Below, piece after piece: positions 1 to 64,000 of a stretch of 64,000 bases of DNA (within the stretch, counting starts at the first letter, position 1; each line of letters starts with the position of its first letter). The notes under the pieces were generated by a model, which made no database searches, was not told the DNA's origin, and saw only the letters and a list, made by a program, of their open reading frames with translations. Made by a program: the position numbers and the translations under genes. The stretch is from Corynebacterium caspium DSM 44850 (lineage in GTDB: Bacteria; Actinomycetota; Actinomycetes; Mycobacteriales; Mycobacteriaceae). The stretch spans positions 124,001 to 188,000 of the forward strand of contig NZ_CP047118.1 in the NCBI RefSeq assembly GCF_030440555.1, written 5' to 3'.

Positions 1-277
1 AAAGGCAGGCTCTTGGGATAACGTGCAGTATGACGACCAAGTAGGCAAAGTTTCCCTAATTGGTGCGGGAATGAAATCCCACCCTGGGGTAACTGCAGAT
101 TTCTTCGAAGCACTGCGCGATGTGGGCGTAAATATTGAGCTAATTTCTACCTCTGAAATCCGTATTTCGGTGCTGATTCGCCAAAATGATCTTGATAAAG
201 CAGCCCGCGCTATCCACCACCGCTTCCAGCTCGACGGCGAAACCGAAGCTGTAGTTTATGCCGGTACTGGCCGCTAA
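1..277 (+). CDS. lysC: Aspartokinase, C-terminal end (partial)
   Basis: This is the last 91 codons of an open frame that enters from the left edge. Aspartokinase phosphorylates aspartate, the first step towards lysine, threonine, methionine and diaminopimelate. The visible part is the second ACT domain, with the motifs [14 protein letters not shown] and [16 protein letters not shown] that form the lysine/threonine feedback site in corynebacterial LysC, and it ends in VVYAGTGR as in C. glutamicum. asd follows 49 bases downstream, the usual corynebacterial lysC-asd operon. A GTG at position 23 lies inside the gene and is not the main start. In C. glutamicum an internal start makes a separate beta subunit; that start would lie outside this window. 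Confidence 0.95.
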
Positions 278-314
278 AAACCTCACCCGGCATCGCAACC
301 ACCAGCTATTTTAG

Positions 315-1901
<1,587 letters not shown>

Positions 1902-1970
1902 AACTGGTTAGGTTACCAGTGAGGGATAAAAGGTCATCGGAAAAGAGATTTGGGCAGGTCAGACTAAAGT

Positions 1971-1989
1971 TTAGGTTCGCCCTACCTGC
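1971..1989 (+). promoter_or_regulatory. DtxR-like iron box upstream of katA
   Basis: TTAGGTTCGCCCTACCTGC matches the 19-base DtxR consensus of corynebacteria at about 14 of 19 positions, counted by eye. Both half-sites (TTAGGTT and ACCT) are kept. It ends one base before the -35 element of the proposed katA promoter, so a bound regulator would touch RNA polymerase. Catalase is a haem iron enzyme, so iron control is sensible, but binding is inferred only. Confidence 0.4.
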
Positions 1990-1990
1990 C

Positions 1991-2019
1991 TTGGTGTGCT
2001 GTGCCTTCATGCGTATAGT
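1991..2019 (+). promoter_or_regulatory. katA promoter (-35 and -10)
   Basis: TTGGTG at 1991-1996 and TATAGT at 2014-2019 are separated by 17 bases, a good housekeeping sigma promoter. Transcription would start near 2026 and give a 5' leader of about 46 bases. A strong ribosome-binding site, AAAGGAAGG (2054-2062), stands nine bases before the katA GTG start. Confidence 0.55.
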
Positions 2020-2071
2020 CTTATTAAGAAGTTATAAATAATCAGATTTCAGTAAAGGAAGGCTATCAATA

Positions 2072-3628
2072 GTGTCTATTGATAAGAACACCGAAAATAT
2101 CCTTAATAAGGGTATGACCCCCAATGCAGAGGGGCCCAGTCGAAGAGAAAATGGTTCTCCAGTCCCCTCTGAGAACCATTCCGTAACCGCAGGCCCGCAA
2201 GGCGCTACCATCCTTAATGACATGCACCTGATTGAAAAGCTTTCGCATTTCAACCGGGAACGCGTGCCAGAGCGCAACCCTCACGCTAAAGGCAATGGAG
2301 CCTTTGGTGAGCTACATATAACTGAGGATGTTTCGCAATACACCAAAGCCAAACTTTTCCAGCCTGGTGCCGTAACCCCTATGGCAGTGCGCTTTTCCAC
2401 CGTTGCTGGTGAACAAGGCTCCCCAGATACCTGGCGCGATGTGCACGGTTTCGCGCTTCGTTTCTATACCGAAGATGGCAATTATGACATCGTCGGAAAT
2501 AACACTCCCACCTTCTTCTTGCGCGATGCTATGAAATTCCCGGATTTCATCCATTCCCAGAAGCGCATGGGTTCTTCTGGTCTCCGTAACCCGGATATGC
2601 AGTGGGATTTTTGGACTCGCACCCCAGAAAGTGCGCACCAAGTTACCTATTTGATGGGTGATCGTGGCACCCCGCGCTCTGAGCGCGAAATGAACGGCTA
2701 CGGTTCCCACACCTTCCAGTGGATTAATGCAGAAGGCACCCCAGTTTGGGTAAAGTATCACTTTATTTCCCAGCAAGGTGTGCATAATTTCACCGCTGCA
2801 GAAGCCGAAGAAATGGCCGGCAAGAATGCCGACTACCTGCGCGAAGATCTTTATAATGCCATCGAAGAAGGCAATTTCCCGCGCTGGGATGTATATGTGC
2901 AGATCATGCCTTTCGAAGATGCCGAAAACTATCGTTGGAACCCCTTCGATCTAACCAAGACCTGGTCCAAGCATGACTATCCGCGCATCAAAGTAGGCTA
3001 TTTCGAGCTCAACCGAAACCCGGTTAACTTCTTCGCCCAGATTGAACAGCTTGCGCTGGATCCTGCCAACTTGGTTCCTGGTATTGGTCTTTCCCCAGAC
3101 AAAATGCTGATGGGCCGGGTATTTGCCTATGCCGACGCTCACCGCTACCGCATTGGGCCAAACTACCGCCACTTGCCGGTAAACCAGCCGCTCACCCCGC
3201 GCAGCACCTACCAGCATGAAGGCCCCATGGCTTATCGTTTCAACGAAGCCTCCCACCCGGTTTATAGCCCCAACCGCGCTGGCCTATCTGCTGGTTACCT
3301 TGATGATGGCGTGAGCTCTGGCTCTAACCACACCACCTTGGGCCAAGCTGCAGATATCTTTGTGAACCCGGATCCGCACGGTACTGACCTGACTCGTGCT
3401 GCCTATGTGAAGCACCCTGATGACGATGACTTCATGCAGGCTGGAATCCTCTACCGGGAGGTTTATGACGACGGTGAGAAAGCCCGCCTAGTAGATAACA
3501 TCACCGATGCCATGCAAGGAATCTCCGAGCAGGTTGAAGGACAGTGCTTCTGGTACTGGAGCAGTGTTGATGAAAACCTTGGCGCCCGCGTTAAAGAACT
3601 CTACTTCGAAAAGAAGAATGCCAGCTAG
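2072..3628 (+). CDS. katA: Catalase
   Basis: A monofunctional haem catalase of 518 residues, typical of the small-subunit clade, which breaks hydrogen peroxide down to water and oxygen in the cytoplasm. The distal catalytic histidine is His71 in RVPERNPHAKGNGAFG. The proximal haem ligand is the tyrosine in RVFAYADAHRYRIG (about residue 350). FSTVAGEQGSPDTWRDVHGF and VGNNTPTFFLRDAMKFPDF are signature stretches. GTG was chosen as start because AAAGGAAGG lies nine bases upstream. It is divergent from sigC, as in C. glutamicum, and is followed by a strong terminator, so it is probably transcribed alone. Confidence 0.97.
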   Translation: MSIDKNTENILNKGMTPNAEGPSRRENGSPVPSENHSVTAGPQGATILNDMHLIEKLSHFNRERVPERNPHAKGNGAFGELHITEDVSQYTKAKLFQPGAVTPMAVRFSTVAGEQGSPDTWRDVHGFALRFYTEDGNYDIVGNNTPTFFLRDAMKFPDFIHSQKRMGSSGLRNPDMQWDFWTRTPESAHQVTYLMGDRGTPRSEREMNGYGSHTFQWINAEGTPVWVKYHFISQQGVHNFTAAEAEEMAGKNADYLREDLYNAIEEGNFPRWDVYVQIMPFEDAENYRWNPFDLTKTWSKHDYPRIKVGYFELNRNPVNFFAQIEQLALDPANLVPGIGLSPDKMLMGRVFAYADAHRYRIGPNYRHLPVNQPLTPRSTYQHEGPMAYRFNEASHPVYSPNRAGLSAGYLDDGVSSGSNHTTLGQAADIFVNPDPHGTDLTRAAYVKHPDDDDFMQAGILYREVYDDGEKARLVDNITDAMQGISEQVEGQCFWYWSSVDENLGARVKELYFEKKNAS

Positions 3629-3656
3629 CAATAGCTAGCCCGCCTAGCCAATAGCG

Positions 3657-3706
3657 AACTTCCCCCTGGTAGCTGCCCTAGCAGCCGCCTTAGGGGGAAG
3701 TTTTTT
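3657..3706 (+). terminator. Rho-independent terminator after katA
   Basis: The arms AACTTCCCCCT (3657-3667) and AGGGGGAAGTT (3692-3702) pair perfectly over 11 bases, and a run of T follows to 3706. The loop is about 24 bases and contains a smaller CTGC/GCAG pairing. Confidence 0.85.
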
Positions 3707-3753
3707 GTATTAAAAGAGAAACCCTCCCGGGAGAACCCGCCCCTGCCTGGGAG

Positions 3754-4089
3754 CTATTTTTTATAGTTCTCGGGGGCACTACCAGGATCAACTACGGTTA
3801 CCCCGTAGATGGCGCGACCCATCGCAAAGGATCCCACCGCACCTATAAACCACAGGCCAAGGATCGCTATGATGGCCCGAATCCAATGATTAGGGCTGAG
3901 ATCCCCGCTGGTTCCATCGTGAATCATTAGGGCAATAATAAGTAGGGGCAGGGCAATACAGGTGATCCCGCCAAGCACATTTACGCGGGTCAGCGCGCTG
4001 GGGACGCGCCACAGGGCTACGGTGGTAGCCACGATGAAGAAGGTGGCTAGCAGTACCAGGACAGAAATAATGATTTCTGGGATAGTCAT
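3754..4089 (-). CDS. mrpG: Mrp antiporter subunit G
   Basis: A 111-residue MnhG/PhaG-family subunit with three predicted membrane helices (about 5-28, 38-58, 68-90). It is part of the multi-subunit Mrp complex, which exchanges Na+ or K+ for protons across the cell membrane and supports growth in alkali and salt. Its start overlaps the stop of mrpF by one base, so translation is coupled. It is the last gene of the six-gene minus-strand operon. A GC-rich palindromic stretch with a T-rich end at about 3715-3750 may terminate the operon. Confidence 0.88.
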   Translation of the reverse strand: MTIPEIIISVLVLLATFFIVATTVALWRVPSALTRVNVLGGITCIALPLLIIALMIHDGTSGDLSPNHWIRAIIAILGLWFIGAVGSFAMGRAIYGVTVVDPGSAPENYKK

Positions 4090-4361
4090 TAGCGGCGCCC
4101 CCTGGAAATAATGCGAGACATAGAGATAGTGGGGAGTACCCCGGCAGCCAGTGCAGCCAAAATCATGACGTCATAAACAATGGAGGTTTGGTTATTTAAA
4201 GACCACATAAAATACAAGGCGAGCATGGCATAAAATACCAAGTCTGCAAGTACTGCCCTGGTGAGGGCCTCGCGAGTTTTTAGAATTAGCACTATTCCAG
4301 CCAGTAGAGCTAAGAAAATAATGACGGCACAGCTAATTAGAAGAATCTCAAAAGCTGACAT
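4089..4361 (-). CDS. mrpF: Mrp antiporter subunit F
   Basis: A 90-residue MnhF/PhaF-family protein with three predicted membrane helices, the usual size for this small subunit. Members carry a conserved acidic residue in the second helix region; here ADLVFYAMLALYFMW holds Asp at about residue 40. It starts in the base next to the mrpE stop and overlaps mrpG by one base, so it belongs to the tightly packed mrp operon. Confidence 0.88.
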   Translation of the reverse strand: MSAFEILLISCAVIIFLALLAGIVLILKTREALTRAVLADLVFYAMLALYFMWSLNNQTSIVYDVMILAALAAGVLPTISMSRIISRGRR

Positions 4362-4736
4362 TTAAGCCACCTCCTGCGGGGAATCGGATTTCCATTCGCC
4401 AAGAGGTTGGTTGGCGATTTTTGGGTTCATACGAGCTTCCATATCGGCAAGACCAGCAATAATTTCGGCAGGATCCCCACCTAAAGCGGCCTGCACAATG
4501 AGATAACGCTGACCTCCCAAGGTTTCCGGATCCCGAAAACCAATCGAAAGAGTCGAAGGGGTAACTGTGATGGAGGATGAAAACCAAAACAGCTGCCAAT
4601 CAGTGCTAACCCGCAGCGGATAGTGCACTACTACAGGCTCAAAAGGCTTGGTGGAAAAAAGTGCCGCAAAAGCCAGCCGGCAACCAGAGACAATAATCTC
4701 TTTAATTAGCCATAAACTATAACCAAAAATATGCAT
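4362..4736 (-). CDS. mrpE: Mrp antiporter subunit E
   Basis: A 124-residue MnhE/PhaE-family protein. The N-terminal half is hydrophobic. The following sequence VVVHYPLRVSTDWQLFWFSSSITVTPSTLSI is the family signature: a beta-rich cytoplasmic domain beginning with a PL/TPG-type stretch. It is shorter than many MrpE proteins (about 160 aa) because it has fewer N-terminal helices, which is common in actinobacteria. It lies three bases after the mrpD stop. Confidence 0.85.
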   Translation of the reverse strand: MHIFGYSLWLIKEIIVSGCRLAFAALFSTKPFEPVVVHYPLRVSTDWQLFWFSSSITVTPSTLSIGFRDPETLGGQRYLIVQAALGGDPAEIIAGLADMEARMNPKIANQPLGEWKSDSPQEVA

Positions 4737-4739
4737 GGT

Positions 4740-6263
4740 TTAACGGCCTCCTTGCAGCTTAGACATATCGGGGATACCTATGGCATCATCGCCAAGCACT
4801 GCGGCCTGGTAGGCATCAACATCAAGTAGGGAGGCAGTGGCCTCTTGGGTGGCATCGATAAGTGGCCCGGCCCCAATGAACATCACCAAAGATATGGCCA
4901 TCAGGGCAGTTGCGGGGGCGGAAAGACGGAAACTGATCCGACGTTCTGCGGGCTGATTTTGCATTTGGGGGCCCCAAAATACTTTGCGCCACACGCGCAT
5001 CATCGATAGCAATGCGCCGAAGCTGGCCACAATAATGGCAGTAATTACCAGCCATGCCCACGGCGAACCAGCCCGGGCGATGGCCACCACAATCGAAACT
5101 TTGCCCCACAGTCCAGAAAATGGGGGAAAGCCGACTACCGAAAATGAGCCAGCGGCAAAGAGGAAAGCCACCCAGGGTTCGCGGCGCATCAAGCCTGAAA
5201 GTCGACGAATCAAACCAGTGCCATAGGTTTCTTCAATGGCCCCACTGCTAAGCACCAAAGCCCCAATAGTGACCATATGGTGCAAGGTGTACAGCAAGCC
5301 AGCAGCGAGAGCACGAGTGGGATCACCGCTGGTAAAAGCTAACATCACCAAAATAAAGGGCATGCCATTAACCATTTGGTATCCCAAAACGCGGCGGATA
5401 GATTTTTCACCCAAACCGGCAAAACCACCGATCAGCATGGAGACCACCAACAGCACAATAATCAAAGCATTCCAGCGCGGCTCCAGCCCAAAGACCACCA
5501 CATATAGGCGGTAGAGCATATATACCGCCACCTTGGTGTGCAGGCCAGAAAATAGGCCCATCACCCCAGCTGAAGCCCCTGGATAAGTACGCGGCAACCA
5601 CGTGTGTACCGGGAAAATACCAGCCTTAGTGGCCACCGCTAGCATCACTAGTCCCGTAGCTACTACAGCGGGACCATTACCGGCGGCAACATCGCGTAAA
5701 GCAGGCAAATTAACAGTGCCCACCACCCCATAAATAAAGCCCACCCCTACTACCAATAAAGTAGAAGCAACCAGGTTAACCAGCACAAACATGCGTCCAA
5801 CTGCTAAACGGTTAGAAGTACCAGTCATAGTGATCAGCCCATAAGAGGGCAACAGCATAACTTCCATAAAGACAAAGAAGTTAAACAGATCAGCAGTGAC
5901 CAAAGCACCATTAACCCCAGTTAAAAGCATCAAAGTAAGGGCCGGGAAATACCGCGAGTGCGTTTCCCCAGCCGCAGTAGCAAACCAGTTGGCACATAAA
6001 GTCACCAGGGAAGTGGCAATCATCATGATGGCGGTGAATTGATCCGCCGCAAAAGCAATAGCCGCACCAGATTGGAAAAGGCCCACATTATGGCCGATAG
6101 TGCCATTAGTGCCGGTATAAGCAAATAGCCAACAGCTAGCTAGCAGGCTAAGGGCCGGAAGTAGCAGATGCAGGGTATCGCGAGCCCACTTCCAAGGAGC
6201 CATTGCCGCTAGGGCAGAAGATACCAAAGGCACCGCAACAAATAGAGGCAGCAAAATATCCAT
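4740..6263 (-). CDS. mrpD: Mrp antiporter subunit D (NuoN/NuoM-like)
   Basis: A 507-residue multi-pass membrane protein of the proton-pumping NADH dehydrogenase subunit family (about 14 helices). It shows the family core: LFNFFVFMEVMLLPSYGLI with a conserved glutamate, KAGIFPVHTWLPRTYPGAS with the key lysine, and SGLHTKVAVYMLYRLY with a second lysine. These charged residues form the proton path in MrpA and MrpD. Its start overlaps the mrpC stop as TAATG. The order mrpA-C-D-E-F-G identifies it as MrpD rather than a complex I subunit. Confidence 0.92.
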   Translation of the reverse strand: MDILLPLFVAVPLVSSALAAMAPWKWARDTLHLLLPALSLLASCWLFAYTGTNGTIGHNVGLFQSGAAIAFAADQFTAIMMIATSLVTLCANWFATAAGETHSRYFPALTLMLLTGVNGALVTADLFNFFVFMEVMLLPSYGLITMTGTSNRLAVGRMFVLVNLVASTLLVVGVGFIYGVVGTVNLPALRDVAAGNGPAVVATGLVMLAVATKAGIFPVHTWLPRTYPGASAGVMGLFSGLHTKVAVYMLYRLYVVVFGLEPRWNALIIVLLVVSMLIGGFAGLGEKSIRRVLGYQMVNGMPFILVMLAFTSGDPTRALAAGLLYTLHHMVTIGALVLSSGAIEETYGTGLIRRLSGLMRREPWVAFLFAAGSFSVVGFPPFSGLWGKVSIVVAIARAGSPWAWLVITAIIVASFGALLSMMRVWRKVFWGPQMQNQPAERRISFRLSAPATALMAISLVMFIGAGPLIDATQEATASLLDVDAYQAAVLGDDAIGIPDMSKLQGGR

Positions 6264-6715
6264 TATTTGGACTCCTTTTCAGCCAGCTGCACCTGGTAGT
6301 ACTGCGCTTGTGCTTGCGCAATAACTTCCCGATCAGCAGCGGTCTGCAAACTCAAGCCCAAAGTAGAAATTGGTTCCTCCACCGTAGGCGGTAAATCCGC
6401 ATTTGCTGGATCTGGGGTAGCAGTATTATCACTGCGTCCCAAAGCCGAAAGGGTGAGCAATAAAGTAGCAGTAGCCATCGAAATAACAATGGCAGTAAGC
6501 ACAAAGGCCTGTGGCAACGGATCAGCAGCAAGAGACATATCAGCCCGGTCAGGGAAAACTTCGCCGCGCCAAGCCCCGACGCCCGCAGCTAGCAGCATGA
6601 GATTGCCTGCATGCCCCATAAGTTGCATCCCCAAAATAATGCGCACCAGACCGCGCTGTTGCACCAGATACACCGCCCCGGTGACCAGAACCCCAATAGT
6701 TAAAGCCATAATCAT
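6263..6715 (-). CDS. mrpC: Mrp antiporter subunit C (NuoK-like)
   Basis: A 150-residue MnhC/PhaC protein of the NuoK family with three membrane helices in the first 100 residues. GMQLMGHAGNLMLLA and DPLPQAFVLTAIVISMA are the family signatures. A hydrophilic tail of about 50 residues follows, which is longer than in Bacillus MrpC. It starts three bases after the mrpA stop and overlaps mrpD by one base. Confidence 0.9.
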   Translation of the reverse strand: MIMALTIGVLVTGAVYLVQQRGLVRIILGMQLMGHAGNLMLLAAGVGAWRGEVFPDRADMSLAADPLPQAFVLTAIVISMATATLLLTLSALGRSDNTATPDPANADLPPTVEEPISTLGLSLQTAADREVIAQAQAQYYQVQLAEKESK

Positions 6716-6718
6716 GGG

Positions 6719-9700
6719 TTATTTCTCCTTATTCTGGTCAGTGGTGGCAGGGCTGTCGGCGGTGGCGAAAGTAGCGGTATAGAGAGCATTCGCTTTAGTC
6801 CGCCAATCGAGGGGACGAATATTGCGTTTGGTGCCCAGTGGAGAAGGCTCCAATGGTTCAGGGAAAGCCTCGGTGGCAGGGATGCAGGTGGCATCGATAA
6901 GCGGGACATCCATGCCTGCTCGATAGTGCGGCACCATGCGCACAGTGGGCGCGCCGGGGAGTAAATAGCCGCCTAAAGAATTGACTGCCTGGGTGAGCAT
7001 GCCCACTACCGCAAGGTAAATACCGCCATCAAATACTAGGGAGCTAGATAGGTGTTGTCCCAGGAAGTGGAAATGAATGGGATAAAGGAAACTGCCATGT
7101 AATAAGCCCAGGAAGCCCGGAATTAAAGCCACTACGATGCCAATGCCAGTAAGCCACACTGCGGTAGCCGGTTTAAAGACAATGGAATCGCGACCCTTAG
7201 CCAGATAAGCCAGCATTAGTGCCGCACCGGCAATTAAGGCCGCTACGAATCCGCCGCCGGGATCTTGATGCCCTCGGTAGAAAATTGCCACACTTAAAAT
7301 ACCAAGCACGGGAGCCACTAAAATAAAGGCCTTTTTTAAGGGCACAGAATTCAGCATGGATTGCCCAAAGGGGCGTTTGCGGATCTGTGCGCGCATAGGC
7401 AAGCGGGGGATAGAACCTACTACGGAAATAATCACAATGGCTGCCATGCCCAGTACTGAAAGCTCACCTAAGGTATCTAGGGCTCGGAATTCCACGATGA
7501 TAGTGGCCACAATATTTTGGCCTCCAGAGATCTCTGGAGCATTAGCAATAAACCATTCTGCCAGCTCTGAGCGGTCGCGCCGACCTAGCAGCGTAAATAC
7601 TCCCAGGAAAGCCGTGATGCCAGCAAGCACCGCGATAATTAGGGCGCGCCAATTTTCAGCGGCTTTCATCGCCGGGAAATATGCCGGCTGATAACGCAAG
7701 ACCAGCATCATGATGACCACTACTAGGGCTTCTACCAGGAACTGCGTCAGGGCGACATCGGGTGCGCCCAAAATTAGCATCTGGAAGGTAATACCCACCC
7801 CGACGGTGCCAATAAGAACCGCACCAGTGAGCCGGTGCCGATTCCACATCATGCCAATAACTGAAATAGTGACGATGAGGAAAGGTACTAGATCCAGCCA
7901 ATTATCCAGCCCCGGCGTACGCGGTGCCAAAGCAACCCCATCTATGCCGGAGGTGCCAAATAGGGTGACTAAACCTAGCAAAATGACCATCAAAACCGGG
8001 GGTGCCATATGCCGTGAAGGATTCAAACTATCCGCCGGGCTACCTAAAATGCGGCCAAATTTAGTGAGCATATCTTGGAATTTATAAAGCAACTCATTAC
8101 CAGAAATCATAAAGCGGCGGTTTTCTAGCACCGGCCAGATCTTGGCACGCTGGCTAACCCCCAAAATGCCCAGCACCAGCACGGCCACAGAAATCAGCAA
8201 GGGGGTATTGATGCCATGCCACAAACTCAAATGAGTGTGGTGCTCAGCTTGCGGCAATATAGCATGCACGATGCCATCCATAAGACCACTGAGCACAAAT
8301 GGAGCCAAGCCTAAAGGAATAGAGAAAAGCCCAGGTAGTGCTGCTGGGAGCCAGAGTGCCAGGGGAGCTTCGTGCACCTGCTTAGGGGTGACATCGGCTG
8401 GTAGGGGAGTTTCCCGACCATCAATAAAAGCCCCGAAAACCAATTTGGCGGAATAAGTGAAAGTAAGCAGTGCCCCTATCCCAGCTGCGGTGAGCAATAA
8501 GACCACCCCCGCATTACCGATAGGTGCTGCCATGAAGGCCCCCAACATGCCTTCTTTGGAAAGAAAACCAAATAGGGGAGGCACTGCGGCCATGGAAAGC
8601 GCGGCGATGACCGTGGCCGTGAAAGTAAAGGGCATCTTCTTCCAGATAACCCCTAAGCGGCGAGTATCGCGGGTGCCATTTTCATGATCAATAACGCCAA
8701 TGAGCATAAAGAGCGAAGACTTAAATAAGGCATGCGCCAAAGTGTGTACCGCAGCTGCGGCCAAAGCTACCGGAGTTCCAATACCAATAGTGGCCACGAT
8801 CCAACCCAAATGGCTCACCGTGGAGTAAGCAGTAAGTTTTTTTAAATCCGTCTTGGTTAAAGCAAATAGAGCCGACATCACCGCAGTAGACATACCCACC
8901 ACAATGAGCAGCCAATTCCAAGCTGGGACAGTGGCAAATACCGCCGAAAAACGCAGCAGCACATAAATACCGGCTTTAACTACCGCAGCAGCATGCAAGA
9001 ATGCTGAAACTGGAGTAGCTGCAGCCATAGCTTCTGGGAGCCAGAAATGGAAAGGAAACTGCGCCGCTTTAGTAAACGCAGAAAGGGCCACTAGCAGGGC
9101 CACGGCAATAGTTAGCTTCGGCTGTGCCGACCAGGCAGTGCTGGCCAAAATTTCGGTGAGATTAGTAGTACCTGTCACGGTCACGGCAATCGCCAGCCCG
9201 GCAAGCAGTAATAACCCGCCAATAAAAGTAAGTACCAACGTCCGTTGGGAGCCTTTTTCCCCCGCTGAGCCAGGAGAACGGGCAATGAGGAGGAAGGAGG
9301 CCATGGAGACCAATTCCCAACCTATAAATAGCACGAAGGCATCATCTGCTAACACCAGCAGCACTACGGCCAAAGTAAAGGCCGTCATAATCAGATAAAA
9401 ACTGGAATTGCCATCTTTAGGTGGTAAATATGCCGCTGAATACGCAAAAACCACCGCCCCAATTAGCAAAGCCAGCAGGCTAAAGAAAGCACTGAGAGCA
9501 TCGGCGCGCAAAGCCAGGGAAATATCCACCCCCGAACCCAAGAAATCCGGAATCCAGGTAGCCGACCAAGATATAGGCTCCCCAGAAATAATGCGGGGCA
9601 ATTCCTTGGCCAAAGGCAGCGCCGCTGCCACCAAAATTGCTGCCAGAATCCATCCAGCAGCCCTATCTATCAGACGCACCAAAGGCACAGCAGCCGCTAC

Positions 9701-9739
9701 CGCTATGCCCATGACCGCCACTGCGTATATCAATATCAC
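6719..9739 (-). CDS. mrpA: Mrp antiporter subunit A, fused to MrpB
   Basis: A 1006-residue membrane protein and the first gene of the mrp operon. Residues 1 to about 640 are the NuoL-like core: WELVSMASFLLIARSP, AQFPFHFWLPEAMAAATPVSA and AVVKAGIYVLLRF carry the conserved acidic and lysine residues. The next part (about 640-760) is the DUF4040 region typical of MrpA. The last quarter, with FYRGHQDPGGGFVAAL and GGIYLAVVGM, is the MnhB/MrpB domain. No separate mrpB exists, so A and B are one polypeptide, the usual actinobacterial form. The complex drives Na+/H+ exchange. The promoter should lie in the 126 bases shared with the divergent gene at 9866. Confidence 0.93.
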   Translation of the reverse strand: MILIYAVAVMGIAVAAAVPLVRLIDRAAGWILAAILVAAALPLAKELPRIISGEPISWSATWIPDFLGSGVDISLALRADALSAFFSLLALLIGAVVFAYSAAYLPPKDGNSSFYLIMTAFTLAVVLLVLADDAFVLFIGWELVSMASFLLIARSPGSAGEKGSQRTLVLTFIGGLLLLAGLAIAVTVTGTTNLTEILASTAWSAQPKLTIAVALLVALSAFTKAAQFPFHFWLPEAMAAATPVSAFLHAAAVVKAGIYVLLRFSAVFATVPAWNWLLIVVGMSTAVMSALFALTKTDLKKLTAYSTVSHLGWIVATIGIGTPVALAAAAVHTLAHALFKSSLFMLIGVIDHENGTRDTRRLGVIWKKMPFTFTATVIAALSMAAVPPLFGFLSKEGMLGAFMAAPIGNAGVVLLLTAAGIGALLTFTYSAKLVFGAFIDGRETPLPADVTPKQVHEAPLALWLPAALPGLFSIPLGLAPFVLSGLMDGIVHAILPQAEHHTHLSLWHGINTPLLISVAVLVLGILGVSQRAKIWPVLENRRFMISGNELLYKFQDMLTKFGRILGSPADSLNPSRHMAPPVLMVILLGLVTLFGTSGIDGVALAPRTPGLDNWLDLVPFLIVTISVIGMMWNRHRLTGAVLIGTVGVGITFQMLILGAPDVALTQFLVEALVVVIMMLVLRYQPAYFPAMKAAENWRALIIAVLAGITAFLGVFTLLGRRDRSELAEWFIANAPEISGGQNIVATIIVEFRALDTLGELSVLGMAAIVIISVVGSIPRLPMRAQIRKRPFGQSMLNSVPLKKAFILVAPVLGILSVAIFYRGHQDPGGGFVAALIAGAALMLAYLAKGRDSIVFKPATAVWLTGIGIVVALIPGFLGLLHGSFLYPIHFHFLGQHLSSSLVFDGGIYLAVVGMLTQAVNSLGGYLLPGAPTVRMVPHYRAGMDVPLIDATCIPATEAFPEPLEPSPLGTKRNIRPLDWRTKANALYTATFATADSPATTDQNKEK

Positions 9740-9865
9740 AGGCGAGTCACACTTCCTGCCTAGAGCTTAATTGCTATTAATTGGAACTTTGTGTAATCAA
9801 CGTTATCAGCAGCATAGCGGTGTGCCTTTACCCGCATCAGCGGCTAGCCCTGTATTTTGCTCACT

Positions 9866-11476
9866 ATGAGTCGTCTACTTCCCCGCATTAGTGCTGCCAT
9901 TATTGCCATTTTATTGGTGATTGGCGCGGCGGTTATTCTTTTTGGAAAAATCACTCCGCAACATGCGTGGGAGGACGCCGCCGACCCCCAAGGGGTACCT
10001 GCCGATGTACTTAGCCCTGCAGATATTGTAGATGCGCGCCGGGCCGCAGGAGAAGCCGGAACCCAAGCAGCTTTCTTGTTAACCGGCACAAATGACCTGG
10101 TCAAAGGGGTGCTACAGCTTTCCGATGGCGCTGCAGAACTTGGCACTGGCGTCGATAAACTCTCAAAAGGGGCCCAAGAACTTTCTCAAGGCATGGTGCA
10201 ACTGCAAGCAGCCACCGGACAGCTAGGCAAGGGGGCCACAGAGCTAGCTGATGGCGTGAATACTGCCGCGGATAATATTGCCGCCCTTGGAGTAGTACAA
10301 GGCCAGATGCTGACTGCGCTAAATGGGGTGGAAAAAGATATTCAAGATTCCCTCTACCCCAATAAGAAGGAATTACTTGATCAACTGCACGGTTTCCGGG
10401 CCCAACTTGAAGCCTTTGATTTTCAAGGTGGGGTTAATCAAGACTTAAAGCGCATGAAAGATGGCTCTCGCGAATTAGCTAACCAACTAGCCGTACCCGG
10501 TTATGGTTTTCACGATGGCATCTATAGTGCCACCAAAGGCGCGAAGACCCTATCAGATGAATTAGGAAATGCTAATAATCAAGTAGGCGGGGCTCTCGAT
10601 GGCATTAACCAGCTCAAAGAGGGCACCGAAAAAATAAATACCCTAGCTGAAGGCAATAAGGAGCGCATCACTCAAATCCAACGCTCTTTGCCAGCAGTAC
10701 AAGCCCCCGCAGCTGGTGCTGATACCGCAGCTGCCGACGCCAAAGCCGCGCCAGTAGGACCAGCCCTTGCCCCTACTTCGGGCTTCCTTTTAGCTGCGCT
10801 AGTGCTCCTCGGCGGAGCTGCTGCAGGGCTTTTAGCTTGGCGGCAAGCCCTAGCTGTCGGGGTAGTTTCCACCCTGGCAACAGCAGCCCTATTTGCGATT
10901 CTAGCCACTGGATCCGGAGTAGTAGGCGTAGGTTTTGCGCTGCTCACCGCGGCTTTATTATGCCTAGGTAGCTTTGGATTAGCCGCAATGTGTGTCCGTT
11001 ATATGGGTACTTTCTTAGGCGGCATGATCGCGATGCTTGGGGTTTTAGTACAACTCGGCTTAGTCGGCTGGGTGTGGAAAACCGCAACCATTAGCGAAAT
11101 CCCTGCAGTGCTTCAAGGTATTGCCGGACTCATGCCGCTGCACTATGGCACCGCTGCTTTAACCTCTATTGGTAATGCCGGCGATCCCCTGATGCAGTGG
11201 GGTGGCATGGCAGTAGTTGGCATAATTGCAGTGGCCGGTTTCTTTGGCTCACGAGGCTGGGGAAGCAGCAAGGCTGTGGTTGATGCTGGGGCTGGGGCCA
11301 CTGGGGCCACTGGGGCACCTGCGACTGCTGAGGCTGCTGGGGCTGGTGGGGCTGCTGCCGAGGCAGAGGCGGACACGAACCGCGATGCGGCTGCTGCAGC
11401 ACCCCATACCGCAGAATTCCCCGCCAACACTGAGGAAGTTACCGGCGAAGATCTCGGGGATAACCCCAAAATTTAG
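9866..11476 (+). CDS. YhgE/Pip-like heptad-repeat membrane protein
   Basis: About 536 residues. One membrane helix (about residues 10-30) is followed by a long extracytoplasmic region. Its middle has repeated xxxLxxG heptads (LSDGAAELGTGVDKLSKG and onwards, about residues 80-140), as in YhgE/Pip-family proteins. Four or five helices follow between about 310 and 460, then an Ala/Gly/Glu-rich tail of about 75 residues that is probably disordered. The first ATG at 9866 was preferred to a TTG at 9857; neither has a clear ribosome site, so the transcript may be leaderless. Relatives include phage-infection and ESX-like or ABC-transporter-linked proteins, but no function can be assigned. It is divergent from the mrp operon. 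Confidence 0.75.
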   Translation: MSRLLPRISAAIIAILLVIGAAVILFGKITPQHAWEDAADPQGVPADVLSPADIVDARRAAGEAGTQAAFLLTGTNDLVKGVLQLSDGAAELGTGVDKLSKGAQELSQGMVQLQAATGQLGKGATELADGVNTAADNIAALGVVQGQMLTALNGVEKDIQDSLYPNKKELLDQLHGFRAQLEAFDFQGGVNQDLKRMKDGSRELANQLAVPGYGFHDGIYSATKGAKTLSDELGNANNQVGGALDGINQLKEGTEKINTLAEGNKERITQIQRSLPAVQAPAAGADTAAADAKAAPVGPALAPTSGFLLAALVLLGGAAAGLLAWRQALAVGVVSTLATAALFAILATGSGVVGVGFALLTAALLCLGSFGLAAMCVRYMGTFLGGMIAMLGVLVQLGLVGWVWKTATISEIPAVLQGIAGLMPLHYGTAALTSIGNAGDPLMQWGGMAVVGIIAVAGFFGSRGWGSSKAVVDAGAGATGATGAPATAEAAGAGGAAAEAEADTNRDAAAAAPHTAEFPANTEEVTGEDLGDNPKI

Positions 11477-11513
11477 GACGCCGCATCGGATAGCAACTGC
11501 ATCAGGTAGCGTC

Positions 11514-11580
11514 AAAAATATCCGCACCCCCAAGTATTCCAAGTATCTATAGGAAACCTTTTGGGGAGTGCGGTATTTTT
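11514..11580. terminator. Bidirectional terminator
   Basis: A long imperfect inverted repeat joins 11514-11533 (AAAAATATCCGCACCCCCAA) with 11559-11580 (TTTTGGGGAGTGCGGTATTTTT). It has A/T runs on both outer sides and so can stop transcription from both converging genes. Confidence 0.75.
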
Positions 11581-11620
11581 ATGCCCGATGAATTAAGTGC
11601 CAAGGCGCATTATTGGCGCA

Positions 11621-12628
11621 TTATTTCAGGTGATCAGCGATAATCTGCAAGGCCTCCACAGAACGGACCGAGGCATCTAGTGCGGCGCCAGGCACCACAA
11701 TATAGTTTTTTTGCTGTACGGCCTGCATATTTTTAGTAGCCGGATGGTTTTCTAGCACCTCAATTTTTTCAGCAGCGGTATCCATGGGGCGGCCGCGTCC
11801 AGAAAGATCTGCCACCACAATATAATCCGGGTTTGCGTCGGCGAAGGCTTCCATAGAGATATCGTTACGAGTCTCCGGCAGATTTCCAAAGGCATTAACG
11901 CTGCCCGTAATGCTGGAAATATCGTTGGCAATGCCCTTTCCACCATCGACATATACCTTTGCGCCATCCTTGGCCACCACAAATAAGAAGGAAAGCTTCT
12001 TGCCTGACTCCATAGTGGCGGCTTTGATGGCAAGTTTTTGTTCCGCTATTAGCTTTTGAGCCTGATCTTCGGCACTGAGGATCTTGCCTAGTTGCTCATA
12101 GTCGCGAAATATTAAGTCAAAACCAGTTTCGCCTTCTTTGCCGCATTCGGTATTGGAAACAAAGGTGGGAATGCCGTGCTGGTACCACTCTTCGCGAGTA
12201 CCGCCGAGCTGTTTGGTGAAATTAGCTTGTTGGGTGGTGACAATGAAATCCGGATCATAATCGCGCAGCTCCTCATTTGTGGGAGCTGTTTTGCTGATGA
12301 CGGGAATAGCTTCATAATCTTTTTGCCACTTAGGCGATACCGCATCGCGCAGACTGGCAGTACCAATCATTTTTTCTTGTTGTTCTAAGGCAAAGAGATT
12401 TTCGGTTGCCGATTGCATCAAAGTGGCCACCCTGGTGGGTGGCTTTGCGATGGTCATCTCAAAGCCGCAGTTGGTAATGCTAAAAGGGGTAAATTCTGCC
12501 GCGGCTTTAGTGGTAGTCGCCATGCCACTGCCTGGCGTAGCGGTCTCAGATTCTTTGCTAGTGCCTGCGCAGGCTGTCAATAATAAGGAAGCCGCACAGA
12601 GGCTGGCTAAAAGTTTAGTTCGGATCAT
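11621..12628 (-). CDS. Fe3+-siderophore-binding lipoprotein
   Basis: A 335-residue substrate-binding protein of the periplasmic binding protein family used by siderophore ABC importers. The signal peptide ends in the lipobox LLTAC with Cys20, so the protein is lipid-anchored outside the membrane. PPTRVATLMQSATENLFALE, DPDFIVTTQQ and ADANPDYIVVADLSGRGRP are typical of this fold. The start ATG at 12628 was chosen because it gives a normal lipoprotein signal; the open frame extends further upstream but into repeated non-coding sequence. No permease or ATPase gene is adjacent, so it must work with a transporter encoded elsewhere. No clear DtxR box was seen upstream. Confidence 0.85.
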   Translation of the reverse strand: MIRTKLLASLCAASLLLTACAGTSKESETATPGSGMATTTKAAAEFTPFSITNCGFEMTIAKPPTRVATLMQSATENLFALEQQEKMIGTASLRDAVSPKWQKDYEAIPVISKTAPTNEELRDYDPDFIVTTQQANFTKQLGGTREEWYQHGIPTFVSNTECGKEGETGFDLIFRDYEQLGKILSAEDQAQKLIAEQKLAIKAATMESGKKLSFLFVVAKDGAKVYVDGGKGIANDISSITGSVNAFGNLPETRNDISMEAFADANPDYIVVADLSGRGRPMDTAAEKIEVLENHPATKNMQAVQQKNYIVVPGAALDASVRSVEALQIIADHLK

Positions 12629-12717
12629 AATCAATAGACTATCATTCAAGCGAATAATTAGTTGTATGGCTGGGTGAATCTTAGGATCTCCCAGCCGCGC
12701 TGCGCATCCAGTACTGG

Positions 12718-12745
12718 CACCTGCCATCCGCCACCTGCCATCCGC
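12718..12745. repeat. Tandem 14-base direct repeat
   Basis: CACCTGCCATCCGC occurs twice head to tail (12718-12731 and 12732-12745), and a third partial copy CACCGCC follows. It lies between the lipoprotein gene and tRNA-Pro. No function is evident; slippage is the likely origin. Confidence 0.7.
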
Positions 12746-12807
12746 CACCGCCCCCTGGCCATCGGCCTCATGCCACCTCGCCTTTTATGGCTGGTAGGCA
12801 TAATAAA

Positions 12808-12854
12808 ACAGGCTGATCCTCTACCGTTTTGTAGTGGTAGAAAATCAGCCTGTG
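12808..12854 (-). terminator. Terminator of tRNA-Pro
   Basis: ACAGGCTGATCCTCTACC (12808-12825) pairs with GGTAGAAAATCAGCCTGT (12837-12854) except for a central mismatch. On the minus strand the hairpin is followed by TTTTATTA. It begins nine bases past the 3' end of tRNA-Pro. Confidence 0.7.
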
Positions 12855-12862
12855 TTATTTGG

Positions 12863-12936
12863 TCGGGATAACAGGATTTGAACCTGCGACCTCCTCGTCC
12901 CGAACGAGGCGCGCTACCAAGCTGCGCCATATCCCG
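12863..12936 (-). tRNA. tRNA-Pro (anticodon CGG)
   Basis: A full cloverleaf can be drawn on the minus strand. The acceptor stem is CGGGATA/TATCCCG with discriminator A, and the D arm includes GCGCAGCTTGGTAGCGC. The anticodon stem CCTCG/CGAGG encloses the loop TTCGGGA, which gives anticodon CGG. The T arm is GCAGGTTCAAATCCTGT-like. CCA is not encoded. Confidence 0.95.
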
Positions 12937-13017
12937 TGGTCCTCGTAGCACTATAGCTAAAATCTACGGGATTTCCAAAACTGCAGCCAGGTTACGCGTG
13001 CTCAGCGACTGCCTAGT

Positions 13018-13932
13018 TTAGGGCTGTGCTGTGAACCTTAATAGGGTTGCCGAAGGTGGGCAGAAAAGGCGTATGGGGGCGTATTTTGAGGTGCCCAGGC
13101 CATTGGAAACATGTAAGAGCATATCGTCGAAAACACTTAAACCAGAAGCACGGGCTCTATCAATTCCGCAGTTAGTGATAATGGCGCGTTCACCGGGCAG
13201 GCAGATTTGGCCGCCGTGGGTGTGACCAGCCAGGGCAAGGTCATAGCCATCGGCGGCGAATTTGCGCAGGACTCGTGGTTCTGGTGAGTGCAAAAGTGCT
13301 AAGTTCAGGTCGGCTTGGGGGTTTGGGGCACCGGCGATGGCGGGATAATTATCCAGGTTATGATGCGGATCATCGACCCCGGCTACGGCCAGACGTAAAC
13401 CGCTGGCAGTGAATTCTTGGCGCTTATTATTGGCATCGAGCCAACCGTGCTCGATAAAAGCGGCACGCATGCCTTGCCAGGGTAAATCCACATAGGAGGG
13501 TTCGCGTTTAGTTCCGGTGAGATATTTTAGGGGATTGCTAAAGCGGGGGGCCCAATAATCGTTGGTGCCAAATACGAAGAGCCCTGGTAACGGCAATAGT
13601 GGTTCGAGGGCGCGGATTACTGCAGGTACGGCGTGCAGATCCGAAAGATTATCTCCGGTATTTACCACCAAATCAGGCTTGAATTCGGCGAGTGCCTGCA
13701 CAAAGGCAATTTTTTCTTCTTGCCCCGGAATCATATGCAAGTCACTGATATGCAGAATCCGGAATTCGGTACCGTTTTCGAGACGTTTTAAAGCGGTGGT
13801 CGAAAGTCTGGGGAGGGTGTATTCATGAAGCTGGAAATTAGTTAATTCTCGGTAACCCCAAGCCGCAGCAGCTATCCCGGAAAGCGCGGCGGTACCTGTT
13901 AAAGCGGCGAGTTTTTTTATTATGTCCTGCAC
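13018..13932 (-). CDS. Calcineurin-like metallophosphoesterase
   Basis: A 304-residue protein of the YkuE-like metallophosphoesterase group. An N-terminal hydrophobic segment (about residues 8-26) suggests membrane anchoring or export. The metal-binding motifs are present in order: HISDLH (D-x-H), NTGDN, GTNDY in place of the more common GNHE, LLHSPEP and LAGHTHGGQI. The true substrate is unknown; members act on phosphodiesters or phospholipid headgroups. It is divergent from the yqeY-like gene with 41 bases between them, so the two promoters must be very close. It matches a conserved gene near ponA2 in other Mycobacteriales. Confidence 0.88.
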   Translation of the reverse strand: MQDIIKKLAALTGTAALSGIAAAAWGYRELTNFQLHEYTLPRLSTTALKRLENGTEFRILHISDLHMIPGQEEKIAFVQALAEFKPDLVVNTGDNLSDLHAVPAVIRALEPLLPLPGLFVFGTNDYWAPRFSNPLKYLTGTKREPSYVDLPWQGMRAAFIEHGWLDANNKRQEFTASGLRLAVAGVDDPHHNLDNYPAIAGAPNPQADLNLALLHSPEPRVLRKFAADGYDLALAGHTHGGQICLPGERAIITNCGIDRARASGLSVFDDMLLHVSNGLGTSKYAPIRLFCPPSATLLRFTAQP

Positions 13933-13973
13933 TCCGGCAACCTTACCTGCTTGATGACGAGTATTTTGAAAGT

Positions 13974-14435
13974 ATGACTGATATTAAGCAACAACTCCGT
14001 ATTGATATGAAGCAAGCCATGAAGGATAAAAACACCACTAAATTGGGCACTATTCGGATGTTGCTGGCAGCTTTCCAAGAAGAGGAAACTCGTGGGGTCA
14101 AGCATGAACTTGATGCCACCACTGTGCAACAAGTGCTGGCCCGCGAGATCAAAAAACGTCGGGAGTCTGCGGCTATATATGCTGATAATAACCGTCCAGA
14201 GCTCGCCGAAAAAGAGCTAGCAGAGGTTGCGGTGTTGGAGGAGTATCAGCCGCAGCAACTAAATGACATGGAGCTAACTGAGCTTATTGAGGCTGCCATT
14301 AATGACGTGGTGGGAACGACGGCCCCCACCATGCGCGATATGGGCCAAATCATGAAAGTAGCTACTGCACAGGCGGCGGGACGCGCTGATGGCAAGCGCC
14401 TATCTACTGCAGTGCGTGCCCGCCTGCAGGCCTAG
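13974..14435 (+). CDS. GatB/YqeY domain protein
   Basis: A 153-residue cytosolic protein made only of the YqeY helical domain, which also forms the tail of GatB in the glutamyl-tRNA amidotransferase. MKQAMKDKNTTKLGTIRMLLAA, LAREIKKRRESAAIYADNNR and MRDMGQIMKVATAQAAGRADG are family signatures. The stand-alone form is thought to bind tRNA, but its role is not settled. It ends 11 bases before the converging PBP gene. Confidence 0.9.
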   Translation: MTDIKQQLRIDMKQAMKDKNTTKLGTIRMLLAAFQEEETRGVKHELDATTVQQVLAREIKKRRESAAIYADNNRPELAEKELAEVAVLEEYQPQQLNDMELTELIEAAINDVVGTTAPTMRDMGQIMKVATAQAAGRADGKRLSTAVRARLQA

Positions 14436-14446
14436 CACCTCGCTGC

Positions 14447-16837
14447 TTAATTGGCCTGCAGTCTATCTAGCAGCGCATTTAGCTCATCAGTATTGATGGT
14501 GATCTCTGGCAGTGGAGCTTCTGGACGGTTAGTAACTACTGGAGGTGCGATGGTAGTTGGGAGCGGCGCTGCACTGCCGTCAGAGATTTCTAAGGTGATT
14601 TGCGAGCCTTCGTTTAGCAGCGGATCCTCACTGGTTGCGCGGACTACTTGGCCTTTGGGTAGGCCATTTCCGCGCACAATTCGGGTGTATACGCTGTAGC
14701 GGTGCTCTTGTAGGATCTTCATGGCATCTTCGCGTTTTTTACCTACCAGGCTTTGCAAGAAGGAGTGGGTAGTTCCGCGGCTGTAGTCGGGTTTAAGTTG
14801 GGGGATTTCACCTGCGGTAGCGGCTGGAATCCGGTTGGCTAGTTGGAACCAGGAGTGCGCTGGTTCATTACCACCAAAGAGGGATCCTTCTTCGCATTGG
14901 CGTACCGGGCTAGTACAGAGGGAGGTTACGGTGGTGCCGTCGTTGTAGATATAGGGTGCTGCGGCAAAGCCGCTATTAAAGCCAATGAAGGCTGAGGATT
15001 GGTGGCTTTCGGTGGTACCGGTTTTTACTGCTACTGGTTTAGTCCAGTTGGTAGATTTCGCGGCAGCCGCCGCAGTACCTACTGTGGCATCGGTAGACAT
15101 GCCTTGCATGAGGGCGGCAGCTATTTCTTTATCTAGGACATCTTCGCAGGCAGGGCGATCAATAAATACTTCATTGCCAAAGCGGTCGGTCACTTTAGAG
15201 ATCGGGTTGGGTTCACACCAGCGTCCCCCGGAGGCCAGGGTTGCGCCCACATTGGAAAGCTCCAGTGCGTTTACTGGGGTGGGGCCCAGGGTGAAGGATC
15301 CTAAATTATGGTCTTTTACATAATCTGCGATGGAGGATTGCTCGTTGAAAGTTCCTGGTGCGGAGTAGCTGCGTAGCCCTAAAGCCACAGCCATATCTAC
15401 TACCGGGCTTACGCCAACTTCTTGGATGAGGTTTACAAATGAGGTGTTCGGGGATTGTGCCAACGCATCGCGCAGACTCAGTTTGGGGGGATAAACACCA
15501 GCATTTTCTACACAGTAGGTGTCGGGGGGACAATTTTTGGCGCCGCCGTCGCCCATACCTTTAAGTTCTATGCGGGTGGGTACTTCGAGTTGGGAATCAA
15601 GTCCGAGGCCTTCTTTTAGTGCTACTGCGGCGGTAAATATTTTAAATACTGAGCCGGCACCATTGCCCACTAAGGAAGCGGGTTGGGGAAGCACTGTTTG
15701 GCCTTGTTCTAGTTCTAGCCCGTAGGAACGAGAGGAGGTCATGGCTAAAATATTGCGAGATTCCTCACCGGGTTCCACAATATTTAGTACTTCTGCCACC
15801 CCTGGGGCGGTGGGGCTTACATGGGCGGCAATTACTTCGTGGGCAGCTTGTTGAATTTCCGGATCCAAGGTGGTTTCAATAGTAAAGGCACCGTTTTTGA
15901 TATCTTCGCGGCTAAGACCTTTGGATTCCAAATAGTTCAGGGCGTAATCGCACATAAAACCGTTATCCCCGGCGGTGATGCATCCGTTGGGAAGGCCTAG
16001 AGGTTCAGGAAGCACCCCTAGTGGTTCGCTAGCATATTGAGTTGCTTCAGCTTGGGTGATTACTCCGCGGCTCACCATGGTTTCTAGCACTAGGTTGCGC
16101 CGATTAAGCACGCCTTCTTCGTTGCTATAGGGGTCTAGATAGGAAGAAGATTGCACCATGCCGGCCAACATTGCTGCTTGAGGCACGGTTAGTTCTGCCG
16201 CAGAAATCCCAAAATAGGTTTTGGCGGCGGCTTCAATACCAAAGGCGCCGTGTCCAAAAGGTACTAAGTTTAGGTAGCGGGTAAGAATCTGATCTTTGCT
16301 AAGTAATTTGTCTAGATCGCTAGCCATGCGCATTTCGCGCAATTTCCTAGATACGGAACGTTCCGTGGCGGCGGCCTGTTCTTTTTTATCGGTGGCGGCA
16401 ACTAAGAGTAGATAGTTTTTTACATATTGCTGGTTCAAGGTGGAAGCGCCCTGTTCCACCCCGCCAGATAAAATATTGGTAATCAAAGCGCGCATGGTGC
16501 CTTGAATATCTACGCCTTCATGCTCATAAAAGCGTCGATCCTCAATGCTTACGATGGCTTCTTTCATATTGGTTGAAATAGCTTCACTGGGAACCTCGTA
16601 GCGGCGTTGGTCATACAACCAGGCCAGCGGCTCGCCGTGCACATCGGTAATGGTGGTGACCCCCGGAGTCATACCTTCGGTGAGGTCTGCCAGATTGCTT
16701 TCCATAGTGGCTTGGGTGCGCGCTGCGGCAAAACCCGTCATGCCAGCTGCTGGCGCTAGTGCTACTGCGCCTAAAAGCCCGGCACAGATCGTCCCTCCGA
16801 TGAGGGTCAGCAGCGATTTCCCAATAGACATGCCCAT
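14447..16837 (-). CDS. Class A penicillin-binding protein (PonA2/Pbp1a type)
   Basis: A bifunctional peptidoglycan synthase of 796 residues. A single membrane anchor (about 8-32) precedes the glycosyltransferase domain with catalytic Glu99 in IEDRRFYEHEGVD and GASTLNQQYVKN. The transpeptidase domain has Ser396 in SVFK, SPNTS for the SxN motif, and KTGTTESHQS. A PASTA-like domain (about 690-755) and a Pro/Thr-rich tail follow. Domain order and neighbours match M. tuberculosis PonA2 and C. glutamicum Pbp1a. A second in-frame ATG two codons in is an equally good start. The whiB4/whcA gene usually found next to it is absent here. Confidence 0.92.
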   Translation of the reverse strand: MGMSIGKSLLTLIGGTICAGLLGAVALAPAAGMTGFAAARTQATMESNLADLTEGMTPGVTTITDVHGEPLAWLYDQRRYEVPSEAISTNMKEAIVSIEDRRFYEHEGVDIQGTMRALITNILSGGVEQGASTLNQQYVKNYLLLVAATDKKEQAAATERSVSRKLREMRMASDLDKLLSKDQILTRYLNLVPFGHGAFGIEAAAKTYFGISAAELTVPQAAMLAGMVQSSSYLDPYSNEEGVLNRRNLVLETMVSRGVITQAEATQYASEPLGVLPEPLGLPNGCITAGDNGFMCDYALNYLESKGLSREDIKNGAFTIETTLDPEIQQAAHEVIAAHVSPTAPGVAEVLNIVEPGEESRNILAMTSSRSYGLELEQGQTVLPQPASLVGNGAGSVFKIFTAAVALKEGLGLDSQLEVPTRIELKGMGDGGAKNCPPDTYCVENAGVYPPKLSLRDALAQSPNTSFVNLIQEVGVSPVVDMAVALGLRSYSAPGTFNEQSSIADYVKDHNLGSFTLGPTPVNALELSNVGATLASGGRWCEPNPISKVTDRFGNEVFIDRPACEDVLDKEIAAALMQGMSTDATVGTAAAAAKSTNWTKPVAVKTGTTESHQSSAFIGFNSGFAAAPYIYNDGTTVTSLCTSPVRQCEEGSLFGGNEPAHSWFQLANRIPAATAGEIPQLKPDYSRGTTHSFLQSLVGKKREDAMKILQEHRYSVYTRIVRGNGLPKGQVVRATSEDPLLNEGSQITLEISDGSAAPLPTTIAPPVVTNRPEAPLPEITINTDELNALLDRLQAN

Positions 16838-16926
16838 TACCCTACGCAGTTTTAGCCCCTTCTACCTACCCCTCGGCCAATAAATTGTGGAATTTCACTC
16901 TCTTTTGGGGTTTTGCGGGCTGCACC

Positions 16927-16935
16927 TGTGGATAA
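16927..16935 (-). promoter_or_regulatory. Perfect DnaA box
   Basis: TGTGGATAA is the exact complement of the DnaA box TTATCCACA. It lies between the PBP gene and the DUF4177 gene, about 40 bases before the DUF4177 start and 90 bases upstream of the PBP start. Confidence 0.5.
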
Positions 16936-16975
16936 CTTTCCCGCTAACTAGGGAACCCCCGCTAAGGTGGTTGCT

Positions 16976-17131
16976 ATGAAGAAATGGGAATATGTGACCG
17001 TTCCGCTTTTAATCCATGCCACCAAGCAGATTCTTGATAGTTGGGGTGAAGATGGCTGGGAATTAGTAACCGTAATTCCAGGCGCTAACCCTGAAAATCT
17101 GGTGGCTTATCTAAAAAGAGAGGTGCTCTAA
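16976..17131 (+). CDS. DUF4177 small protein
   Basis: A 51-residue protein that begins MKKWEYVTVPLLIHATKQIL. It has the conserved GEDGWELVTVIPG core of the DUF4177 family. Its stop overlaps the start of the RidA gene as TAATG, so both are translated together. The same small gene precedes the RidA homologue in M. tuberculosis (Rv3678A), which supports that it is real. No function is known. Confidence 0.85.
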   Translation: MKKWEYVTVPLLIHATKQILDSWGEDGWELVTVIPGANPENLVAYLKREVL

Positions 17132-17601
17132 TGACGCAAACCTCATGGACTTCCACCTTAAAACAGTTAGGCCTCTCGCTTCCTCCAGTAGCAGCGCCGG
17201 TGGCGGCTTATGTTCCGGCTACCCAGGTGGGCACGCAGGTGTGGACTTCTGGGCAACTTCCCTTTATTGCTGGTGAATTGCCAGCTACTGGCCAATTAGG
17301 GGCGGAGATAACTGTTGCGCAGGGCCAAGAATATGCGCGAATTGCCACTTTAAATGCTTTGGCGGCAGTGGCTGATGTGGTGGGTTTGGATGCGATTATT
17401 CGCATTATAAAAGTTACTGGTTTTGTGGCTTCGGCCCCAGATTTTCATGAGCAGCCCGCAGTAGTTAATGGGGCCTCGCAGCTATTGGGAGAAATCTTTG
17501 GGGAGGCTGGAAAACACGTACGTTCTGCTGTTGGGGTAGCGGAATTACCGTTGAATTCCCCCGTGGAAGTTGAACTTATAGTGGAGATAGCAGCCGAATA
17601 G
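17131..17601 (+). CDS. RidA/YjgF/L-PSP family protein
   Basis: A 156-residue protein of the Rv3678c type. VQVWTSGQLPF-like and GQEYARIATLNALAAVADVVGLD sequences are recognisable RidA elements. Classical RidA deaminates reactive enamine/imine intermediates, but this longer actinobacterial subgroup has no proven activity. The usual arginine near the C-terminus (xRSAVGVAELP) is present as HVRSAVGVAELPLNSPVEVE. It overlaps the DUF4177 gene by one base. Confidence 0.88.
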   Translation: MTQTSWTSTLKQLGLSLPPVAAPVAAYVPATQVGTQVWTSGQLPFIAGELPATGQLGAEITVAQGQEYARIATLNALAAVADVVGLDAIIRIIKVTGFVASAPDFHEQPAVVNGASQLLGEIFGEAGKHVRSAVGVAELPLNSPVEVELIVEIAAE

Positions 17602-17627
17602 TCTGAGCACCAGCTATGCTGTTGGTC

Positions 17628-18449
17628 ATGGAGCATCCTGCGTACAGTCAGCTGCGAAACGTTACCCCCTCTGCAGGTGTGGTGTTATGTCCGAACCCAA
17701 GCTATGCGGCTTTGGAGGGCACTAATTCCTGGGTGGTTAGCGCCCCCGGAGACACCCATTCTATTGTTATTGATCCGGGCCCTGAAGATGAAGGCCACCT
17801 CAATGTCTTAAATGCGAAAGCCGGCGAGGTGGCTTTAACTTTGTTAACGCATAGGCATCACGATCATGCCGACGGTGCGCATCGTTTCCGGCAGCTCACT
17901 GCGGCCCCTGTGCGAGCTATGGATCCGCTGTACTGCTATGGCGGTGGCCAGCCGCTAGTAGATGGAGAAATTATCTCTGTACCGGGGGTTACGCCGCAGA
18001 TCGAAGTGGTAGCTACCCCTGGGCACACCAGCGATAGCGTGTGTTTTTTCCTCTGGTCTGGCACTCCTGGGGAATCAGATTTAGAAGGCATCTTTACTGG
18101 CGATACCATCGCTGGGCGGCACACCACCATGATCTCTGAAACCGACGGAGACTTAGCAGCTTATTTACTATCACTAAAGCTGCTGGAAGAACGCGGCGCT
18201 GGTATTCCACTTTTGCCTGGTCATGGCCCTGATGCGCCTGATTTGCAGCCTTTTGCCCGCAAATATTTGGACCGCCGGAAATATCGTTTAGATCAGATTC
18301 TTAAAGTATGGCAAACCCATGGCAAAGATATTTCCTTAAAAGAGATGATTGACCTCATCTATGACGATGTGGACCCGGTGCTGCGAGGCGCTGCGGAACA
18401 ATCAACTAGGGCGGCGTTGAAATATTTAGAAAGCCTGCCCAGTAGCTAG
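17628..18449 (+). CDS. MBL-fold metallohydrolase
   Basis: A 273-residue metallo-beta-lactamase-fold hydrolase of the Rv3677c type. The metal motif is LTHRHHDHADG (HxHxDH), followed by TPGHTSDS and FTGDTIAG, then LLPGHGP as the last histidine motif. A C-terminal helical domain completes the LACTB2-like layout, a group that includes RNases and thioesterases; the substrate here is unknown. ATG 17628 was chosen because homologues begin MEHPAY; an in-frame ATG 12 bases upstream is also possible. It follows the RidA gene by 26 bases. Confidence 0.88.
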   Translation: MEHPAYSQLRNVTPSAGVVLCPNPSYAALEGTNSWVVSAPGDTHSIVIDPGPEDEGHLNVLNAKAGEVALTLLTHRHHDHADGAHRFRQLTAAPVRAMDPLYCYGGGQPLVDGEIISVPGVTPQIEVVATPGHTSDSVCFFLWSGTPGESDLEGIFTGDTIAGRHTTMISETDGDLAAYLLSLKLLEERGAGIPLLPGHGPDAPDLQPFARKYLDRRKYRLDQILKVWQTHGKDISLKEMIDLIYDDVDPVLRGAAEQSTRAALKYLESLPSS

Positions 18450-18491
18450 GCTTTCCTGTCGTTAAATTTTCCCAGCCCTTGCATACATAAA

Positions 18492-18526
18492 AACACCGGT
18501 ACTTCCTATTAGGAGATACCGGTGTT
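18492..18526. terminator. Bidirectional terminator between MBL gene and glxR
   Basis: AACACCGGTA (18492-18501) pairs with TACCGGTGTT (18517-18526). On the minus strand the hairpin is followed by TTTTTATG, and on the plus strand by AAAAGTTTT, so it mainly terminates glxR. Confidence 0.75.
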
Positions 18527-18543
18527 AAAAGTTTTAGCGATAA

Positions 18544-19227
18544 CTACCTAGCGCGGCGCGCCAAGCTTTCAGTATTAAGAATAAGTACTGATTTGCCTTC
18601 GAGCCGAATCCAACCGCGTTGGGCAAAAGTGGCTAGCGCTTTATTTACGGTTTCCCGGGAAGCCCCCACTAGTTGGGCGATTTCTTCCTGGGTGAGATCA
18701 TGATTTACCCGCAGAGCGCCGCCTTCTTGGGATCCAAAACGGTTTGCCAATTGCAGCAAAGTTTTGGCCACACGCCCTGGAACATCGGTGAAGATGAGGT
18801 CGGCCAAGGCGGAGTTTGTCCGTCGTAGCCTACGGGCTAGCACGCGCAAAAGCTGTTGGGCTATTTCAGGGTGAGAGCCTACCCAGTCACGCAACATCTG
18901 GGAATCCATGGTGGCTGCCTGGACATCAGTGACGCAAACAGCAGAAGAAGTGCGTGGGCCGGGGTCGAAGATCGAGAGTTCGCCAAACATATCCGAAGGC
19001 CCCATGACGGTGAGAAGATTCTCCCGGCCATCTGCGGCGTGTCGGGCTAATTTAACTTTGCCTGAAGTGATGATGAAGAGACGATCCCCAGGTTCGCCTT
19101 CGTCGAAAATCGTGGTACCGCGGGGATAGCGCACTGCTTGCATATCCCTAATCAGGTTATGCACTGCAATGGGATCTACACCCTGGAAGATTCCAGCGCG
19201 GGACAGGATCTCCTGTACATCTTCCAC
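18544..19227 (-). CDS. glxR: cAMP-responsive global regulator GlxR (CRP family)
   Basis: A 227-residue CRP/FNR regulator, the same length as C. glutamicum GlxR and nearly identical to it by eye. Residues 10-120 are the cyclic-nucleotide domain, with the cAMP pocket [16 protein letters not shown]. Residues 150-220 are the winged helix, with the recognition stretch [21 protein letters not shown]. It binds TGTGA-N6-TCACA and controls carbon, respiration and many other genes in corynebacteria. The window also holds an adenylate cyclase gene (41544-43076) and one perfect GlxR site (54816-54831). It stands alone on the minus strand, divergent from nth. Confidence 0.97.
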
Positions 19228-19445
19228 TATCTGCTCCTTTAATGCTCTAAAAAAATATGCGTAACGGAATTAACTATTCACGACCTTCACGCACTATCAA
19301 GCAATCTGCGCACAATTAGTTTTCCGTACTCACTATATGGGGAAAATCGAATTAATGCATTTTCGCCAGGCCCGATAATAGCTATCCGGAACACTTGAAA
19401 CACACTACTACTGTGGTGCTGTTCATAATAGTTAAGATGATCTTT

Positions 19446-20243
19446 ATGGCTTCCACCTTAAGTACTTCGCAGCGTTTACGCCGTCCGGGCACCCACCCGG
19501 CTTTTAAAGGGGTGGAAACTTTCCTGGGATTGAAGCGTCGGGCGCGCCGAATTAACCGCACTTTGGCAGTGGCACATCCCAATGCTCATGCCGAACTTGA
19601 TTTTTCTAATCCTTTAGAGCTTTTAGTGGCTACCGTGCTTTCTGCACAGACCACAGATGTGCGGGTTAACCAGGTCACACCCGCCCTTTTTGCGCGGTAT
19701 CGCACTGCCGCTGATTACGCTAATGCGCAGGTTGAAGAGGTGGCAGAAATTATTAGGCCCACTGGATTTTACCGCGCCAAAGCTAAGAATTTAGTGGGTT
19801 TAGGGCAAGGTTTAGTAGATCGTTTTAATGGAGAAGTTCCGGTGGCATTGGAAGATCTAGTGACGCTTCCGGGGGTGGGGCGCAAGACTGCACATGTGGT
19901 GCGAGGCAATGTTTTTAATAAGCCAGGTCTCACTATTGATACTCATGTCGGCCGGCTTTCCAGACGCCTGGGTCTAACTAAAAATACCGACCCGGTAAAA
20001 GTTGAAGAAGATCTTTCTCTATTATTAGAGCCGCGCGAATGGACCCTATTTTCGCATCGGATGATCTTTCATGGCCGCCGAGTTTGCCATTCCCGAAAAC
20101 CTGCCTGCGGGGCTTGCCTGTTGGCTCCCGATTGTGCCGGATATGGTCAACAAGGCCCCATTGATCCGCCTGAAGCAGCCAAATTAGTGCGGGGAGATAA
20201 TGCCGCCGAACTCATTGCGCTAGCAGAAGGAATCACGCAATAA
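19446..20243 (+). CDS. nth: Endonuclease III
   Basis: A base-excision repair DNA glycosylase/AP lyase of about 265 residues. The helix-hairpin-helix [12 protein letters not shown] carries the catalytic lysine, and the catalytic aspartate is in [16 protein letters not shown]. The C-terminal 4Fe-4S cluster has the spacing C-x6-C-x2-C-x5-C in [20 protein letters not shown] 19446 was chosen because upstream in-frame codons (from 19395) add an unusual hydrophobic leader. It sits next to glxR as in M. tuberculosis and is followed three bases later by the thioredoxin-like gene. Confidence 0.92.
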
Positions 20244-20245
20244 TC

Positions 20246-20866
20246 ATGCAAAATACTTCAGCGAAAAAAATCGCACTCATTTCCATCCTGGTAATTGCAG
20301 CGCTAACTGCCATTATGATCGCGGTGCTGCCGCAGGCCCTAAAAAAGCCCACCGCAGCTGTTGAGTCAGCCTCCCCGGTAATTTCTGCCGATAATGCTGA
20401 TAATGCGGCGGTATTAGCGTTGCGTCCAGACTGTCCGGCGGTGAGCTTGCCCTTGGATTGCCTCGGCGGTCAGGTGCAAGCTGGGCAGGGTACTGACACT
20501 CGACCCCTCCTGGTGAATATGTGGGCTTGGTGGTGTGCGCCGTGCCAGGAAGAGCTGCCGGTCCTGGAAGAATTTGCGGCCGCGCATCCGCAATACCAAG
20601 TTGTGGGAGTACATGCCGATAAAGAAGCTGGCGCTGGGGCGCAAATCTTGACGGATTTAAAGGTGGGACTTCCAAGTTTTGCTGATCCGAAGCATAAAAT
20701 GGCCGGAATTTATCAGTTGCCCAATGTCTTGCCAGTTAGCTTATTACTAGATCCCACGCGCTTAGATGCACAGGGAAATCCACAGCTCATTAAGCTTTTT
20801 GTTCAAAGTTTTAGCAGCGTGGAGCAGTTATCGACAGCCGTGTCAGAGGCGATTGCCAATGCCTGA
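20246..20866 (+). CDS. TlpA-like thioredoxin-fold protein, membrane-anchored
   Basis: A 206-residue protein with one N-terminal membrane helix (about 8-30) and an outside thioredoxin domain. The active site is WAWWCAPCQEELP (CxxC), and the cis-proline loop is LPNVLPVSLLLD. It probably reduces or isomerises disulfides of exported proteins. It corresponds by position to Rv3673c. It overlaps the NUDIX gene by eight bases and follows nth by two. Confidence 0.88.
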   Translation: MQNTSAKKIALISILVIAALTAIMIAVLPQALKKPTAAVESASPVISADNADNAAVLALRPDCPAVSLPLDCLGGQVQAGQGTDTRPLLVNMWAWWCAPCQEELPVLEEFAAAHPQYQVVGVHADKEAGAGAQILTDLKVGLPSFADPKHKMAGIYQLPNVLPVSLLLDPTRLDAQGNPQLIKLFVQSFSSVEQLSTAVSEAIANA

Positions 20867-21641
20867 AAAATCCCAAAGCTTTTATCCCAGCTCTGATAGT
20901 TCTGGTTTGAATATCGCCTTAAATCCGCAAAACTGCCCTATTTGGATACAAAATCTGGTAGCAGCGATGCCACGTACTGCTGGGCCGGCTACGGCTGGGC
21001 CTGCGAAGCAGGTTACCCCCACCCTCGCTACCCCCACCACTGCTGTTCCCGCAGTGGAAGCTGCAGTATTAGTGCTGCTCACTGGGGGTGATGCGCAGTA
21101 TTTGCCGGCAGATGCTGCGGTGCTTTTAACGCATCGCACTATCACTATGCGTTCACATGCAGGGCAGATCGCATTTCCTGGTGGGCGGATTGATAGCACT
21201 GATATTTCCCCGGTTGATGCGGCTTTGCGGGAGGCGTGGGAGGAAACCGGTTTGAACCGGTTGCAGGTAACTCCAGCGGCGCAGTTGCGGTGGCTAAAGG
21301 GTCCGGTGCGCCCGTATCCGATACATCCGGTGGTGGCTTATGCGCCGCATCGAGTAGCGGTCACAGAATTTAGCCCCACTGAAACTGACCATGTGTTTTA
21401 TGCCGATATTGCGAAGTTGCTTGCCCCGGAAAATCGTTTCACCGTGCAGCGTCCTATTGCCGGCGGGCGGTGGCATGGTCCGGCTTTTATGGTGGATGGA
21501 TACTTGGTTTGGGGGTTTACTGCCACGATTTTAGATGAGTTGATTCGCCAGGCTGGGTGGGAAATACCTTGGGATAAGAGCATCCGGGTGGATTTAGCAG
21601 AAGCAGAACGTGCTTCTAGAAATTTTGACGCATTGTCCTAA
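20859..21641 (+). CDS. NUDIX hydrolase, CoA pyrophosphatase type
   Basis: About 260 residues. The NUDIX box is present as GGRIDSTD followed by AALREAWEETGL, and the CoA-pyrophosphatase stretch MRSHAGQIAFPGG precedes it. Enzymes of this group cut CoA and related nucleotides. The ATG at 20859 overlaps the end of the TlpA gene and was chosen over upstream in-frame codons. An Ala/Pro/Thr-rich insert (about residues 38-65) lies before the catalytic core. It belongs to the nth-TlpA-NUDIX-marP run. Confidence 0.85.
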   Translation: MPEKSQSFYPSSDSSGLNIALNPQNCPIWIQNLVAAMPRTAGPATAGPAKQVTPTLATPTTAVPAVEAAVLVLLTGGDAQYLPADAAVLLTHRTITMRSHAGQIAFPGGRIDSTDISPVDAALREAWEETGLNRLQVTPAAQLRWLKGPVRPYPIHPVVAYAPHRVAVTEFSPTETDHVFYADIAKLLAPENRFTVQRPIAGGRWHGPAFMVDGYLVWGFTATILDELIRQAGWEIPWDKSIRVDLAEAERASRNFDALS

Positions 21642-21698
21642 CGGCGTCTCGAGCGGAGTAGAGTAGCAGAGAATACTCACTCATGAAAGCGATTTTTA

Positions 21699-22892
21699 GT
21701 GACCCCTGCCCTGATTACTGACCTCACCGTGTGCGTGCTTGCCTGCATAGCGATGATAGGTGGTTGGCGTTTAGGCGCGGTTTCCTCGGTACTTTCAACT
21801 ATTGGCGTAATTGCTGGTTTGATGCTGGGCGCTGGGCTTTCCACTATTGCAATGCGCGTTACTGACCAGGTAGCTTTGCGCATTTTGATTACTTTGGGGC
21901 TGGTGCTGCTATTTGTGGCCATCGGTAATATTGTTGGCGGTATTTTGGGGGCCGCCCTGCGGGTAAATTTCCGCACCCGAAGTGCAGTTCGCGTGGATTC
22001 CTTCTTGGGGGCGGTTTTCCAAACCAGCGCTACGTTGATTGTATTGTGGCTTATTTCTATGCCCTTAGCTGCAGGTTTCGGTGGTTCGGTCGCTCAGGGA
22101 ATTAGTGGTTCGCACGCTATGCACCTGATAAATCGGGTGACGCCTTATCGTTTGGAGCAGTGGCCTTCCAAAATATCGGCGATGCTTAATGAAAGCGGCT
22201 TGCCCCCGCTAGTTTCTCCTTTTGCTGATCATCCGAATCCGCAGGTAGAAGCCCCGCGGGTGAATGTCGAAAATGTGGAGTTAGTTGAAGCGATGCGCCC
22301 TTCGGTGGTGCATGTCGTAGCTGAAGCTGAGCATTGTCGACGCCGCCTTTTAGGCTCTGGAGTGGTGGTAGAACCTGATTATGTGGTGACTAATGCCCAT
22401 GTGGTGGCTGGTTCAGAATCGGTGCGTTTGGATACCTCTATTGGTACCGCTACGGCCAATATTGTGTATTACAACCCGCAAGTAGATATTGCAGTTTTGT
22501 ATAGCCCTGGTTTAGGTTTACCCGCGCTACCGTGGGCCCAAAATCCGGCACAGACTGGCGATGAAGCCATCGTTATGGGTTTTCCGCAGTCTGGTCCTTT
22601 TGAGGCCGCACCGGCGCGGATTCGCAGTAGTCTGCTAATTTCTGGCCCTGATATTTATGCTGCCGGCCGGGTAGAAAGAGAAGCTTATACCGTGCGTGGC
22701 ACTATTCGCGAAGGTAATTCAGGCGGGCCCATGGTAAATGATTATGGTGAAATTCTCGGCATTGTTTTCGGTGCTTCTATAGATCAGTCGGATACTGGAT
22801 ATGTATTAACTGCCAAAGAGGTTCGCAGTCATATTGGGGATATAACTACCTTGCGGACTGAGGTGGGAACTCAGGAGTGTGTGGCGCAATAA
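21699..22892 (+). CDS. marP: MarP-like membrane serine protease
   Basis: A 397-residue protein with four N-terminal membrane helices of the CvpA/colicin V type (to about residue 125) and an extracytoplasmic trypsin-like domain. The catalytic triad is His in VTNAHVVAG (about 234), Asp in NPQVDIAVLY (about 263) and Ser in REGNSGGPMV (about 341). In M. tuberculosis MarP (Rv3671c) senses acid and oxidative stress and activates a cell-wall hydrolase; the same order of neighbours supports the name. GTG 21699 is the start; an ATG at 21683 runs into a stop after 12 codons. Confidence 0.9.
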   Translation: MTPALITDLTVCVLACIAMIGGWRLGAVSSVLSTIGVIAGLMLGAGLSTIAMRVTDQVALRILITLGLVLLFVAIGNIVGGILGAALRVNFRTRSAVRVDSFLGAVFQTSATLIVLWLISMPLAAGFGGSVAQGISGSHAMHLINRVTPYRLEQWPSKISAMLNESGLPPLVSPFADHPNPQVEAPRVNVENVELVEAMRPSVVHVVAEAEHCRRRLLGSGVVVEPDYVVTNAHVVAGSESVRLDTSIGTATANIVYYNPQVDIAVLYSPGLGLPALPWAQNPAQTGDEAIVMGFPQSGPFEAAPARIRSSLLISGPDIYAAGRVEREAYTVRGTIREGNSGGPMVNDYGEILGIVFGASIDQSDTGYVLTAKEVRSHIGDITTLRTEVGTQECVAQ

Positions 22893-22898
22893 TTAGCT

Positions 22899-23834
22899 TT
22901 AACGATGTTGCGCAAAACTGATAATTTGGGCTTTAAAAGCTGCCGGATTCTCCACTGCTGGTAGTTCTCCTACCTGGGGAATTTGGGCTATTTCAAGTTG
23001 TGGAGCACGTTCTTTGCTAAGTGCGCCTAGCTGTTGCCAAAGGGGTTTATCGGGGTGAATTAGTAATGTGGGTTGTTCGATTATCGGGCTAGACCAGCGA
23101 GTGGTGCCTGGGGCATTTAAGAGGCGATGAATAGCTCCGGTGCCGGTTTTAGTGGCGCTAATTCCAGCGGCTAGTATCCGCAGCGCTAGTTCTTCCTCCC
23201 AGCGCGGACTGGTGTGAAAGACGGCGTTGGTAGAGTTTTCTAAATTACGTTTGAAGGTTGCAGGACTAATGCGTAATTGTCCGGAGGCGCGCGTTAGGGT
23301 GGTGCGTTTTAATAAATGGGGGGCTAGCCAGGGGGTGGTGGTTAATAAAATGCGTAAATCTGCTGGATGTGCTGCTGCCGATACGATTAGCTGGGATACC
23401 TGTTGTGGATAAGCTGCTGCAGTGCACCAGGCGATGGAGCCGCCGGTATCGCTGCCAACCAAGATGGCTTGGTCATGTCCCAGAGCTTGAATAAGGCCAG
23501 CGATATCGCTGGTGGCGGCGCGCATATTGTAGCCATAGGAAAGTGGGGGTTTATCAGACATTCCAAAGCCGCGCATATCTATTGCCGAGACATGGAATCC
23601 TGCTGCTGCTAGTGGGGCAATTAGATAGCGATATTCGAACCAGCCGCTGTAGGCTCCGTGGAGCAATAACAGCAAAGGGTCAGTGGTGGCACCGGCTTGA
23701 ACTATATGGAAACGGGCCCCTCTGGCATGGACAAATCCATGCTGGAAGGGGCCTTCGAGTTCGATAACAGTGGGAGAGTAAGTGCCAAAAGCTGTGGTTG
23801 GTTCAGGCAGCGTGAATGATGCTTCAGTGTTCAC
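22899..23834 (-). CDS. Alpha/beta hydrolase (epoxide hydrolase-like)
   Basis: A 311-residue alpha/beta-hydrolase fold protein. LLLLLHGAYSGWFEYRYL is the oxyanion-hole region. The nucleophile elbow is LVGSDTGGSIAW, where the nucleophile is Asp rather than Ser, as in epoxide hydrolases and dehalogenases. The later acid/base histidine is not obvious: HPDKPLW and PAVENPAAF are near the expected place. In M. tuberculosis the gene after marP is ephE (Rv3670), which supports this class. It converges on marP with six bases between. Confidence 0.8.
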   Translation of the reverse strand: MNTEASFTLPEPTTAFGTYSPTVIELEGPFQHGFVHARGARFHIVQAGATTDPLLLLLHGAYSGWFEYRYLIAPLAAAGFHVSAIDMRGFGMSDKPPLSYGYNMRAATSDIAGLIQALGHDQAILVGSDTGGSIAWCTAAAYPQQVSQLIVSAAAHPADLRILLTTTPWLAPHLLKRTTLTRASGQLRISPATFKRNLENSTNAVFHTSPRWEEELALRILAAGISATKTGTGAIHRLLNAPGTTRWSSPIIEQPTLLIHPDKPLWQQLGALSKERAPQLEIAQIPQVGELPAVENPAAFKAQIISFAQHR

Positions 23835-23861
23835 GTAGCCTCAGCCTCCCAGAAAGCTTAA

Positions 23862-24365
23862 TTAGCTGTACATGCCGCGAGTAGCAGCATCGAGATTCTT
23901 CTCGGCTTTGCCGGGAACTAGCTTTTTGAGCTCGTTAACTGATTCCATGGTGCGTTTGGGGGCACCCATTTTTTTGATTTTGCGCCACCCAAAAATGGCG
24001 ATAAATACCGCGAGGACCAGCATGAGGGCGAAAACGATAAGGAAGGCAGCCCACCGGTCTAGCCAGAGTGCGAGCAGTTCTGCCAGGAAGAAAAAGAAGA
24101 AAAAGGAGCTGTACAGGGCGATTATTCCTGCGGCACCGAAAGCACCGCCACCGACGAGCGCTTTCTTTGCTTGGGCACCAATTTCAGATTTTGCTAGCTC
24201 TACCTCAGCGCGAACCAGCGAGGAAATCTGGGAAGTAGCTTTACTTACCAGTGTGCCTACGGATTCTTCGCCTGTTGAGGCATCAACATCGCGTAAAGGA
24301 ATCGAGTTGACTTGCGCTTCAAAATTATGCGCGGAGTCAGTGAATAGTCCGTCCTTATTGCTCAC
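23862..24365 (-). CDS. Actinobacterial holin-X family membrane protein
   Basis: A 167-residue protein with two membrane helices (about 72-95 and 100-125) after a soluble region, VSKATSQISSLVRAEVELAKSEIG, which is the signature of the Rv3669/DUF1469 family. These are chromosomal membrane proteins; despite the name no lysis function is known. It lies upstream of the hydrolase gene on the same strand with 27 bases between, and matches Rv3669 beside ephE. Confidence 0.85.
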   Translation of the reverse strand: MSNKDGLFTDSAHNFEAQVNSIPLRDVDASTGEESVGTLVSKATSQISSLVRAEVELAKSEIGAQAKKALVGGGAFGAAGIIALYSSFFFFFFLAELLALWLDRWAAFLIVFALMLVLAVFIAIFGWRKIKKMGAPKRTMESVNELKKLVPGKAEKNLDAATRGMYS

Positions 24366-24487
24366 TGTTAGTCTTCCTCCAGAAAAATTTGGTGCTAGCG
24401 GTTGCTTGGGGAATGCCCCAAACAGGTTTATCAGTTTAGTGTAGCTGTGGTTCAGATATTAGCCATCGTTCTCATGGTTTAAATGAG

Positions 24488-25360
24488 TTAGGCGCGTTTG
24501 CTACGTCCTGCGAACCACACTACGCCAGCAGTAACTGCGGCAATGCCGGCAACCACGCCAGTGCCTATAGTTACTTCGCGGGCTGTGGGGGCAGTAAATA
24601 GCGGTTCGGGATTTTTAAAGCTTCGAATAGTCCACCCATTGGCCAGGGCGGCTTTTTTCATTGCTCGATCCGGATTAACTGCCACTGGATTTCCCACTAC
24701 TTCTAACATGGGAATATCGGTAGCGGAATCTGAATAAGCAAAACAAGCGGTTAGATCGTATCCTTTTTCGGTAGCCATCTGCTGTATCGCTGCCGCTTTA
24801 GCCGCACCCTTGTTATAGGAAAGCACGGCCCCGGTATACATCCCATCAATAACTTCTAGCTCAGTAGCTATTACTGCATCGGCATTTAGTTCGCGAGCAA
24901 TGGGTTCTACTAGGTCAATCGCAGATGCACTGACAATAATAACGTCATGACCTGCTTCTTTATGGAAATTGATAAGTTCTCTAGCTTCTGAATAGATAGC
25001 CGGAATCATCACTGAGTGAATGGTTTCATGAGCCATGGTTTGAATATCGGCTACTGACCAACCCGCAATCATTCCGGAGAGATAATCACGTGTGGAATCC
25101 ATAGCTTCACTAGATTGCCCGGCGCGCATAAAGATTGCCGTAGCCAGTGAAATTTGAAAAGCCTCTAGCGGGGTAATGACTCCTTTAGAGAGGAATTCTT
25201 TACTGAAAGCGTGCGCTGAGGATGTGGCGATAATGGTTTTATCTAGATCAAAAAACGCTGCTACCTGGTCCGACTGGGTTTTTGCAAGGCTTGCTTCAGG
25301 TGCTTCCCTAGGAGGGGAAGCGCTCTGATGCGAAATTGGATCGCCGGGTGCCGAACACAT
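24488..25360 (-). CDS. HAD-IB family phosphatase (SerB-like)
   Basis: A 290-residue haloacid-dehalogenase-family hydrolase of the Rv3661 type. The nucleophile motif is FFDLDKTII (DxDxT), followed by IIVSASAI with the motif II serine and YSDSATDIPMLE with the acidic motif. A C-terminal membrane helix (about 263-283) and a basic tail anchor it to the membrane. SerB-like members act on phosphoserine or small phosphoesters; the substrate is unknown. It is divergent from the 6C RNA gene, as in M. tuberculosis. Confidence 0.87.
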   Translation of the reverse strand: MCSAPGDPISHQSASPPREAPEASLAKTQSDQVAAFFDLDKTIIATSSAHAFSKEFLSKGVITPLEAFQISLATAIFMRAGQSSEAMDSTRDYLSGMIAGWSVADIQTMAHETIHSVMIPAIYSEARELINFHKEAGHDVIIVSASAIDLVEPIARELNADAVIATELEVIDGMYTGAVLSYNKGAAKAAAIQQMATEKGYDLTACFAYSDSATDIPMLEVVGNPVAVNPDRAMKKAALANGWTIRSFKNPEPLFTAPTAREVTIGTGVVAGIAAVTAGVVWFAGRSKRA

Positions 25361-25409
25361 GGCGACTATCCTAGCGCTTTAATAACTAGCTATGTGCTAA
25401 TTCACGATG

Positions 25410-25438
25410 TTGCTCCTTTGCTTTATCACTGCTATAGT
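25410..25438 (+). promoter_or_regulatory. Promoter of 6C RNA
   Basis: TTGCTC (25410-25415) and TATAGT (25433-25438) are 17 bases apart and point to a transcription start near 25445, just upstream of the two C-loop hairpins. Confidence 0.55.
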
Positions 25439-25444
25439 GCATAA

Positions 25445-25550
25445 GTGCAAGGCCCCGATATACTGTGTGGCCTGCCCCGGTTATCCCCCCCGAGACCGGG
25501 AAGATGCCCTACGCACACCCCCCCGAGGCGTAGGGCATCGCTTTATTTTT
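25445..25550 (+). ncRNA. 6C small RNA
   Basis: Two hairpins each expose a run of seven C in the loop, the defining trait of actinobacterial 6C RNA. The first pairs CCCGGT (25476-25481) with ACCGGG (25495-25500). The second pairs GATGCCCTACGC (25503-25514) with GCGTAGGGCATC (25528-25539) and is followed by CTTTATTTTT, which acts as the terminator. The location between the HAD phosphatase and ssd/tad genes is exactly that of B11/6C in M. tuberculosis. The C-rich loops are thought to pair with G-rich ribosome-binding sites of target mRNAs. The 5' end is inferred from the promoter. Confidence 0.88.
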
Positions 25551-25682
25551 AAATACTTTTTATATAATCCCATGTTAAACCCCCAATTTGTGGTATCACA
25601 CTCGCTTAGCTTTTGGCTTTTGCGGTAGTGCTTTCCTCGGATACTAACTGGAATTTCAGTATTGGCAAGCCGCTAAAAGAAG

Positions 25683-25732
25683 TTATCCACAATCGCTTAT
25701 GGCAAGGCCTGTAAAGCGGGAAGTTATCCACA
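25683..25732 (+). promoter_or_regulatory. Pair of perfect DnaA boxes upstream of the tad locus
   Basis: TTATCCACA occurs at 25683-25691 and again at 25724-25732 in the same orientation, 41 bases apart (about four helical turns). Both lie between the 6C RNA terminator and the ssd start. Two perfect copies in one gap are unlikely by chance and may make the tad promoter responsive to DnaA. Confidence 0.5.
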
Positions 25733-25784
25733 GGCCAGGCAAGCTGGGATTGCAATTCTGGTGCTTTGGATCAGAATCGGGGCT

Positions 25785-27077
25785 ATGAATCAAACTGTAA
25801 TTTTAGTGGCCGTTGCTGATCCCACTACGTATCCAGAAGCGTTGCATATTGCCGCAGCAACTGGAAAACCCCTAGTAGATGCCAGTCTGGATATTGCCGC
25901 GGCGAGACAAGCTTATCGACGCGCACACGCCATCCTTTTAGATGCTGCAGGTTTAAAAAATCTTTGCAGCAGCGCTACTTCTAGCGCGGATACCTGGCAA
26001 CCACCACCGCGAGCAGAGATCTTCTACATACAAGCTGAACCAGGGCCCATAATGTGGGATTTGGTGCAAGAAAGCGGGGCTAAAGAAGCCTATATTATTC
26101 CAGCTCAAGCAGTGGATTTACTTAGTGCCCTAGGTAATTTGGCGCGTGGTTTGCATAATTTGCCAGAGCAAAGGGCAGGGCCACCATTGGCAGCAGAGTC
26201 GATGCCGGGGCAGGGACGAGGGCAAAGACAAGGACACGGACGGGGACGAGAGCAGGAGCAGAGGCAGGGGGATATCGCGGGGACCTATTTTAAACCAGCT
26301 CGCATAATCACTTTGGTTGGAGCTGGCGGTGGGGTGGGTACTTCTACTTTGGTGGCAACTACTGCGCTAACAGCGCTAGCTAAGCAAGCTGCTTGTTTGG
26401 TAGTTGATGCACGAAGTCGTTCAGGGGGATTGGATTTGTTATTGGGCTGTGAAAGTAGCCTGGGGGCGCGTTGGGAGGATCTGAGCTTTAGTACGCTTTC
26501 TGCCGAAGCCACTGAGGTAGCCGGTGGGGTAGGTGGTGGGGTAGGTGGTGGACGCATCGAATTAGCTGCATTATTGGCTGCCTTACCCAGGGTGCGCACT
26601 AAAAGCGATGGGAGTTTGCGGATACTTAGTTATGCGCGCAGCAGTACTGCCCAGCAGGTGCGCATCTCTTTGGCCAAAGTTTTAGAGGCGGTGCTAGATG
26701 GGGCAGGAACGCAGTTAGATCTGGTGATTTGTGATGCGCGCGGCTTAAATAGTTTGGCTTTAGAGGCTGTTAGTTATTCCGATGCAGTGGTAGTAGTTTG
26801 TGCTGCGGAATTACGATGCGCAGCGGAAGCTACAAATATGATTGCGCAATTTCAGGCGGTAGCTCCAGCTATTTCGATAAGTTCGATATTGGTGCATCGG
26901 CTATATTCTGGAATTGGGGAAGCTGAATATGTGGAATTAACGGGGGCGCCGGTAATTGCACAGTTAAAGCAGCGCAGTCGGGTTACTAAGCTAGCTGAAC
27001 TTGGGGGATTACATAATCTTGGGGCTTTGCCGAAGGATTTAAGAAAAGCGGCCCAGGTGGTGTGGGCTAATGGATAA
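25785..27077 (+). CDS. Ssd/CpaE-like P-loop ATPase of the tad locus
   Basis: About 430 residues, the first gene of the tad operon and matching Rv3660c (Ssd). Residues about 175 onwards form a MinD/ParA-like domain, but the Walker A stretch is GAGGGVGTSTL with Thr where MinD has the second Lys, as in CpaE. LVVDARSRSGGLD and VICDARGL are the later ATPase strands. CpaE proteins place Tad pilus machines at the cell pole; Ssd has been linked to septum regulation in mycobacteria. A Gln/Arg/Gly-rich linker (about residues 140-165) looks newly expanded. ATG 25785 was preferred to an upstream GTG at 25761. It overlaps tadA by eight bases. Confidence 0.85.
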   Translation: MNQTVILVAVADPTTYPEALHIAAATGKPLVDASLDIAAARQAYRRAHAILLDAAGLKNLCSSATSSADTWQPPPRAEIFYIQAEPGPIMWDLVQESGAKEAYIIPAQAVDLLSALGNLARGLHNLPEQRAGPPLAAESMPGQGRGQRQGHGRGREQEQRQGDIAGTYFKPARIITLVGAGGGVGTSTLVATTALTALAKQAACLVVDARSRSGGLDLLLGCESSLGARWEDLSFSTLSAEATEVAGGVGGGVGGGRIELAALLAALPRVRTKSDGSLRILSYARSSTAQQVRISLAKVLEAVLDGAGTQLDLVICDARGLNSLALEAVSYSDAVVVVCAAELRCAAEATNMIAQFQAVAPAISISSILVHRLYSGIGEAEYVELTGAPVIAQLKQRSRVTKLAELGGLHNLGALPKDLRKAAQVVWANG

Positions 27078-28182
27078 GCAGGCCCAAGAAAAACTAGTGC
27101 GGGCAGTCCAACGAAGTTTGGTGGATCGCTATGGCAGTGGTTTGGGGGCTGATAGTGCGCAATTAGCTAGCTTAGTGCGCGAACATGCGGGCGTTATTAG
27201 TGATCTCAGCTTATTAGAAGTGTTGCGGGCTTTAAGAAATGATTCCACTGGAGTTGGTATTTTAGAGCCCCTGGTATGTCTGCCAGAGGTTACTGATGTG
27301 CTGGTAAATGGGCCGCGCCAGGTTTGGGTGGATCGGGGTAAAGGACTGGTTAAAAGCGATATTTGCTTTAGTAATGAAGCAGATATTAGGCGCTTGGCAA
27401 CACGGTTAGTGGTAAATTCTGGCGGGCGGTTAGATGATTCTCACCCATATGCAGATGCTCGCTTGCCGCGCTTAGATGGCACCACTTTGCGTATCCACGC
27501 GGTAATTCCACCATTGGCACATGGCGGAACCTGCCTAAGTTTGCGCGTCCTTCGTCCTAGTAGTTTGGATCTGCAGGCCTTAATAGCGCGCGGTGCAGTA
27601 GCCCCAGCGGCGGCTAGCCATTTGCGGAAGATGCTGGAAAAACGGGCCGCCTTCCTTATCGTAGGCGGTACCGGTAGTGGGAAAACAACACTTCTAGCAG
27701 CACTTTTGCAAAGCTTGCCTGCAACCGAGCGGCTAGTGTGTATCGAAGACACCCCCGAACTCAGCACCAGTATCCATCCGCATCTAGTGCCCTTAGCTGC
27801 CCGGGGTGCCAATGTGGAAGGCCGCGGAGAAATTAGCTTAACGATGCTGCTTCGCCAAGCCTTGCGTATGCGCCCCGACCGGATCATCGTAGGAGAGATT
27901 CGTGGGGGAGAAATCGTGGATCTATTAAGTGCCTTAAATACAGGTCATGAGGGCGGTGCTGGGACTTTACACGCCAATAACTTAGAAGAAGTGCCTGCAC
28001 GTTTGGAAGCCTTATGTGCCTTGGGTGGGTTGGGGAGGAAAGAGGCTCATAGTCAGATTTTGGCAGCGGTGAAAAATATTGTGGTTATGCAGCGCACCCC
28101 AGCTGGGCAACGAGAATTAACCCATATTGGACGTCTATTTGATAGCGGAGGCTTAGCGGTGGAAACGATATGGGAGAAATAA
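27070..28182 (+). CDS. tadA: TadA pilus assembly ATPase
   Basis: A 370-residue type II/IV secretion ATPase. Walker A is GGTGSGKTTLLAALL, Walker B is RMRPDRIIVGEIRGGE, and the His box GHEGGAGTLHANN follows. It powers polymerisation of Flp pili from the cytoplasmic side. It has the short actinobacterial form without the long N-terminal extension of classical TadA. Overlaps on both sides (ssd by eight bases, tadB by 13) show one translationally coupled operon. Confidence 0.93.
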   Translation: MDKQAQEKLVRAVQRSLVDRYGSGLGADSAQLASLVREHAGVISDLSLLEVLRALRNDSTGVGILEPLVCLPEVTDVLVNGPRQVWVDRGKGLVKSDICFSNEADIRRLATRLVVNSGGRLDDSHPYADARLPRLDGTTLRIHAVIPPLAHGGTCLSLRVLRPSSLDLQALIARGAVAPAAASHLRKMLEKRAAFLIVGGTGSGKTTLLAALLQSLPATERLVCIEDTPELSTSIHPHLVPLAARGANVEGRGEISLTMLLRQALRMRPDRIIVGEIRGGEIVDLLSALNTGHEGGAGTLHANNLEEVPARLEALCALGGLGRKEAHSQILAAVKNIVVMQRTPAGQRELTHIGRLFDSGGLAVETIWEK

Positions 28183-28943
28183 CGGCTGCTGCGTGGATTA
28201 TCGCAGCAATAGTGATATTGCTGTGGGGACCACCCACACCGCTGGTGCGCCTTGGTTTAACAGGAGTTAATGGTGTGGGGGATCGCAGGTGGAGAATGCG
28301 GTTAAAAAACCAACTGGGGCTAAATATAGCTATTTTATCTGCTATTGGTGGGGGAATTATTTTATGGGGTCGGGCCTCAATTTTAATAAGTTTGGGAATA
28401 ATTATTGCCACAGCTACGTGGCGAGTACGCAAATATCAACAGCAACACCTGCGTACCGGGGAAAGCCTGAGTGCAGAAGCCTTTTTAGCAGCCGTAGTAA
28501 GCCAATTACAGGCCGGTTCCAGCCCGCAGCAGGCAGTAGAAATTGCGGCAGAAACGCATCCTTGCATCGCCAGCCAGCAGCTTTTAGCCACCGCATATGG
28601 GGCCGCACCGGAAAGTCGATTAGCTGCGTTATGGGTGGCTGCTAGAGAACACGGTATAAGTATTGCGCCGCTATTAGCAGCCGAAGAAGAGGGGCTTAAG
28701 CAGCAACGTCGACTAGCAAAAAGAATTCAAGCTCTGTTAAGTGGGCCTAAAGCCACGGCAATCATCTTGGCATTTTTACCTGCAGCTGGCTTGGGCTTAG
28801 GAAGCGCGATGGGAGCTAAACCAATAGCTTTTCTTCTCGGAGGAGGCTTTGGCGGCATAGCTTTAATAAGTGGTATTGCTTTAATCGCCGGGGGTTTGGT
28901 TTGGTCAGAGGTATTAATCGGGAGAGTCGGGGGAAATATATGA
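28170..28943 (+). CDS. TadB-like pilus platform protein
   Basis: A 257-residue membrane protein of the T2SS-F (GspF) family. Helices lie near the N-terminus, at about residues 50-85, and as a pair near 195-250. The cytoplasmic GspF helical domain shows AAVVSQLQAGSSPQQAVEIAAE. It forms the inner-membrane base of the pilus with TadC. ATG 28170 lies inside the end of tadA; its stop overlaps the tadC start (ATGA). Confidence 0.82.
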   Translation: MGEITAAAWIIAAIVILLWGPPTPLVRLGLTGVNGVGDRRWRMRLKNQLGLNIAILSAIGGGIILWGRASILISLGIIIATATWRVRKYQQQHLRTGESLSAEAFLAAVVSQLQAGSSPQQAVEIAAETHPCIASQQLLATAYGAAPESRLAALWVAAREHGISIAPLLAAEEEGLKQQRRLAKRIQALLSGPKATAIILAFLPAAGLGLGSAMGAKPIAFLLGGGFGGIALISGIALIAGGLVWSEVLIGRVGGNI

Positions 28944-29644
28944 AAATCGCCAGTTTAATATTATTTGCTTTAGCTTTAATGATTGGCAGAAATTCGCCAC
29001 ACAGCCGTATTCAAACAGTCTTATTATCTGATGCCAGCCCGCGTGATGGGCCTTCGCTTAAGAACTTCAAGAGTGCTAAAGAACTGTGCTCGCAACTAAC
29101 TGGGCCCTGGTTAAATAAGCTAATTGCGTCCTTAAGTACGCCGTTATGGAAAGACGGCGAACTTCCCCTCGCTGCAGATATTGAGCTCTATGCAGCAGGT
29201 ATTAGTGCTGGGTTGAGCCCGACGGCTGCCGCAGGGATCATCGCTGAAGTGCTCACCGCAAGCTGTAGAAATACTATGCCAGCAGGGGTTAATACGGGGG
29301 AGAAATTAGTGCGGCAGCGCCGAGATCTTTGGCAATCTTTAAGCGCTTTACAAGCCCTTGGAGTAGAACCGGTGCGGGCTTGGGAACCTGCGCGCGGAGT
29401 GCCCGGAGTAGCACAATTAGCCACCATCGAAGTGCTCTCGCACACTGCTGGTTCTCAAGTATCAAATGGGGCCAAGAATATTGCTGCCGGGTTAAGAGAT
29501 ACCGCCACAGATCAAGTAATTAGTGCGGCGGAACGCGCTGGGGTGTTAATTGCGATTCCGCTTAGTTTTTGTTTCTTACCTGCCTTTTTCATCTTGGGAT
29601 TAGTGCCAGTAATTGTGGGACTAATGGCTGAGATATTTTCTTAA
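28940..29644 (+). CDS. TadC-like pilus platform protein
   Basis: About 234 residues, the second T2SS-F-type platform protein. A hydrophobic N-terminus, the helical domain LYAAGISAGLSPTAAAGIIAEVL, and a C-terminal pair of helices ending in FFILGLVPVIVGLMAE are visible. ATG 28940 overlaps the tadB stop as ATGA and was preferred to in-frame upstream codons. Confidence 0.8.
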   Translation: MKIASLILFALALMIGRNSPHSRIQTVLLSDASPRDGPSLKNFKSAKELCSQLTGPWLNKLIASLSTPLWKDGELPLAADIELYAAGISAGLSPTAAAGIIAEVLTASCRNTMPAGVNTGEKLVRQRRDLWQSLSALQALGVEPVRAWEPARGVPGVAQLATIEVLSHTAGSQVSNGAKNIAAGLRDTATDQVISAAERAGVLIAIPLSFCFLPAFFILGLVPVIVGLMAEIFS

Positions 29645-29671
29645 AACCACCATTTTTTAAAGGAGATTTAA

Positions 29672-29890
29672 ATGTTAATAGTTCGTTTAGTAGCCAATCT
29701 GCAGGAAAAGCAGCGCAAAATTACCCAAGTATTGGCCAATGATGAAGGCATGACTACCTTGGAATATGCCTTGGGATTAGTTGCAGCCGCAGCTTTAGCA
29801 GGGGTGCTCTATGTAATTGTTAAAAGCCCAGCTGTATATAGCGCTTTTGAAGGAATTATTACCGATGCTTTGGCTAATGGATCCGGTTAA
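29672..29890 (+). CDS. Flp-type pilin, DUF4244 family
   Basis: A 72-residue prepilin. After a short basic leader, NDEGMTTLEYALGLVAAAALAGVLYVIV is the pilin signature: a glycine cleavage site, Glu at +5 of the processed chain and one hydrophobic helix. It is the likely major subunit of the Tad pilus. AAAGGAG eight bases upstream is the strongest ribosome site of the operon, fitting a highly made structural protein. The gene overlaps tadE by 14 bases. No prepilin peptidase gene is present in this locus. Confidence 0.88.
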   Translation: MLIVRLVANLQEKQRKITQVLANDEGMTTLEYALGLVAAAALAGVLYVIVKSPAVYSAFEGIITDALANGSG

Positions 29891-30230
29891 AAGCTGGCTA
29901 CAGCAGCTAGTAGTACCACTGCGTAATAGCCGCGGCATGGTCACTGTGGAAGCTGCTATTGCCCTGGGCAGTTTGGTAACTGTGGGAGCTTTGCTCATTA
30001 GTGGGATTGGGATTATGGCTACCACTATTGCGGTAACTGATGCTGCTGGTGCCGCAGCTAGATCTCTAGCCATCGGGGTGGATTATCACCCACCGGCGCA
30101 TATTCAGATAACCCAAAGTCAAGCAGGAGATTTCCTCAAGGTGGAGGCCACAGCACCAGTGGTAATTATTGGCAAAGTATCTGCTAGTGCTTATTTTCCT
30201 AAGGAAAATGCCTATGCAAATGGCCAATAA
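29877..30230 (+). CDS. TadE-like minor pilin
   Basis: A 117-residue protein with the TadE motif NSRGMVTVEAAIALGSLVTVGALL, a pilin-like helix with Glu at +5 or nearby. It is thought to be a minor pseudopilin. ATG 29877 lies within the end of the DUF4244 gene and was preferred to earlier in-frame codons at 29817, which would overlap too far. It corresponds to the gene after the pilin in the mycobacterial tad locus. Confidence 0.8.
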   Translation: MDPVKSWLQQLVVPLRNSRGMVTVEAAIALGSLVTVGALLISGIGIMATTIAVTDAAGAAARSLAIGVDYHPPAHIQITQSQAGDFLKVEATAPVVIIGKVSASAYFPKENAYANGQ

Positions 30231-30564
30231 AACTACTAATTTCGGACGTCTTGATGATTCTGGATATATCTCAGTATTTACCGCCATTACTACCCTGGCC
30301 CTAGCGAGCGCGGTCGGAATTGTGGTGTTAATAAGTACTGCGGTAATCCACGGACATCAAGCCCAAGTAGCCGCAGATTTGGTAGCAACTACCGCCGCTT
30401 ATGAATATTTTTTCGGCGATAATGCTTGTCTGCTAGCGCGCGAGGTCGCCGAAATAAATCACGCCGAACTCCAAGACTGCGTGGTTGATACAGATACCGG
30501 AGATGTCCAGGTTGCAGTGGCAGTGGGCAAGCGCGTGCAAAAAGCGCGTGCCGGGCCGCTCTAA
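30214..30564 (+). CDS. Rv3655c/TadG-like pilus-locus protein
   Basis: A 116-residue protein with one helix, DDSGYISVFTAITTLALASAVGIVVLIS, preceded by a Gly at the expected cleavage point, then a small domain with two cysteines (CLLAREVA and LQDCVVD). This matches the last gene of the actinobacterial tad locus (Rv3655c/Rv3654c type). ATG 30214 was chosen because AAGGAA ends seven bases before it; ATGs at 30208 and 30220 are alternatives. It overlaps tadE. Confidence 0.75.
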   Translation: MQMANKTTNFGRLDDSGYISVFTAITTLALASAVGIVVLISTAVIHGHQAQVAADLVATTAAYEYFFGDNACLLAREVAEINHAELQDCVVDTDTGDVQVAVAVGKRVQKARAGPL

Positions 30565-30587
30565 TCGCGCTGCCTGACACTAATCCT

Positions 30588-33080
30588 TTAAGAATCCAGC
30601 AAGGAGACTAAACCACTAAGTAGTTTGATAGCTCCAGCCTTATCTAGTGGATTATTGCCATTGCCGCATTTGGGAGACTGCACACAAGAGGGGCAACCGC
30701 TGGTGCACTCACATGAGCGCACAGCTTCAAATGTGGCGGTTATCCAGGTCTTAAAGCGTCGGAAACCTTCGTCAGCGAAGCCGGCGCCACCTGGATTCCC
30801 GTCATAAACAAAGACTGTGGGTAATAAAGTATCTTGATGCAGCGCAGTAGAAACTCCGCCAATATCCCAGCGATCACAAGTAGCAATTAGCGGTAATAAG
30901 CCTATGGCAGCGTGTTCAGCTGCGTGCAAGGTGCCCGGAATGGCGGCATCTGTAATGCCCATGGCGCTAAGTACTAAAGGATCCACGGTATAAGCCACTG
31001 CGCGGGTATTTAGAATATGCGCGGGCATATCCAATGGCACCTGAGTTTCTGGGGTATCGCCACTATATTTCATCACATAACTAGTAACCCGATTTGTTAC
31101 TTCTACCTCCACATTTGAAACCCACACTCCAGGTCCGAGCTGATAAACCTCCGTGGAATTTGGCTCGGATAATATTCGAATATTGGTCTCAGAACGAGGA
31201 AAAGTAGCATATGCCGGTTCTTCCGGATGCGCCAGAGCTACCCCGCCAGCTAGATCTAACTCATCTATTAGAAAGGATTCACCCTGATGTAGATATACCG
31301 CGCCGGGATGCACAATGCCAGGGGCGCGGTCAGCAGAGATCGTGCCAAGTAGGCGCCCGTCAGTGGCATCAGCAATTAAAACTTCGTTTGCAGCACTCCC
31401 GCGCAGATTCAAAACTGAGTGCGCCGTATCGGGAGAAAATTCTGTCTGCGCAGTTGCCGCAGCACTAAATGGTGCGGGATAAAGCCAGCCATTAGCTCGA
31501 CGTCTTAAATAGCCTTCAGCAACTAGAGCTTCAGCTACTGCATGTGCCCCAAAATTACTGAGATCAGCAGGGCTTAAAGGTTTTTCTAAGGCGGCACAGT
31601 AAAGATGTCCTCGCAAAATATATGGATTTTGAGGATTAAAAACAGCTTTTTCTACTGGACGGCCCAATAATGCTTCAGGATGGTGCGCCAAATAATTATC
31701 CAAAGGTTCATCGCGGGCCACAAATACCACCAAAGAACCTTGGCCGCGCCTTCCAGCCCGGCCTGCCTGTTGCCAAAAAGAAGCAATAGTGCCGGGATAA
31801 CCAGCAGTAACGACAGCATCCAAGCCGCCGATATCCACCCCAAGTTCTAAAGCGCTGGTGGTAGCGACCCCTAGAAGTGAACCGTCTTCAAGATCTTTTT
31901 CTAAACGCCTACGATCCTCTGCTAAATAACCTGCGCGGTAAGCCGCCACCCTCGTGGCATCGTCAGCCCTACCTGCAGTGCGCAAAGACTCTGCTGTGCG
32001 CAGCGCAACTACCTCAGCACTGCGCCTAGAGCGCACAAACGTAATGGTACGAGCCCCAATTCCAATCAAAGATGCCATTAGATCTGCAGCTTCAGAAGTC
32101 GCGGCGCGGCGCACAGGAGCCCCATTAACCCCGTGTGTATCCGGCAAAATCGCAGGCTGCCAAAGCATTAAGGTGCGTTCGCCATGGGGTGCTGCATCGT
32201 TAGTAATAGCGGTGATCGCCGTTATATCTACACCAATAAGTTTGGCAGCCTGTGCAGCTGGATCATTAGCAGTGGCAGAGGCCAAAATAAATACCGGATC
32301 TGCACCATATGCTTGGGCTATCCGACGTAAACGCTGCAGCACCAAAGCGATATTGGCTCCAAAAACTCCGCGATAAGTATGGCATTCGTCAATAATCACA
32401 AACCGTAAATGCCGAAAAAAGCGGGCAAAGCGCTGATGATTACGCAATATTCCCGTATGCAACATATCTGGATTACTTAAGATATAGCGCGAATGCTCCC
32501 GGATACCAGCACGTATTTCCTGCTCAGTATCGCCATCATAAGGTGCAGGAAAAAGCGTCTCTAAGCCGGAAACTTGCTGGCAGAGCTGATTAATCGAGCG
32601 AAGTTGATCAGATCCTAAAGCCTTGGTGGGAGTTAAATAAAGGGCACACCCTAAAGGATCCACGTCTTGGGCCAGTTTTGAAAGTACTGGCAACTGATAA
32701 GCCAAAGATTTTCCCGAGGATGTCCCAGTAGCTAGAACGACGTGATGTCCTTCCCAAGCAGCTGTAGCTGCACGGGCTTGGTGTTCGTAGAGCTGCCTAA
32801 CTCCTTTATCCACTAATTGTTGTCGCAGTGGCGGATATACCCACTCTGGCCAGGGAATATATTTAGCTTCGCGCGCCGGAAGAGTACCTAAATAAGTGCA
32901 AGCAGAATCTGGAAATTCTGCAATCAGGGAGGTAGATATTTCTGCGCCCCAAGAATTTGGGTTAATAACGGGAAGCTCCGCTCTGGGTGTAGCTAAAAAA
33001 TGGCGATTATCTGCAGAAATACCTGCAGAAATACTTAAGGAAGAACCTGGGCGGGGGTGATTTTCCACTAGTGTTTTCAC
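30588..33080 (-). CDS. DEAD/DEAH-box helicase with DUF1998 domain (MrfA-like)
   Basis: An 830-residue superfamily 2 helicase. ATGTSSGKSLAYQLPV is Walker A, IDECHTYRG the DECH box, ASATAND motif III, and GRAGRRGQGSLVVF motif VI. The C-terminal DUF1998 region ends in a four-cysteine metal site, CECTSGCPSCVQSPKCG. The family includes Bacillus MrfA, a mitomycin repair helicase, and Rv3649 next to cspA in M. tuberculosis. It converges on the tad operon and is divergent from cspA. Confidence 0.9.
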   Translation of the reverse strand: MKTLVENHPRPGSSLSISAGISADNRHFLATPRAELPVINPNSWGAEISTSLIAEFPDSACTYLGTLPAREAKYIPWPEWVYPPLRQQLVDKGVRQLYEHQARAATAAWEGHHVVLATGTSSGKSLAYQLPVLSKLAQDVDPLGCALYLTPTKALGSDQLRSINQLCQQVSGLETLFPAPYDGDTEQEIRAGIREHSRYILSNPDMLHTGILRNHQRFARFFRHLRFVIIDECHTYRGVFGANIALVLQRLRRIAQAYGADPVFILASATANDPAAQAAKLIGVDITAITAITNDAAPHGERTLMLWQPAILPDTHGVNGAPVRRAATSEAADLMASLIGIGARTITFVRSRRSAEVVALRTAESLRTAGRADDATRVAAYRAGYLAEDRRRLEKDLEDGSLLGVATTSALELGVDIGGLDAVVTAGYPGTIASFWQQAGRAGRRGQGSLVVFVARDEPLDNYLAHHPEALLGRPVEKAVFNPQNPYILRGHLYCAALEKPLSPADLSNFGAHAVAEALVAEGYLRRRANGWLYPAPFSAAATAQTEFSPDTAHSVLNLRGSAANEVLIADATDGRLLGTISADRAPGIVHPGAVYLHQGESFLIDELDLAGGVALAHPEEPAYATFPRSETNIRILSEPNSTEVYQLGPGVWVSNVEVEVTNRVTSYVMKYSGDTPETQVPLDMPAHILNTRAVAYTVDPLVLSAMGITDAAIPGTLHAAEHAAIGLLPLIATCDRWDIGGVSTALHQDTLLPTVFVYDGNPGGAGFADEGFRRFKTWITATFEAVRSCECTSGCPSCVQSPKCGNGNNPLDKAGAIKLLSGLVSLLDS

Positions 33081-33223
33081 CCCTTAAGGATTCGCGAAAA
33101 AGAAGGCATGACCTGCAGGAAGCTCAAATTTTAAGAATGTTGAAAATATCATGATAGCGCTTTAGTGCTCAATTCGTGAGAGACACTCATAACTGGTCGC
33201 TGTTTCTGCGCGCAGTGTTTAGG

Positions 33224-33253
33224 CGCTCGCACTTAAGAAAAATCACGCGAGCG
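33224..33253. repeat. Inverted repeat upstream of cspA
   Basis: CGCTCGC (33224-33230) and GCGAGCG (33247-33253) can form a hairpin with a 16-base A-rich loop. It lies about 150 bases before the cspA start, in the gap between the helicase and cspA. It may be part of the cspA promoter region or a terminator. The rest of the gap (33081-33406) holds no gene and probably encodes the long leader typical of cold-shock mRNAs. Confidence 0.45.
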
Positions 33254-33406
33254 TCCAGTGCTTTCTAGTTTGGTCGCGTTCTGTCATTACAGACGTGTCC
33301 GTTAGTGCCTGGAGTTCGAGTTCGGTTCGACCCCGGAAGATTATCCCCTGGATATCTAACGGTTTTAATATCCCCGCCTTAGTTTTAAAGAAGATAGGTA
33401 CACAAA

Positions 33407-33610
33407 ATGGCACAGGGAACTGTAAAATGGTTCAACGCTGAAAAAGGTTTCGGCTTCATCGCTCCTGAAGATGGATCCGCAGACGTATTCGTTCACTACT
33501 CCGAGGTACAGGGCTCCGGCTTCCGTACTCTCGAAGAGAACCAAAAGGTTGAATTCGAAGTAGGCGAAGGCGCTAAGGGTCCGCAGGCCCAGCAGGTACG
33601 CGCTCTTTAA
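33407..33610 (+). CDS. cspA: Cold-shock protein CspA
   Basis: A 67-residue single cold-shock domain that binds single-stranded nucleic acid. The RNA-binding motifs KGFGFI and VFVHY are intact, and the end [19 protein letters not shown] sequence matches corynebacterial CspA. It is transcribed alone: a strong terminator follows. The end of this gene and its terminator have been copied about 260 bases downstream (see 33799-33950). Confidence 0.96.
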
Positions 33611-33636
33611 TTAGAGAGCTTGCTTAACTAAGCCTT

Positions 33637-33679
33637 AAACCGCACCCGCTTCCCGCAAGGGCGGCCGGTGCGGTTTTTC
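33637..33679 (+). terminator. cspA terminator
   Basis: AAACCGCACC (33637-33646) pairs with GGTGCGGTTT (33667-33676), followed by TTT. The loop includes a smaller CCCGCAAGGGCGG stem. Confidence 0.85.
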
Positions 33680-33798
33680 CATGCCCGAGTTTTGTAAACA
33701 GCAAATAAAGACAATTTCATGAATTTAGTTCTCATTTGACATTTCCTTTAAATAAGTGGACCGAATAATGTCAAAAAGATAGAATCCCAAAAAGAATA

Positions 33799-33871
33799 TG
33801 TGCCAAAGCTTGAATTTGAACTAGGTGAAGGCGCTAAGGGTCCGCAGGCCCAGCAGGTATGCGCTCTTTAA
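33799..33871 (+). pseudogene. cspA 3'-end duplicate
   Basis: This stretch encodes [22 protein letters not shown] and a stop, a copy of the last 22 or so codons of cspA. Several silent changes and Val-to-Leu and Arg-to-Cys changes are seen. No start or 5' part exists, so it is a dead fragment. It marks the left edge of the decayed patch that runs to about 36.0 kb. Confidence 0.8.
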
Positions 33872-33905
33872 TTAGAGAGCTTAGAGAGCTTGCTTAACTA
33901 AGCCT

Positions 33906-33950
33906 TAAACCGCACCCGCTTCCCGCAAGGGCGGCCAGTGCAGTTTTCCT
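33906..33950 (+). repeat. Second copy of the cspA terminator
   Basis: The hairpin region of the cspA terminator recurs here with two changes in the right arm (CCAGTGCAGTTTT), so the stem is weaker. Between the dead cspA end and this copy the ten bases AGAGAGCTTA are tandemly repeated. Together, 33550-33680 and 33810-33950 form a direct repeat of about 130 bases. Confidence 0.8.
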
Positions 33951-34030
33951 CATACCCGGGGCGACCGTTGAAATATTCACCGTTTACGAAGAACAAGAGG
34001 TGAAGTAGGTCGGGCAGCAAGAAACTCCAC

Positions 34031-35278
34031 TTACCGGGGTATACAAGTACCACATTTGATAGATTCGGGTCTATCTCTTGTATAAATACCTCTCAGAGAT
34101 GTATTGGCAACCATATTATTACCGAATCTCATTATAATCTTTGTGTATGGTGCAAAATCATTGTGCCCTCGAAGTATCTTAGGAGTTGTTATACAAGTGG
34201 GATTTAGAAGACCTACAGTTGAAATGTGATATGTCCTATTTTTATCTTCATCTTCATCACGAAAACCAGCAATATGTGCAAAGTGTCCATCAAAAGTAAC
34301 AAAGTACACCCATTTCATTTCCTTTAGCAAGTCATAAAGTTTACTATTATCAGGATTTAATAGATTGATAACTGCTAAGCCTTTTTTGGTGAATGCAATA
34401 ATAAATATTGTCGATTATTTTCCTGTTTCTTTCATATGCATAACTAGGTTCGAAATCAATAGGTATCTCACTTTTCAGCACTAATGCAGCAGCAGTTTCT
34501 ATGAAGTTAAAAGCTATAGCAGGGGATAGTGCATTAGGATTAAGGGGATCAACGACGAGAGATGGCCTATATAAAGAAACTTCGTCTCCATTTTTAATGG
34601 GGTATTCAAAATGAGATTCGAAAGGTTTTGGTTATTTTTCCATCGGGGGTCCATATGACTAGATTTGAGGTTCCGGGCCCATGTATTCCTAGATCGGTTT
34701 ATGGATTATATTCTGCCCACCGAGCAGATCTGTCATCGCAGGCGGTGAAAGCAGAATTGAATCTGCTTACTCTAAGAGTTTTAACAGAGTCAGTTGAAAC
34801 TAAAACTAATAGTTGGCCGCATTGAGGTATGTCCGGCATTGTGTCTATATTGAATGCAAAGATTGCTGTTTTACCACCATATGAACCGTTGGAATAGTTT
34901 AATTTAGTATCGGTAGGCCAATAACGTCTTTACTTATCGTATTTAGCCGTATACGTTTTTCGATTTTAAATTCATTATCAATTAACACTAGGCTACCTTT
35001 TTCGGTAGCCACAAAACCTTTGTCAATTCGATGAATATACCCGTCATAATTTGTGTCTAAAAGTTCAGACGTGCCGTCAGTGTCATTAGGTCCACTCCAA
35101 AATAATATATCCGAGTTATTTACTGAGACACGGTTTAATGTAGACAGTCCAAAATATTCAACGTCATTAGCGTCTGGTGTGGGGCTATTTGGAGGCATCT
35201 TTAAAATATTGATTAAGTTTCCCAAAATCAAAATCGATAAAACTGAAAAAATAAAAATCGCTTAAATATCCGGCGCAT
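34031..35278 (-). pseudogene. Membrane-anchored hypothetical protein, decayed
   Basis: A former gene of about 410 codons, now broken. The start ATG at 35278 has GGAGGA upstream and begins MRRIFKR. A frameshift follows, after which the frame gives a membrane helix (IFIFSVLSILILG) and an outside region with DTNYDGYIHRIDKGFVATEKG. Further pieces in changing frames read GGKTAIFAFNIDTMPDIPQ, a TAA stop, GPGTSNLVIWTPDGKITKTF, another shift, then AFTKKGLAVINLLNPDNS and YFVTFDGHFAHIAGF up to the stop at 34031. The repeated short beta-strand phrases suggest a beta-propeller-like outside domain, but this is a guess. At least three frameshifts and one in-frame stop are present. Its start overlaps the LGFP pseudogene. 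Confidence 0.7.
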
Positions 35279-35965
35279 ACGTTATTTCCTCCACATTATC
35301 GGAATCCTTAATATCAAATGGGTAGACACCGAAAGAGCGGATAAATCCAAAATGTTTATTGCTTGCAAAGTGTGTAGTTACTGAATGTGCCCCAGTTGAG
35401 GGATGCTAGTAAATATGCCCATTGATGAAGGTATTACGGCGTCCTCTTCCATCAGGAACACCGAGTTCGTGGGACGTGGGCCAGGTAAGAAAACTGCGTG
35501 GCCCGCCGAGTTCATCGTATCGTTGCCTGATAGCCCCACATACTTGGTAGGGACTAGGCCAATATGTCCGACAAGTATTTGGAGAATTTCGATATCCTGC
35601 AGCTCGGGTGGTCTGAAGTTTTTTGGCTTCTTGTAATTCGGCCCGGTCTGCTTCCTCCTTAGTAAACCTGCCAGGTATCCCTTCTTTATCAGAGCGCATT
35701 GTCCCTGGCTTTATGCGCGTTTTGGTTGGGTAGTAGGTTCCCAGTTGCTTCCAGCAGCGTTATCTATTTTATTATCGTTAAATCCTACTTCGTAGGCGTC
35801 GAGGTTTTCTCGACCCGGTGCTGGTTGTAATAAGGCAGCTTCGGTGCTAGCGCGAACTGTTGCTGCATCCATGCTTTGCTCAGCTATTTGGGCACTAGCT
35901 GTTGCAGGGATATCTAAGCCCAGTGCAATAACACTAACTGCTATAAGGATTTTGCGGATTATCAT
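35262..35965 (-). pseudogene. Secreted LGFP-repeat protein, decayed
   Basis: The start at 35965 gives a signal peptide (MIIRKILIAVSVIALG to ATASA) and an 84-codon frame ending at 35711. A one-base frame change joins it to a frame reading KPGTMRSDKEGIPGRFTKEE and an LGFP-type repeat, VCGAIRQRYDELGGPRSFL. That repeat is cut by an in-frame TAG (35406-35408) where Trp is expected after GHIY. The frame then continues HPSTGAHSVTTHF to a TAA at 35262. LGFP repeats bind the mycolate-arabinogalactan envelope in corynebacteria. Intact relatives have several repeats; only about one and a half remain. Confidence 0.72.
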
Positions 35966-36325
35966 GGGGTGCTCTCTTTTAATTTCTTTTAATTTTGATC
36001 TAGCGCATAAGTTCAGTTTTGGACTTTGGGAAGCTTTGCAGGTAAGTAGCAGCGTCTTGCTGCGATAATAATTTCGCACAGGCGTTATGCAGGGCTTATG
36101 TCGAATATTCTGAGAATGGGCCTGCTCTGGAATGACTATTTGTGCCTAGCAAACAGCTGCCAGCGCAGTTTTCTTAGGCTCGAATCGGTGGATTCTGCGG
36201 TATCGGGGGTATTTAAGTGGGTATATTTGCGTCAAATATTGTGATTATTGACACTAAATGCCTGGCCTAAGGGGTAGTGGCAGGGGTATGGGATTGTTAA
36301 AAATCGCCGTCCTGGTTACATATTT

Positions 36326-36718
36326 CTAAATCTTAATTTTGCCGGTAGCAAGCAGCTCCACAGTAGCTAGATCTGCCACACCCCAGTTAAGCTGCGGCAA
36401 ATCAGCTGGAACCATCCACCGAAATTCACCGTGTTCTACAAGTTCGGGATTATTTGCAGTGATAGTGCATAAGTAGGTGCGTAACCGGATTCCAGCGCTT
36501 GTGCCATCGTGCACCAATTGGCCTACGGCTACTCGGCAGCGCAATTCTTCGGCAATCTCTCGAGCTAAAGCTTGCTGCGGAGTTTCCTGCGCTTCAATTT
36601 TACCGCCGGGAAATTCCCAGAGGCCAGGAGATTTTGTGGCTCCGCGGCTGCGTCGGGTGGCTAAAATTAGTCCATCACGGTGGATTACAGCGCCGACAAC
36701 ATCTAGTAACTCAGCCAT
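36326..36718 (-). CDS. MutT-like NUDIX hydrolase
   Basis: A 130-residue protein with a complete NUDIX box, GGKIEAQETPQQALAREIAEEL. LDVVGAVIHRDGLILATRRS and GLWEFPGG are typical of (8-oxo-)dGTP diphosphatases and the related CTP group, which remove damaged nucleotides. ATG 36718 was chosen because homologues start a few residues before the first beta strand; upstream codons add an unlikely leader. It follows the DedA gene on the minus strand with 22 bases between. The 36080-36325 gap holds nothing recognisable. Confidence 0.85.
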   Translation of the reverse strand: MAELLDVVGAVIHRDGLILATRRSRGATKSPGLWEFPGGKIEAQETPQQALAREIAEELRCRVAVGQLVHDGTSAGIRLRTYLCTITANNPELVEHGEFRWMVPADLPQLNWGVADLATVELLATGKIKI

Positions 36719-36740
36719 GTCAATAAGTTTACTAGGGCGG

Positions 36741-37373
36741 TTAAGCCGAGGCTGTGGCGCTTTGAATCTGACGGAATTCGCGATAATGGCTGCCGATGCG
36801 GTCAATTCCAAATCCGACTAATCCGCCTAAAATTAGGCCAATTACCATGCCAATAAGGGGGTATTCCGAAACTAAACGTCCGCCGACATATCCCACACAG
36901 CAAGCTTGGAAAGACCAAATAGCTGCGCCTATGGTGTCAAAAATGAAAAATTTCCACCAAGGATAGCGGGTGGATCCCAAAATAATCGTTAGTACCCAAC
37001 GAGCCCAAGGGATAAAGCGAGCCACAATTATGGTAAATCCGGGTTTTTCTGTGACTGCACCTTGGGCCCATTCCACGGCGGTGACTACTTTGGAAGCCCC
37101 CGGTAGGCGGCGAAATTTCCGTCCGGCTCGAAACATCCTTCCCCCAAGGAAATAGCTGAGATTATCGCCAATCATGGCAGCAATGAGCCCGGTAAAAAAG
37201 ATTCCCCAGAAATTAGGGATGCCGCGCGAACCCGTCCAGGAAGAGGCCAAGGTTAAAAGGGTTTCGGCTGGAATAAAGGGGATTAGAGCATCGCCAATTA
37301 CGAATAATCCCAGGGCCGGGTAGATAAACCAGAGCGACATGATCGATTCAATCAGAAGCTCTAGTTGGGCCAC
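36741..37373 (-). CDS. DedA family membrane protein
   Basis: A 210-residue multi-pass protein of the DedA/VTT family, whose members move lipid carriers such as undecaprenyl phosphate across the membrane. It shows IPFIPAETLLTLASSW, the re-entrant motif FFTGLIAAMIGDNLSYFLGGR, and VARFIPWARWVLTIILGSTRYPWWKF with the conserved R-x3-P. The GTG start has AAGGAAG seven bases upstream. The reading frame is intact, so decay of the neighbouring patch stopped before it. Confidence 0.9.
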   Translation of the reverse strand: MAQLELLIESIMSLWFIYPALGLFVIGDALIPFIPAETLLTLASSWTGSRGIPNFWGIFFTGLIAAMIGDNLSYFLGGRMFRAGRKFRRLPGASKVVTAVEWAQGAVTEKPGFTIIVARFIPWARWVLTIILGSTRYPWWKFFIFDTIGAAIWSFQACCVGYVGGRLVSEYPLIGMVIGLILGGLVGFGIDRIGSHYREFRQIQSATASA

Positions 37374-37766
37374 CAGGCACTTCCTTTCCGTTTTCGAGTA
37401 TCTTCAGGATTCTGTATATATAAGGAATATATAGGAATGCGAATAATTGATCACTTTGTTAAGCAATCACGAAAGATTACTCTAGCGTGTGATCCAGAGT
37501 TTCCCTAGAGATATTGTGCAGTGCGCAGAAAGGTTTCAGGAAGCTCCCAGGAAAAAGCTATTACCCCGCTACAGGGGGTGCCTTACAGGGTGGTGCGGAC
37601 CCCTTATTTTTCTTTCTGTAGTTTGGGACGGTATGAGTTAGAGAGATGCCCTGCTGTGAAATACCAGTACAGAAATTTCTGGCTGGCATGGTAGAGATTA
37701 AAGAATTACACAGCAGTTCGGCCTGCACCCTAGGCCTGCAAAAGTGGAAAAGGATTGGTCGTAATA
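37374..37766. other. Gene-free region upstream of topA with a hairpin
   Basis: About 390 bases without a convincing gene. A hairpin GGGGT (37575-37579)/ACCCC (37599-37603) followed by TTATTTTTC looks like a terminator or attenuator. It could end a short leader transcript before topA. Short reading frames here overlap topA in another frame and look spurious. Confidence 0.4.
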
Positions 37767-40745
37767 GTGGTAAAACGCTTGGTCATTGTGGAGTCAGCTA
37801 CAAAGGCCCGCAAGATTCAGCCCTATTTGGGCCCCGACTACATTGTTGAGGCCTCAGTGGGGCATATTCGCGATCTCCCACGCGGTGCAGCGGATGTTCC
37901 GACCAAGTACAAAAAAGAACCGTGGGCACGGTTGGGCGTGGATACCGAGCACGGTTTCACCCCTCTTTATGTGGTCAGCTCAGATAAGAAGAAAAAGGTA
38001 GCTGACCTGCGCTCTAAGCTTAAAGAAGTAGATGAGCTTTACCTGGCAACAGACCCAGACCGGGAGGGTGAAGCCATTGCTTGGCATTTGCTAGAAGTGC
38101 TCAAACCCAAGGTGCCGGTACGACGCATGGTCTTTAATGAGATCACCAAACCGGCAATTCTAGATGCTGCGGCTAATACCCGTGAGCTCGATATGCACCT
38201 GGTAGATGCGCAAGAAACTCGACGTATTTTGGATCGCCTCTACGGCTATGAAGTTTCCCCAGTGCTGTGGAAAAAAATAATGCCCAGGCTATCTGCTGGA
38301 CGAGTGCAATCAGTGGCTACCAGGGTAATTGTGGAGCGCGAACGCGAGCGGATGTCCTTTATATCTGCTGATTATTGGGATATTGTGGCTAATCTTAAAA
38401 CTGGTCAGCCCGCCAGCCCGGAAAATCCTTCGGAATTTCAAGCTCGTCTCAGTTCCATTAATGGCAAACGCGTAGCTCAGGGCCGTGATTTTGATGATCG
38501 CGGAGCTCTTAAAACTAGCCCAGCCACCGTTGAAATCATCGGCCAAGAACAGGCTAAAAAACTAGCCCAAGAACTTCCCGATGCCACCCTAAAAGTGGCA
38601 AGCGTGGAGGAAAAGCCTTATACGCGCCGCCCTTATGCGCCGTTTATGACTTCTACTTTGCAGCAAGAAGCTGGCCGTAAACTGCACTTTACTTCAGAGC
38701 GCACTATGCGCATTGCGCAGCGTTTATATGAAAACGGCCATATTACTTATATGCGTACCGACTCCACTTCGCTTTCGGCTCAAGGTTTAGAGGCCGCGCG
38801 CAGCCAGGCTAAAGAGCTCTATGGTGCGGCATATATTACTGATAAGCCGCGTCTTTATGATCGTAAGGTTAAGAATTCTCAAGAAGCTCACGAAGCTATC
38901 CGCCCGGCTGGGGAACGTTTTGCTACCCCCGCCGAATTGTCCGGAAAACTTGATGCAGAAGAGTTCAAACTCTATGAATTAATTTGGCAACGCACCGTGG
39001 CTTCGCAAATGTCGGATGCTAAAGGTACCTCGGTAAAGGTGACGGTAGCTGGCACGGGTCCACAATCTGGAGACAAAGTGGAATTTAGTGCTACTGGGCG
39101 CACCATTACGTTCCCTGGTTTTTTGCGGGCCTATGCTGATGATGCTGTAACGAATGCCGGAACCGCTAACAAGACGGGCGCAGCAGCTAAAAATAAGAGT
39201 GAAGATAAACATTTACCGCGCCTTTCCCAAGGTGATATTTTAGAGGCAAAATCTTTGGATGCTGAGGGGCATTCCACTAATCCGCCAGCGCGTTATACCG
39301 AAGCTAGTTTGGTAAAGAAAATGGAAGAGCTCGGAATTGGGCGACCTTCCACTTATGCTTCAATCATTAAAACTATTCAGGATCGCGGCTATGTAATGTC
39401 GCGCGGAAATGCCCTAGTTCCTAGCTGGGTAGCTTTTGCTGTGGTTGGTTTGCTGGAGCATAATTTTGGGGCTTTGGTGGATTATGATTTCACCTCTTCG
39501 ATGGAAGATGAGCTAGATGATATTGCCACCGGTGATGAAAACGGTGCCGATTGGCTGGCCGCTTTCTACTTCGGTGACCCTAATGCGGACGATAAAATCG
39601 CCGATGCCATTGCGCGTGCGGGAGGTTTGCGTTCCTTAGTTAATGACAATCTGGAGCATATTGATGCCCGCCAGGTTAATTCTTTACGCCTTTTCGATGA
39701 TGCCGAAGGTCGCGCAATTAATGTCCGGGTGGGCCGCTATGGGCCTTATTTGGAACGACAAGTTGGCACGAATGCTGCTGGTGAAGCCGAATACCAACGG
39801 GCAAATCTTCCCGAAGCTACCACCCCAGATGAGCTCACCCTAGCGGCCGCCGAGAAGCTATTTGCGACCCCACAAAGTGGTCGAGAGCTGGGGGTTAACC
39901 CCGCAAATGGGCGTACTATTGTGGCTCGTGAAGGCCGTTATGGGCCTTATATAACTGAGCTAGTACGCGAAGATGAGCGGGCGAGTGCCGAAGCTCAAGC
40001 TGAAATTGTGGTGGCAGAAGAACGCGCCGCTGAAGACGCTGAACGTGCTGCCACTGGCAAGCGCGCGAAGAATTGGGAAACCAAAACTGCGGCGAAACAA
40101 AAAGAAAAACGCATTGAGCAATATATTGAAGAATCGCTGAAACCAGCCACAGCTTCGCTATTTTCCACCATGGATCCGGCTACCGTAACCGTTGAAGAAG
40201 CCCTGCGGCTGCTGTCGTTGCCACGCGAAATCGGCATAGATCCTGCTGATGGCGAAATGATCAGTGCGCAAAATGGTCGTTATGGCCCGTATCTGAAAAA
40301 AGGCAATGATTCGCGCTCCCTTGGTAGCGAAGAACAGATTTTTAGCATCACTTTGGACGAAGCGCGTCGGATTTATGCGGAACCTAAGCGACGCGGTCGT
40401 GCTGCTGCTAAACCCCCGCTTAAACAACTTGGCGATAACGACGTCTCCGGGCGTCCGATGTCTGTCAAAGACGGTCGTTTTGGCCCCTATGTTACTGACG
40501 GGGAAACCAATGCCTCTTTGCGACGCGGCGATACCCCTGAGACCCTAACGGATCAGCGAGCCAATGAGCTGCTTTCAGAGCGTCGGGCCAAAGTTTTAGC
40601 TGAAGGTGGCGCACCGAAGAAAACGACGAAGAAAACAGCTAAGCGCAGCACCAAAAAAGCCACCAAAAAAGCCACGAAGAAGGTAGCGAAGAAAACAACC
40701 CGCACTACTAAAAACGTAGTTAAGGCAGGAAGCCGCAAGAAATAA
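37767..40745 (+). CDS. topA: DNA topoisomerase I
   Basis: A type IA topoisomerase of about 992 residues that relaxes negative supercoils. The N-terminal TOPRIM domain has RLVIVESATKARKI and DLYLATDPDREGEAIAWHL-type sequence. The catalytic tyrosine is in ITYMRTDSTS (about residue 327). Several C-terminal topo repeats of the form NGRTIVAREGRYGPYI follow in place of zinc fingers, as in mycobacteria. A 50-residue Lys/Thr-rich tail (KKATKKATKKVAKK) helps DNA binding. GTG 37767 was chosen; a TTG at 37755 sits only one base from AAGGA and is less likely. Confidence 0.95.
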   Translation: MVKRLVIVESATKARKIQPYLGPDYIVEASVGHIRDLPRGAADVPTKYKKEPWARLGVDTEHGFTPLYVVSSDKKKKVADLRSKLKEVDELYLATDPDREGEAIAWHLLEVLKPKVPVRRMVFNEITKPAILDAAANTRELDMHLVDAQETRRILDRLYGYEVSPVLWKKIMPRLSAGRVQSVATRVIVERERERMSFISADYWDIVANLKTGQPASPENPSEFQARLSSINGKRVAQGRDFDDRGALKTSPATVEIIGQEQAKKLAQELPDATLKVASVEEKPYTRRPYAPFMTSTLQQEAGRKLHFTSERTMRIAQRLYENGHITYMRTDSTSLSAQGLEAARSQAKELYGAAYITDKPRLYDRKVKNSQEAHEAIRPAGERFATPAELSGKLDAEEFKLYELIWQRTVASQMSDAKGTSVKVTVAGTGPQSGDKVEFSATGRTITFPGFLRAYADDAVTNAGTANKTGAAAKNKSEDKHLPRLSQGDILEAKSLDAEGHSTNPPARYTEASLVKKMEELGIGRPSTYASIIKTIQDRGYVMSRGNALVPSWVAFAVVGLLEHNFGALVDYDFTSSMEDELDDIATGDENGADWLAAFYFGDPNADDKIADAIARAGGLRSLVNDNLEHIDARQVNSLRLFDDAEGRAINVRVGRYGPYLERQVGTNAAGEAEYQRANLPEATTPDELTLAAAEKLFATPQSGRELGVNPANGRTIVAREGRYGPYITELVREDERASAEAQAEIVVAEERAAEDAERAATGKRAKNWETKTAAKQKEKRIEQYIEESLKPATASLFSTMDPATVTVEEALRLLSLPREIGIDPADGEMISAQNGRYGPYLKKGNDSRSLGSEEQIFSITLDEARRIYAEPKRRGRAAAKPPLKQLGDNDVSGRPMSVKDGRFGPYVTDGETNASLRRGDTPETLTDQRANELLSERRAKVLAEGGAPKKTTKKTAKRSTKKATKKATKKVAKKTTRTTKNVVKAGSRKK

Positions 40746-40767
40746 ATTCAGCTTCTAATATGGTGAT

Positions 40768-41547
40768 ATGACTTTGCTAAAGACATTCACCACTCGTACC
40801 TTTGAAGGGGCAGCTGCGTTGCAAGAATCTGTGCAACGCAGCTTTTTGCATAAAGATCGGATTCTTTATGCCACCTCCGGCAGTTTAGCTGCGTTAACTG
40901 CGCTAACTGCCCGCAAAGGCCCAGCTAAAATTCAGGCGGTGTTGCCTTTAGTAGGGGCTACGGCTTTGCTCCCGACGGTATTTCGAAGTGCAAAACTAGG
41001 GCTCGGAAGTAAATTATTGCTAAGTGCCGGAGTCGTTTGTGGCGGAGTGGCAGAAACTAGGCGGTATCTTTCGGCCACCCCCACAGCCGAGGCAGCGGCA
41101 ACCGAGGCACCTACAGCCCTGGAATATGTCTTAGAAGATGCGGCAATTTTGGAGCCCCTCTTCTATCATTTAGTACTTTTAGCTGCTGGTGCTAAACGAA
41201 ATCCAGCAGATGAGACTATCCGCTCTAGCATTAATCTGGTGGCTATTTTGGCTGCTCTAGTGCGTTCGCGGGATCTTAAAACTGTGCTGTCGCTGTCTGC
41301 ACCGATTGGGGCTTTAGGGCTTTTTGCTGTGGCCGCTAACCGTGCCCAAGATCGTGCGCTTGTAAAAAGTACAGCTAGCCAGGGAATATCTCATGCCGGA
41401 AATATGCTTTATGGCATTGAGTTACTCAAACTTGGGGCCGGTTCGGCCTTTAAGGCAGGTACCAAGCGCAGCCGCGAATTTGCGGCAGCCCTAATATTTG
41501 GGCGCATGGTTGCACTTTTGCTGCTGGTAGATGGCCTAACTAACTAA
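40768..41547 (+). CDS. Hypothetical multi-pass membrane protein
   Basis: 259 residues with about seven hydrophobic stretches separated by short loops, including LATSGSLAALTALTARK-like and EPLFYHLVLLAAGAKRNPADETI. It resembles the size and topology of YhhN/TMEM86 lysoplasmalogenase-like proteins, but the signature is not clear, so no function is given. It follows topA by 22 bases and may be co-transcribed. Its stop overlaps the convergent cyclase stop by four bases. Confidence 0.7.
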   Translation: MTLLKTFTTRTFEGAAALQESVQRSFLHKDRILYATSGSLAALTALTARKGPAKIQAVLPLVGATALLPTVFRSAKLGLGSKLLLSAGVVCGGVAETRRYLSATPTAEAAATEAPTALEYVLEDAAILEPLFYHLVLLAAGAKRNPADETIRSSINLVAILAALVRSRDLKTVLSLSAPIGALGLFAVAANRAQDRALVKSTASQGISHAGNMLYGIELLKLGAGSAFKAGTKRSREFAAALIFGRMVALLLLVDGLTN

Positions 41548-43076
41548 GATCTATCTGCCAGAGTTTCCCGGATTGGGCGGGCTAATTGGGTCATTTGGTG
41601 ACGTCCGCGCAGTTCTACTGATTTCAGCAGCGTCCACCTTGCTTGTTCAGCCTCATTAGCACCGCGCAAGGTATTAACAGTGGTCAGGACCCGGCCGGGA
41701 GTTTTCTTGGCTAGATCTGTAAGCCGGGCTGCTTGATTGACGGCATCGCCAATAACGGTGTATTCGAAGCGGTCGGCCCCGCCGATATGTCCGGCCACTA
41801 CATGGCCAGCAGCTACTCCAATACCTGCTTGTAAACGTAGATCCTGTAAACGATCGCGCAGTTGTCGGGCAGCCTGTAGCGCCATGGAATTAGTGTCATT
41901 TAAAACTAGGGGAGCACCGAAAACGGCTAGCGCGGCATCGCCTTGGAATTTATTAATAATCCCTTTATTGGCATGCACCACCTCTACTACCACCTCGAAA
42001 AAGCGATTGAGTTCCTGTACTACTTCTTCGGGTTTATGGTTCACGGTAAAGGTAGTAGAGGAAATTACATCGATGAAAAGTACTGCAACTTTACGATCCT
42101 CCCCACCTAAGGCGGGCTTATTTTCTAGCGCCCGTTCTGCAACCTCAATACCCACATAGCGACCAAAAATATCGCGTACGCGCGCTCTTTCTTTCAGCCC
42201 GCGCATCATTTCATTAAATCCGGCCTGGAGTACCCCTAATTCTGAGCCGTCATAAATATCTACCTCTGCATCGGCATCCCCGCGGCGCACCCGATTAATG
42301 GCTTCTTGCAGCTCATTAATGGGATCCACCACAGAGGCAATCACCAAATTGGTGGCTATAAATCCGGCACAGAGCCCTCCGATGAGAAGTCCGATAATCC
42401 CGGGGAGAACATCGGCAGCATTATCAGTAAACATCCCAATCCATTGGGCCAAAACCAATAAAACTGCCCCTACCATGGGTAATCCGGAACTTAATGCCCA
42501 AGTTGCTCGCAGTCGGACATGGATTGGGGGTTCTAAGGTGGAATCTTCGTAGCGTCTGGCTAGGGCGGCTGCGGCAATCGGGCGCACCAAGCGTTCAGCA
42601 GCTAAATAGGTGATCATAGAGCTAATGCCCATGGTCAGGACGGTGGAAATGCCAGTAACTAGAGCCAAATTTCGAGACATCGCCGCCGCGGCACTAACCG
42701 CAATAATGATGCCGATTATCCAAACTGCGGCGCACACTATGGCCTGATAGATGGGCAGTCTAAGTACTAGATTGCGCACCTCATTGGGGTCATGAGCATC
42801 GGGGTCGCGCTGCCAATCTAATACCGGGCGAAACATTACTAAAGTGGCCAAAATCCCGATAATCACCGCAAAGGCAATATAAATAAGCCCCACTGCGCGC
42901 CAGTGCACTAAATCAATATCTAAAGAATCTAGGCCGGGAATGGGAATCAGGTAGCGAATAAAAAGCAGGATCGCCGCCGCCCCAATTAGGTTCGAACTTA
43001 AAACCCACAGGGCATAACGTGGCCAGGAGGTGCCCCAAATCCACGAAATTGTGCGCGCTAACCGATGCATGTCCAC
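41544..43076 (-). CDS. cyaB: Membrane adenylate cyclase (class III)
   Basis: A 510-residue enzyme that makes cAMP, the ligand of GlxR. Six N-terminal membrane helices (to about residue 230) are followed by a HAMP linker (about 230-285) and the catalytic domain (about 320-495). VAVLFIDVISSTTFT carries the first metal aspartate, KFQGDAALAVFGAP the second, and YTVIGDAVNQAARLTDLA the transition-state region. Layout and neighbours match Rv3645 and C. glutamicum CyaB. Its cAMP presumably reaches GlxR, encoded at 18544-19227. Confidence 0.92.
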   Translation of the reverse strand: MDMHRLARTISWIWGTSWPRYALWVLSSNLIGAAAILLFIRYLIPIPGLDSLDIDLVHWRAVGLIYIAFAVIIGILATLVMFRPVLDWQRDPDAHDPNEVRNLVLRLPIYQAIVCAAVWIIGIIIAVSAAAAMSRNLALVTGISTVLTMGISSMITYLAAERLVRPIAAAALARRYEDSTLEPPIHVRLRATWALSSGLPMVGAVLLVLAQWIGMFTDNAADVLPGIIGLLIGGLCAGFIATNLVIASVVDPINELQEAINRVRRGDADAEVDIYDGSELGVLQAGFNEMMRGLKERARVRDIFGRYVGIEVAERALENKPALGGEDRKVAVLFIDVISSTTFTVNHKPEEVVQELNRFFEVVVEVVHANKGIINKFQGDAALAVFGAPLVLNDTNSMALQAARQLRDRLQDLRLQAGIGVAAGHVVAGHIGGADRFEYTVIGDAVNQAARLTDLAKKTPGRVLTTVNTLRGANEAEQARWTLLKSVELRGRHQMTQLARPIRETLADRS

Positions 43077-43121
43077 TACTTTAGGTCAATTGGGTGACGG
43101 AAACGAGGTTGAGCAACAACC

Positions 43122-43130
43122 TGTGGATAA
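43122..43130 (-). promoter_or_regulatory. Perfect DnaA box between cyaB and holB
   Basis: TGTGGATAA, the complement of TTATCCACA, lies in the 104-base gap from which the cyclase gene and holB diverge. It is 51 bases before the holB start, a replication gene. Confidence 0.45.
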
Positions 43131-43180
43131 CTTAGGGATGGCCGCGAGATGACAGCGGGATTACACGCTAGGGTAGGGGC

Positions 43181-44428
43181 GTGACTTCCCGATCTGTGTC
43201 TGAGCGCCTGGCAGATATTCCTGCTGTCCGTGACCGTGTGTTAGCTGCCGCCCACGCTGGACGCGCCCGCCCCCAAAATAGCGGCACTGACGCTGCCTCC
43301 GGCACCGCCTCTATAGCAGATACTTATGCTTTAGCCCATTCCTGGGTGGTTACTGGCGCGCCAGGTTCGGGGCGTTCCCAAGCGGTGGTGGCTTTTACTG
43401 CCGCTTTGCAGTGCACGGATCCCACGGAGATCGGCTGCGGTAAATGTGCTGACTGCCGGGCCGTTTTTGGGGGCTCGCATACCGATGTGGTGCATATTAT
43501 TCCCACTGAATTATCGTTGGGGGTGCCCTTTGTGCGGGCTGAAATTATTTCTCAAGCACACAGCATGCCGACGGTTGGTAAATGGCGAGTAGTGATTGTA
43601 GAAAATGCGGATCGGCTTACCCGTGAAGCCGCTAATGCCTTGCTCAAAACGGTAGAAGAGCCGCCACTGCGCACCATAATGATGTTTTGTGCACCGTCGA
43701 CAGATCCGGAAGATTTTGCGGTTACTTTGAATTCCCGCTGCCGTCACCTCTATATTCCTTCGCCTTCGGTGGCAGAAATCGAGCGGATTCTCACCACGGA
43801 GGAAAATACCACCCCGGAGATAGCACGGCTTGCCGCCCATGCTTCGATGCGTCATATTGGGCGGGCTCGCCTATTGGTAAATAACCCTTCTATGCAGGCC
43901 CGACGCGCCCAAAGCTTGCAGTTGGCCGCCCAAATAAAACGCCACGAATCCGGCTTTCTGGCGATGTCTTCCTTGCTGAAAATGATAGATAAGGAAATCG
44001 CTGAAAGTTTTGCCGCATCCGATGCCACAGAGGTAGAAAAAATGCGCCAATCCTTAGGCTTAGGCGGCAAAGGCAAAGGGGTTGCGCGAGCAAACCGTGA
44101 TGGGACAGCACATCTTCGTCGCCTAGAAGAAAGCATCAAAAAGCGTACGACGCGGCGTCGTCGGGATCGCTTTGATTTAGCTTTAATTGATTTAGCTGGC
44201 TTATACCGCGATGCGCTCTTGGTTGCTATCGGCTCTGATATAGAACCAGTGCACCGCGATTTTGCGCCACTAGCTGCAGAAATCGCCGCCAGTGTGGGCG
44301 AATCTGGTCTAGTAGCTTGTTTGGATGCAATCGAGATTTGTCGGCGCCACATCGCCCAAAATGTGCCGCTGCATACCGCTGGCGACGCCCTAATTGGGCG
44401 TCTGCGCCTAGCTTATGGCATGAAATAA
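43181..44428 (+). CDS. holB: DNA polymerase III subunit delta' (clamp loader)
   Basis: A 415-residue clamp-loader subunit. The P-loop is GAPGSGRSQAVVAF with Arg in place of the catalytic Lys, as expected of the non-hydrolysing delta' subunit. A zinc site follows: CTDPTEIGCGKCADC. RLTREAANALLKTVEEPP is the SRC-like region. The GTG start is supported by homologous N-termini. It is the last gene of the conserved block; tRNA-Thr follows 129 bases later. Confidence 0.92.
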   Translation: MTSRSVSERLADIPAVRDRVLAAAHAGRARPQNSGTDAASGTASIADTYALAHSWVVTGAPGSGRSQAVVAFTAALQCTDPTEIGCGKCADCRAVFGGSHTDVVHIIPTELSLGVPFVRAEIISQAHSMPTVGKWRVVIVENADRLTREAANALLKTVEEPPLRTIMMFCAPSTDPEDFAVTLNSRCRHLYIPSPSVAEIERILTTEENTTPEIARLAAHASMRHIGRARLLVNNPSMQARRAQSLQLAAQIKRHESGFLAMSSLLKMIDKEIAESFAASDATEVEKMRQSLGLGGKGKGVARANRDGTAHLRRLEESIKKRTTRRRRDRFDLALIDLAGLYRDALLVAIGSDIEPVHRDFAPLAAEIAASVGESGLVACLDAIEICRRHIAQNVPLHTAGDALIGRLRLAYGMK

Positions 44429-44557
44429 TTTCAAGGCCAGGCTAGTTCTGAGCGCTTAGCAAAAGCTTGTGGGCGGCGTATTTTTTTCTGTGTTGGGAAT
44501 CCGCTATGCTGTGCAGTCGGTATCAATTACCATTGTGGATTCCGGTTAACGGATCCC

Positions 44558-44633
44558 GCCGCCTTAGCTCAGTCGGTAGAGCGTCTCACTCGTAATGAGA
44601 AGGTCGCGAGTTCGATTCTCGCAGGCGGCTCCA
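44558..44633 (+). tRNA. tRNA-Thr (anticodon CGT)
   Basis: The acceptor arms GCCGCCT and AGGCGGC pair over seven bases, with discriminator T and an encoded CCA (44631-44633). The anticodon stem TCTCA/TGAGA encloses CTCGTAA, which gives anticodon CGT. The T arm is TCGCGAGTTCGATTCTCGC-like. The foreign segment begins just downstream, but no second copy of the tRNA 3' end was seen on its right side. Confidence 0.96.
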
Positions 44634-44645
44634 CGATGCAGTCCA

Positions 44646-44665
44646 AACGGGTATACGCCGTTTTT
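44646..44665 (+). terminator. tRNA-Thr terminator
   Basis: AAACGG (44645-44650) pairs with CCGTTT (44658-44663), and the T run continues to 44665. Confidence 0.65.
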
Positions 44666-44677
44666 GCATTAGCGATG

Positions 44678-44731
44678 GCCGGGTGGCCTATTTTCCCTTG
44701 ATATTGCGGGAAAATGAGCACCCGGCTTTTT
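44678..44731 (+). terminator. Compound hairpin terminator
   Basis: An outer stem GCCGGGTG (44678-44685)/CACCCGGC (44719-44726) holds an inner stem ATTTTCCC (44690-44697)/GGGAAAAT (44708-44715), and TTTTT follows. It may be a second stop for the tRNA transcript or belong to the foreign segment that starts here. Confidence 0.6.
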
Positions 44732-44940
44732 CATATTCGAAGGCTAGTGTGGGCGGCGTTGGAGAGCGCCTGGACGGTGGGTTTGTCCCCGGTGTAGGAG
44801 GGCTTGACAACACAGATTTGTCCCAGGCTGTTGCGGAATAGTGTGTTGTTGGCACTGAGACGTCGAGCGACGGCTGTAAGGGCGTCGAGCACGCCACGCC
44901 GTCGAGGAACGTAAGCGGCGGCTCGCCCGTCAGCGCGTTG
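44731..44940 (-). pseudogene. C-terminal fragment of an unknown gene
   Basis: Reading from the junction near 44940 towards a TGA at 44731, the frame encodes about 65 residues (RADGRAAAYVPRRRG, RRLSANNTLFRNSLGQICVV, ending HTSLRI). Codon use is GC-rich and regular, so it was once coding. The frame has no start and runs on at its left end into the antisense of the next fragment. The family is not recognised. Confidence 0.4.
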
Positions 44941-45495
44941 CCAGCCAACAACGAACTGAAAGTAGTTCAGGAATATCTCAACAACGTTCAGGCAATGCAA
45001 AAGACGATTCTTCAGCTTCTCGGACAGCTAGCGGACACTCAACCGCTCAGCGACGAGGAAGCCAAGGGGCTGCGAAGCAGCCTTCGGCAGCAGAACGTGC
45101 GCGGCGAACAGCTCGGGCGAACGCTCGAAAGTCTCGACAAAAAAGTAAAGACGATGGACTCAGCCTTTAAGGAGCTGTCTGCCAAAGTCGAAGCTGACCA
45201 TAAGGTGCAGCTGAACACTCGCAACGTGGCGAATGCGCTTGCTCGCACTATGAACCTGGATAAGGTTCATGAGACGGTAACGCAGTGGCAGGTTGCTGAG
45301 AGTAATCGCGTTAAGCGGGCTGCGGAGCAGGCCGACGAGACGTGCGAGATGTTGAAGGAGTCGGTACGGAAGTCGGAGCGCCAGTTGGAGCGTATTCGCC
45401 AGCAAACGTCGATGTTTGGCGGCGGTATTAAGGCTTTTTCGGTCGGCTTTTTGATGCCGTTCGCTCTGGTGTTGTTCTCCGTCACGGTTGTCACG
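44938..45495 (+). pseudogene. Coiled-coil, membrane-tailed protein fragment
   Basis: About 185 residues. A long charged coiled coil ([20 protein letters not shown] to [14 protein letters not shown]) is followed by one C-terminal membrane helix, [20 protein letters not shown]. The layout resembles plasmid mobilisation accessory proteins or the tail of a relaxase, but this is not certain. The reading frame is open for about 25 codons upstream of a possible TTG start without an ATG, and after the helix it runs into antisense recombinase sequence. It therefore seems cut at both ends. Confidence 0.45.
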
Positions 45496-45654
45496 CGATG
45501 CGCCAGAAACCTTATCGGTGAAAATGAAGCGTTCCTCGACGCCCTCGGCTTTAAGCGCTTCGATCTGTCGGGAGAGGTTTTGGTCGGCAGAGGACACGCG
45601 GGCATAGCCGATTCGGATCGATTGTGTCGGAGAAAGACCACCTTCTGTACTCAT
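45490..45654 (-). pseudogene. Serine recombinase (resolvase), N-terminal fragment
   Basis: From ATG 45654 the frame gives about 55 residues, including [23 protein letters not shown] with the catalytic serine, and ending [11 protein letters not shown]. This is the start of a Tn3-family resolvase/invertase catalytic domain. After SRD the similarity stops abruptly and the frame enters the antisense of the coiled-coil fragment, so about 130 residues are missing. The 100 bases upstream, with two TGTCGG motifs (within 45656-45662 and 45723-45728), could be what is left of its res site. Confidence 0.75.
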
Positions 45655-45839
45655 GTGTCGGTTATACAGGATGTGAACCCTGCCTACACTGGTCACTGGC
45701 ATAGTAAGGAAGATGTAGGGAGTGTCGGAAAAGGTGTACCCGTCCTACATATCTTTGTTTAGACCCCTCACCATAACGTTCTCTTAATCTCTAACATAAA
45801 TGAGTCACACGCTATTCCTCTTAAACAGGAAGGACGACC

Positions 45840-46406
45840 ATGAAGCACCATTTTCTAAAAACATCCCTTGCATCAGGGCTAGCTCTCGCCGCTATTTTCG
45901 GTGCGCAGCCAGCAGCTAATGCAGAACAACCTCTTCAAACAAGTCCACAAGCAGGATCATCCTCAGTACAAGAAAATTTGTCTGAAGGGGAGAAGGTTCT
46001 TGCGATTGGCTAAGATGGCTTTATGAGAACCATCAACACGAACGACAGCGGAAATCACAAACGAGGTGAGATTCGCAATGATTTGAAGCTGGCTGAAGGC
46101 GACACACTCACCCTTTCACAGGACAAGAAGACTGCAACCCTCGTCGATTCCAAGGGGACTGTGCTCGGAGAATTTAAAGCCCCCGCCATTGAAGTGGAAG
46201 GGCATACATTCGATGGAGTTTTCACGGTTGATGGAGATTCGTTGATCACAGGACTTCCCTCCGATTCACCCTTGAGGCAGGAGCGGAGCTGCTGGCGGGG
46301 TAACACCGCGAAATGGACATGGCGTGTGGCCGGTGCCGCCACCTGTGGTCTTGCCTGGGCTGGAGCCGAAGACATGATGCACATTGATGACCGTGTTTGC
46401 CGATGA
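45840..46406 (+). pseudogene. Secreted protein gene interrupted by one stop codon
   Basis: ATG 45840 follows AGGAAGGA by six bases. It starts a signal peptide (MKHHFLKTSLASGLALAAIF to ANA) and 57 codons up to TAA at 46011-46013. The same frame then continues without a break for 130 more codons to 46406 (DGFMRTINTNDSGN, AIEVEGHTFDGVFTVDGD, then a Trp/Gly/Ala-rich end with three cysteines, CWRGNTAKWTWRV to VCR). A single sense-to-TAA change explains this. An ATG at 46023 could restart but has no ribosome site. Size, secretion and the Gly/Trp/Cys-rich end would suit a bacteriocin-like precursor; this is inference only. Confidence 0.6.
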
Positions 46407-46654
46407 AGAAGTTTGACAGCTCTAAACCAAGCAGTTGGATACGCGTCTGGGTAGCCCTGGTATTGGGAACATTACTGGGCTCCTATCTTGTTCCAGCGCT
46501 CTCCTGGAAAATAGGAAATGACTCTGATTGGTCAAACGCGTTTCAACAAGGCTGGAACAACTTGCTAGATAACGGGGTTCCTACAGTCATCTTCCTCACA
46601 GGTCTACTTGTAGTTATCCTGCTGTTTGTTTTCTTCAACAAGAAAACAAAGTAA
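46403..46654 (+). CDS. Small two-helix membrane protein
   Basis: An 83-residue protein with membrane helices at about 13-35 and 58-78 and a basic C-terminus (FFNKKTK). Its ATG overlaps the stop of the secreted-protein frame as ATGA, so the two were translated together. A small membrane protein coupled to a secreted peptide is a common layout for a bacteriocin and its immunity protein. It could equally be a membrane partner of unknown role. A terminator follows directly. Confidence 0.55.
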   Translation: MKKFDSSKPSSWIRVWVALVLGTLLGSYLVPALSWKIGNDSDWSNAFQQGWNNLLDNGVPTVIFLTGLLVVILLFVFFNKKTK

Positions 46655-46657
46655 GAG

Positions 46658-46712
46658 AACATACTGCACCACTATTTACCCGTAAGGGCATAATGTGATG
46701 CAGTATGTTTTT
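46658..46712 (+). terminator. Terminator
   Basis: AACATACTGCA (46658-46668) and TGCAGTATGTT (46699-46709) pair perfectly and are followed by T residues. It ends the secreted-protein/membrane-protein unit and also faces the end of the polymerase gene. Confidence 0.75.
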
Positions 46713-46719
46713 CATATGT

Positions 46720-49700
46720 TTAGGCCAACCAGTCGGGGATACTGTCGGGGTGGTTCTGGCGGTATTCCCGGCTCATTTCAGGCCAGTCGGCGTGCTCGTC
46801 GCGGTACACATCAGCCCAGTCCCCGCCTTCGGCTGCGAAGTCAGCCAGGATCGGCACGGGGCGGTCTTTTGGCTTGATACGGAAGTCGAAGGTGAACGCG
46901 GTGTGCAACTGCTTCTTGACGTCCTCTACTCGGTCTGAGGGCACAGAGAGCACGATTTCATCGTGGACAATGGCTCGCAGGTAGCTGCGTAGTTCACGGG
47001 GGAGGCGTAACAGGCACTCGGCCATAATGTCGCGGGCTGTTCCCTGTCCGATTGCAGCCGGGGCTTGGGTGTACGCCTTATCGGGGCGGATACGCATACG
47101 CCGCCCGAACGCATTGCGGATGATCTGCTGTTGGGTTCCGGTGTAAATGACGTCTCGTTTGAACTGAGCGATTTCAGGGTAGGTCTGTTGCAGCTTGTCG
47201 AGCATGCCAGCGGCAACAGCACTGTGCATGTCTTGGCCGGGTTCGAGAGCGTCGAGGTAGGCCGCGTCCTGGCTGTGGGCACCCATTGCTCGAGCGTCGA
47301 TCTGAGACAAGTCGATAGCAACCAGAACGTCGCCGGGATCAGGCAAGAACATAGCTCGTTGTGGCGCATTTTTACGCTCTCGCTTGCCGAGAGTGGTTAG
47401 CGCTGGGTTGGTGAGACTGAACCGGCCTGTTGCCTGGGACGCTGCGAGATCGGGGTGGACTCGCCCGGAACGAACGTGCTTGGCAACGGTGTCGGCTACT
47501 GAGGACTCACCGGATAGCCGGATAAGTGCTTTGAGCAGTTCATCGGCTTCGGAGCCGGGTTGAACGTTGTCGCGGCACTGTTGAAGGTCGCTGGCTCGCA
47601 TGGAGAGGTTGCCCGACTTGGCCGTGTGGGGTACGTCAATGCCGAGACGGCTAAAGACGTCTTCAAGGATTTCTCGACCGGCTTTCGATGCCTGTGGCTT
47701 CTTCTTGTCTGCGGGCAGTCCGTAGGTGGACACCAGAAGGTGACGCGCGTCCTCGGTGCGCTGAGCTTCGGTGTGCTGAAGCTGAGCAATGAAGTGTTCA
47801 TCGACACGGAACCCGTTGCGAGGGATAAAGCTCAGTAGACGCATGACCTCGTGTTCACGCCAGATGTAGCTGTCCACAGCCTGCGTGTGTGCAACTTCAC
47901 GAGTCAGTTCGACGTACTGGACGAGGTATGCACGGTAGTCATCGTTGTCCGTGGGGATCGCGTCGAAACCACCGTAGGTGGTGGCGAGGTTCTTCAGGAC
48001 AGTCTGGCCATTGCGCGAGAGCTTCCCGGTCTTCCCGTAGCGTTGAGCCACGGCGTCCAAGCTGTACGAATAGTTCTTCTGAGCGGACAAGGGCGGGTCG
48101 ATCTGACGAGAGGTGAGCAGGGTGTCAACAACCTTGCGTTCGTCAATGAGACGATCAACGTCAAGATCGGTTTCCAGCTCGATTGCGGGCAGGTCAAAGT
48201 TGACGATGTTGTGACCGACAATGAGGTCGGCGGAGGCCAGGACGTCGGCTAGTTCCTGTACGTCGGTCGTGATGGTGACATCACCATCATTGACGGCATA
48301 ACCGCACAGTCGAATAAAGCCGTGTCCGTAGGTGTAGAGCTGGTCGGCATCGGCGGTTTCCACGTCGAAGTAGACCACGCGCTTGTTGTATGCGGTAGAG
48401 CTAAACGGGAACCCTGTCATGCCGTCGATGCGGCGTTCAATACGAACAGGTTGATTGTTGACTACGGCGTCCACACGGGGTGCGGTTTTATCGTTAAATG
48501 GCGCGATGTCGGCTTGGTGCTCGTCACTAGGGTCGGGCTGAGCAACAACCTCATTGTCAGTGCTCACGGTCGGTGCCATTGTGTCGGCTTCGCACCACTC
48601 CCACGGATCGGAAACGTCAGGGTCAGGAGCAGGAGTCACCGGAGGTGTTGGCTGCGGCGACGTGGGGTTTGACCCACCACCTCCGCTACCGGGGTTATTT
48701 TTCCTGGTCAACACCCATGTTCGGGATCGTGCTCGACCGCTGGTGCTGGTGAGTTTCAGCTCGTCGTAGACGCGCCCGTCGTGCTGGGAGAGGTAGCGTC
48801 CGATCATGGCGGGGGACACGTCGGAGAGGTTGGCTGGGCGGAACGTGATGCGGGAACTTTGAAGCGCATCAGAGAGCAGGCTCGATGTAAACGACGCCTT
48901 GTTGATGTTGGCCAGGAAGTGAGTGAACCCCGTGAACTGAAGGATTCCGCCGATGGTGCAGAACCATTCGTCGAAGGATTCCAACGGGTTTTTCATGTCT
49001 GGCTTGGGTTGGCCTGCTACAAACCACGCTCGGATGATGGTGAGACAATCTTGGAGCAATGCTCGGCGGTTGTCGGTGATGTACCGAGTGATGTTCGGGA
49101 TCAGGAAGTCGCTGCGCTCTTTAGGATCGTCCACCAGTGTCGAGCGGAGCTGGATTGGGCAGGAACGACGGTTGACGTCGGCAGATGCGTTGATGCCATT
49201 GCCGAGGGCGAACATGACTGCGCCGTTTTCCAGTTTGAGCAGTTCGTTAGACCCCAGACGGCGGTAGTTGACACGGCTGGATGTCAAGGCGGTTCGTAGG
49301 GATTTGAAGTTGAAGCCTGTGAGGGAACCCTGCTCGTCTTTTGTTTCATCGAACACGATAGAGGTTTCACCAGCGAGAAGGAACGCGGCAAGCCGTTTTT
49401 CCATCTCGGTATCGTCGGACGGCATGACAGATGATGCCGGTTCAAAACCTTGGGTAATCAGGTGCAGGGACTGCATGAGACGGCTTTTTCCTGTACCGGG
49501 TTGTAGACCGTCGATTAGGAACAACGGAGAGTTCGGCATGTTGGGTCGCACGAACATCGTGAGCAGAGCAGCAATGGCGTTTGTCTGGTCAATGACGGAC
49601 GAGAACATCCATGCGTTTTTACCCTTCGTACCCTCCATTGCGAAGACCGTGAGTAGGTGCTGACGAGCACGATCAACCTGTTTTTTCGTGGGTTTTTTCA

Positions 49701-49998
49701 GCACGGTTAGATCGCGGATAGCCGGGTCAAGAACGATGTACATTCCCGTTTCCTCGTTGTAGCCGTCCCTGGTGACAATCTCACCTTTGGGGGTCACAAT
49801 GGGCGTGCTGGACACGCCTTTGATGGTTTTCAGGGCATCTTGTAGCGGCGGGTATTCAATGAAGGCAGCCCATGTTTGAGACGGGATTTCGCGGCTTAGC
49901 GGCTGGTAGTTGCAGCCGTATCCATAGTCGAGGGCTTCTTTGACCCTGGCCTCGCCCTTCGAGTCGGCAGGTGCCCAGATGTTGCGTAGCGTTTCCAC
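46720..49998 (-). CDS. Helicase-DNA polymerase A fusion, probably damaged
   Basis: A 1092-residue protein. Residues about 100-320 form a phage/plasmid-type ATPase with Walker A GLQPGTGKS (164-172) and Walker B SIVFDETKD (213-221). A Pro/Gly/Ser-rich linker (435-465) follows. Then comes a DnaQ-like exonuclease with Exo I YFDVETAD (543-550) and Exo II LIVGHNIVNFD (592-602). The family A polymerase part has motif A DLSQIDARA (896-904), FGRRMRI (964-970) and motif C IVHDEIVLS (1010-1018). Motif B, with its conserved Lys and Tyr, is missing between about 945 and 955, and Exo III has Tyr695 where Asp is expected. GTG 49998 is only a nominal start: the frame is open to a TAA near 50110 without a better start or a ribosome site. 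It is most likely the remains of a plasmid or phage replication protein. Confidence 0.7.
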   Translation of the reverse strand: METLRNIWAPADSKGEARVKEALDYGYGCNYQPLSREIPSQTWAAFIEYPPLQDALKTIKGVSSTPIVTPKGEIVTRDGYNEETGMYIVLDPAIRDLTVLKKPTKKQVDRARQHLLTVFAMEGTKGKNAWMFSSVIDQTNAIAALLTMFVRPNMPNSPLFLIDGLQPGTGKSRLMQSLHLITQGFEPASSVMPSDDTEMEKRLAAFLLAGETSIVFDETKDEQGSLTGFNFKSLRTALTSSRVNYRRLGSNELLKLENGAVMFALGNGINASADVNRRSCPIQLRSTLVDDPKERSDFLIPNITRYITDNRRALLQDCLTIIRAWFVAGQPKPDMKNPLESFDEWFCTIGGILQFTGFTHFLANINKASFTSSLLSDALQSSRITFRPANLSDVSPAMIGRYLSQHDGRVYDELKLTSTSGRARSRTWVLTRKNNPGSGGGGSNPTSPQPTPPVTPAPDPDVSDPWEWCEADTMAPTVSTDNEVVAQPDPSDEHQADIAPFNDKTAPRVDAVVNNQPVRIERRIDGMTGFPFSSTAYNKRVVYFDVETADADQLYTYGHGFIRLCGYAVNDGDVTITTDVQELADVLASADLIVGHNIVNFDLPAIELETDLDVDRLIDERKVVDTLLTSRQIDPPLSAQKNYSYSLDAVAQRYGKTGKLSRNGQTVLKNLATTYGGFDAIPTDNDDYRAYLVQYVELTREVAHTQAVDSYIWREHEVMRLLSFIPRNGFRVDEHFIAQLQHTEAQRTEDARHLLVSTYGLPADKKKPQASKAGREILEDVFSRLGIDVPHTAKSGNLSMRASDLQQCRDNVQPGSEADELLKALIRLSGESSVADTVAKHVRSGRVHPDLAASQATGRFSLTNPALTTLGKRERKNAPQRAMFLPDPGDVLVAIDLSQIDARAMGAHSQDAAYLDALEPGQDMHSAVAAGMLDKLQQTYPEIAQFKRDVIYTGTQQQIIRNAFGRRMRIRPDKAYTQAPAAIGQGTARDIMAECLLRLPRELRSYLRAIVHDEIVLSVPSDRVEDVKKQLHTAFTFDFRIKPKDRPVPILADFAAEGGDWADVYRDEHADWPEMSREYRQNHPDSIPDWLA

Positions 49999-50134
49999 GG
50001 TGGGGTGCTCGGCACGAAGGTCGGCGGGATAGATGTAGGGCGCGAAGGCGGACGCCAGTTGGGCGGCCTCGGGCGGCCTCGGGGGCGGCGGCGTTACTCC
50101 TGCTTTTTAGCTGAAATATTATCCCTTTATCTCT

Positions 50135-50167
50135 GCTGACGCTGACATGCGTTAGGTCAGCGCCAGC
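50135..50167. repeat. Inverted repeat at the right edge of the foreign segment
   Basis: GCTGACGCTGAC (50135-50146) pairs with GTCAGCGCCAGC (50156-50167) except for one mismatch. It lies between the cut end of the polymerase gene and the host-like genes. It may be a terminator for the 50212-51415 operon or a mobile-element end. Confidence 0.55.
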
Positions 50168-50211
50168 AGTGAATTGAGATGGGTTTTTATTTATTTATGC
50201 AGCTAACCAGG

Positions 50212-50508
50212 CTAACTATTTACGCCGGCAAGCACTATAACTATAGGAATCAAAAATAGTACTAAAAACCCAAAAGTTTTTACCAACCGGCTTTTTAGTT
50301 TAAAGGAAAGCGCAATAATAGTTAGTCCGGACAATACAGTATAGGCATATAGGTAGTTTTGTTGATGGTCGGTTAGTCGAGTGAAAAAAGTAACTGGTAT
50401 AACTAGGAAAACTAGGGTCCAGGCAGTTATGAGTGCACTTTTTGGTTCAGTGTTTCCGTAGAAGGACCATTTGGTATTTTCAAAGAATGACCACGTCGTG
50501 TTTTTCAT
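50212..50508 (-). CDS. Small membrane protein, last gene of the PLA2 unit
   Basis: A 98-residue protein with three predicted membrane helices (about 24-44, 50-66, 76-96) after a polar N-terminus that contains the repeated phrase FFENTKWSFYGNTE. The family is not recognised. Its start overlaps the stop of the upstream gene by four bases (ATGA). As the third gene of a unit led by a secreted phospholipase-like protein it may protect the producing cell or help export; this is inference. Confidence 0.65.
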   Translation of the reverse strand: MKNTTWSFFENTKWSFYGNTEPKSALITAWTLVFLVIPVTFFTRLTDHQQNYLYAYTVLSGLTIIALSFKLKSRLVKTFGFLVLFLIPIVIVLAGVNS

Positions 50509-50876
50509 GATGGTAGCTCCTCTACGTATTGCACAACGACTTCACCGTGACCAAATAAGCAGCCCGTGGATAGCTCGTAGTTATTCGAAGTAATCCAAGA
50601 GGTTGAAGCATCCGGATAGAAATTGCATTCCATCTGAACACGCGCATATTTAGCGCCTTCAATGTCACCACAACGCAACCACACCCAATCTTGTTCACCA
50701 GGCATCCAGTGCCCCCACTCTTTAATCAGTTCTGTTTCGCAACCTGTTGCGGGCAAAGATTGCACTGGAATATCTCGGTCTTCATAGCAAGATTTGGCCA
50801 CAAATACGACTACAAATAGCCAGAAAAATAGTTCCAAGTACTTGAAAATAGCAATATTTCTTTTAGGAGTTGTCAT
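50505..50876 (-). CDS. Membrane-anchored small protein, middle gene of the PLA2 unit
   Basis: 123 residues. One N-terminal helix (about 10-28, LELFFWLFVVVFVAKSC) is followed by an outside domain with three further cysteines (TGCETELI, RCGDIEGAKY, TGCLFGHGEV). This suggests a small disulfide-bonded domain held at the membrane. The family is not recognised. It overlaps the genes on both sides by four bases. Its position makes it the best candidate for a partner or inhibitor of the secreted PLA2-like protein. Confidence 0.65.
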   Translation of the reverse strand: MTTPKRNIAIFKYLELFFWLFVVVFVAKSCYEDRDIPVQSLPATGCETELIKEWGHWMPGEQDWVWLRCGDIEGAKYARVQMECNFYPDASTSWITSNNYELSTGCLFGHGEVVVQYVEELPS

Positions 50877-51415
50877 TTTCTACACCACAATCTTGCAGCT
50901 TTGAAAAAAGCGACAATTGCATTAGCTGTGTGCTTTTTGCGTCCTTCGAATGATCCTTTTATAGATTCAATTTCGGCGATTAAATTGGCATCACAGAAAC
51001 ATTTGAAATATCCGTTAGCTCCGTAGCATTCATCATGTCGCATACACGCTGCATCAAGGTCATCCATCGGCGCTTGAGGTCCTGAATGCCGAGGCCCGCA
51101 CCAATGGCCCCAGACCTTATTAGCCCAGCGAGAATATGGATCCTGAACAGCTAAAGAATAGTCGTTGAAAATTTCGCCAGTTTCCAATATTTCTGGAGAC
51201 GCGCCTGCAGCAATAGCACGTTCCATATCGAAGCTCAGCTTTAAGCCGCGATCCTGCACAACAACATATTCCAAAATGGCGGCTTCGTTATCGACTAGCG
51301 CAATATCTGTATTAGTTATATCTAGAAGAGGTGTAGCTTCCGAGGCATTTGCTGGTGCTGTTAGAAAAGCTGAAAACAACAGCAAAGAAATTGCAACATT
51401 TTTAAAAAGCTTCAA
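50873..51415 (-). CDS. Secreted phospholipase A2-like protein
   Basis: A 180-residue secreted protein. The signal peptide runs to about residue 24 (LTAPANA). The PLA2 core is clear: the calcium loop CGPRHSG (106-112), then LDAACMRHDECYG, in which His127 and Asp128 form the catalytic pair within the C-x-x-H-D-x-C motif. Additional cysteines at 139, 141 and near the C-terminus (LWCRK) would form disulfides. Such enzymes release fatty acids from the sn-2 position of phospholipids. It starts a three-gene overlapping unit with two small membrane proteins. The 51416-51631 gap carries its promoter but no gene. Confidence 0.82.
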   Translation of the reverse strand: MKLFKNVAISLLLFSAFLTAPANASEATPLLDITNTDIALVDNEAAILEYVVVQDRGLKLSFDMERAIAAGASPEILETGEIFNDYSLAVQDPYSRWANKVWGHWCGPRHSGPQAPMDDLDAACMRHDECYGANGYFKCFCDANLIAEIESIKGSFEGRKKHTANAIVAFFKAARLWCRK

Positions 51416-51631
51416 TTCTTGCCTCCTCTAATAACAGAGCAACAGAGATAATCTCCAATACAGTGTTGAACTTAAGTTGTCAGCCGAACTGTCTTAATAA
51501 TAAAAAACCTGTCTCTACTAGTCAATAGAATTGAAAAATTTTTCTGGAATTTTCGGCGGAACGCCGTCCAAAAGCAAGTTCAAAGTATTTATTATAAGAA
51601 TCGTTTATTTAAATTTGAGGAAATTATGAAA

Positions 51632-51659
51632 ACCCCTCCTGCAATAAAGCAGAAGGGGT
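51632..51659 (-). terminator. Terminator of the dipZ-sigK-rskA operon
   Basis: ACCCCTCCTGC (51632-51642) pairs with GCAGAAGGGGT (51649-51659) apart from a central mismatch. On the minus strand it is followed by TTTTC. Confidence 0.6.
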
Positions 51660-51706
51660 AAAACTAGCAGAGCTTAAAACTAGCTAAGCAAAGTACTGTT
51701 AGTAGG

Positions 51707-52432
51707 TCATTTCATCGGAATATCTGCCAGCATATTTTCTTCCGAACCATCTTTTTTCTCTACCGTTAGCATCACGGAATCTCCGCGATCAGGCATATCG
51801 GTGAGCATCGTAAAATTGCCTTTTTGTCCAGAATATTCCCCAATGGAATTCATTTCTTGGCCTTTTACCAGCCAAGCTTTGACCATCATGTCATCGGGCA
51901 TATCCATATCGGCAGGCATGACCAATGCCGCTGCATGGGCTTCATAAGACCACACCAAGCGGATGGTATGGCCATCTTCGGTGGTATAGGTGGTTTGGGT
52001 ATAGTCCGAAGCTTCATGGATAGCGGCGAAAACTTCGGTATCTGCCATATCGTTCATGGTCACATAACGTCCACCGCCAAATCCGCCAACTACCAGCAAT
52101 AAGCTAGCTGCCACGGCGGTAAAGGCTCGGCTCAAACGACGGTTGCGATACTCCGAAATATCAGTGACATTCCCGCCACCAGCAGGTGGCGTAACTTCAG
52201 CATCAACAACCGTTGCGGCATCATCCGGCACAGCATCCGCATCCGCCACAACATCCGGCACAGCAGCAGCTGCGCCATCCGTCGCAACAGTGTTGCGGTC
52301 GTCATTTTCGAGTCGCTGCATGAGTTCAGCTTTTAGGGTCGGGGCCACTGCTATCGGTTCCGCAGAGAAAATATCGTCGGCTAATAGTTCGGCCTCAAGG
52401 CTTCCGAAAGGAACGGGGTCGTATTTATTCAT
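51707..52432 (-). CDS. rskA: Anti-sigma-K factor
   Basis: A 241-residue RskA-type anti-sigma factor. The N-terminal cytoplasmic part holds a variable Ala/Asp/Val-rich segment (about 45-85). A single membrane helix (about 103-125, AVAASLLLVVGGFGGG) leads to an outside domain with YTTEDGHTIRLVWSYEAHAAALVM and MVKAWLVKGQEMNSIGEYSG, the RskA signature. It holds SigK at the membrane until regulated proteolysis frees it. Its start overlaps the sigK stop by four bases, so the pair is made in balance. Confidence 0.88.
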   Translation of the reverse strand: MNKYDPVPFGSLEAELLADDIFSAEPIAVAPTLKAELMQRLENDDRNTVATDGAAAAVPDVVADADAVPDDAATVVDAEVTPPAGGGNVTDISEYRNRRLSRAFTAVAASLLLVVGGFGGGRYVTMNDMADTEVFAAIHEASDYTQTTYTTEDGHTIRLVWSYEAHAAALVMPADMDMPDDMMVKAWLVKGQEMNSIGEYSGQKGNFTMLTDMPDRGDSVMLTVEKKDGSEENMLADIPMK

Positions 52433-52983
52433 CGCTCCTCCAAAGCGTGTCGCAGTTGGGTTATACCGCTTCGCACGCGGGTTTTTAAGGTGCCGAGGGG
52501 AATTCCCAGGTATTCTGCGGCCTGTTGGTGGGTCATCGAGCGGAAGAATACCGCGTCGATACTTTCTCGAATCGCCGGTGAAAGCTTTTGTACTGCCGTG
52601 GCTATTTCTTCTTGTGCCTCACGGGCTAAGAAGTCCACTGGTACTGAGTCACCAGTGGATTCTGGTTCACCTACGGAAGTATAAGCTTCGCGCTGCTTGC
52701 GGGCTTCGTTGGTGCGCACATAATCAATGGCGCGCCGTCGGGCAAGCACCGCCAGCCAAGCTTGGGCACTCCCTCGCTCGGGGTCAAAGGTGGAGGCTTG
52801 CTCCCATATTTGCCACATTGTTATTTGCAAAATATCTTCGGCAACCTGCTCATTGAGCACTACCTTGCGAATATATGCCAACAAATAACCAGCTACGCGG
52901 TCATAAAGATGAGAGAAAGCTTCCTGATCTTGGCGTCCCACCGCAATGAGAAGCGCGGAGACTTCGTCTTTCAAAGCATTCAC
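52429..52983 (-). CDS. sigK: ECF RNA polymerase sigma factor SigK
   Basis: A 184-residue ECF sigma factor. Region 2 shows VAGYLLAYIRKVVLNEQVAEDILQ-type sequence and SAQAWLAVLARRRAIDYVR; region 4 shows MTHQQAAEYLGIPLGTLKTRVRSG. The adjacent RskA identifies it as SigK. In mycobacteria the SigK regulon includes dipZ with mpt70/mpt83; here dipZ lies directly upstream on the same strand, 40 bases away, so the regulator and a likely target share one operon. No MPT70-like gene is seen in the window. Confidence 0.88.
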   Translation of the reverse strand: MNALKDEVSALLIAVGRQDQEAFSHLYDRVAGYLLAYIRKVVLNEQVAEDILQITMWQIWEQASTFDPERGSAQAWLAVLARRRAIDYVRTNEARKQREAYTSVGEPESTGDSVPVDFLAREAQEEIATAVQKLSPAIRESIDAVFFRSMTHQQAAEYLGIPLGTLKTRVRSGITQLRHALEER

Positions 52984-53023
52984 GCGTCACAGCATAGCGG
53001 GCCTGCGGTGGGGGTAAATATTA

Positions 53024-54736
53024 TCATCCAAAAGTGAAGGAATGCAGATGGACGTCGCCGGTGACTTTGATTTCTAGCGGACCCTCTTTGAGGTCATCGC
53101 CAGGGAGCAAATCAATGCCATTAGGCACTCCGTCTATCATCTTGCGATATTCCTGACCTTGGAAAGTGTAGCTAATTTCGCCCTTTCCAGAGGCCACCAA
53201 ATACACATGATGCGCATGCAAACCAAGAGCAATTTCGCTGGTCTCTGCGGCTGGGGTCACAGACTCTTTATCAGCAGTCCACTTGCCAGCTAAGGTGAAA
53301 CGTCCCTGCTCAGGGGCCTGTGCAGCACCATAATCGTGGGTGCCTTCCTGGAAAGCGGTTTGGCCCTGATAGTACTTAGCGCGCTGCGGGAATAGGTAGG
53401 TTTCCGGATTGATATGGGCCTGAGACATTGCTACCTGCTTTTCCGCAGCCATTTTCTCGGCGGTAAATAGCGGTGCCGGCAGTTCGACGCCAGGTTGTTG
53501 GGTGCTTAGCAGCTCTCGAATATGTTCTTCGAGAAGCTCCTCGCCACCTTCGCCAAAGTGGAAGAAACGAATCTTTCCAGACTCATCCACCAAGTACTGT
53601 GCTGGCCAGTAGTGGTTATCAAATGCCTGCCAAGTAGCAAGATCTGAATCCACTGCCACCGGATAAGTGATTCCTAAATCCTGTGCTCCGGCCCGCACAT
53701 TCGCCGGTACCTTCTCAAAAGCATATTCCGGAGAATGCACCCCAATTACCTGCAGCCCAGCATCGTTATAGTGCTCATAAAGCTTTTCGATTCCAGGAAT
53801 AGAACGCTGACAATTGATGCAGGAATAAGCCCAGAAATCTACGATGCGCACCCCACCTGCAGGTACGGCATGGGCTAACGGCTGCTCATCGGGGGTATTG
53901 AACCAATCCACGATGCCGGTGATCTCTGGCTGCGGACCACAATCAGCTAGCTGAGTGCCATCGACTTCGCAGAGCGCATTGGTGGAATCTGCATGCAATA
54001 AACGATCGGTGCCCTGCTGTAAACCGGCGGTGTAATCCGGAATGAGGCGCTGGATTTTGGCAGGAACATTAAGTACCAAACCAACCGAAAGAGCTAGCAT
54101 CGCTATGCCGGCAAGGGTACGAATTAGGCGCTGATGGCGCTGGTAGCCACTAATGCGCTCGGTAGCTTTTTGGCCAGCTGAGGCAAAGAAGAATAGCGGG
54201 ATGGCAACTCCGATTGCGAAGGAGAAACCAAGGAAGAAGGTATCCCAGCCAAGTTTTCCGGTAGAACCAGCGACACTAATTGCGGTGAGAACTGGGCCTG
54301 CGCACGGAATAAAAGCAGTTCCCAATACCAGACCAAATACAAACCCGTTGGAATCCCGGTTGGCTTGCTTGGAACGGATATAGAGGAAAGGGCGCTCCAA
54401 AAGTTCCTCTAATTTGGGGAACATTAAGGCAATGCCGATAACTGCGAGCAAAACGATGCCCATCCACCGGATGAAATCTTGCGGCAAACCCAAAAGATTT
54501 AGCAGCGTAGAGCCCAACAGAGTGACAGCCGTAAAGGAAACCACCAAGCCGGAAACTACCAAAAGAGGATAGTAGCGGGAGGCCGATTTACGCGGGGCTG
54601 CTCCTGCTGGATCCAAGCTAGCGGCAGTGGCACTATTGGCCCCAGATAAGAAGATGATGGGAAGAATTGGGAGGATACACGGAGAAATACCGGTAATTAA
54701 ACCTCCCAATAAACCCACGAGAATATTGGAAAACAT
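53024..54736 (-). CDS. dipZ: DipZ: CcdA-thioredoxin fusion protein
   Basis: A 570-residue protein that carries reducing power across the membrane. Residues 1-225 are a CcdA-type domain of about six helices with GLITGISPCILPILP and FIPCAGPVLTAI, each with a functional cysteine. Residues 270-410 are an outside TlpA-like domain with WAYSCINCQRSIP (CxxC, about 305-308). The last 140 residues form a carbohydrate-binding-module-like domain, as in mycobacterial DipZ. AAGGA seven bases upstream supports the ATG. It heads the dipZ-sigK-rskA operon and is divergent from the Met-rich lipoprotein. Confidence 0.92.
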   Translation of the reverse strand: MFSNILVGLLGGLITGISPCILPILPIIFLSGANSATAASLDPAGAAPRKSASRYYPLLVVSGLVVSFTAVTLLGSTLLNLLGLPQDFIRWMGIVLLAVIGIALMFPKLEELLERPFLYIRSKQANRDSNGFVFGLVLGTAFIPCAGPVLTAISVAGSTGKLGWDTFFLGFSFAIGVAIPLFFFASAGQKATERISGYQRHQRLIRTLAGIAMLALSVGLVLNVPAKIQRLIPDYTAGLQQGTDRLLHADSTNALCEVDGTQLADCGPQPEITGIVDWFNTPDEQPLAHAVPAGGVRIVDFWAYSCINCQRSIPGIEKLYEHYNDAGLQVIGVHSPEYAFEKVPANVRAGAQDLGITYPVAVDSDLATWQAFDNHYWPAQYLVDESGKIRFFHFGEGGEELLEEHIRELLSTQQPGVELPAPLFTAEKMAAEKQVAMSQAHINPETYLFPQRAKYYQGQTAFQEGTHDYGAAQAPEQGRFTLAGKWTADKESVTPAAETSEIALGLHAHHVYLVASGKGEISYTFQGQEYRKMIDGVPNGIDLLPGDDLKEGPLEIKVTGDVHLHSFTFG

Positions 54737-54815
54737 GGCGTCCTTTCCATTAGGGCGTCTTTGGCGAGCATTTTGTTATTTGCCTCTTGTTCGTGGCGAA
54801 AGCCCAAAACAGATG

Positions 54816-54831
54816 TGTGAGAAAGGTCACA
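54816..54831. promoter_or_regulatory. Perfect GlxR (CRP) binding site
   Basis: TGTGAGAAAGGTCACA matches TGTGA-N6-TCACA at every fixed position. It lies 80 bases upstream of dipZ and 104 bases upstream of the Met-rich lipoprotein, centred between the two divergent genes. It was the only perfect site noticed in the window. Confidence 0.7.
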
Positions 54832-54934
54832 AATCCAAATGCTCGTTGGCGGCGAACCTCTAGTTGAAAGCAGCAAAACAGCTGTAATACGCCGTATTAA
54901 ATCGCTAGTCCACAGCTAGCACGAAAGGACCAAC

Positions 54935-55354
54935 ATGTCTCGCAAAGTTACGCGTTCAATGTTCGCCGGTATCGCCCTTGTCTCCTTCCTTGGACTAGCT
55001 GCTTGCGGCAACTCCACCGATGCTGATTCCACCAAGATGTCAGACACCAAGATGTCAGATTCGAAAATGACTGACACCAAGATGACTGACACGAAGATGT
55101 CGGATGAGAAGATGTCCGATGGCAAGATGTCGGATGAGAAGATGTCTGACGGCAAGATGTCTGACGGCAAAATGACTGATGGCAAGATGTCGGATGAGAA
55201 GATGTCTGACGGCAAAATGACTGATGGCAAGATGTCGGATGAGAAGATGTCTGACGGCAAAATGACTGATGGCAAGATGTCGGATGAGAAGATGTCCGAT
55301 GGCAAAATGACCGACGAGAAAATGTCTGACGGCAAAATGTCTGACGGCAAGTAA
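54935..55354 (+). CDS. Met-rich pentapeptide-repeat lipoprotein
   Basis: 139 residues. A signal peptide ends in the lipobox LGLAAC with Cys24, so the protein is lipid-anchored outside the membrane. After nine residues (NSTDADST-type) the whole remainder is 21 copies of K-M-(S/T)-D-x, with x mostly G or E and T or S in the first copies, and a final K. That gives 21 Met, 22 Lys and 21 Asp in 106 residues, with no hydrophobic core, so it is probably extended. Met-rich strings bind Cu(I) or act as sacrificial oxidant targets, and NCBI-type families such as MXKDX repeat proteins are similar, but the function is unknown. AAAGGA precedes the ATG. It is divergent from dipZ across a GlxR site. Confidence 0.85.
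   Translation: MSRKVTRSMFAGIALVSFLGLAACGNSTDADSTKMSDTKMSDSKMTDTKMTDTKMSDEKMSDGKMSDEKMSDGKMSDGKMTDGKMSDEKMSDGKMTDGKMSDEKMSDGKMTDGKMSDEKMSDGKMTDEKMSDGKMSDGK
55034..55348 (+). repeat. 21 tandem 15-base repeats within the lipoprotein gene
   Basis: The repeat unit is AAGATGTC(T/G)GA(T/C)GNN. A higher-order unit of 45 bases (KMSDE-KMSDG-KMTDG) recurs almost exactly three times between about 55184 and 55318. This nearly identical DNA suggests recent expansion by slippage or unequal exchange, and the copy number probably varies between strains. Confidence 0.85.
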
Positions 55355-55416
55355 ACACTTCGCGGCCTTAGCGCCGCTAGTGCTCCGAGCACAGTATTTG
55401 AGTTTGGGTGAAGATC

Positions 55417-55464
55417 TCCCTGGCTGTTATTTCCGTATATTGCGGATACAGTCAGGGATTTTTT
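55417..55464 (+). terminator. Terminator of the Met-rich lipoprotein gene
   Basis: TCCCTGGCTGT (55417-55427) pairs with ACAGTCAGGGA (55448-55458) apart from one mismatch, and TTTTTT follows. A small inner stem CCG/CGG closes the loop. Confidence 0.8.
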
Positions 55465-55503
55465 ATGCACAGAGCAAACCCTTAAGGCGAGGCTATATAT
55501 AGG

Positions 55504-55911
55504 GTGGGCGCATACAGCATCGCAAAGCTGTGGCAGGGCAGCGTAGATATTGAAAATAGCCGGCCGCGGAAAATTAAGAGAATTACGAGAATTAAAGAGA
55601 TTTCATTATGGCGCAGGATGAGTACTTTATTAGTTATTAGCCGGCTTAAGCATTTGAATGAGTTAGGGGCTAAGGAAATACTCTTAGATTCTTGTAATAG
55701 ATGGAATAAAAATACCAAATTCTTAAAAGCTTATTTAATAATTGATTCCAAAGGAACTATTTCGGTACTCACTGAGTGGAGCCTGCTATGCCGATATGGG
55801 ATCAATGACGCCCAGCTAGAGCAGCATTTTTCCAATTTTGCGAAAGGCACTAGTGAATTTTTCCGAAGAATGGAGCGAGAAATCTCAGATTCCACCGGAT
55901 ATTTTGGGTAG
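55504..55911 (+). CDS. YbjN-like protein, possibly N-terminally truncated
   Basis: Up to 135 residues. The C-terminal half fits the YbjN family: ILLDSCNRWNKNTKFLKAYL, then a beta-strand pair and YGINDAQLEQHFSNF. These proteins resemble type III secretion chaperones in fold; their role in actinobacteria is unknown. The first 40 codons (from GTG 55504) look unlike the family and may not be translated; ATG 55618 would give a shorter, more normal product that lacks the usual N-terminal strand. Part of the original N-terminus may be lost. Confidence 0.5.
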   Translation: MGAYSIAKLWQGSVDIENSRPRKIKRITRIKEISLWRRMSTLLVISRLKHLNELGAKEILLDSCNRWNKNTKFLKAYLIIDSKGTISVLTEWSLLCRYGINDAQLEQHFSNFAKGTSEFFRRMEREISDSTGYFG

Positions 55912-55934
55912 TTGCGAGAATCGCAAGCATAAAA

Positions 55935-56021
55935 AATCGCGATACCTCCTCCCAGAAGCAACCCATTGCAATCTCAGGGCATCGTCGGATTGGGAAGGTT
56001 TAGAAGCGAGGTATCGCGATT
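55935..56021 (-). terminator. putP terminator (long inverted repeat)
   Basis: AATCGCGATACCTC (55935-55948) and GAGGTATCGCGATT (56008-56021) are exact complements over 14 bases with a 59-base loop. On the minus strand TTTTTT follows, so it mainly ends putP transcription. Confidence 0.65.
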
Positions 56022-56033
56022 ATTATCTGAAGT

Positions 56034-57617
56034 TTATTTTTGAGTTTCTTCAGTGTTTAGAGCTACAGAACGTGGACGGAAGGCATCTGGGTTATCGCCA
56101 GTTACTTGGCGTAGTTCGGCCAAGGCTTCATCACGAGCAGACCAATTCTTAGTGAGCAGTACTGCGGTGGTGAATTCTTTATCAATTACGGTATTCATGC
56201 TGTAAGTGAGCTTAGAAACCACAACGGTTACTAGGAAGTTCACGATAAATCCAGGCAGAATTTCATATAGATCAAAGATCCCACCTTTCATATTGGCCCA
56301 CACGATAACGGAAGCGGCACCCATTACCATGCCAGCTAGTGCACCAAAGCCGGTTAGTTTGCGCCAGAAAAGGGAGATCAAAATTACTGGCCCAAAGGAA
56401 GCTCCGAATCCAGCCCAGGCAAAAGCTACCAAACCAAGAATTGTGTCATTGGGATTCCAGGCCAGCACCGCAGCTAGCAGTGCTAATATGCCCACGGAAA
56501 TCCGGGAGAGCGCGACAGCAGATTTCTCAGTTAGCGAACGATTGGTAAAGGTCATGTACACATCTTCGATAAGCGCTGAAGAGCTCACCAATAGCTGAGA
56601 GGAAATAGTGGACATAATGGCAGCCAAAATGGCGGCCAACATGAAGCCAGCAATCAAGGGGTGGAAGAGGAGCTGGCCCACCACAATAAATACTTGCTCC
56701 GGGTTGGCTAGTTGGGAAGCGTCATGTCGATAAATTGCGATACCCACAAATGCAGTACCGAGGGCGCCCAAACAAGCGAGGAGCATCCAAGCAATGCCAA
56801 TTATGCGCGCATTGCCAGTATCTTTAGGGCTGCGCAATGCCATGAATCGCACAATAATATGAGGCTGTCCAAAATAGCCTAAACCCCAGGCTAGGGCAGA
56901 AATTACCCCGATTACAGTAGCCCCAGATACCGGCATCAAAAGGGTAGGATCAACTTCTCGGATGGTGTCAAGCATGGGCCCAACACCGCCAACGTGCATA
57001 ATGCCTACAATCGGCACTGCGGTTAAGGCCAGCACCATGATGATGCCTTGTACTACGTCGGTATAGGAGACCGCTACGAAACCACCTAGCAGGGTATAAA
57101 ACATGGTAACTGCGGCAATTAATAACATGCCCCAGCGGTAATCCAAGCCAAAGGCGCCTTCAAAGAAAGTGCCGCCGGCTACCATGCCTGAAGATACGTA
57201 GAAGGTAAAGAAGAATAAAATAATGAGCCCGGATACGATGCGCAGCGAGTGCGTGGAATCGCGAAGCCGGGAATCCAAGAAGGACGGAACAGTAATGGAG
57301 TTATTGGAAACTTCGGTGTAGGACCGCAAACGCGGGGCCACTATCTTCCAGTTCAGCCAGGCCCCAATGGTGAGTCCCACAGCAATCCAAAGTTCCACGA
57401 TGCCGGTGGTATAAAGTGCGCCTGGCAAGCCCATGAGCAGCCAACCAGACATATCAGAAGCGCCTGCTGAAAGGGCAGCTACCATGGGGTTTAGTTGGCG
57501 TCCGCCAAGCATATAGTCATCTACGTTGGAGGTGCGTTTATAAGCCCACAGTCCGATGCCGATCATGACCATGAAGTAAATGAGCATAGTTAGTATCTGG
57601 TAAGCGTAATCGCTCAT
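56034..57617 (-). CDS. putP: Sodium/proline symporter
   Basis: A 527-residue member of the sodium:solute symporter family with about 13 membrane helices. VDDYMLGGRQLNPMVAALSAGASDMSGWLLMGLPGA is the family start, and GLGYFGQPHIIVRFMALRS and SSQLLVSSSALIEDVY hold the sodium-site residues. It brings proline in with Na+. It is divergent from putA, 205 bases apart, so uptake and breakdown of proline can share control. The gap contains no obvious regulator gene. Confidence 0.94.
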   Translation of the reverse strand: MSDYAYQILTMLIYFMVMIGIGLWAYKRTSNVDDYMLGGRQLNPMVAALSAGASDMSGWLLMGLPGALYTTGIVELWIAVGLTIGAWLNWKIVAPRLRSYTEVSNNSITVPSFLDSRLRDSTHSLRIVSGLIILFFFTFYVSSGMVAGGTFFEGAFGLDYRWGMLLIAAVTMFYTLLGGFVAVSYTDVVQGIIMVLALTAVPIVGIMHVGGVGPMLDTIREVDPTLLMPVSGATVIGVISALAWGLGYFGQPHIIVRFMALRSPKDTGNARIIGIAWMLLACLGALGTAFVGIAIYRHDASQLANPEQVFIVVGQLLFHPLIAGFMLAAILAAIMSTISSQLLVSSSALIEDVYMTFTNRSLTEKSAVALSRISVGILALLAAVLAWNPNDTILGLVAFAWAGFGASFGPVILISLFWRKLTGFGALAGMVMGAASVIVWANMKGGIFDLYEILPGFIVNFLVTVVVSKLTYSMNTVIDKEFTTAVLLTKNWSARDEALAELRQVTGDNPDAFRPRSVALNTEETQK

Positions 57618-57822
57618 ATATTGCTCCCTTAACTGCAGTATTAAGTATTAGGTGCGTCATGTCTGATTTAGTGAACTGTACAACACTGAATCTTGCCGCG
57701 GTGAAATTGAAAAGGCCTAGTAGCACTGCTTAAAAATAATATAGTATGAGCGTACCGCAAGAGTCTTGGGTTCTTGCAACAGATAGTCAAATAGCAGCAA
57801 TCTCATACCTTGGAGGCCATAA

Positions 57823-60800
57823 GTGCCGGATCATCGCGACATCAAAAATGACGTAGATTTTGCAAAAATTGCACAACAAGCAGTTTCGATGGCACATCGG
57901 TGGGCCAAAAAATCCGCTGAATTCCCTGAGAATCGCTCTGAAAAACTACTTTCAAAGGTTTTGGCCGGAGCAGGCGGCTTGGATTTCACAGTGCAATTCG
58001 TTGACGGGGTAATCCGTCCAGAAGATTCAGAAACTAGTGCACGGAATCTACAAAAGATCGGGGGTATGAAATCAGATTTTCTACCCACCTGGCTACAAGT
58101 CCCCGCCAAGGCTGGCGGAGCCATAGCACCGCTTTCACCGACCCTAATCACTAATACTGCTTTCCAAGTATTTAGGCGCCTAGTCGGAAATCTAGTTTTA
58201 GATACCACTCCTAAAAAGCTGGGGCCTGCCGTCAAAAAATTGCGTGCCGATGGTTCCCGACTCAACCTCAACCTGCTAGGTGAAGCAGTTTTAGGTAATA
58301 AAGAAGCCACCTATCGGCTAAATGCGGTACAAGATCTGTTGGAACACGATTTCGTGGATTATGTATCCATCAAGGTTTCCTCGGTGCTCGGGGCACATAA
58401 CCCCTGGGCTTATGATCAAGCCGTCGCTGAAGCTGTAGAAGCTCTAGTACCGCTATATGAAACCGCGCGGAAATCCGGGAAATTCGTGAACCTGGATATG
58501 GAGGAATACCACGATCTGCACATGACGATTGCGGTCTTCCAAAAGCTGCTAGAACGACCCGAATTTAAAAATCTTAAAGCTGGCATCGTGCTGCAAGCCT
58601 ATCTACCCGATGCACTAGATGCCATGATTGGCCTGCAAGAATGGGCTGCTAAGCGAGTTGCTGAGGGCGGTGCGCCCATAAAAGTGCGACTAGTTAAAGG
58701 CGCAAATCTTCCCATGGAACGCGTGGACGCCGCCATGCATGGCTGGGCTTTGGCGGTACAGCCTTCTAAGGCGGCATCGGATGCCAACTATATTCGCGTC
58801 CTGGAATATGCCCTGCGCCCAGAGCACATCAAAAATGTGGAACTAGGCATAGCTGGCCAAAACCTCTTTACCCTGGGATTTGGCTTAGCGCTGGCTAAAG
58901 CGCGCGGCATTACTGATGGCTATGACGTAGAAATGCTCAAGGGCATGGCCATGAATCAAGCTCGCGCAATTCGTGAAGATGTGGGTCAAATCCTGTACTA
59001 CGTGCCGGTGGTGGATCCTGCTAATTATGATGTAGCAATTTCCTACCTGGTGCGCCGCCTGGAAGAAAGCGCTGCGCCAGAAAACTTCATGTCCGGGGTA
59101 TTCCAACTAGCTAAAGATAGGTCCGTCTTTAGCCGCGAACGCAAGCGCTTTGCCACCGCTGTGGTGGGAGCTTTCCCCGAGGCACAGTTACAAGAGCAAT
59201 TAGGCCCAATTAACGAAGCAGATCTTCCCGAATTACATTTTGGCCCCAATCGGCAGCAAAATCGGCTTAAAGATGCCGCGCCACTATTGGAAAAATTCGC
59301 TAATATTCCCGACTCTGACCCCTCTCTACCTGCCAATATAGAGTGGGCACGCCAGATTTTTGCCAAGATTCCCACCTCTAATTTGGGAACCGAGCTAGCC
59401 GATGCGTCACGGGTATTCACAGCGGAAGAGATCACCGAAATTCATGCGCGGGCTGCTGCTGCCCAACCTGCCTGGGGGCAACTTTCGGGCACTGCGCGGG
59501 CAGAGATTTTACGTCGCGCCGGGCAGTTATTAAATGAACGTCGCGCCGAATTTATTGAGGTAGCCGCCAGCGAATGCGGCAAGATACTAGGCGAGGCAGA
59601 TATTGAAGTATCTGAGGCCATCGATTTCTGCAACTACTATGCAGACCTCTGTGAAGAACTCGAAAACACCCCTGGGGTGACATTTACCCCCGAAACTGTA
59701 ACTGCAGCCATCCCGCCATGGAATTTCCCCATCGCTATCCCAACTGGCTCAGTGGTGGCTCCACTGGCAACCGGTTCAGCAGTGCTATTTAAGCCCGCTG
59801 AGCAGGCCCGGCGCTGTGGTGCAGTGATTGCACAGGCCCTATGGGATGCAGGGGTGCCACGAGAGGTACTCAACCTCATTGACATCCATCCCGATGAAAT
59901 GGCAGAGGTAGGCAAGGCCCTTGTTACCTCTTCTGACCAGGTGATTCTTACTGGTTCAATTGATACGGCCACTATGTTCCGCTCCTGGCAGCCTGATCTA
60001 AAGATCGCAGCAGAAACCTCCGGCAAAAATGCTATCGTGGTGACTTCCCAAGCAGATATTGACCTAGCTGCCAAGGATATTGTGAATTCTGCTTTCGGAC
60101 ACGCAGGACAAAAATGCTCAGCAGCTTCGCTATTGATCCTGGTTGGAGCCATAGGTAAATCCAAGCGTCTGCTCAACCAGGTAGTTGATGCCGCAGAATC
60201 CTTGGTAGTGGATTGGCCGCATAACCCGAAGACAGAAATGGGACCGGTCATTGAACCTGCTGCCGGGAAATTACTGCGTGGCCTCACCGAATTAGAGCCA
60301 GGCCAACGATGGTTGCTGCAACCTCGTCAGCTTGATGACACCGGACGGCTATGGTCACCTGGTATTCGCGATAACGTCAAACCAGGCGATGACGCCCACC
60401 GCACCGAATATTTTGGTCCGGTGCTATCGATTATCCGTTGTGAAACCCTGGATGAAGCCATCGAAATTCAAAATGCGGTGGACTTTGGGCTAACCGCTGG
60501 TATCCATACGCTTTCCGGGGCAGAAATTGCTTACTGGTTAGAACGAGTACAGGCCGGCAATGTGTATATCAACCGTGGGATCACCGGTGCTATTGTGCGC
60601 CGTCAACCCTTTGGTGGATGGAAACTCTCCCAAGTGGGTACCGGATCCAAAGCCGGTGGCCCCAACCACCTCATTGGTTTATCCAAGGTAGCCCCGAATC
60701 CAGCAACCCGCGTTCCGGTGCTTTTGGATAAGCCACTAACCGGCATATTTGCGCAGGCAGAAACCCTAATTTCGCGAGTTCCCGCAGCCGATAAGGAAAC

Positions 60801-61323
60801 CTACCAGCAGGCACTTTTCAGTGCCGCCCAAGCTTGGGAAACCGAATACGGCTTTGCCCGTGATGTGTCCCAGCTAGGAGTAGAAAAGAATATTTTCCGC
60901 TACCGTCCCACTGAGGTACTGGTGCGCCTAGCGGATCCAGAAAACTGGTGGCAAGCAGCCCCGATGATTGCCGGGGCCCTTACTGGGGGCACCAAGATTA
61001 CCGTTTCAGTAGCCGATGACCTGCGCGATACCGTCGCACGCATCCTGCGCGACATGGGTGCAGAAGTACGCACTGAAGATACAGCCACGTGGCTAGCCGC
61101 ACTAGCTGCCAACCCAAAGCCACCACATAAGATCCGTTATTTTGGCACCGACCCGCAGGCCGTAGCCCAAGCCGTAAATGGTTCCGTGGATGTAGCAATT
61201 TATAGCGATCCGGCTACCTTCAATGGTCGGGTAGACCTGCGTCCCTTCTTCCTGGAACAAGCAGTGGCAGCTACCAATCACCGCTTTGGGGATCACACCA
61301 CGATTCTTGATGGGGTGCTGTAA
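57823..61323 (+). CDS. putA: Bifunctional proline dehydrogenase/P5C dehydrogenase
   Basis: A 1166-residue enzyme that oxidises proline to glutamate in two steps. Residues about 150-440 are the FAD-dependent proline dehydrogenase barrel (VSIKVSSVLGAHNPWAYDQA, VRLVKGANLPMERVDA). Residues about 510-990 are the aldehyde dehydrogenase, with AETSGKNAIVV for the catalytic Glu and GHAGQKCSAASLL for the catalytic Cys (about 765). There is no N-terminal DNA-binding domain, so it does not regulate its own gene as E. coli PutA does. GTG 57823 is preceded by TTGGAGG. It is divergent from putP. Confidence 0.95.
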   Translation: MPDHRDIKNDVDFAKIAQQAVSMAHRWAKKSAEFPENRSEKLLSKVLAGAGGLDFTVQFVDGVIRPEDSETSARNLQKIGGMKSDFLPTWLQVPAKAGGAIAPLSPTLITNTAFQVFRRLVGNLVLDTTPKKLGPAVKKLRADGSRLNLNLLGEAVLGNKEATYRLNAVQDLLEHDFVDYVSIKVSSVLGAHNPWAYDQAVAEAVEALVPLYETARKSGKFVNLDMEEYHDLHMTIAVFQKLLERPEFKNLKAGIVLQAYLPDALDAMIGLQEWAAKRVAEGGAPIKVRLVKGANLPMERVDAAMHGWALAVQPSKAASDANYIRVLEYALRPEHIKNVELGIAGQNLFTLGFGLALAKARGITDGYDVEMLKGMAMNQARAIREDVGQILYYVPVVDPANYDVAISYLVRRLEESAAPENFMSGVFQLAKDRSVFSRERKRFATAVVGAFPEAQLQEQLGPINEADLPELHFGPNRQQNRLKDAAPLLEKFANIPDSDPSLPANIEWARQIFAKIPTSNLGTELADASRVFTAEEITEIHARAAAAQPAWGQLSGTARAEILRRAGQLLNERRAEFIEVAASECGKILGEADIEVSEAIDFCNYYADLCEELENTPGVTFTPETVTAAIPPWNFPIAIPTGSVVAPLATGSAVLFKPAEQARRCGAVIAQALWDAGVPREVLNLIDIHPDEMAEVGKALVTSSDQVILTGSIDTATMFRSWQPDLKIAAETSGKNAIVVTSQADIDLAAKDIVNSAFGHAGQKCSAASLLILVGAIGKSKRLLNQVVDAAESLVVDWPHNPKTEMGPVIEPAAGKLLRGLTELEPGQRWLLQPRQLDDTGRLWSPGIRDNVKPGDDAHRTEYFGPVLSIIRCETLDEAIEIQNAVDFGLTAGIHTLSGAEIAYWLERVQAGNVYINRGITGAIVRRQPFGGWKLSQVGTGSKAGGPNHLIGLSKVAPNPATRVPVLLDKPLTGIFAQAETLISRVPAADKETYQQALFSAAQAWETEYGFARDVSQLGVEKNIFRYRPTEVLVRLADPENWWQAAPMIAGALTGGTKITVSVADDLRDTVARILRDMGAEVRTEDTATWLAALAANPKPPHKIRYFGTDPQAVAQAVNGSVDVAIYSDPATFNGRVDLRPFFLEQAVAATNHRFGDHTTILDGVL

Positions 61324-61394
61324 CCGGATGGAAAGGCACTGATCTTTTTGGCCCCAAGCAGGCTATAGCTGCTGTGTGAGCATAATGGTGCAGG

Positions 61395-61808
61395 TTAGAG
61401 CTCAATCCAGTAACGCATGGTTTTTCCGCGGACGTCCTCTAACTTGCCCCACAGCGTTCTATAACCTTTTGTGACCCGTAGTTATCTGAGTCGCAGGTCA
61501 GCAAGATCCGCTTCATACCTCTAGCTTTGGCGATGGGCAGCAACTCCCGCAGTGCCTGAGTTGCTAGCCCTCGACCCCGAGCAGAGGGGCGCATCGAGTA
61601 ACCCACATGCCTGCCAAAATTCAACAGATAGTCATTTAGTTCATGTCGTAAAGCAATAGCGCCTAAGAACTGGTTGTCTGCAACCATCCAGAAATAACTA
61701 CAAGTCACGTAGCCTTCTTTTAAAGGTTGCGTTTCTTGGTGCTCATCACTCCATTATTGATGAGCTTCCAAGAAGGAAGCGTGCAGCTTAAGAGTTGGTT
61801 TAATCAGT
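61395..61808 (-). pseudogene. GNAT acetyltransferase, broken
   Basis: The central frame (61439-61708) has the acetyl-CoA site VGYSMRPSARGRGLATQAL and ILLTCDSDNYGSQKVIERCG. Upstream, the same frame holds a plausible N-terminus (KPTLKLHASFLEAHQ) cut by a TAA just before WSDEHQETQPLKEGYV. No start codon is found; ATA stands at the expected place. Downstream, a one-base shift in a G run (GTGGGGCAAG) is needed to reach the normal family ending KLEDVRGKTMRYWIEL. At least two defects make it a pseudogene, unless the G-run shift is a sequencing error. Confidence 0.7.
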
Positions 61809-61812
61809 ATTT

Positions 61813-62931
61813 TTAAACCAATGGCCAAATTTTGGTTAAAAGTGCGCCAATTCCAGAAGCAAATCCGAATAACCCCAGCAAAGCACCCAAAATTATGCCC
61901 ACCAAGCGGCCTGGATTTACCCGCCCGCCTTTATCTGGGGAAGTAGATGGCGGAGTGATGGGTTTTGGACGGGCAGAATTATCGGGCTGCGGCTGCGGGT
62001 GCGGTTGCGGGTTGGGTGCAGGCTGTGGCTGCGGCTGTGCCTCGGGAAGGGGTTGCGATGCCGGGGGATCAGGGATCATCTCCGGAATGAGCGGCGGAAT
62101 CTGCTCAGGAAGAGGTGTCTCTAGCTCCGGTAGCGGCTGCGGCTGCGGCTGCTCCTCCGGTTCCGGCTGTGGTTCCGGCTGCGGCTGTTCGGGTTCAGCA
62201 GGCGCTGTACCAGGGGTATTAGCACCATTTTCTGGCGCGTGAATCGTATTATTGATTAGCTCCGCGTGTGGGGAAATTTCGGCAAAATTGACCAAAATAT
62301 TATAAGAGTGGGCAGAAGAAGAGGTTATGCCGGCTACTTTTCCATCTATAAATAGTGGTCCGCCGGAATCTCCACGGCGAGCCTGGGCGCCGTCATTATA
62401 TTGCCCCAAAATGGCCAGGCCAGCATATCCAGAATTGCCATAGCCGAGGTGTTTAACGGTGATATCAGCATATTTGAGGCGGGCACCCGTGCCACCGCCC
62501 CAGCCGTATACCTTTGCTTTGGTACCGGATTCAGGTTTTCCGGTATAGATGTCGGGGAATTTAGTAGCGGTCGTCTTTTCCGTGGTGTGCAATAGCAGGA
62601 TATCGCCGTAGGGCATACGCACCTTACGGTCAGTGGCGTAGCGTTTGGAGCCGGTTTTTGAGTGGGGTCGGGTTAGGCCGTGATTAATATGCGGATTGTG
62701 CGATGCCACGGGGGAGCAGTGGTGGGCAGTAATTACCCATTGCGGGGCGATGATAGTGCCTGTGCAAGCCCCAATTTGCACTACATTGCGGGCTAGGGTG
62801 TCGTCGTCAGTGACTTCGTGGCCGCCTTCGATGGCGCCAGCTGGGGTGATGGCGGTGCTCAACAGGGCAAATATGCTTAAAACAGCACACGGTATTGTGA
62901 ATTTTCTAAACACGCTCCTACTTCTTTCCAC
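61813..62931 (-). CDS. Membrane-anchored trypsin-like serine protease
   Basis: A 372-residue exported protease. A signal peptide (to about residue 33, TPAGA) is followed by an S1-type domain that begins IEGGHEVTDDD, like an activated trypsin N-terminus. The triad is His in VITAHHC, Asp in YGDILLL and Ser in RRGDSGGPLF. From about residue 235 a 100-residue stalk rich in Pro, Gln and Glu spans the cell wall, then a membrane helix (about 345-367) anchors the C-terminus. GTG 62931 is the longest start; another GTG six codons in is possible. The substrate is unknown. The gene stands alone. Confidence 0.85.
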   Translation of the reverse strand: MERSRSVFRKFTIPCAVLSIFALLSTAITPAGAIEGGHEVTDDDTLARNVVQIGACTGTIIAPQWVITAHHCSPVASHNPHINHGLTRPHSKTGSKRYATDRKVRMPYGDILLLHTTEKTTATKFPDIYTGKPESGTKAKVYGWGGGTGARLKYADITVKHLGYGNSGYAGLAILGQYNDGAQARRGDSGGPLFIDGKVAGITSSSAHSYNILVNFAEISPHAELINNTIHAPENGANTPGTAPAEPEQPQPEPQPEPEEQPQPQPLPELETPLPEQIPPLIPEMIPDPPASQPLPEAQPQPQPAPNPQPHPQPQPDNSARPKPITPPSTSPDKGGRVNPGRLVGIILGALLGLFGFASGIGALLTKIWPLV

Positions 62932-63024
62932 GAGTTATCTACTGAACGAATGACAGCTGGAAATATAATAAAACCTTAAAAAGAGATAACAAATACCAAT
63001 TTGCTATTAAGCCAGGATAGGAGC

Positions 63025-63054
63025 GGCAATTGTGTACAAAGTCACCAAATTGCC
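63025..63054. promoter_or_regulatory. Inverted repeat with degenerate GlxR-like core
   Basis: GGCAATT (63025-63031) and AATTGCC (63048-63054) are exact complements. TGTGTACAAAGTCACC within them (63031-63046) matches the GlxR consensus except at two fixed positions. It lies about 100 bases upstream of the serine protease gene and may be its operator. Confidence 0.35.
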
Positions 63055-63527
63055 CAGAATATGAAACTATAAGGCTCTTGGCGAAGATTTCGTTATTTTC
63101 TGCCTAAAAATTGAGCCGGAGACCTCGGAAACGATGAAATCCGCTGGAGTTTGCAGGTCACTTGGTGTGAAACTCTGCCGTTTTTGATTTGGATACTTAG
63201 ACGTCGGATTTGATAAGGGGTCAACTTGCCTTAGATCTTTGGTGATAAGGGGTTTTGTTACTTCCGGGGGCGACCTCTAGAGCTCTGTCCTAAGCGTCCG
63301 GTGACCGCCATGGGACTGACTCATACTGAAGGGCTGCGCAGCGGACTGTCTAGGGGGTGCGGATCGCGGTTTGCGTTGGCGTGTATCTCGTGAGGGGGAG
63401 CAGCCTCGCTGGGTACCATCTTTAGTAAATAACTTTATGGATTGCATAGTGCATTAGCTTATGACTGCGGAGCTGCGCTGAGAAGGATCGATGTGGGTGG
63501 CAAAACGGAGAAGACAACAATTGGCTT
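63055..63527. other. Gene-free region
   Basis: About 470 bases with no supported gene. The stretch 63240-63420 is clearly richer in G and C than its flanks and could be old mobile-element sequence, but no transposase frame can be read in either direction. Confidence 0.4.
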
Positions 63528-63698
63528 CTACAATATGTAGACTTCCTGCATGGTCAGCCCTCGAAGGCCATCACGAAGCTATCCGAAGAAGATGAGGCTG
63601 CTTTCATGCTCAAGAACGGCAGACCGATGGCGGTGCTCATCTCGATCGACAGGTGCGAGCGACTAATGAAGGCCGGGATCGGCGTCACCGAGTACTAG
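63528..63698 (+). pseudogene. Phd/YefM-type antitoxin remnant
   Basis: The frame ending at TAG 63696-63698 reads QYVDFLHGQPSKAITKL then EDEAAFMLKNGRPMAVLISI and CERLMKAGIGVTEY. This fits the fold of Phd/YefM antitoxins, which bind DNA and block a RelE- or Doc-type toxin. No start codon stands before the first strand (CTA at the expected place), and no toxin can be read in the 300 bases that follow, where only a short unconvincing frame exists. It is taken as a decayed half of a toxin-antitoxin pair. Confidence 0.5.
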
Positions 63699-64000
63699 AA
63701 GGCTTCTACGAGGGATATTTGATGGCAGTGAAAAGACATACTGGATCTACTGGTGGAACACCACACGCCTTAACGAGTCCTTGGATTGCGCCGTACCAGG
63801 CAGGGGCCTCGCCAGCTAGAATCAAACCCGGATCAACGAGCTGGTCCCATATAAGAAGCGGAACAAAATCCAGTACTCTTCAACCGCTACTGACTAACCC
63901 AAAACGACAGTCTAGATGACTGTTCAAACTGCTAAATCGATCCGGGAATTGTGTAATCTTGTCAAGATAATACATAGCTTGACTATCATCTTGTTCATAG

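What the first reader, a model, noticed from the sequence alone, without database searches (positions are those of the whole stretch)
46720..50110. Helicase-polymerase A fusion lacking polymerase motif B
Seen: one frame joins a P-loop ATPase, a proline-rich linker, a 3'-5' exonuclease and a family A polymerase. Motif A, the FGRR stretch and motif C are in place. The sequence runs from FKRDV directly to IYTG, where family A polymerases have R-D/x-x-x-K-x6-YG plus about 40 more residues. So the O-helix with the nucleotide-binding Lys and Tyr is gone, without a frameshift. Known: that helix is essential for polymerisation. Inference: either an in-frame deletion in a dying replicon, or a protein kept for its helicase or scaffold role.
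Basis: partly seen in the sequence, partly recalled or inferred. Interest (0 to 1): 0.72.

Follow-up and report, generated by a model that had tools for sequence, protein, structure and literature searches.

The report
Broken replication enzyme of mobile element
A bacterial chromosome carries a left-over copy of a mobile element's one-piece DNA-copying enzyme that has lost its front part, the nucleotide-binding part of its polymerase and one proofreading residue, so it is most likely a dying gene and of modest interest.

Summary
The 1128-codon frame at 46720-50106 (-) joins a helicase, a proline-rich linker, a 3'-5' exonuclease and a family A polymerase, and motif B is absent. The place is wrong: FKRDV-IYTG aligns without a gap. 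About 40-50 residues are missing upstream of it, between DMHSAVAA and LDKLQQ (window about 47192-47202).

Motif B is present in 17 of 17 same-genus relatives that hold the stretch, and in the one phage and one plasmid relative examined. The other phage, plasmid and viral-contig hits were not checked.

Two further losses point to decay: some 300-360 N-terminal residues are gone, and an invariant Exo III aspartate is tyrosine. The nearest copy (64% over 157 residues) is itself shattered. Of 21 same-genus relatives, 11 are intact in one frame.

Elsewhere the protein looks about as conserved as an equally diverged relative, so it died recently or its helicase is still used. Best reading: a recently dead remnant of a mobile element's single-chain replicase. 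Phage phiAsp2 Pas55 already shows the helicase-polymerase fusion.

The parts
46720..50106 (-). open frame, 1128 codons stop to stop (stop codon included in coordinates); first usual start GTG at 49998; remnant of a helicase-exonuclease-polymerase fusion
48898..49833 (-). helicase (P-loop ATPase) module, residues about 92-403; Walker A 49483-49509, Walker B 49345-49362
   Evidence: matches to relatives; coordinates
48373..48897 (-). stretch between helicase and exonuclease, with the P/G-rich linker
47890..48372 (-). 3'-5' exonuclease module, residues about 579-739; Exo I 48355-48372, Exo II 48193-48219
47914..47916 (-). residue 731: Tyr where 12 of 12 full-length relatives in the alignment have the Exo III Asp
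   Evidence: column is Asp in a solved DNA polymerase I
46756..47865 (-). family A polymerase module, residues about 748-1117, motif A 47293-47319, motif C 46951-46971
47192..47202 (-). junction where the fingers segment with motif B is absent (150 bases shorter than G227)
45163..45702 (-). frame with a truncated resolvase (profile positions 2-59 of 145 matched), probably another remnant of the same element (inference)
   Evidence: matches sites in three relative loci
44558..44633 (+). tRNA-Thr gene at the edge of the decayed island; no attachment-site repeat found

Best explanation
A remnant of the single-chain replicase of a mobile element (in relatives: N-terminal TOPRIM-like part, helicase, G/P-rich linker, 3'-5' exonuclease, family A polymerase), lying in a decayed island next to a tRNA-Thr gene. 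Its 5' third is lost, an in-frame deletion of about 150 bases has removed the fingers segment with motif B, and the Exo III aspartate is changed. Shown: these sequence differences and the intact state of relatives. Inferred from established knowledge of family A polymerases: without the motif B residues the enzyme cannot bind incoming nucleotide and cannot polymerise, and without the Exo III Asp proofreading is lost or much weakened. Inferred: it is a recent pseudogene whose frame is still open; the helicase part could still hydrolyse ATP if the protein is made.
For: Motif B is kept in 17 of 17 same-genus relatives that hold the stretch and in phiAsp2 and one Streptomyces plasmid. Loss of the N-terminal part: relatives run 303-362 residues further before the helicase, and a full-length relative (G208) finds no N-terminal match in the window's genome. 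Exo III Asp to Tyr in an otherwise invariant column. Neighbouring frames are frayed, with a resolvase cut to positions 2-59 of 145, and none of 1263 frames (>100 codons) from 23 relative loci matches the window outside the gene at 1e-6. Copies break often: of 21 relatives, 4 are disrupted (G015, G100, G220, G227), 1 keeps only the helicase part (G232) and 2 only a C-terminal stub (G136, G033).
Against: The frame is open over 1128 codons with no stop or frameshift. Changes at conserved positions are close to those of the equally diverged G174: 16 of 103 against 12 of 99 in exonuclease plus polymerase; the helicase shows 5 of 36 against 1 of 32, but G159 has 6 of 37. Against G227 the C-terminal DNA differs mostly at third positions (30 of 128, 24 of 128, 73 of 127), so constraint held for most of that divergence. 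No strain-level data.
Confidence: 0.8

Rival explanations
1. A polymerase-dead replicase kept by the host or element for its helicase, the polymerase half serving as a DNA-binding scaffold.
For: Open frame; Walker A and B intact; little excess change at conserved columns. A precedent for conserved A-family relatives that have lost catalytic residues: 5 of 17 mobile-element 'Pol' proteins are little more than a palm core and judged unlikely to be active (PMC10061031, section 3.2 read).
Against: No other copy with this gap among the relatives read; the N-terminal part is gone too; it lies among decayed genes.
Confidence: 0.13
2. Assembly or sequencing error: the stretch is present in the real genome.
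For: Reads were not available; the gap rests on one assembly.
Against: The difference is a clean multiple of three, the genome is one contig, and two independent lesions point the same way.
Confidence: 0.04
3. A still active polymerase that binds nucleotide in another way, or gets the missing segment from another protein.
For: Motifs A and C are kept.
Against: No compensating insertion is seen in the alignment; in the window's genome the only other match is a distant 24% one in a 911-codon frame, presumably the chromosomal PolA.
Confidence: 0.03

Closest known systems
Pas55 of Actinoplanes phage phiAsp2 (AY576796, 43304-47551)
   Same: helicase and exonuclease-polymerase in one chain; matches window residues 90-1101 at 31.5%
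   Different: has motif B, annotated CDS of 1415 codons, from a phage
Same-genus fusions of 1384-1493 codons (11 intact frames, e.g. G208, G073)
   Same: same order helicase, linker, exonuclease, polymerase, 38-43% identity in the exonuclease-polymerase half
   Different: have the N-terminal part, motif B and the Exo III Asp
G227 remnant (L092)
   Same: nearest sequence, 64% over residues 969-1125; also decayed
   Different: broken into several frames and deletions, but keeps motif B and the Exo III Asp in its pieces
TV-Pol and CcPol-MP family (PMC2579912, PMC7581432, PMC10061031; passages seen)
   Same: A-family polymerase working with a primase-type helicase on mobile elements; some relatives have lost catalytic residues
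   Different: TV-Pols are reported never to be fused to nuclease domains; here an exonuclease module is in the same chain

Membership tests
DNA polymerase family A (PF00476), by descent | significant match to the family profile | tested here: met
   1.9e-29, 103 bits against cut-off 34.3
Active family A DNA polymerase | motif A (palm Asp) | tested here: met
   AIDLSQIDA, 47293-47319
Active family A DNA polymerase | motif B (fingers, Arg/Lys/Tyr/Gly) | tested here: not met
   absent; present in 17 of 17 same-genus relatives holding the stretch
Active family A DNA polymerase | motif C (His-Asp-Glu) | tested here: met
   IVHDEIV, 46951-46971
3'-5' proofreading exonuclease of PolA type | Exo I and Exo II acidic residues | tested here: met
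   FDVET and GHNIVNFD align with relatives
3'-5' proofreading exonuclease of PolA type | Exo III Asp | tested here: not met
   Tyr at residue 731, Asp in 12 of 12 others
Single-chain TOPRIM-like-helicase-exonuclease-PolA replicase | helicase, linker, exonuclease and polymerase in one frame | tested here: met
Single-chain TOPRIM-like-helicase-exonuclease-PolA replicase | N-terminal TOPRIM-like part | tested here: not met
   absent in the window and not found elsewhere in the genome with one relative as query
TV-Pol family | no fusion to nuclease domains | tested here: not met
   exonuclease module in the same chain; criterion from PMC2579912
Complete mobilisable element | relaxase beside the replicase | tested here: not met
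   none of 1263 frames from 23 relative loci, relaxases among them, matches the window outside the gene at 1e-6; one relaxase finds nothing in the genome, without a positive control
Pseudogene | stops or frameshifts | tested here: not met
   the frame is open
Pseudogene | loss of essential parts seen in functional relatives | tested here: met
   N-terminal part, motif B, Exo III Asp
Pseudogene | not transcribed or translated | not testable with these tools
   no expression data

The most novel reading that the evidence does not exclude
The window protein is a polymerase-dead, proofreading-dead replicase kept for its helicase: one step on a recurrent path in which these single-chain replicases lose the polymerase half (G232 keeps only the helicase part; G136 and G033 only a C-terminal palm stub) and the helicase then works with host polymerases.
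Probability: 0.1. Interest if true: 0.55.

Novelty: new member of a known kind. Interest (0 to 1): 0.2.

Why it matters
As it stands it is an ordinary broken mobile-element gene. The defect is unusually clean (in frame, two catalytic centres hit, the rest little changed), so it is a fair place to ask whether a polymerase-dead replicase can persist. The intact relatives matter more: a one-chain TOPRIM-like-helicase-exonuclease-PolA enzyme, often near relaxase genes in one genus, would be a compact replication system to study.

Tried and rejected
Rejected: a gap at FKRDV-IYTG (no gap there). Rejected: a loss of motif B shared by the genus (17 of 17 relatives that hold the stretch have it). Weakened: a phage as the nearest context. 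The 40 phage rows listed of 1193 reach at most 34.5% identity, while a relaxase-like cluster of frames lies near the gene in 11 of 23 relative loci (Pfam relaxase in 8 of 9 of these frames scanned). An FtsK-type cluster occurs in 9 of 23 loci (PF01580 in 4 of 4 scanned), but the window's own chromosome holds a 45% identical protein in a 1254-codon frame, so these may be chromosomal genes and I do not lean on them.

Not conclusive: the test for relaxed constraint. G015, G220 and G227 were left out of the counts and of the exonuclease and polymerase counts because they are incomplete there; G015 was left out of the helicase count as close to G174; G208 was not in that helicase alignment; columns with any gap were dropped. 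dN/dS between the G136 and G033 stub frames is 0.50 on few changes, and 0.45 for the long frame before them, which decides nothing.

Without result: attachment-site repeats. Named genomes gave 2 distant loci. Viral contigs gave 37 loci, which I did not check for motif B; of 1193 phage and 74 plasmid records with a match I checked one each. In the order, 5 genomes besides the window's own, of 298 searched, match at 1e-20, all in the helicase part only. A few other same-genus genomes show second, weak matches (for example G018, G061, G135, G155) that I did not follow. Structure prediction never ran: the machine was busy at eight tries.

Literature: the searches listed no paper on this fused replicase in this genus; that covers only the held library and those words, and I judged listings by title and start of abstract. 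Passages were seen of PMC10061031 (plus section 3.2), PMC7581432, PMC3218068, PMC2579912 and PMC11348598 (plus the section on two novel phage PolAs). The genus is named by no call; I think it is Corynebacterium (inference from gene content, genome sizes and number of species). The names and roles of motifs A, B, C, Exo I-III and Walker A/B, and the reading of DUF3854 as TOPRIM-like, are recalled.

Full report
Observation. The minus strand holds one open frame from 50106 to 46720, 1128 codons, with the first usual start codon at 49998. Pfam finds DNA_pol_A at 1.9e-29 and, below its cut-off, DUF5906 over residues 200-306. PHROGs finds a phage DNA polymerase family at 1e-73 over the C-terminal half and, over residues about 93-402, families of unknown function and one polymerase/primase family. 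Motif A, motif C, the FGRR stretch, Walker A and Walker B are present.

Relatives. Of 242 genomes of the same genus, 20 including the window's own match at 1e-15. Two more (G136, G033) match only with a C-terminal piece. Of these 21 relatives, 11 hold one open frame of 1384-1493 codons that runs from an N-terminal part to the polymerase end (G073, G028, G097, G161, G110, G159, G122, G137, G143, G064, G208). For G137 the match runs past the stop that ends its frame, but the frame ends like the others. G174 has the same content in two overlapping frames of 898 and 630 codons. Four are disrupted: G015 and G100 change frame in the exonuclease-polymerase half, G220 carries a Mutator-family transposase frame between its two polymerase-half pieces, and G227 is in several pieces with an internal stop. 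G232 shows only the helicase part within 16 kb. G136 and G033 keep only a C-terminal stub. G032 and G034 lie at contig ends or on a 3-kb contig. That makes 11 + 1 + 4 + 1 + 2 + 2 = 21.

The gap. The window has one gap against these relatives, between DMHSAVAA and LDKLQQ; FKRDV-IYTG has none. It is 50 residues shorter than G227, 48 shorter than G174 and 40 shorter than most others. The stretch R-R-x-x-A-K...Y-G, which a profile of the family aligns with motif B of a solved DNA polymerase I (8oo6_A, 2.8e-50; Klenow fragment entries score next), is present in 17 of 17 same-genus relatives that hold the region: the 11 intact ones, G174, G015, G034, G208, G220, G227 (G208 is one of the 11) and G100. 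It is also in phiAsp2 and in a Streptomyces plasmid. The DNA comparison with G227 gives a best length difference of 150 bases (106 matches; the next best, 149 bases, has 105) with the junction between 47192 and 47202. The loss is in frame and, among the relatives read, private to this genome.

Further lesions. The Exo III aspartate, the same in 12 of 12 other full-length sequences, is tyrosine at residue 731; the pieces of G015 and G227 also keep Asp, and the solved polymerase has Asp in that column. Relatives run 303-362 residues further before the helicase than the window does, counted from the upstream stop codon (from the coordinates); two intact relatives have a weak DUF3854 match there, below the curated cut-off. 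No part of this N-terminal stretch is found in the window, and G208's finds none in the genome. The G+C of 50001-52000 is 0.433, against 0.555-0.562 for 46001-50000, and other genes follow upstream.

Surroundings. Between tRNA-Thr (44558-44633) and a sigma factor with an anti-sigma-K factor (51707-52983) lie frayed frames, one with a resolvase matched only at profile positions 2-59 of 145. It is 47-51% identical over 39-47 residues to sites in three relative loci (L064, L067, L076). None of the other 17 flanking frames tested matches any of 21 relative loci, so the insertion sites appear to differ. A relaxase-like cluster lies near the gene in 11 of 23 loci. That the family belongs to mobilisable elements as well as phages is therefore inference.

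Selection. In exonuclease plus polymerase the window deviates at 16 of 103 columns invariant in the 12 others; G174, equally diverged, at 12 of 99. By part, window against G174: exonuclease 6 of 35 and 4 of 33; polymerase up to the gap 6 of 41 and 5 of 40; after the gap 4 of 27 and 4 of 27; helicase 5 of 36 and 1 of 32, with G159 at 6 of 37. Against G227 over 383 bases of the C-terminal part the differences are 30 of 128, 24 of 128 and 73 of 127 at first, second and third codon positions. This speaks against long neutral decay and fits recent death or continued use.

Verdict. Motif B is absent through a private, in-frame loss in a gene that has also lost its front and one proofreading residue. 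Polymerase activity is very unlikely (established knowledge of family A polymerases). The most likely account is a recently inactivated remnant of a mobile-element replicase; a kept helicase is possible but has no positive support. The fused helicase-polymerase architecture is already present in phiAsp2 Pas55. No structure could be computed (last try).

Noticed in passing
L076 (G136) and L077 (G033), frames of 206 codons at L076:7440-8057 and L077:6900-7517: Two species keep a short frame with only the C-terminal palm part (motif C) of this polymerase family, about 97% identical to each other, near a relaxase-like gene and after a 935-codon frame without Pfam match.
   Followed up: partly
L061:7540-12070 (G174) and L062 (G015): In these two relatives the replicase is split into two frames that overlap by about 53 bases, helicase part first; a frameshift, translational coupling or a damaged fusion are all possible.
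   Followed up: no
window 50873-51415 (-), with 50212-50876 (-): Low-G+C gene with a sub-threshold phospholipase A2 match (4e-6) and two small frames before the sigma-K-like pair; probably acquired separately.
   Followed up: no
window 44938-45762 (+) and 46023-46654 (+): Frayed frames without Pfam match, the first overlapping the cut resolvase on the other strand.
   Followed up: partly
G000:C1:1545069-1547363 (-), outside the window: An FtsK/SpoIIIE-type protein in a 1254-codon frame, 45% identical to the FtsK-type protein near the replicase in G028; perhaps a type VII secretion ATPase (recalled resemblance).
   Followed up: no
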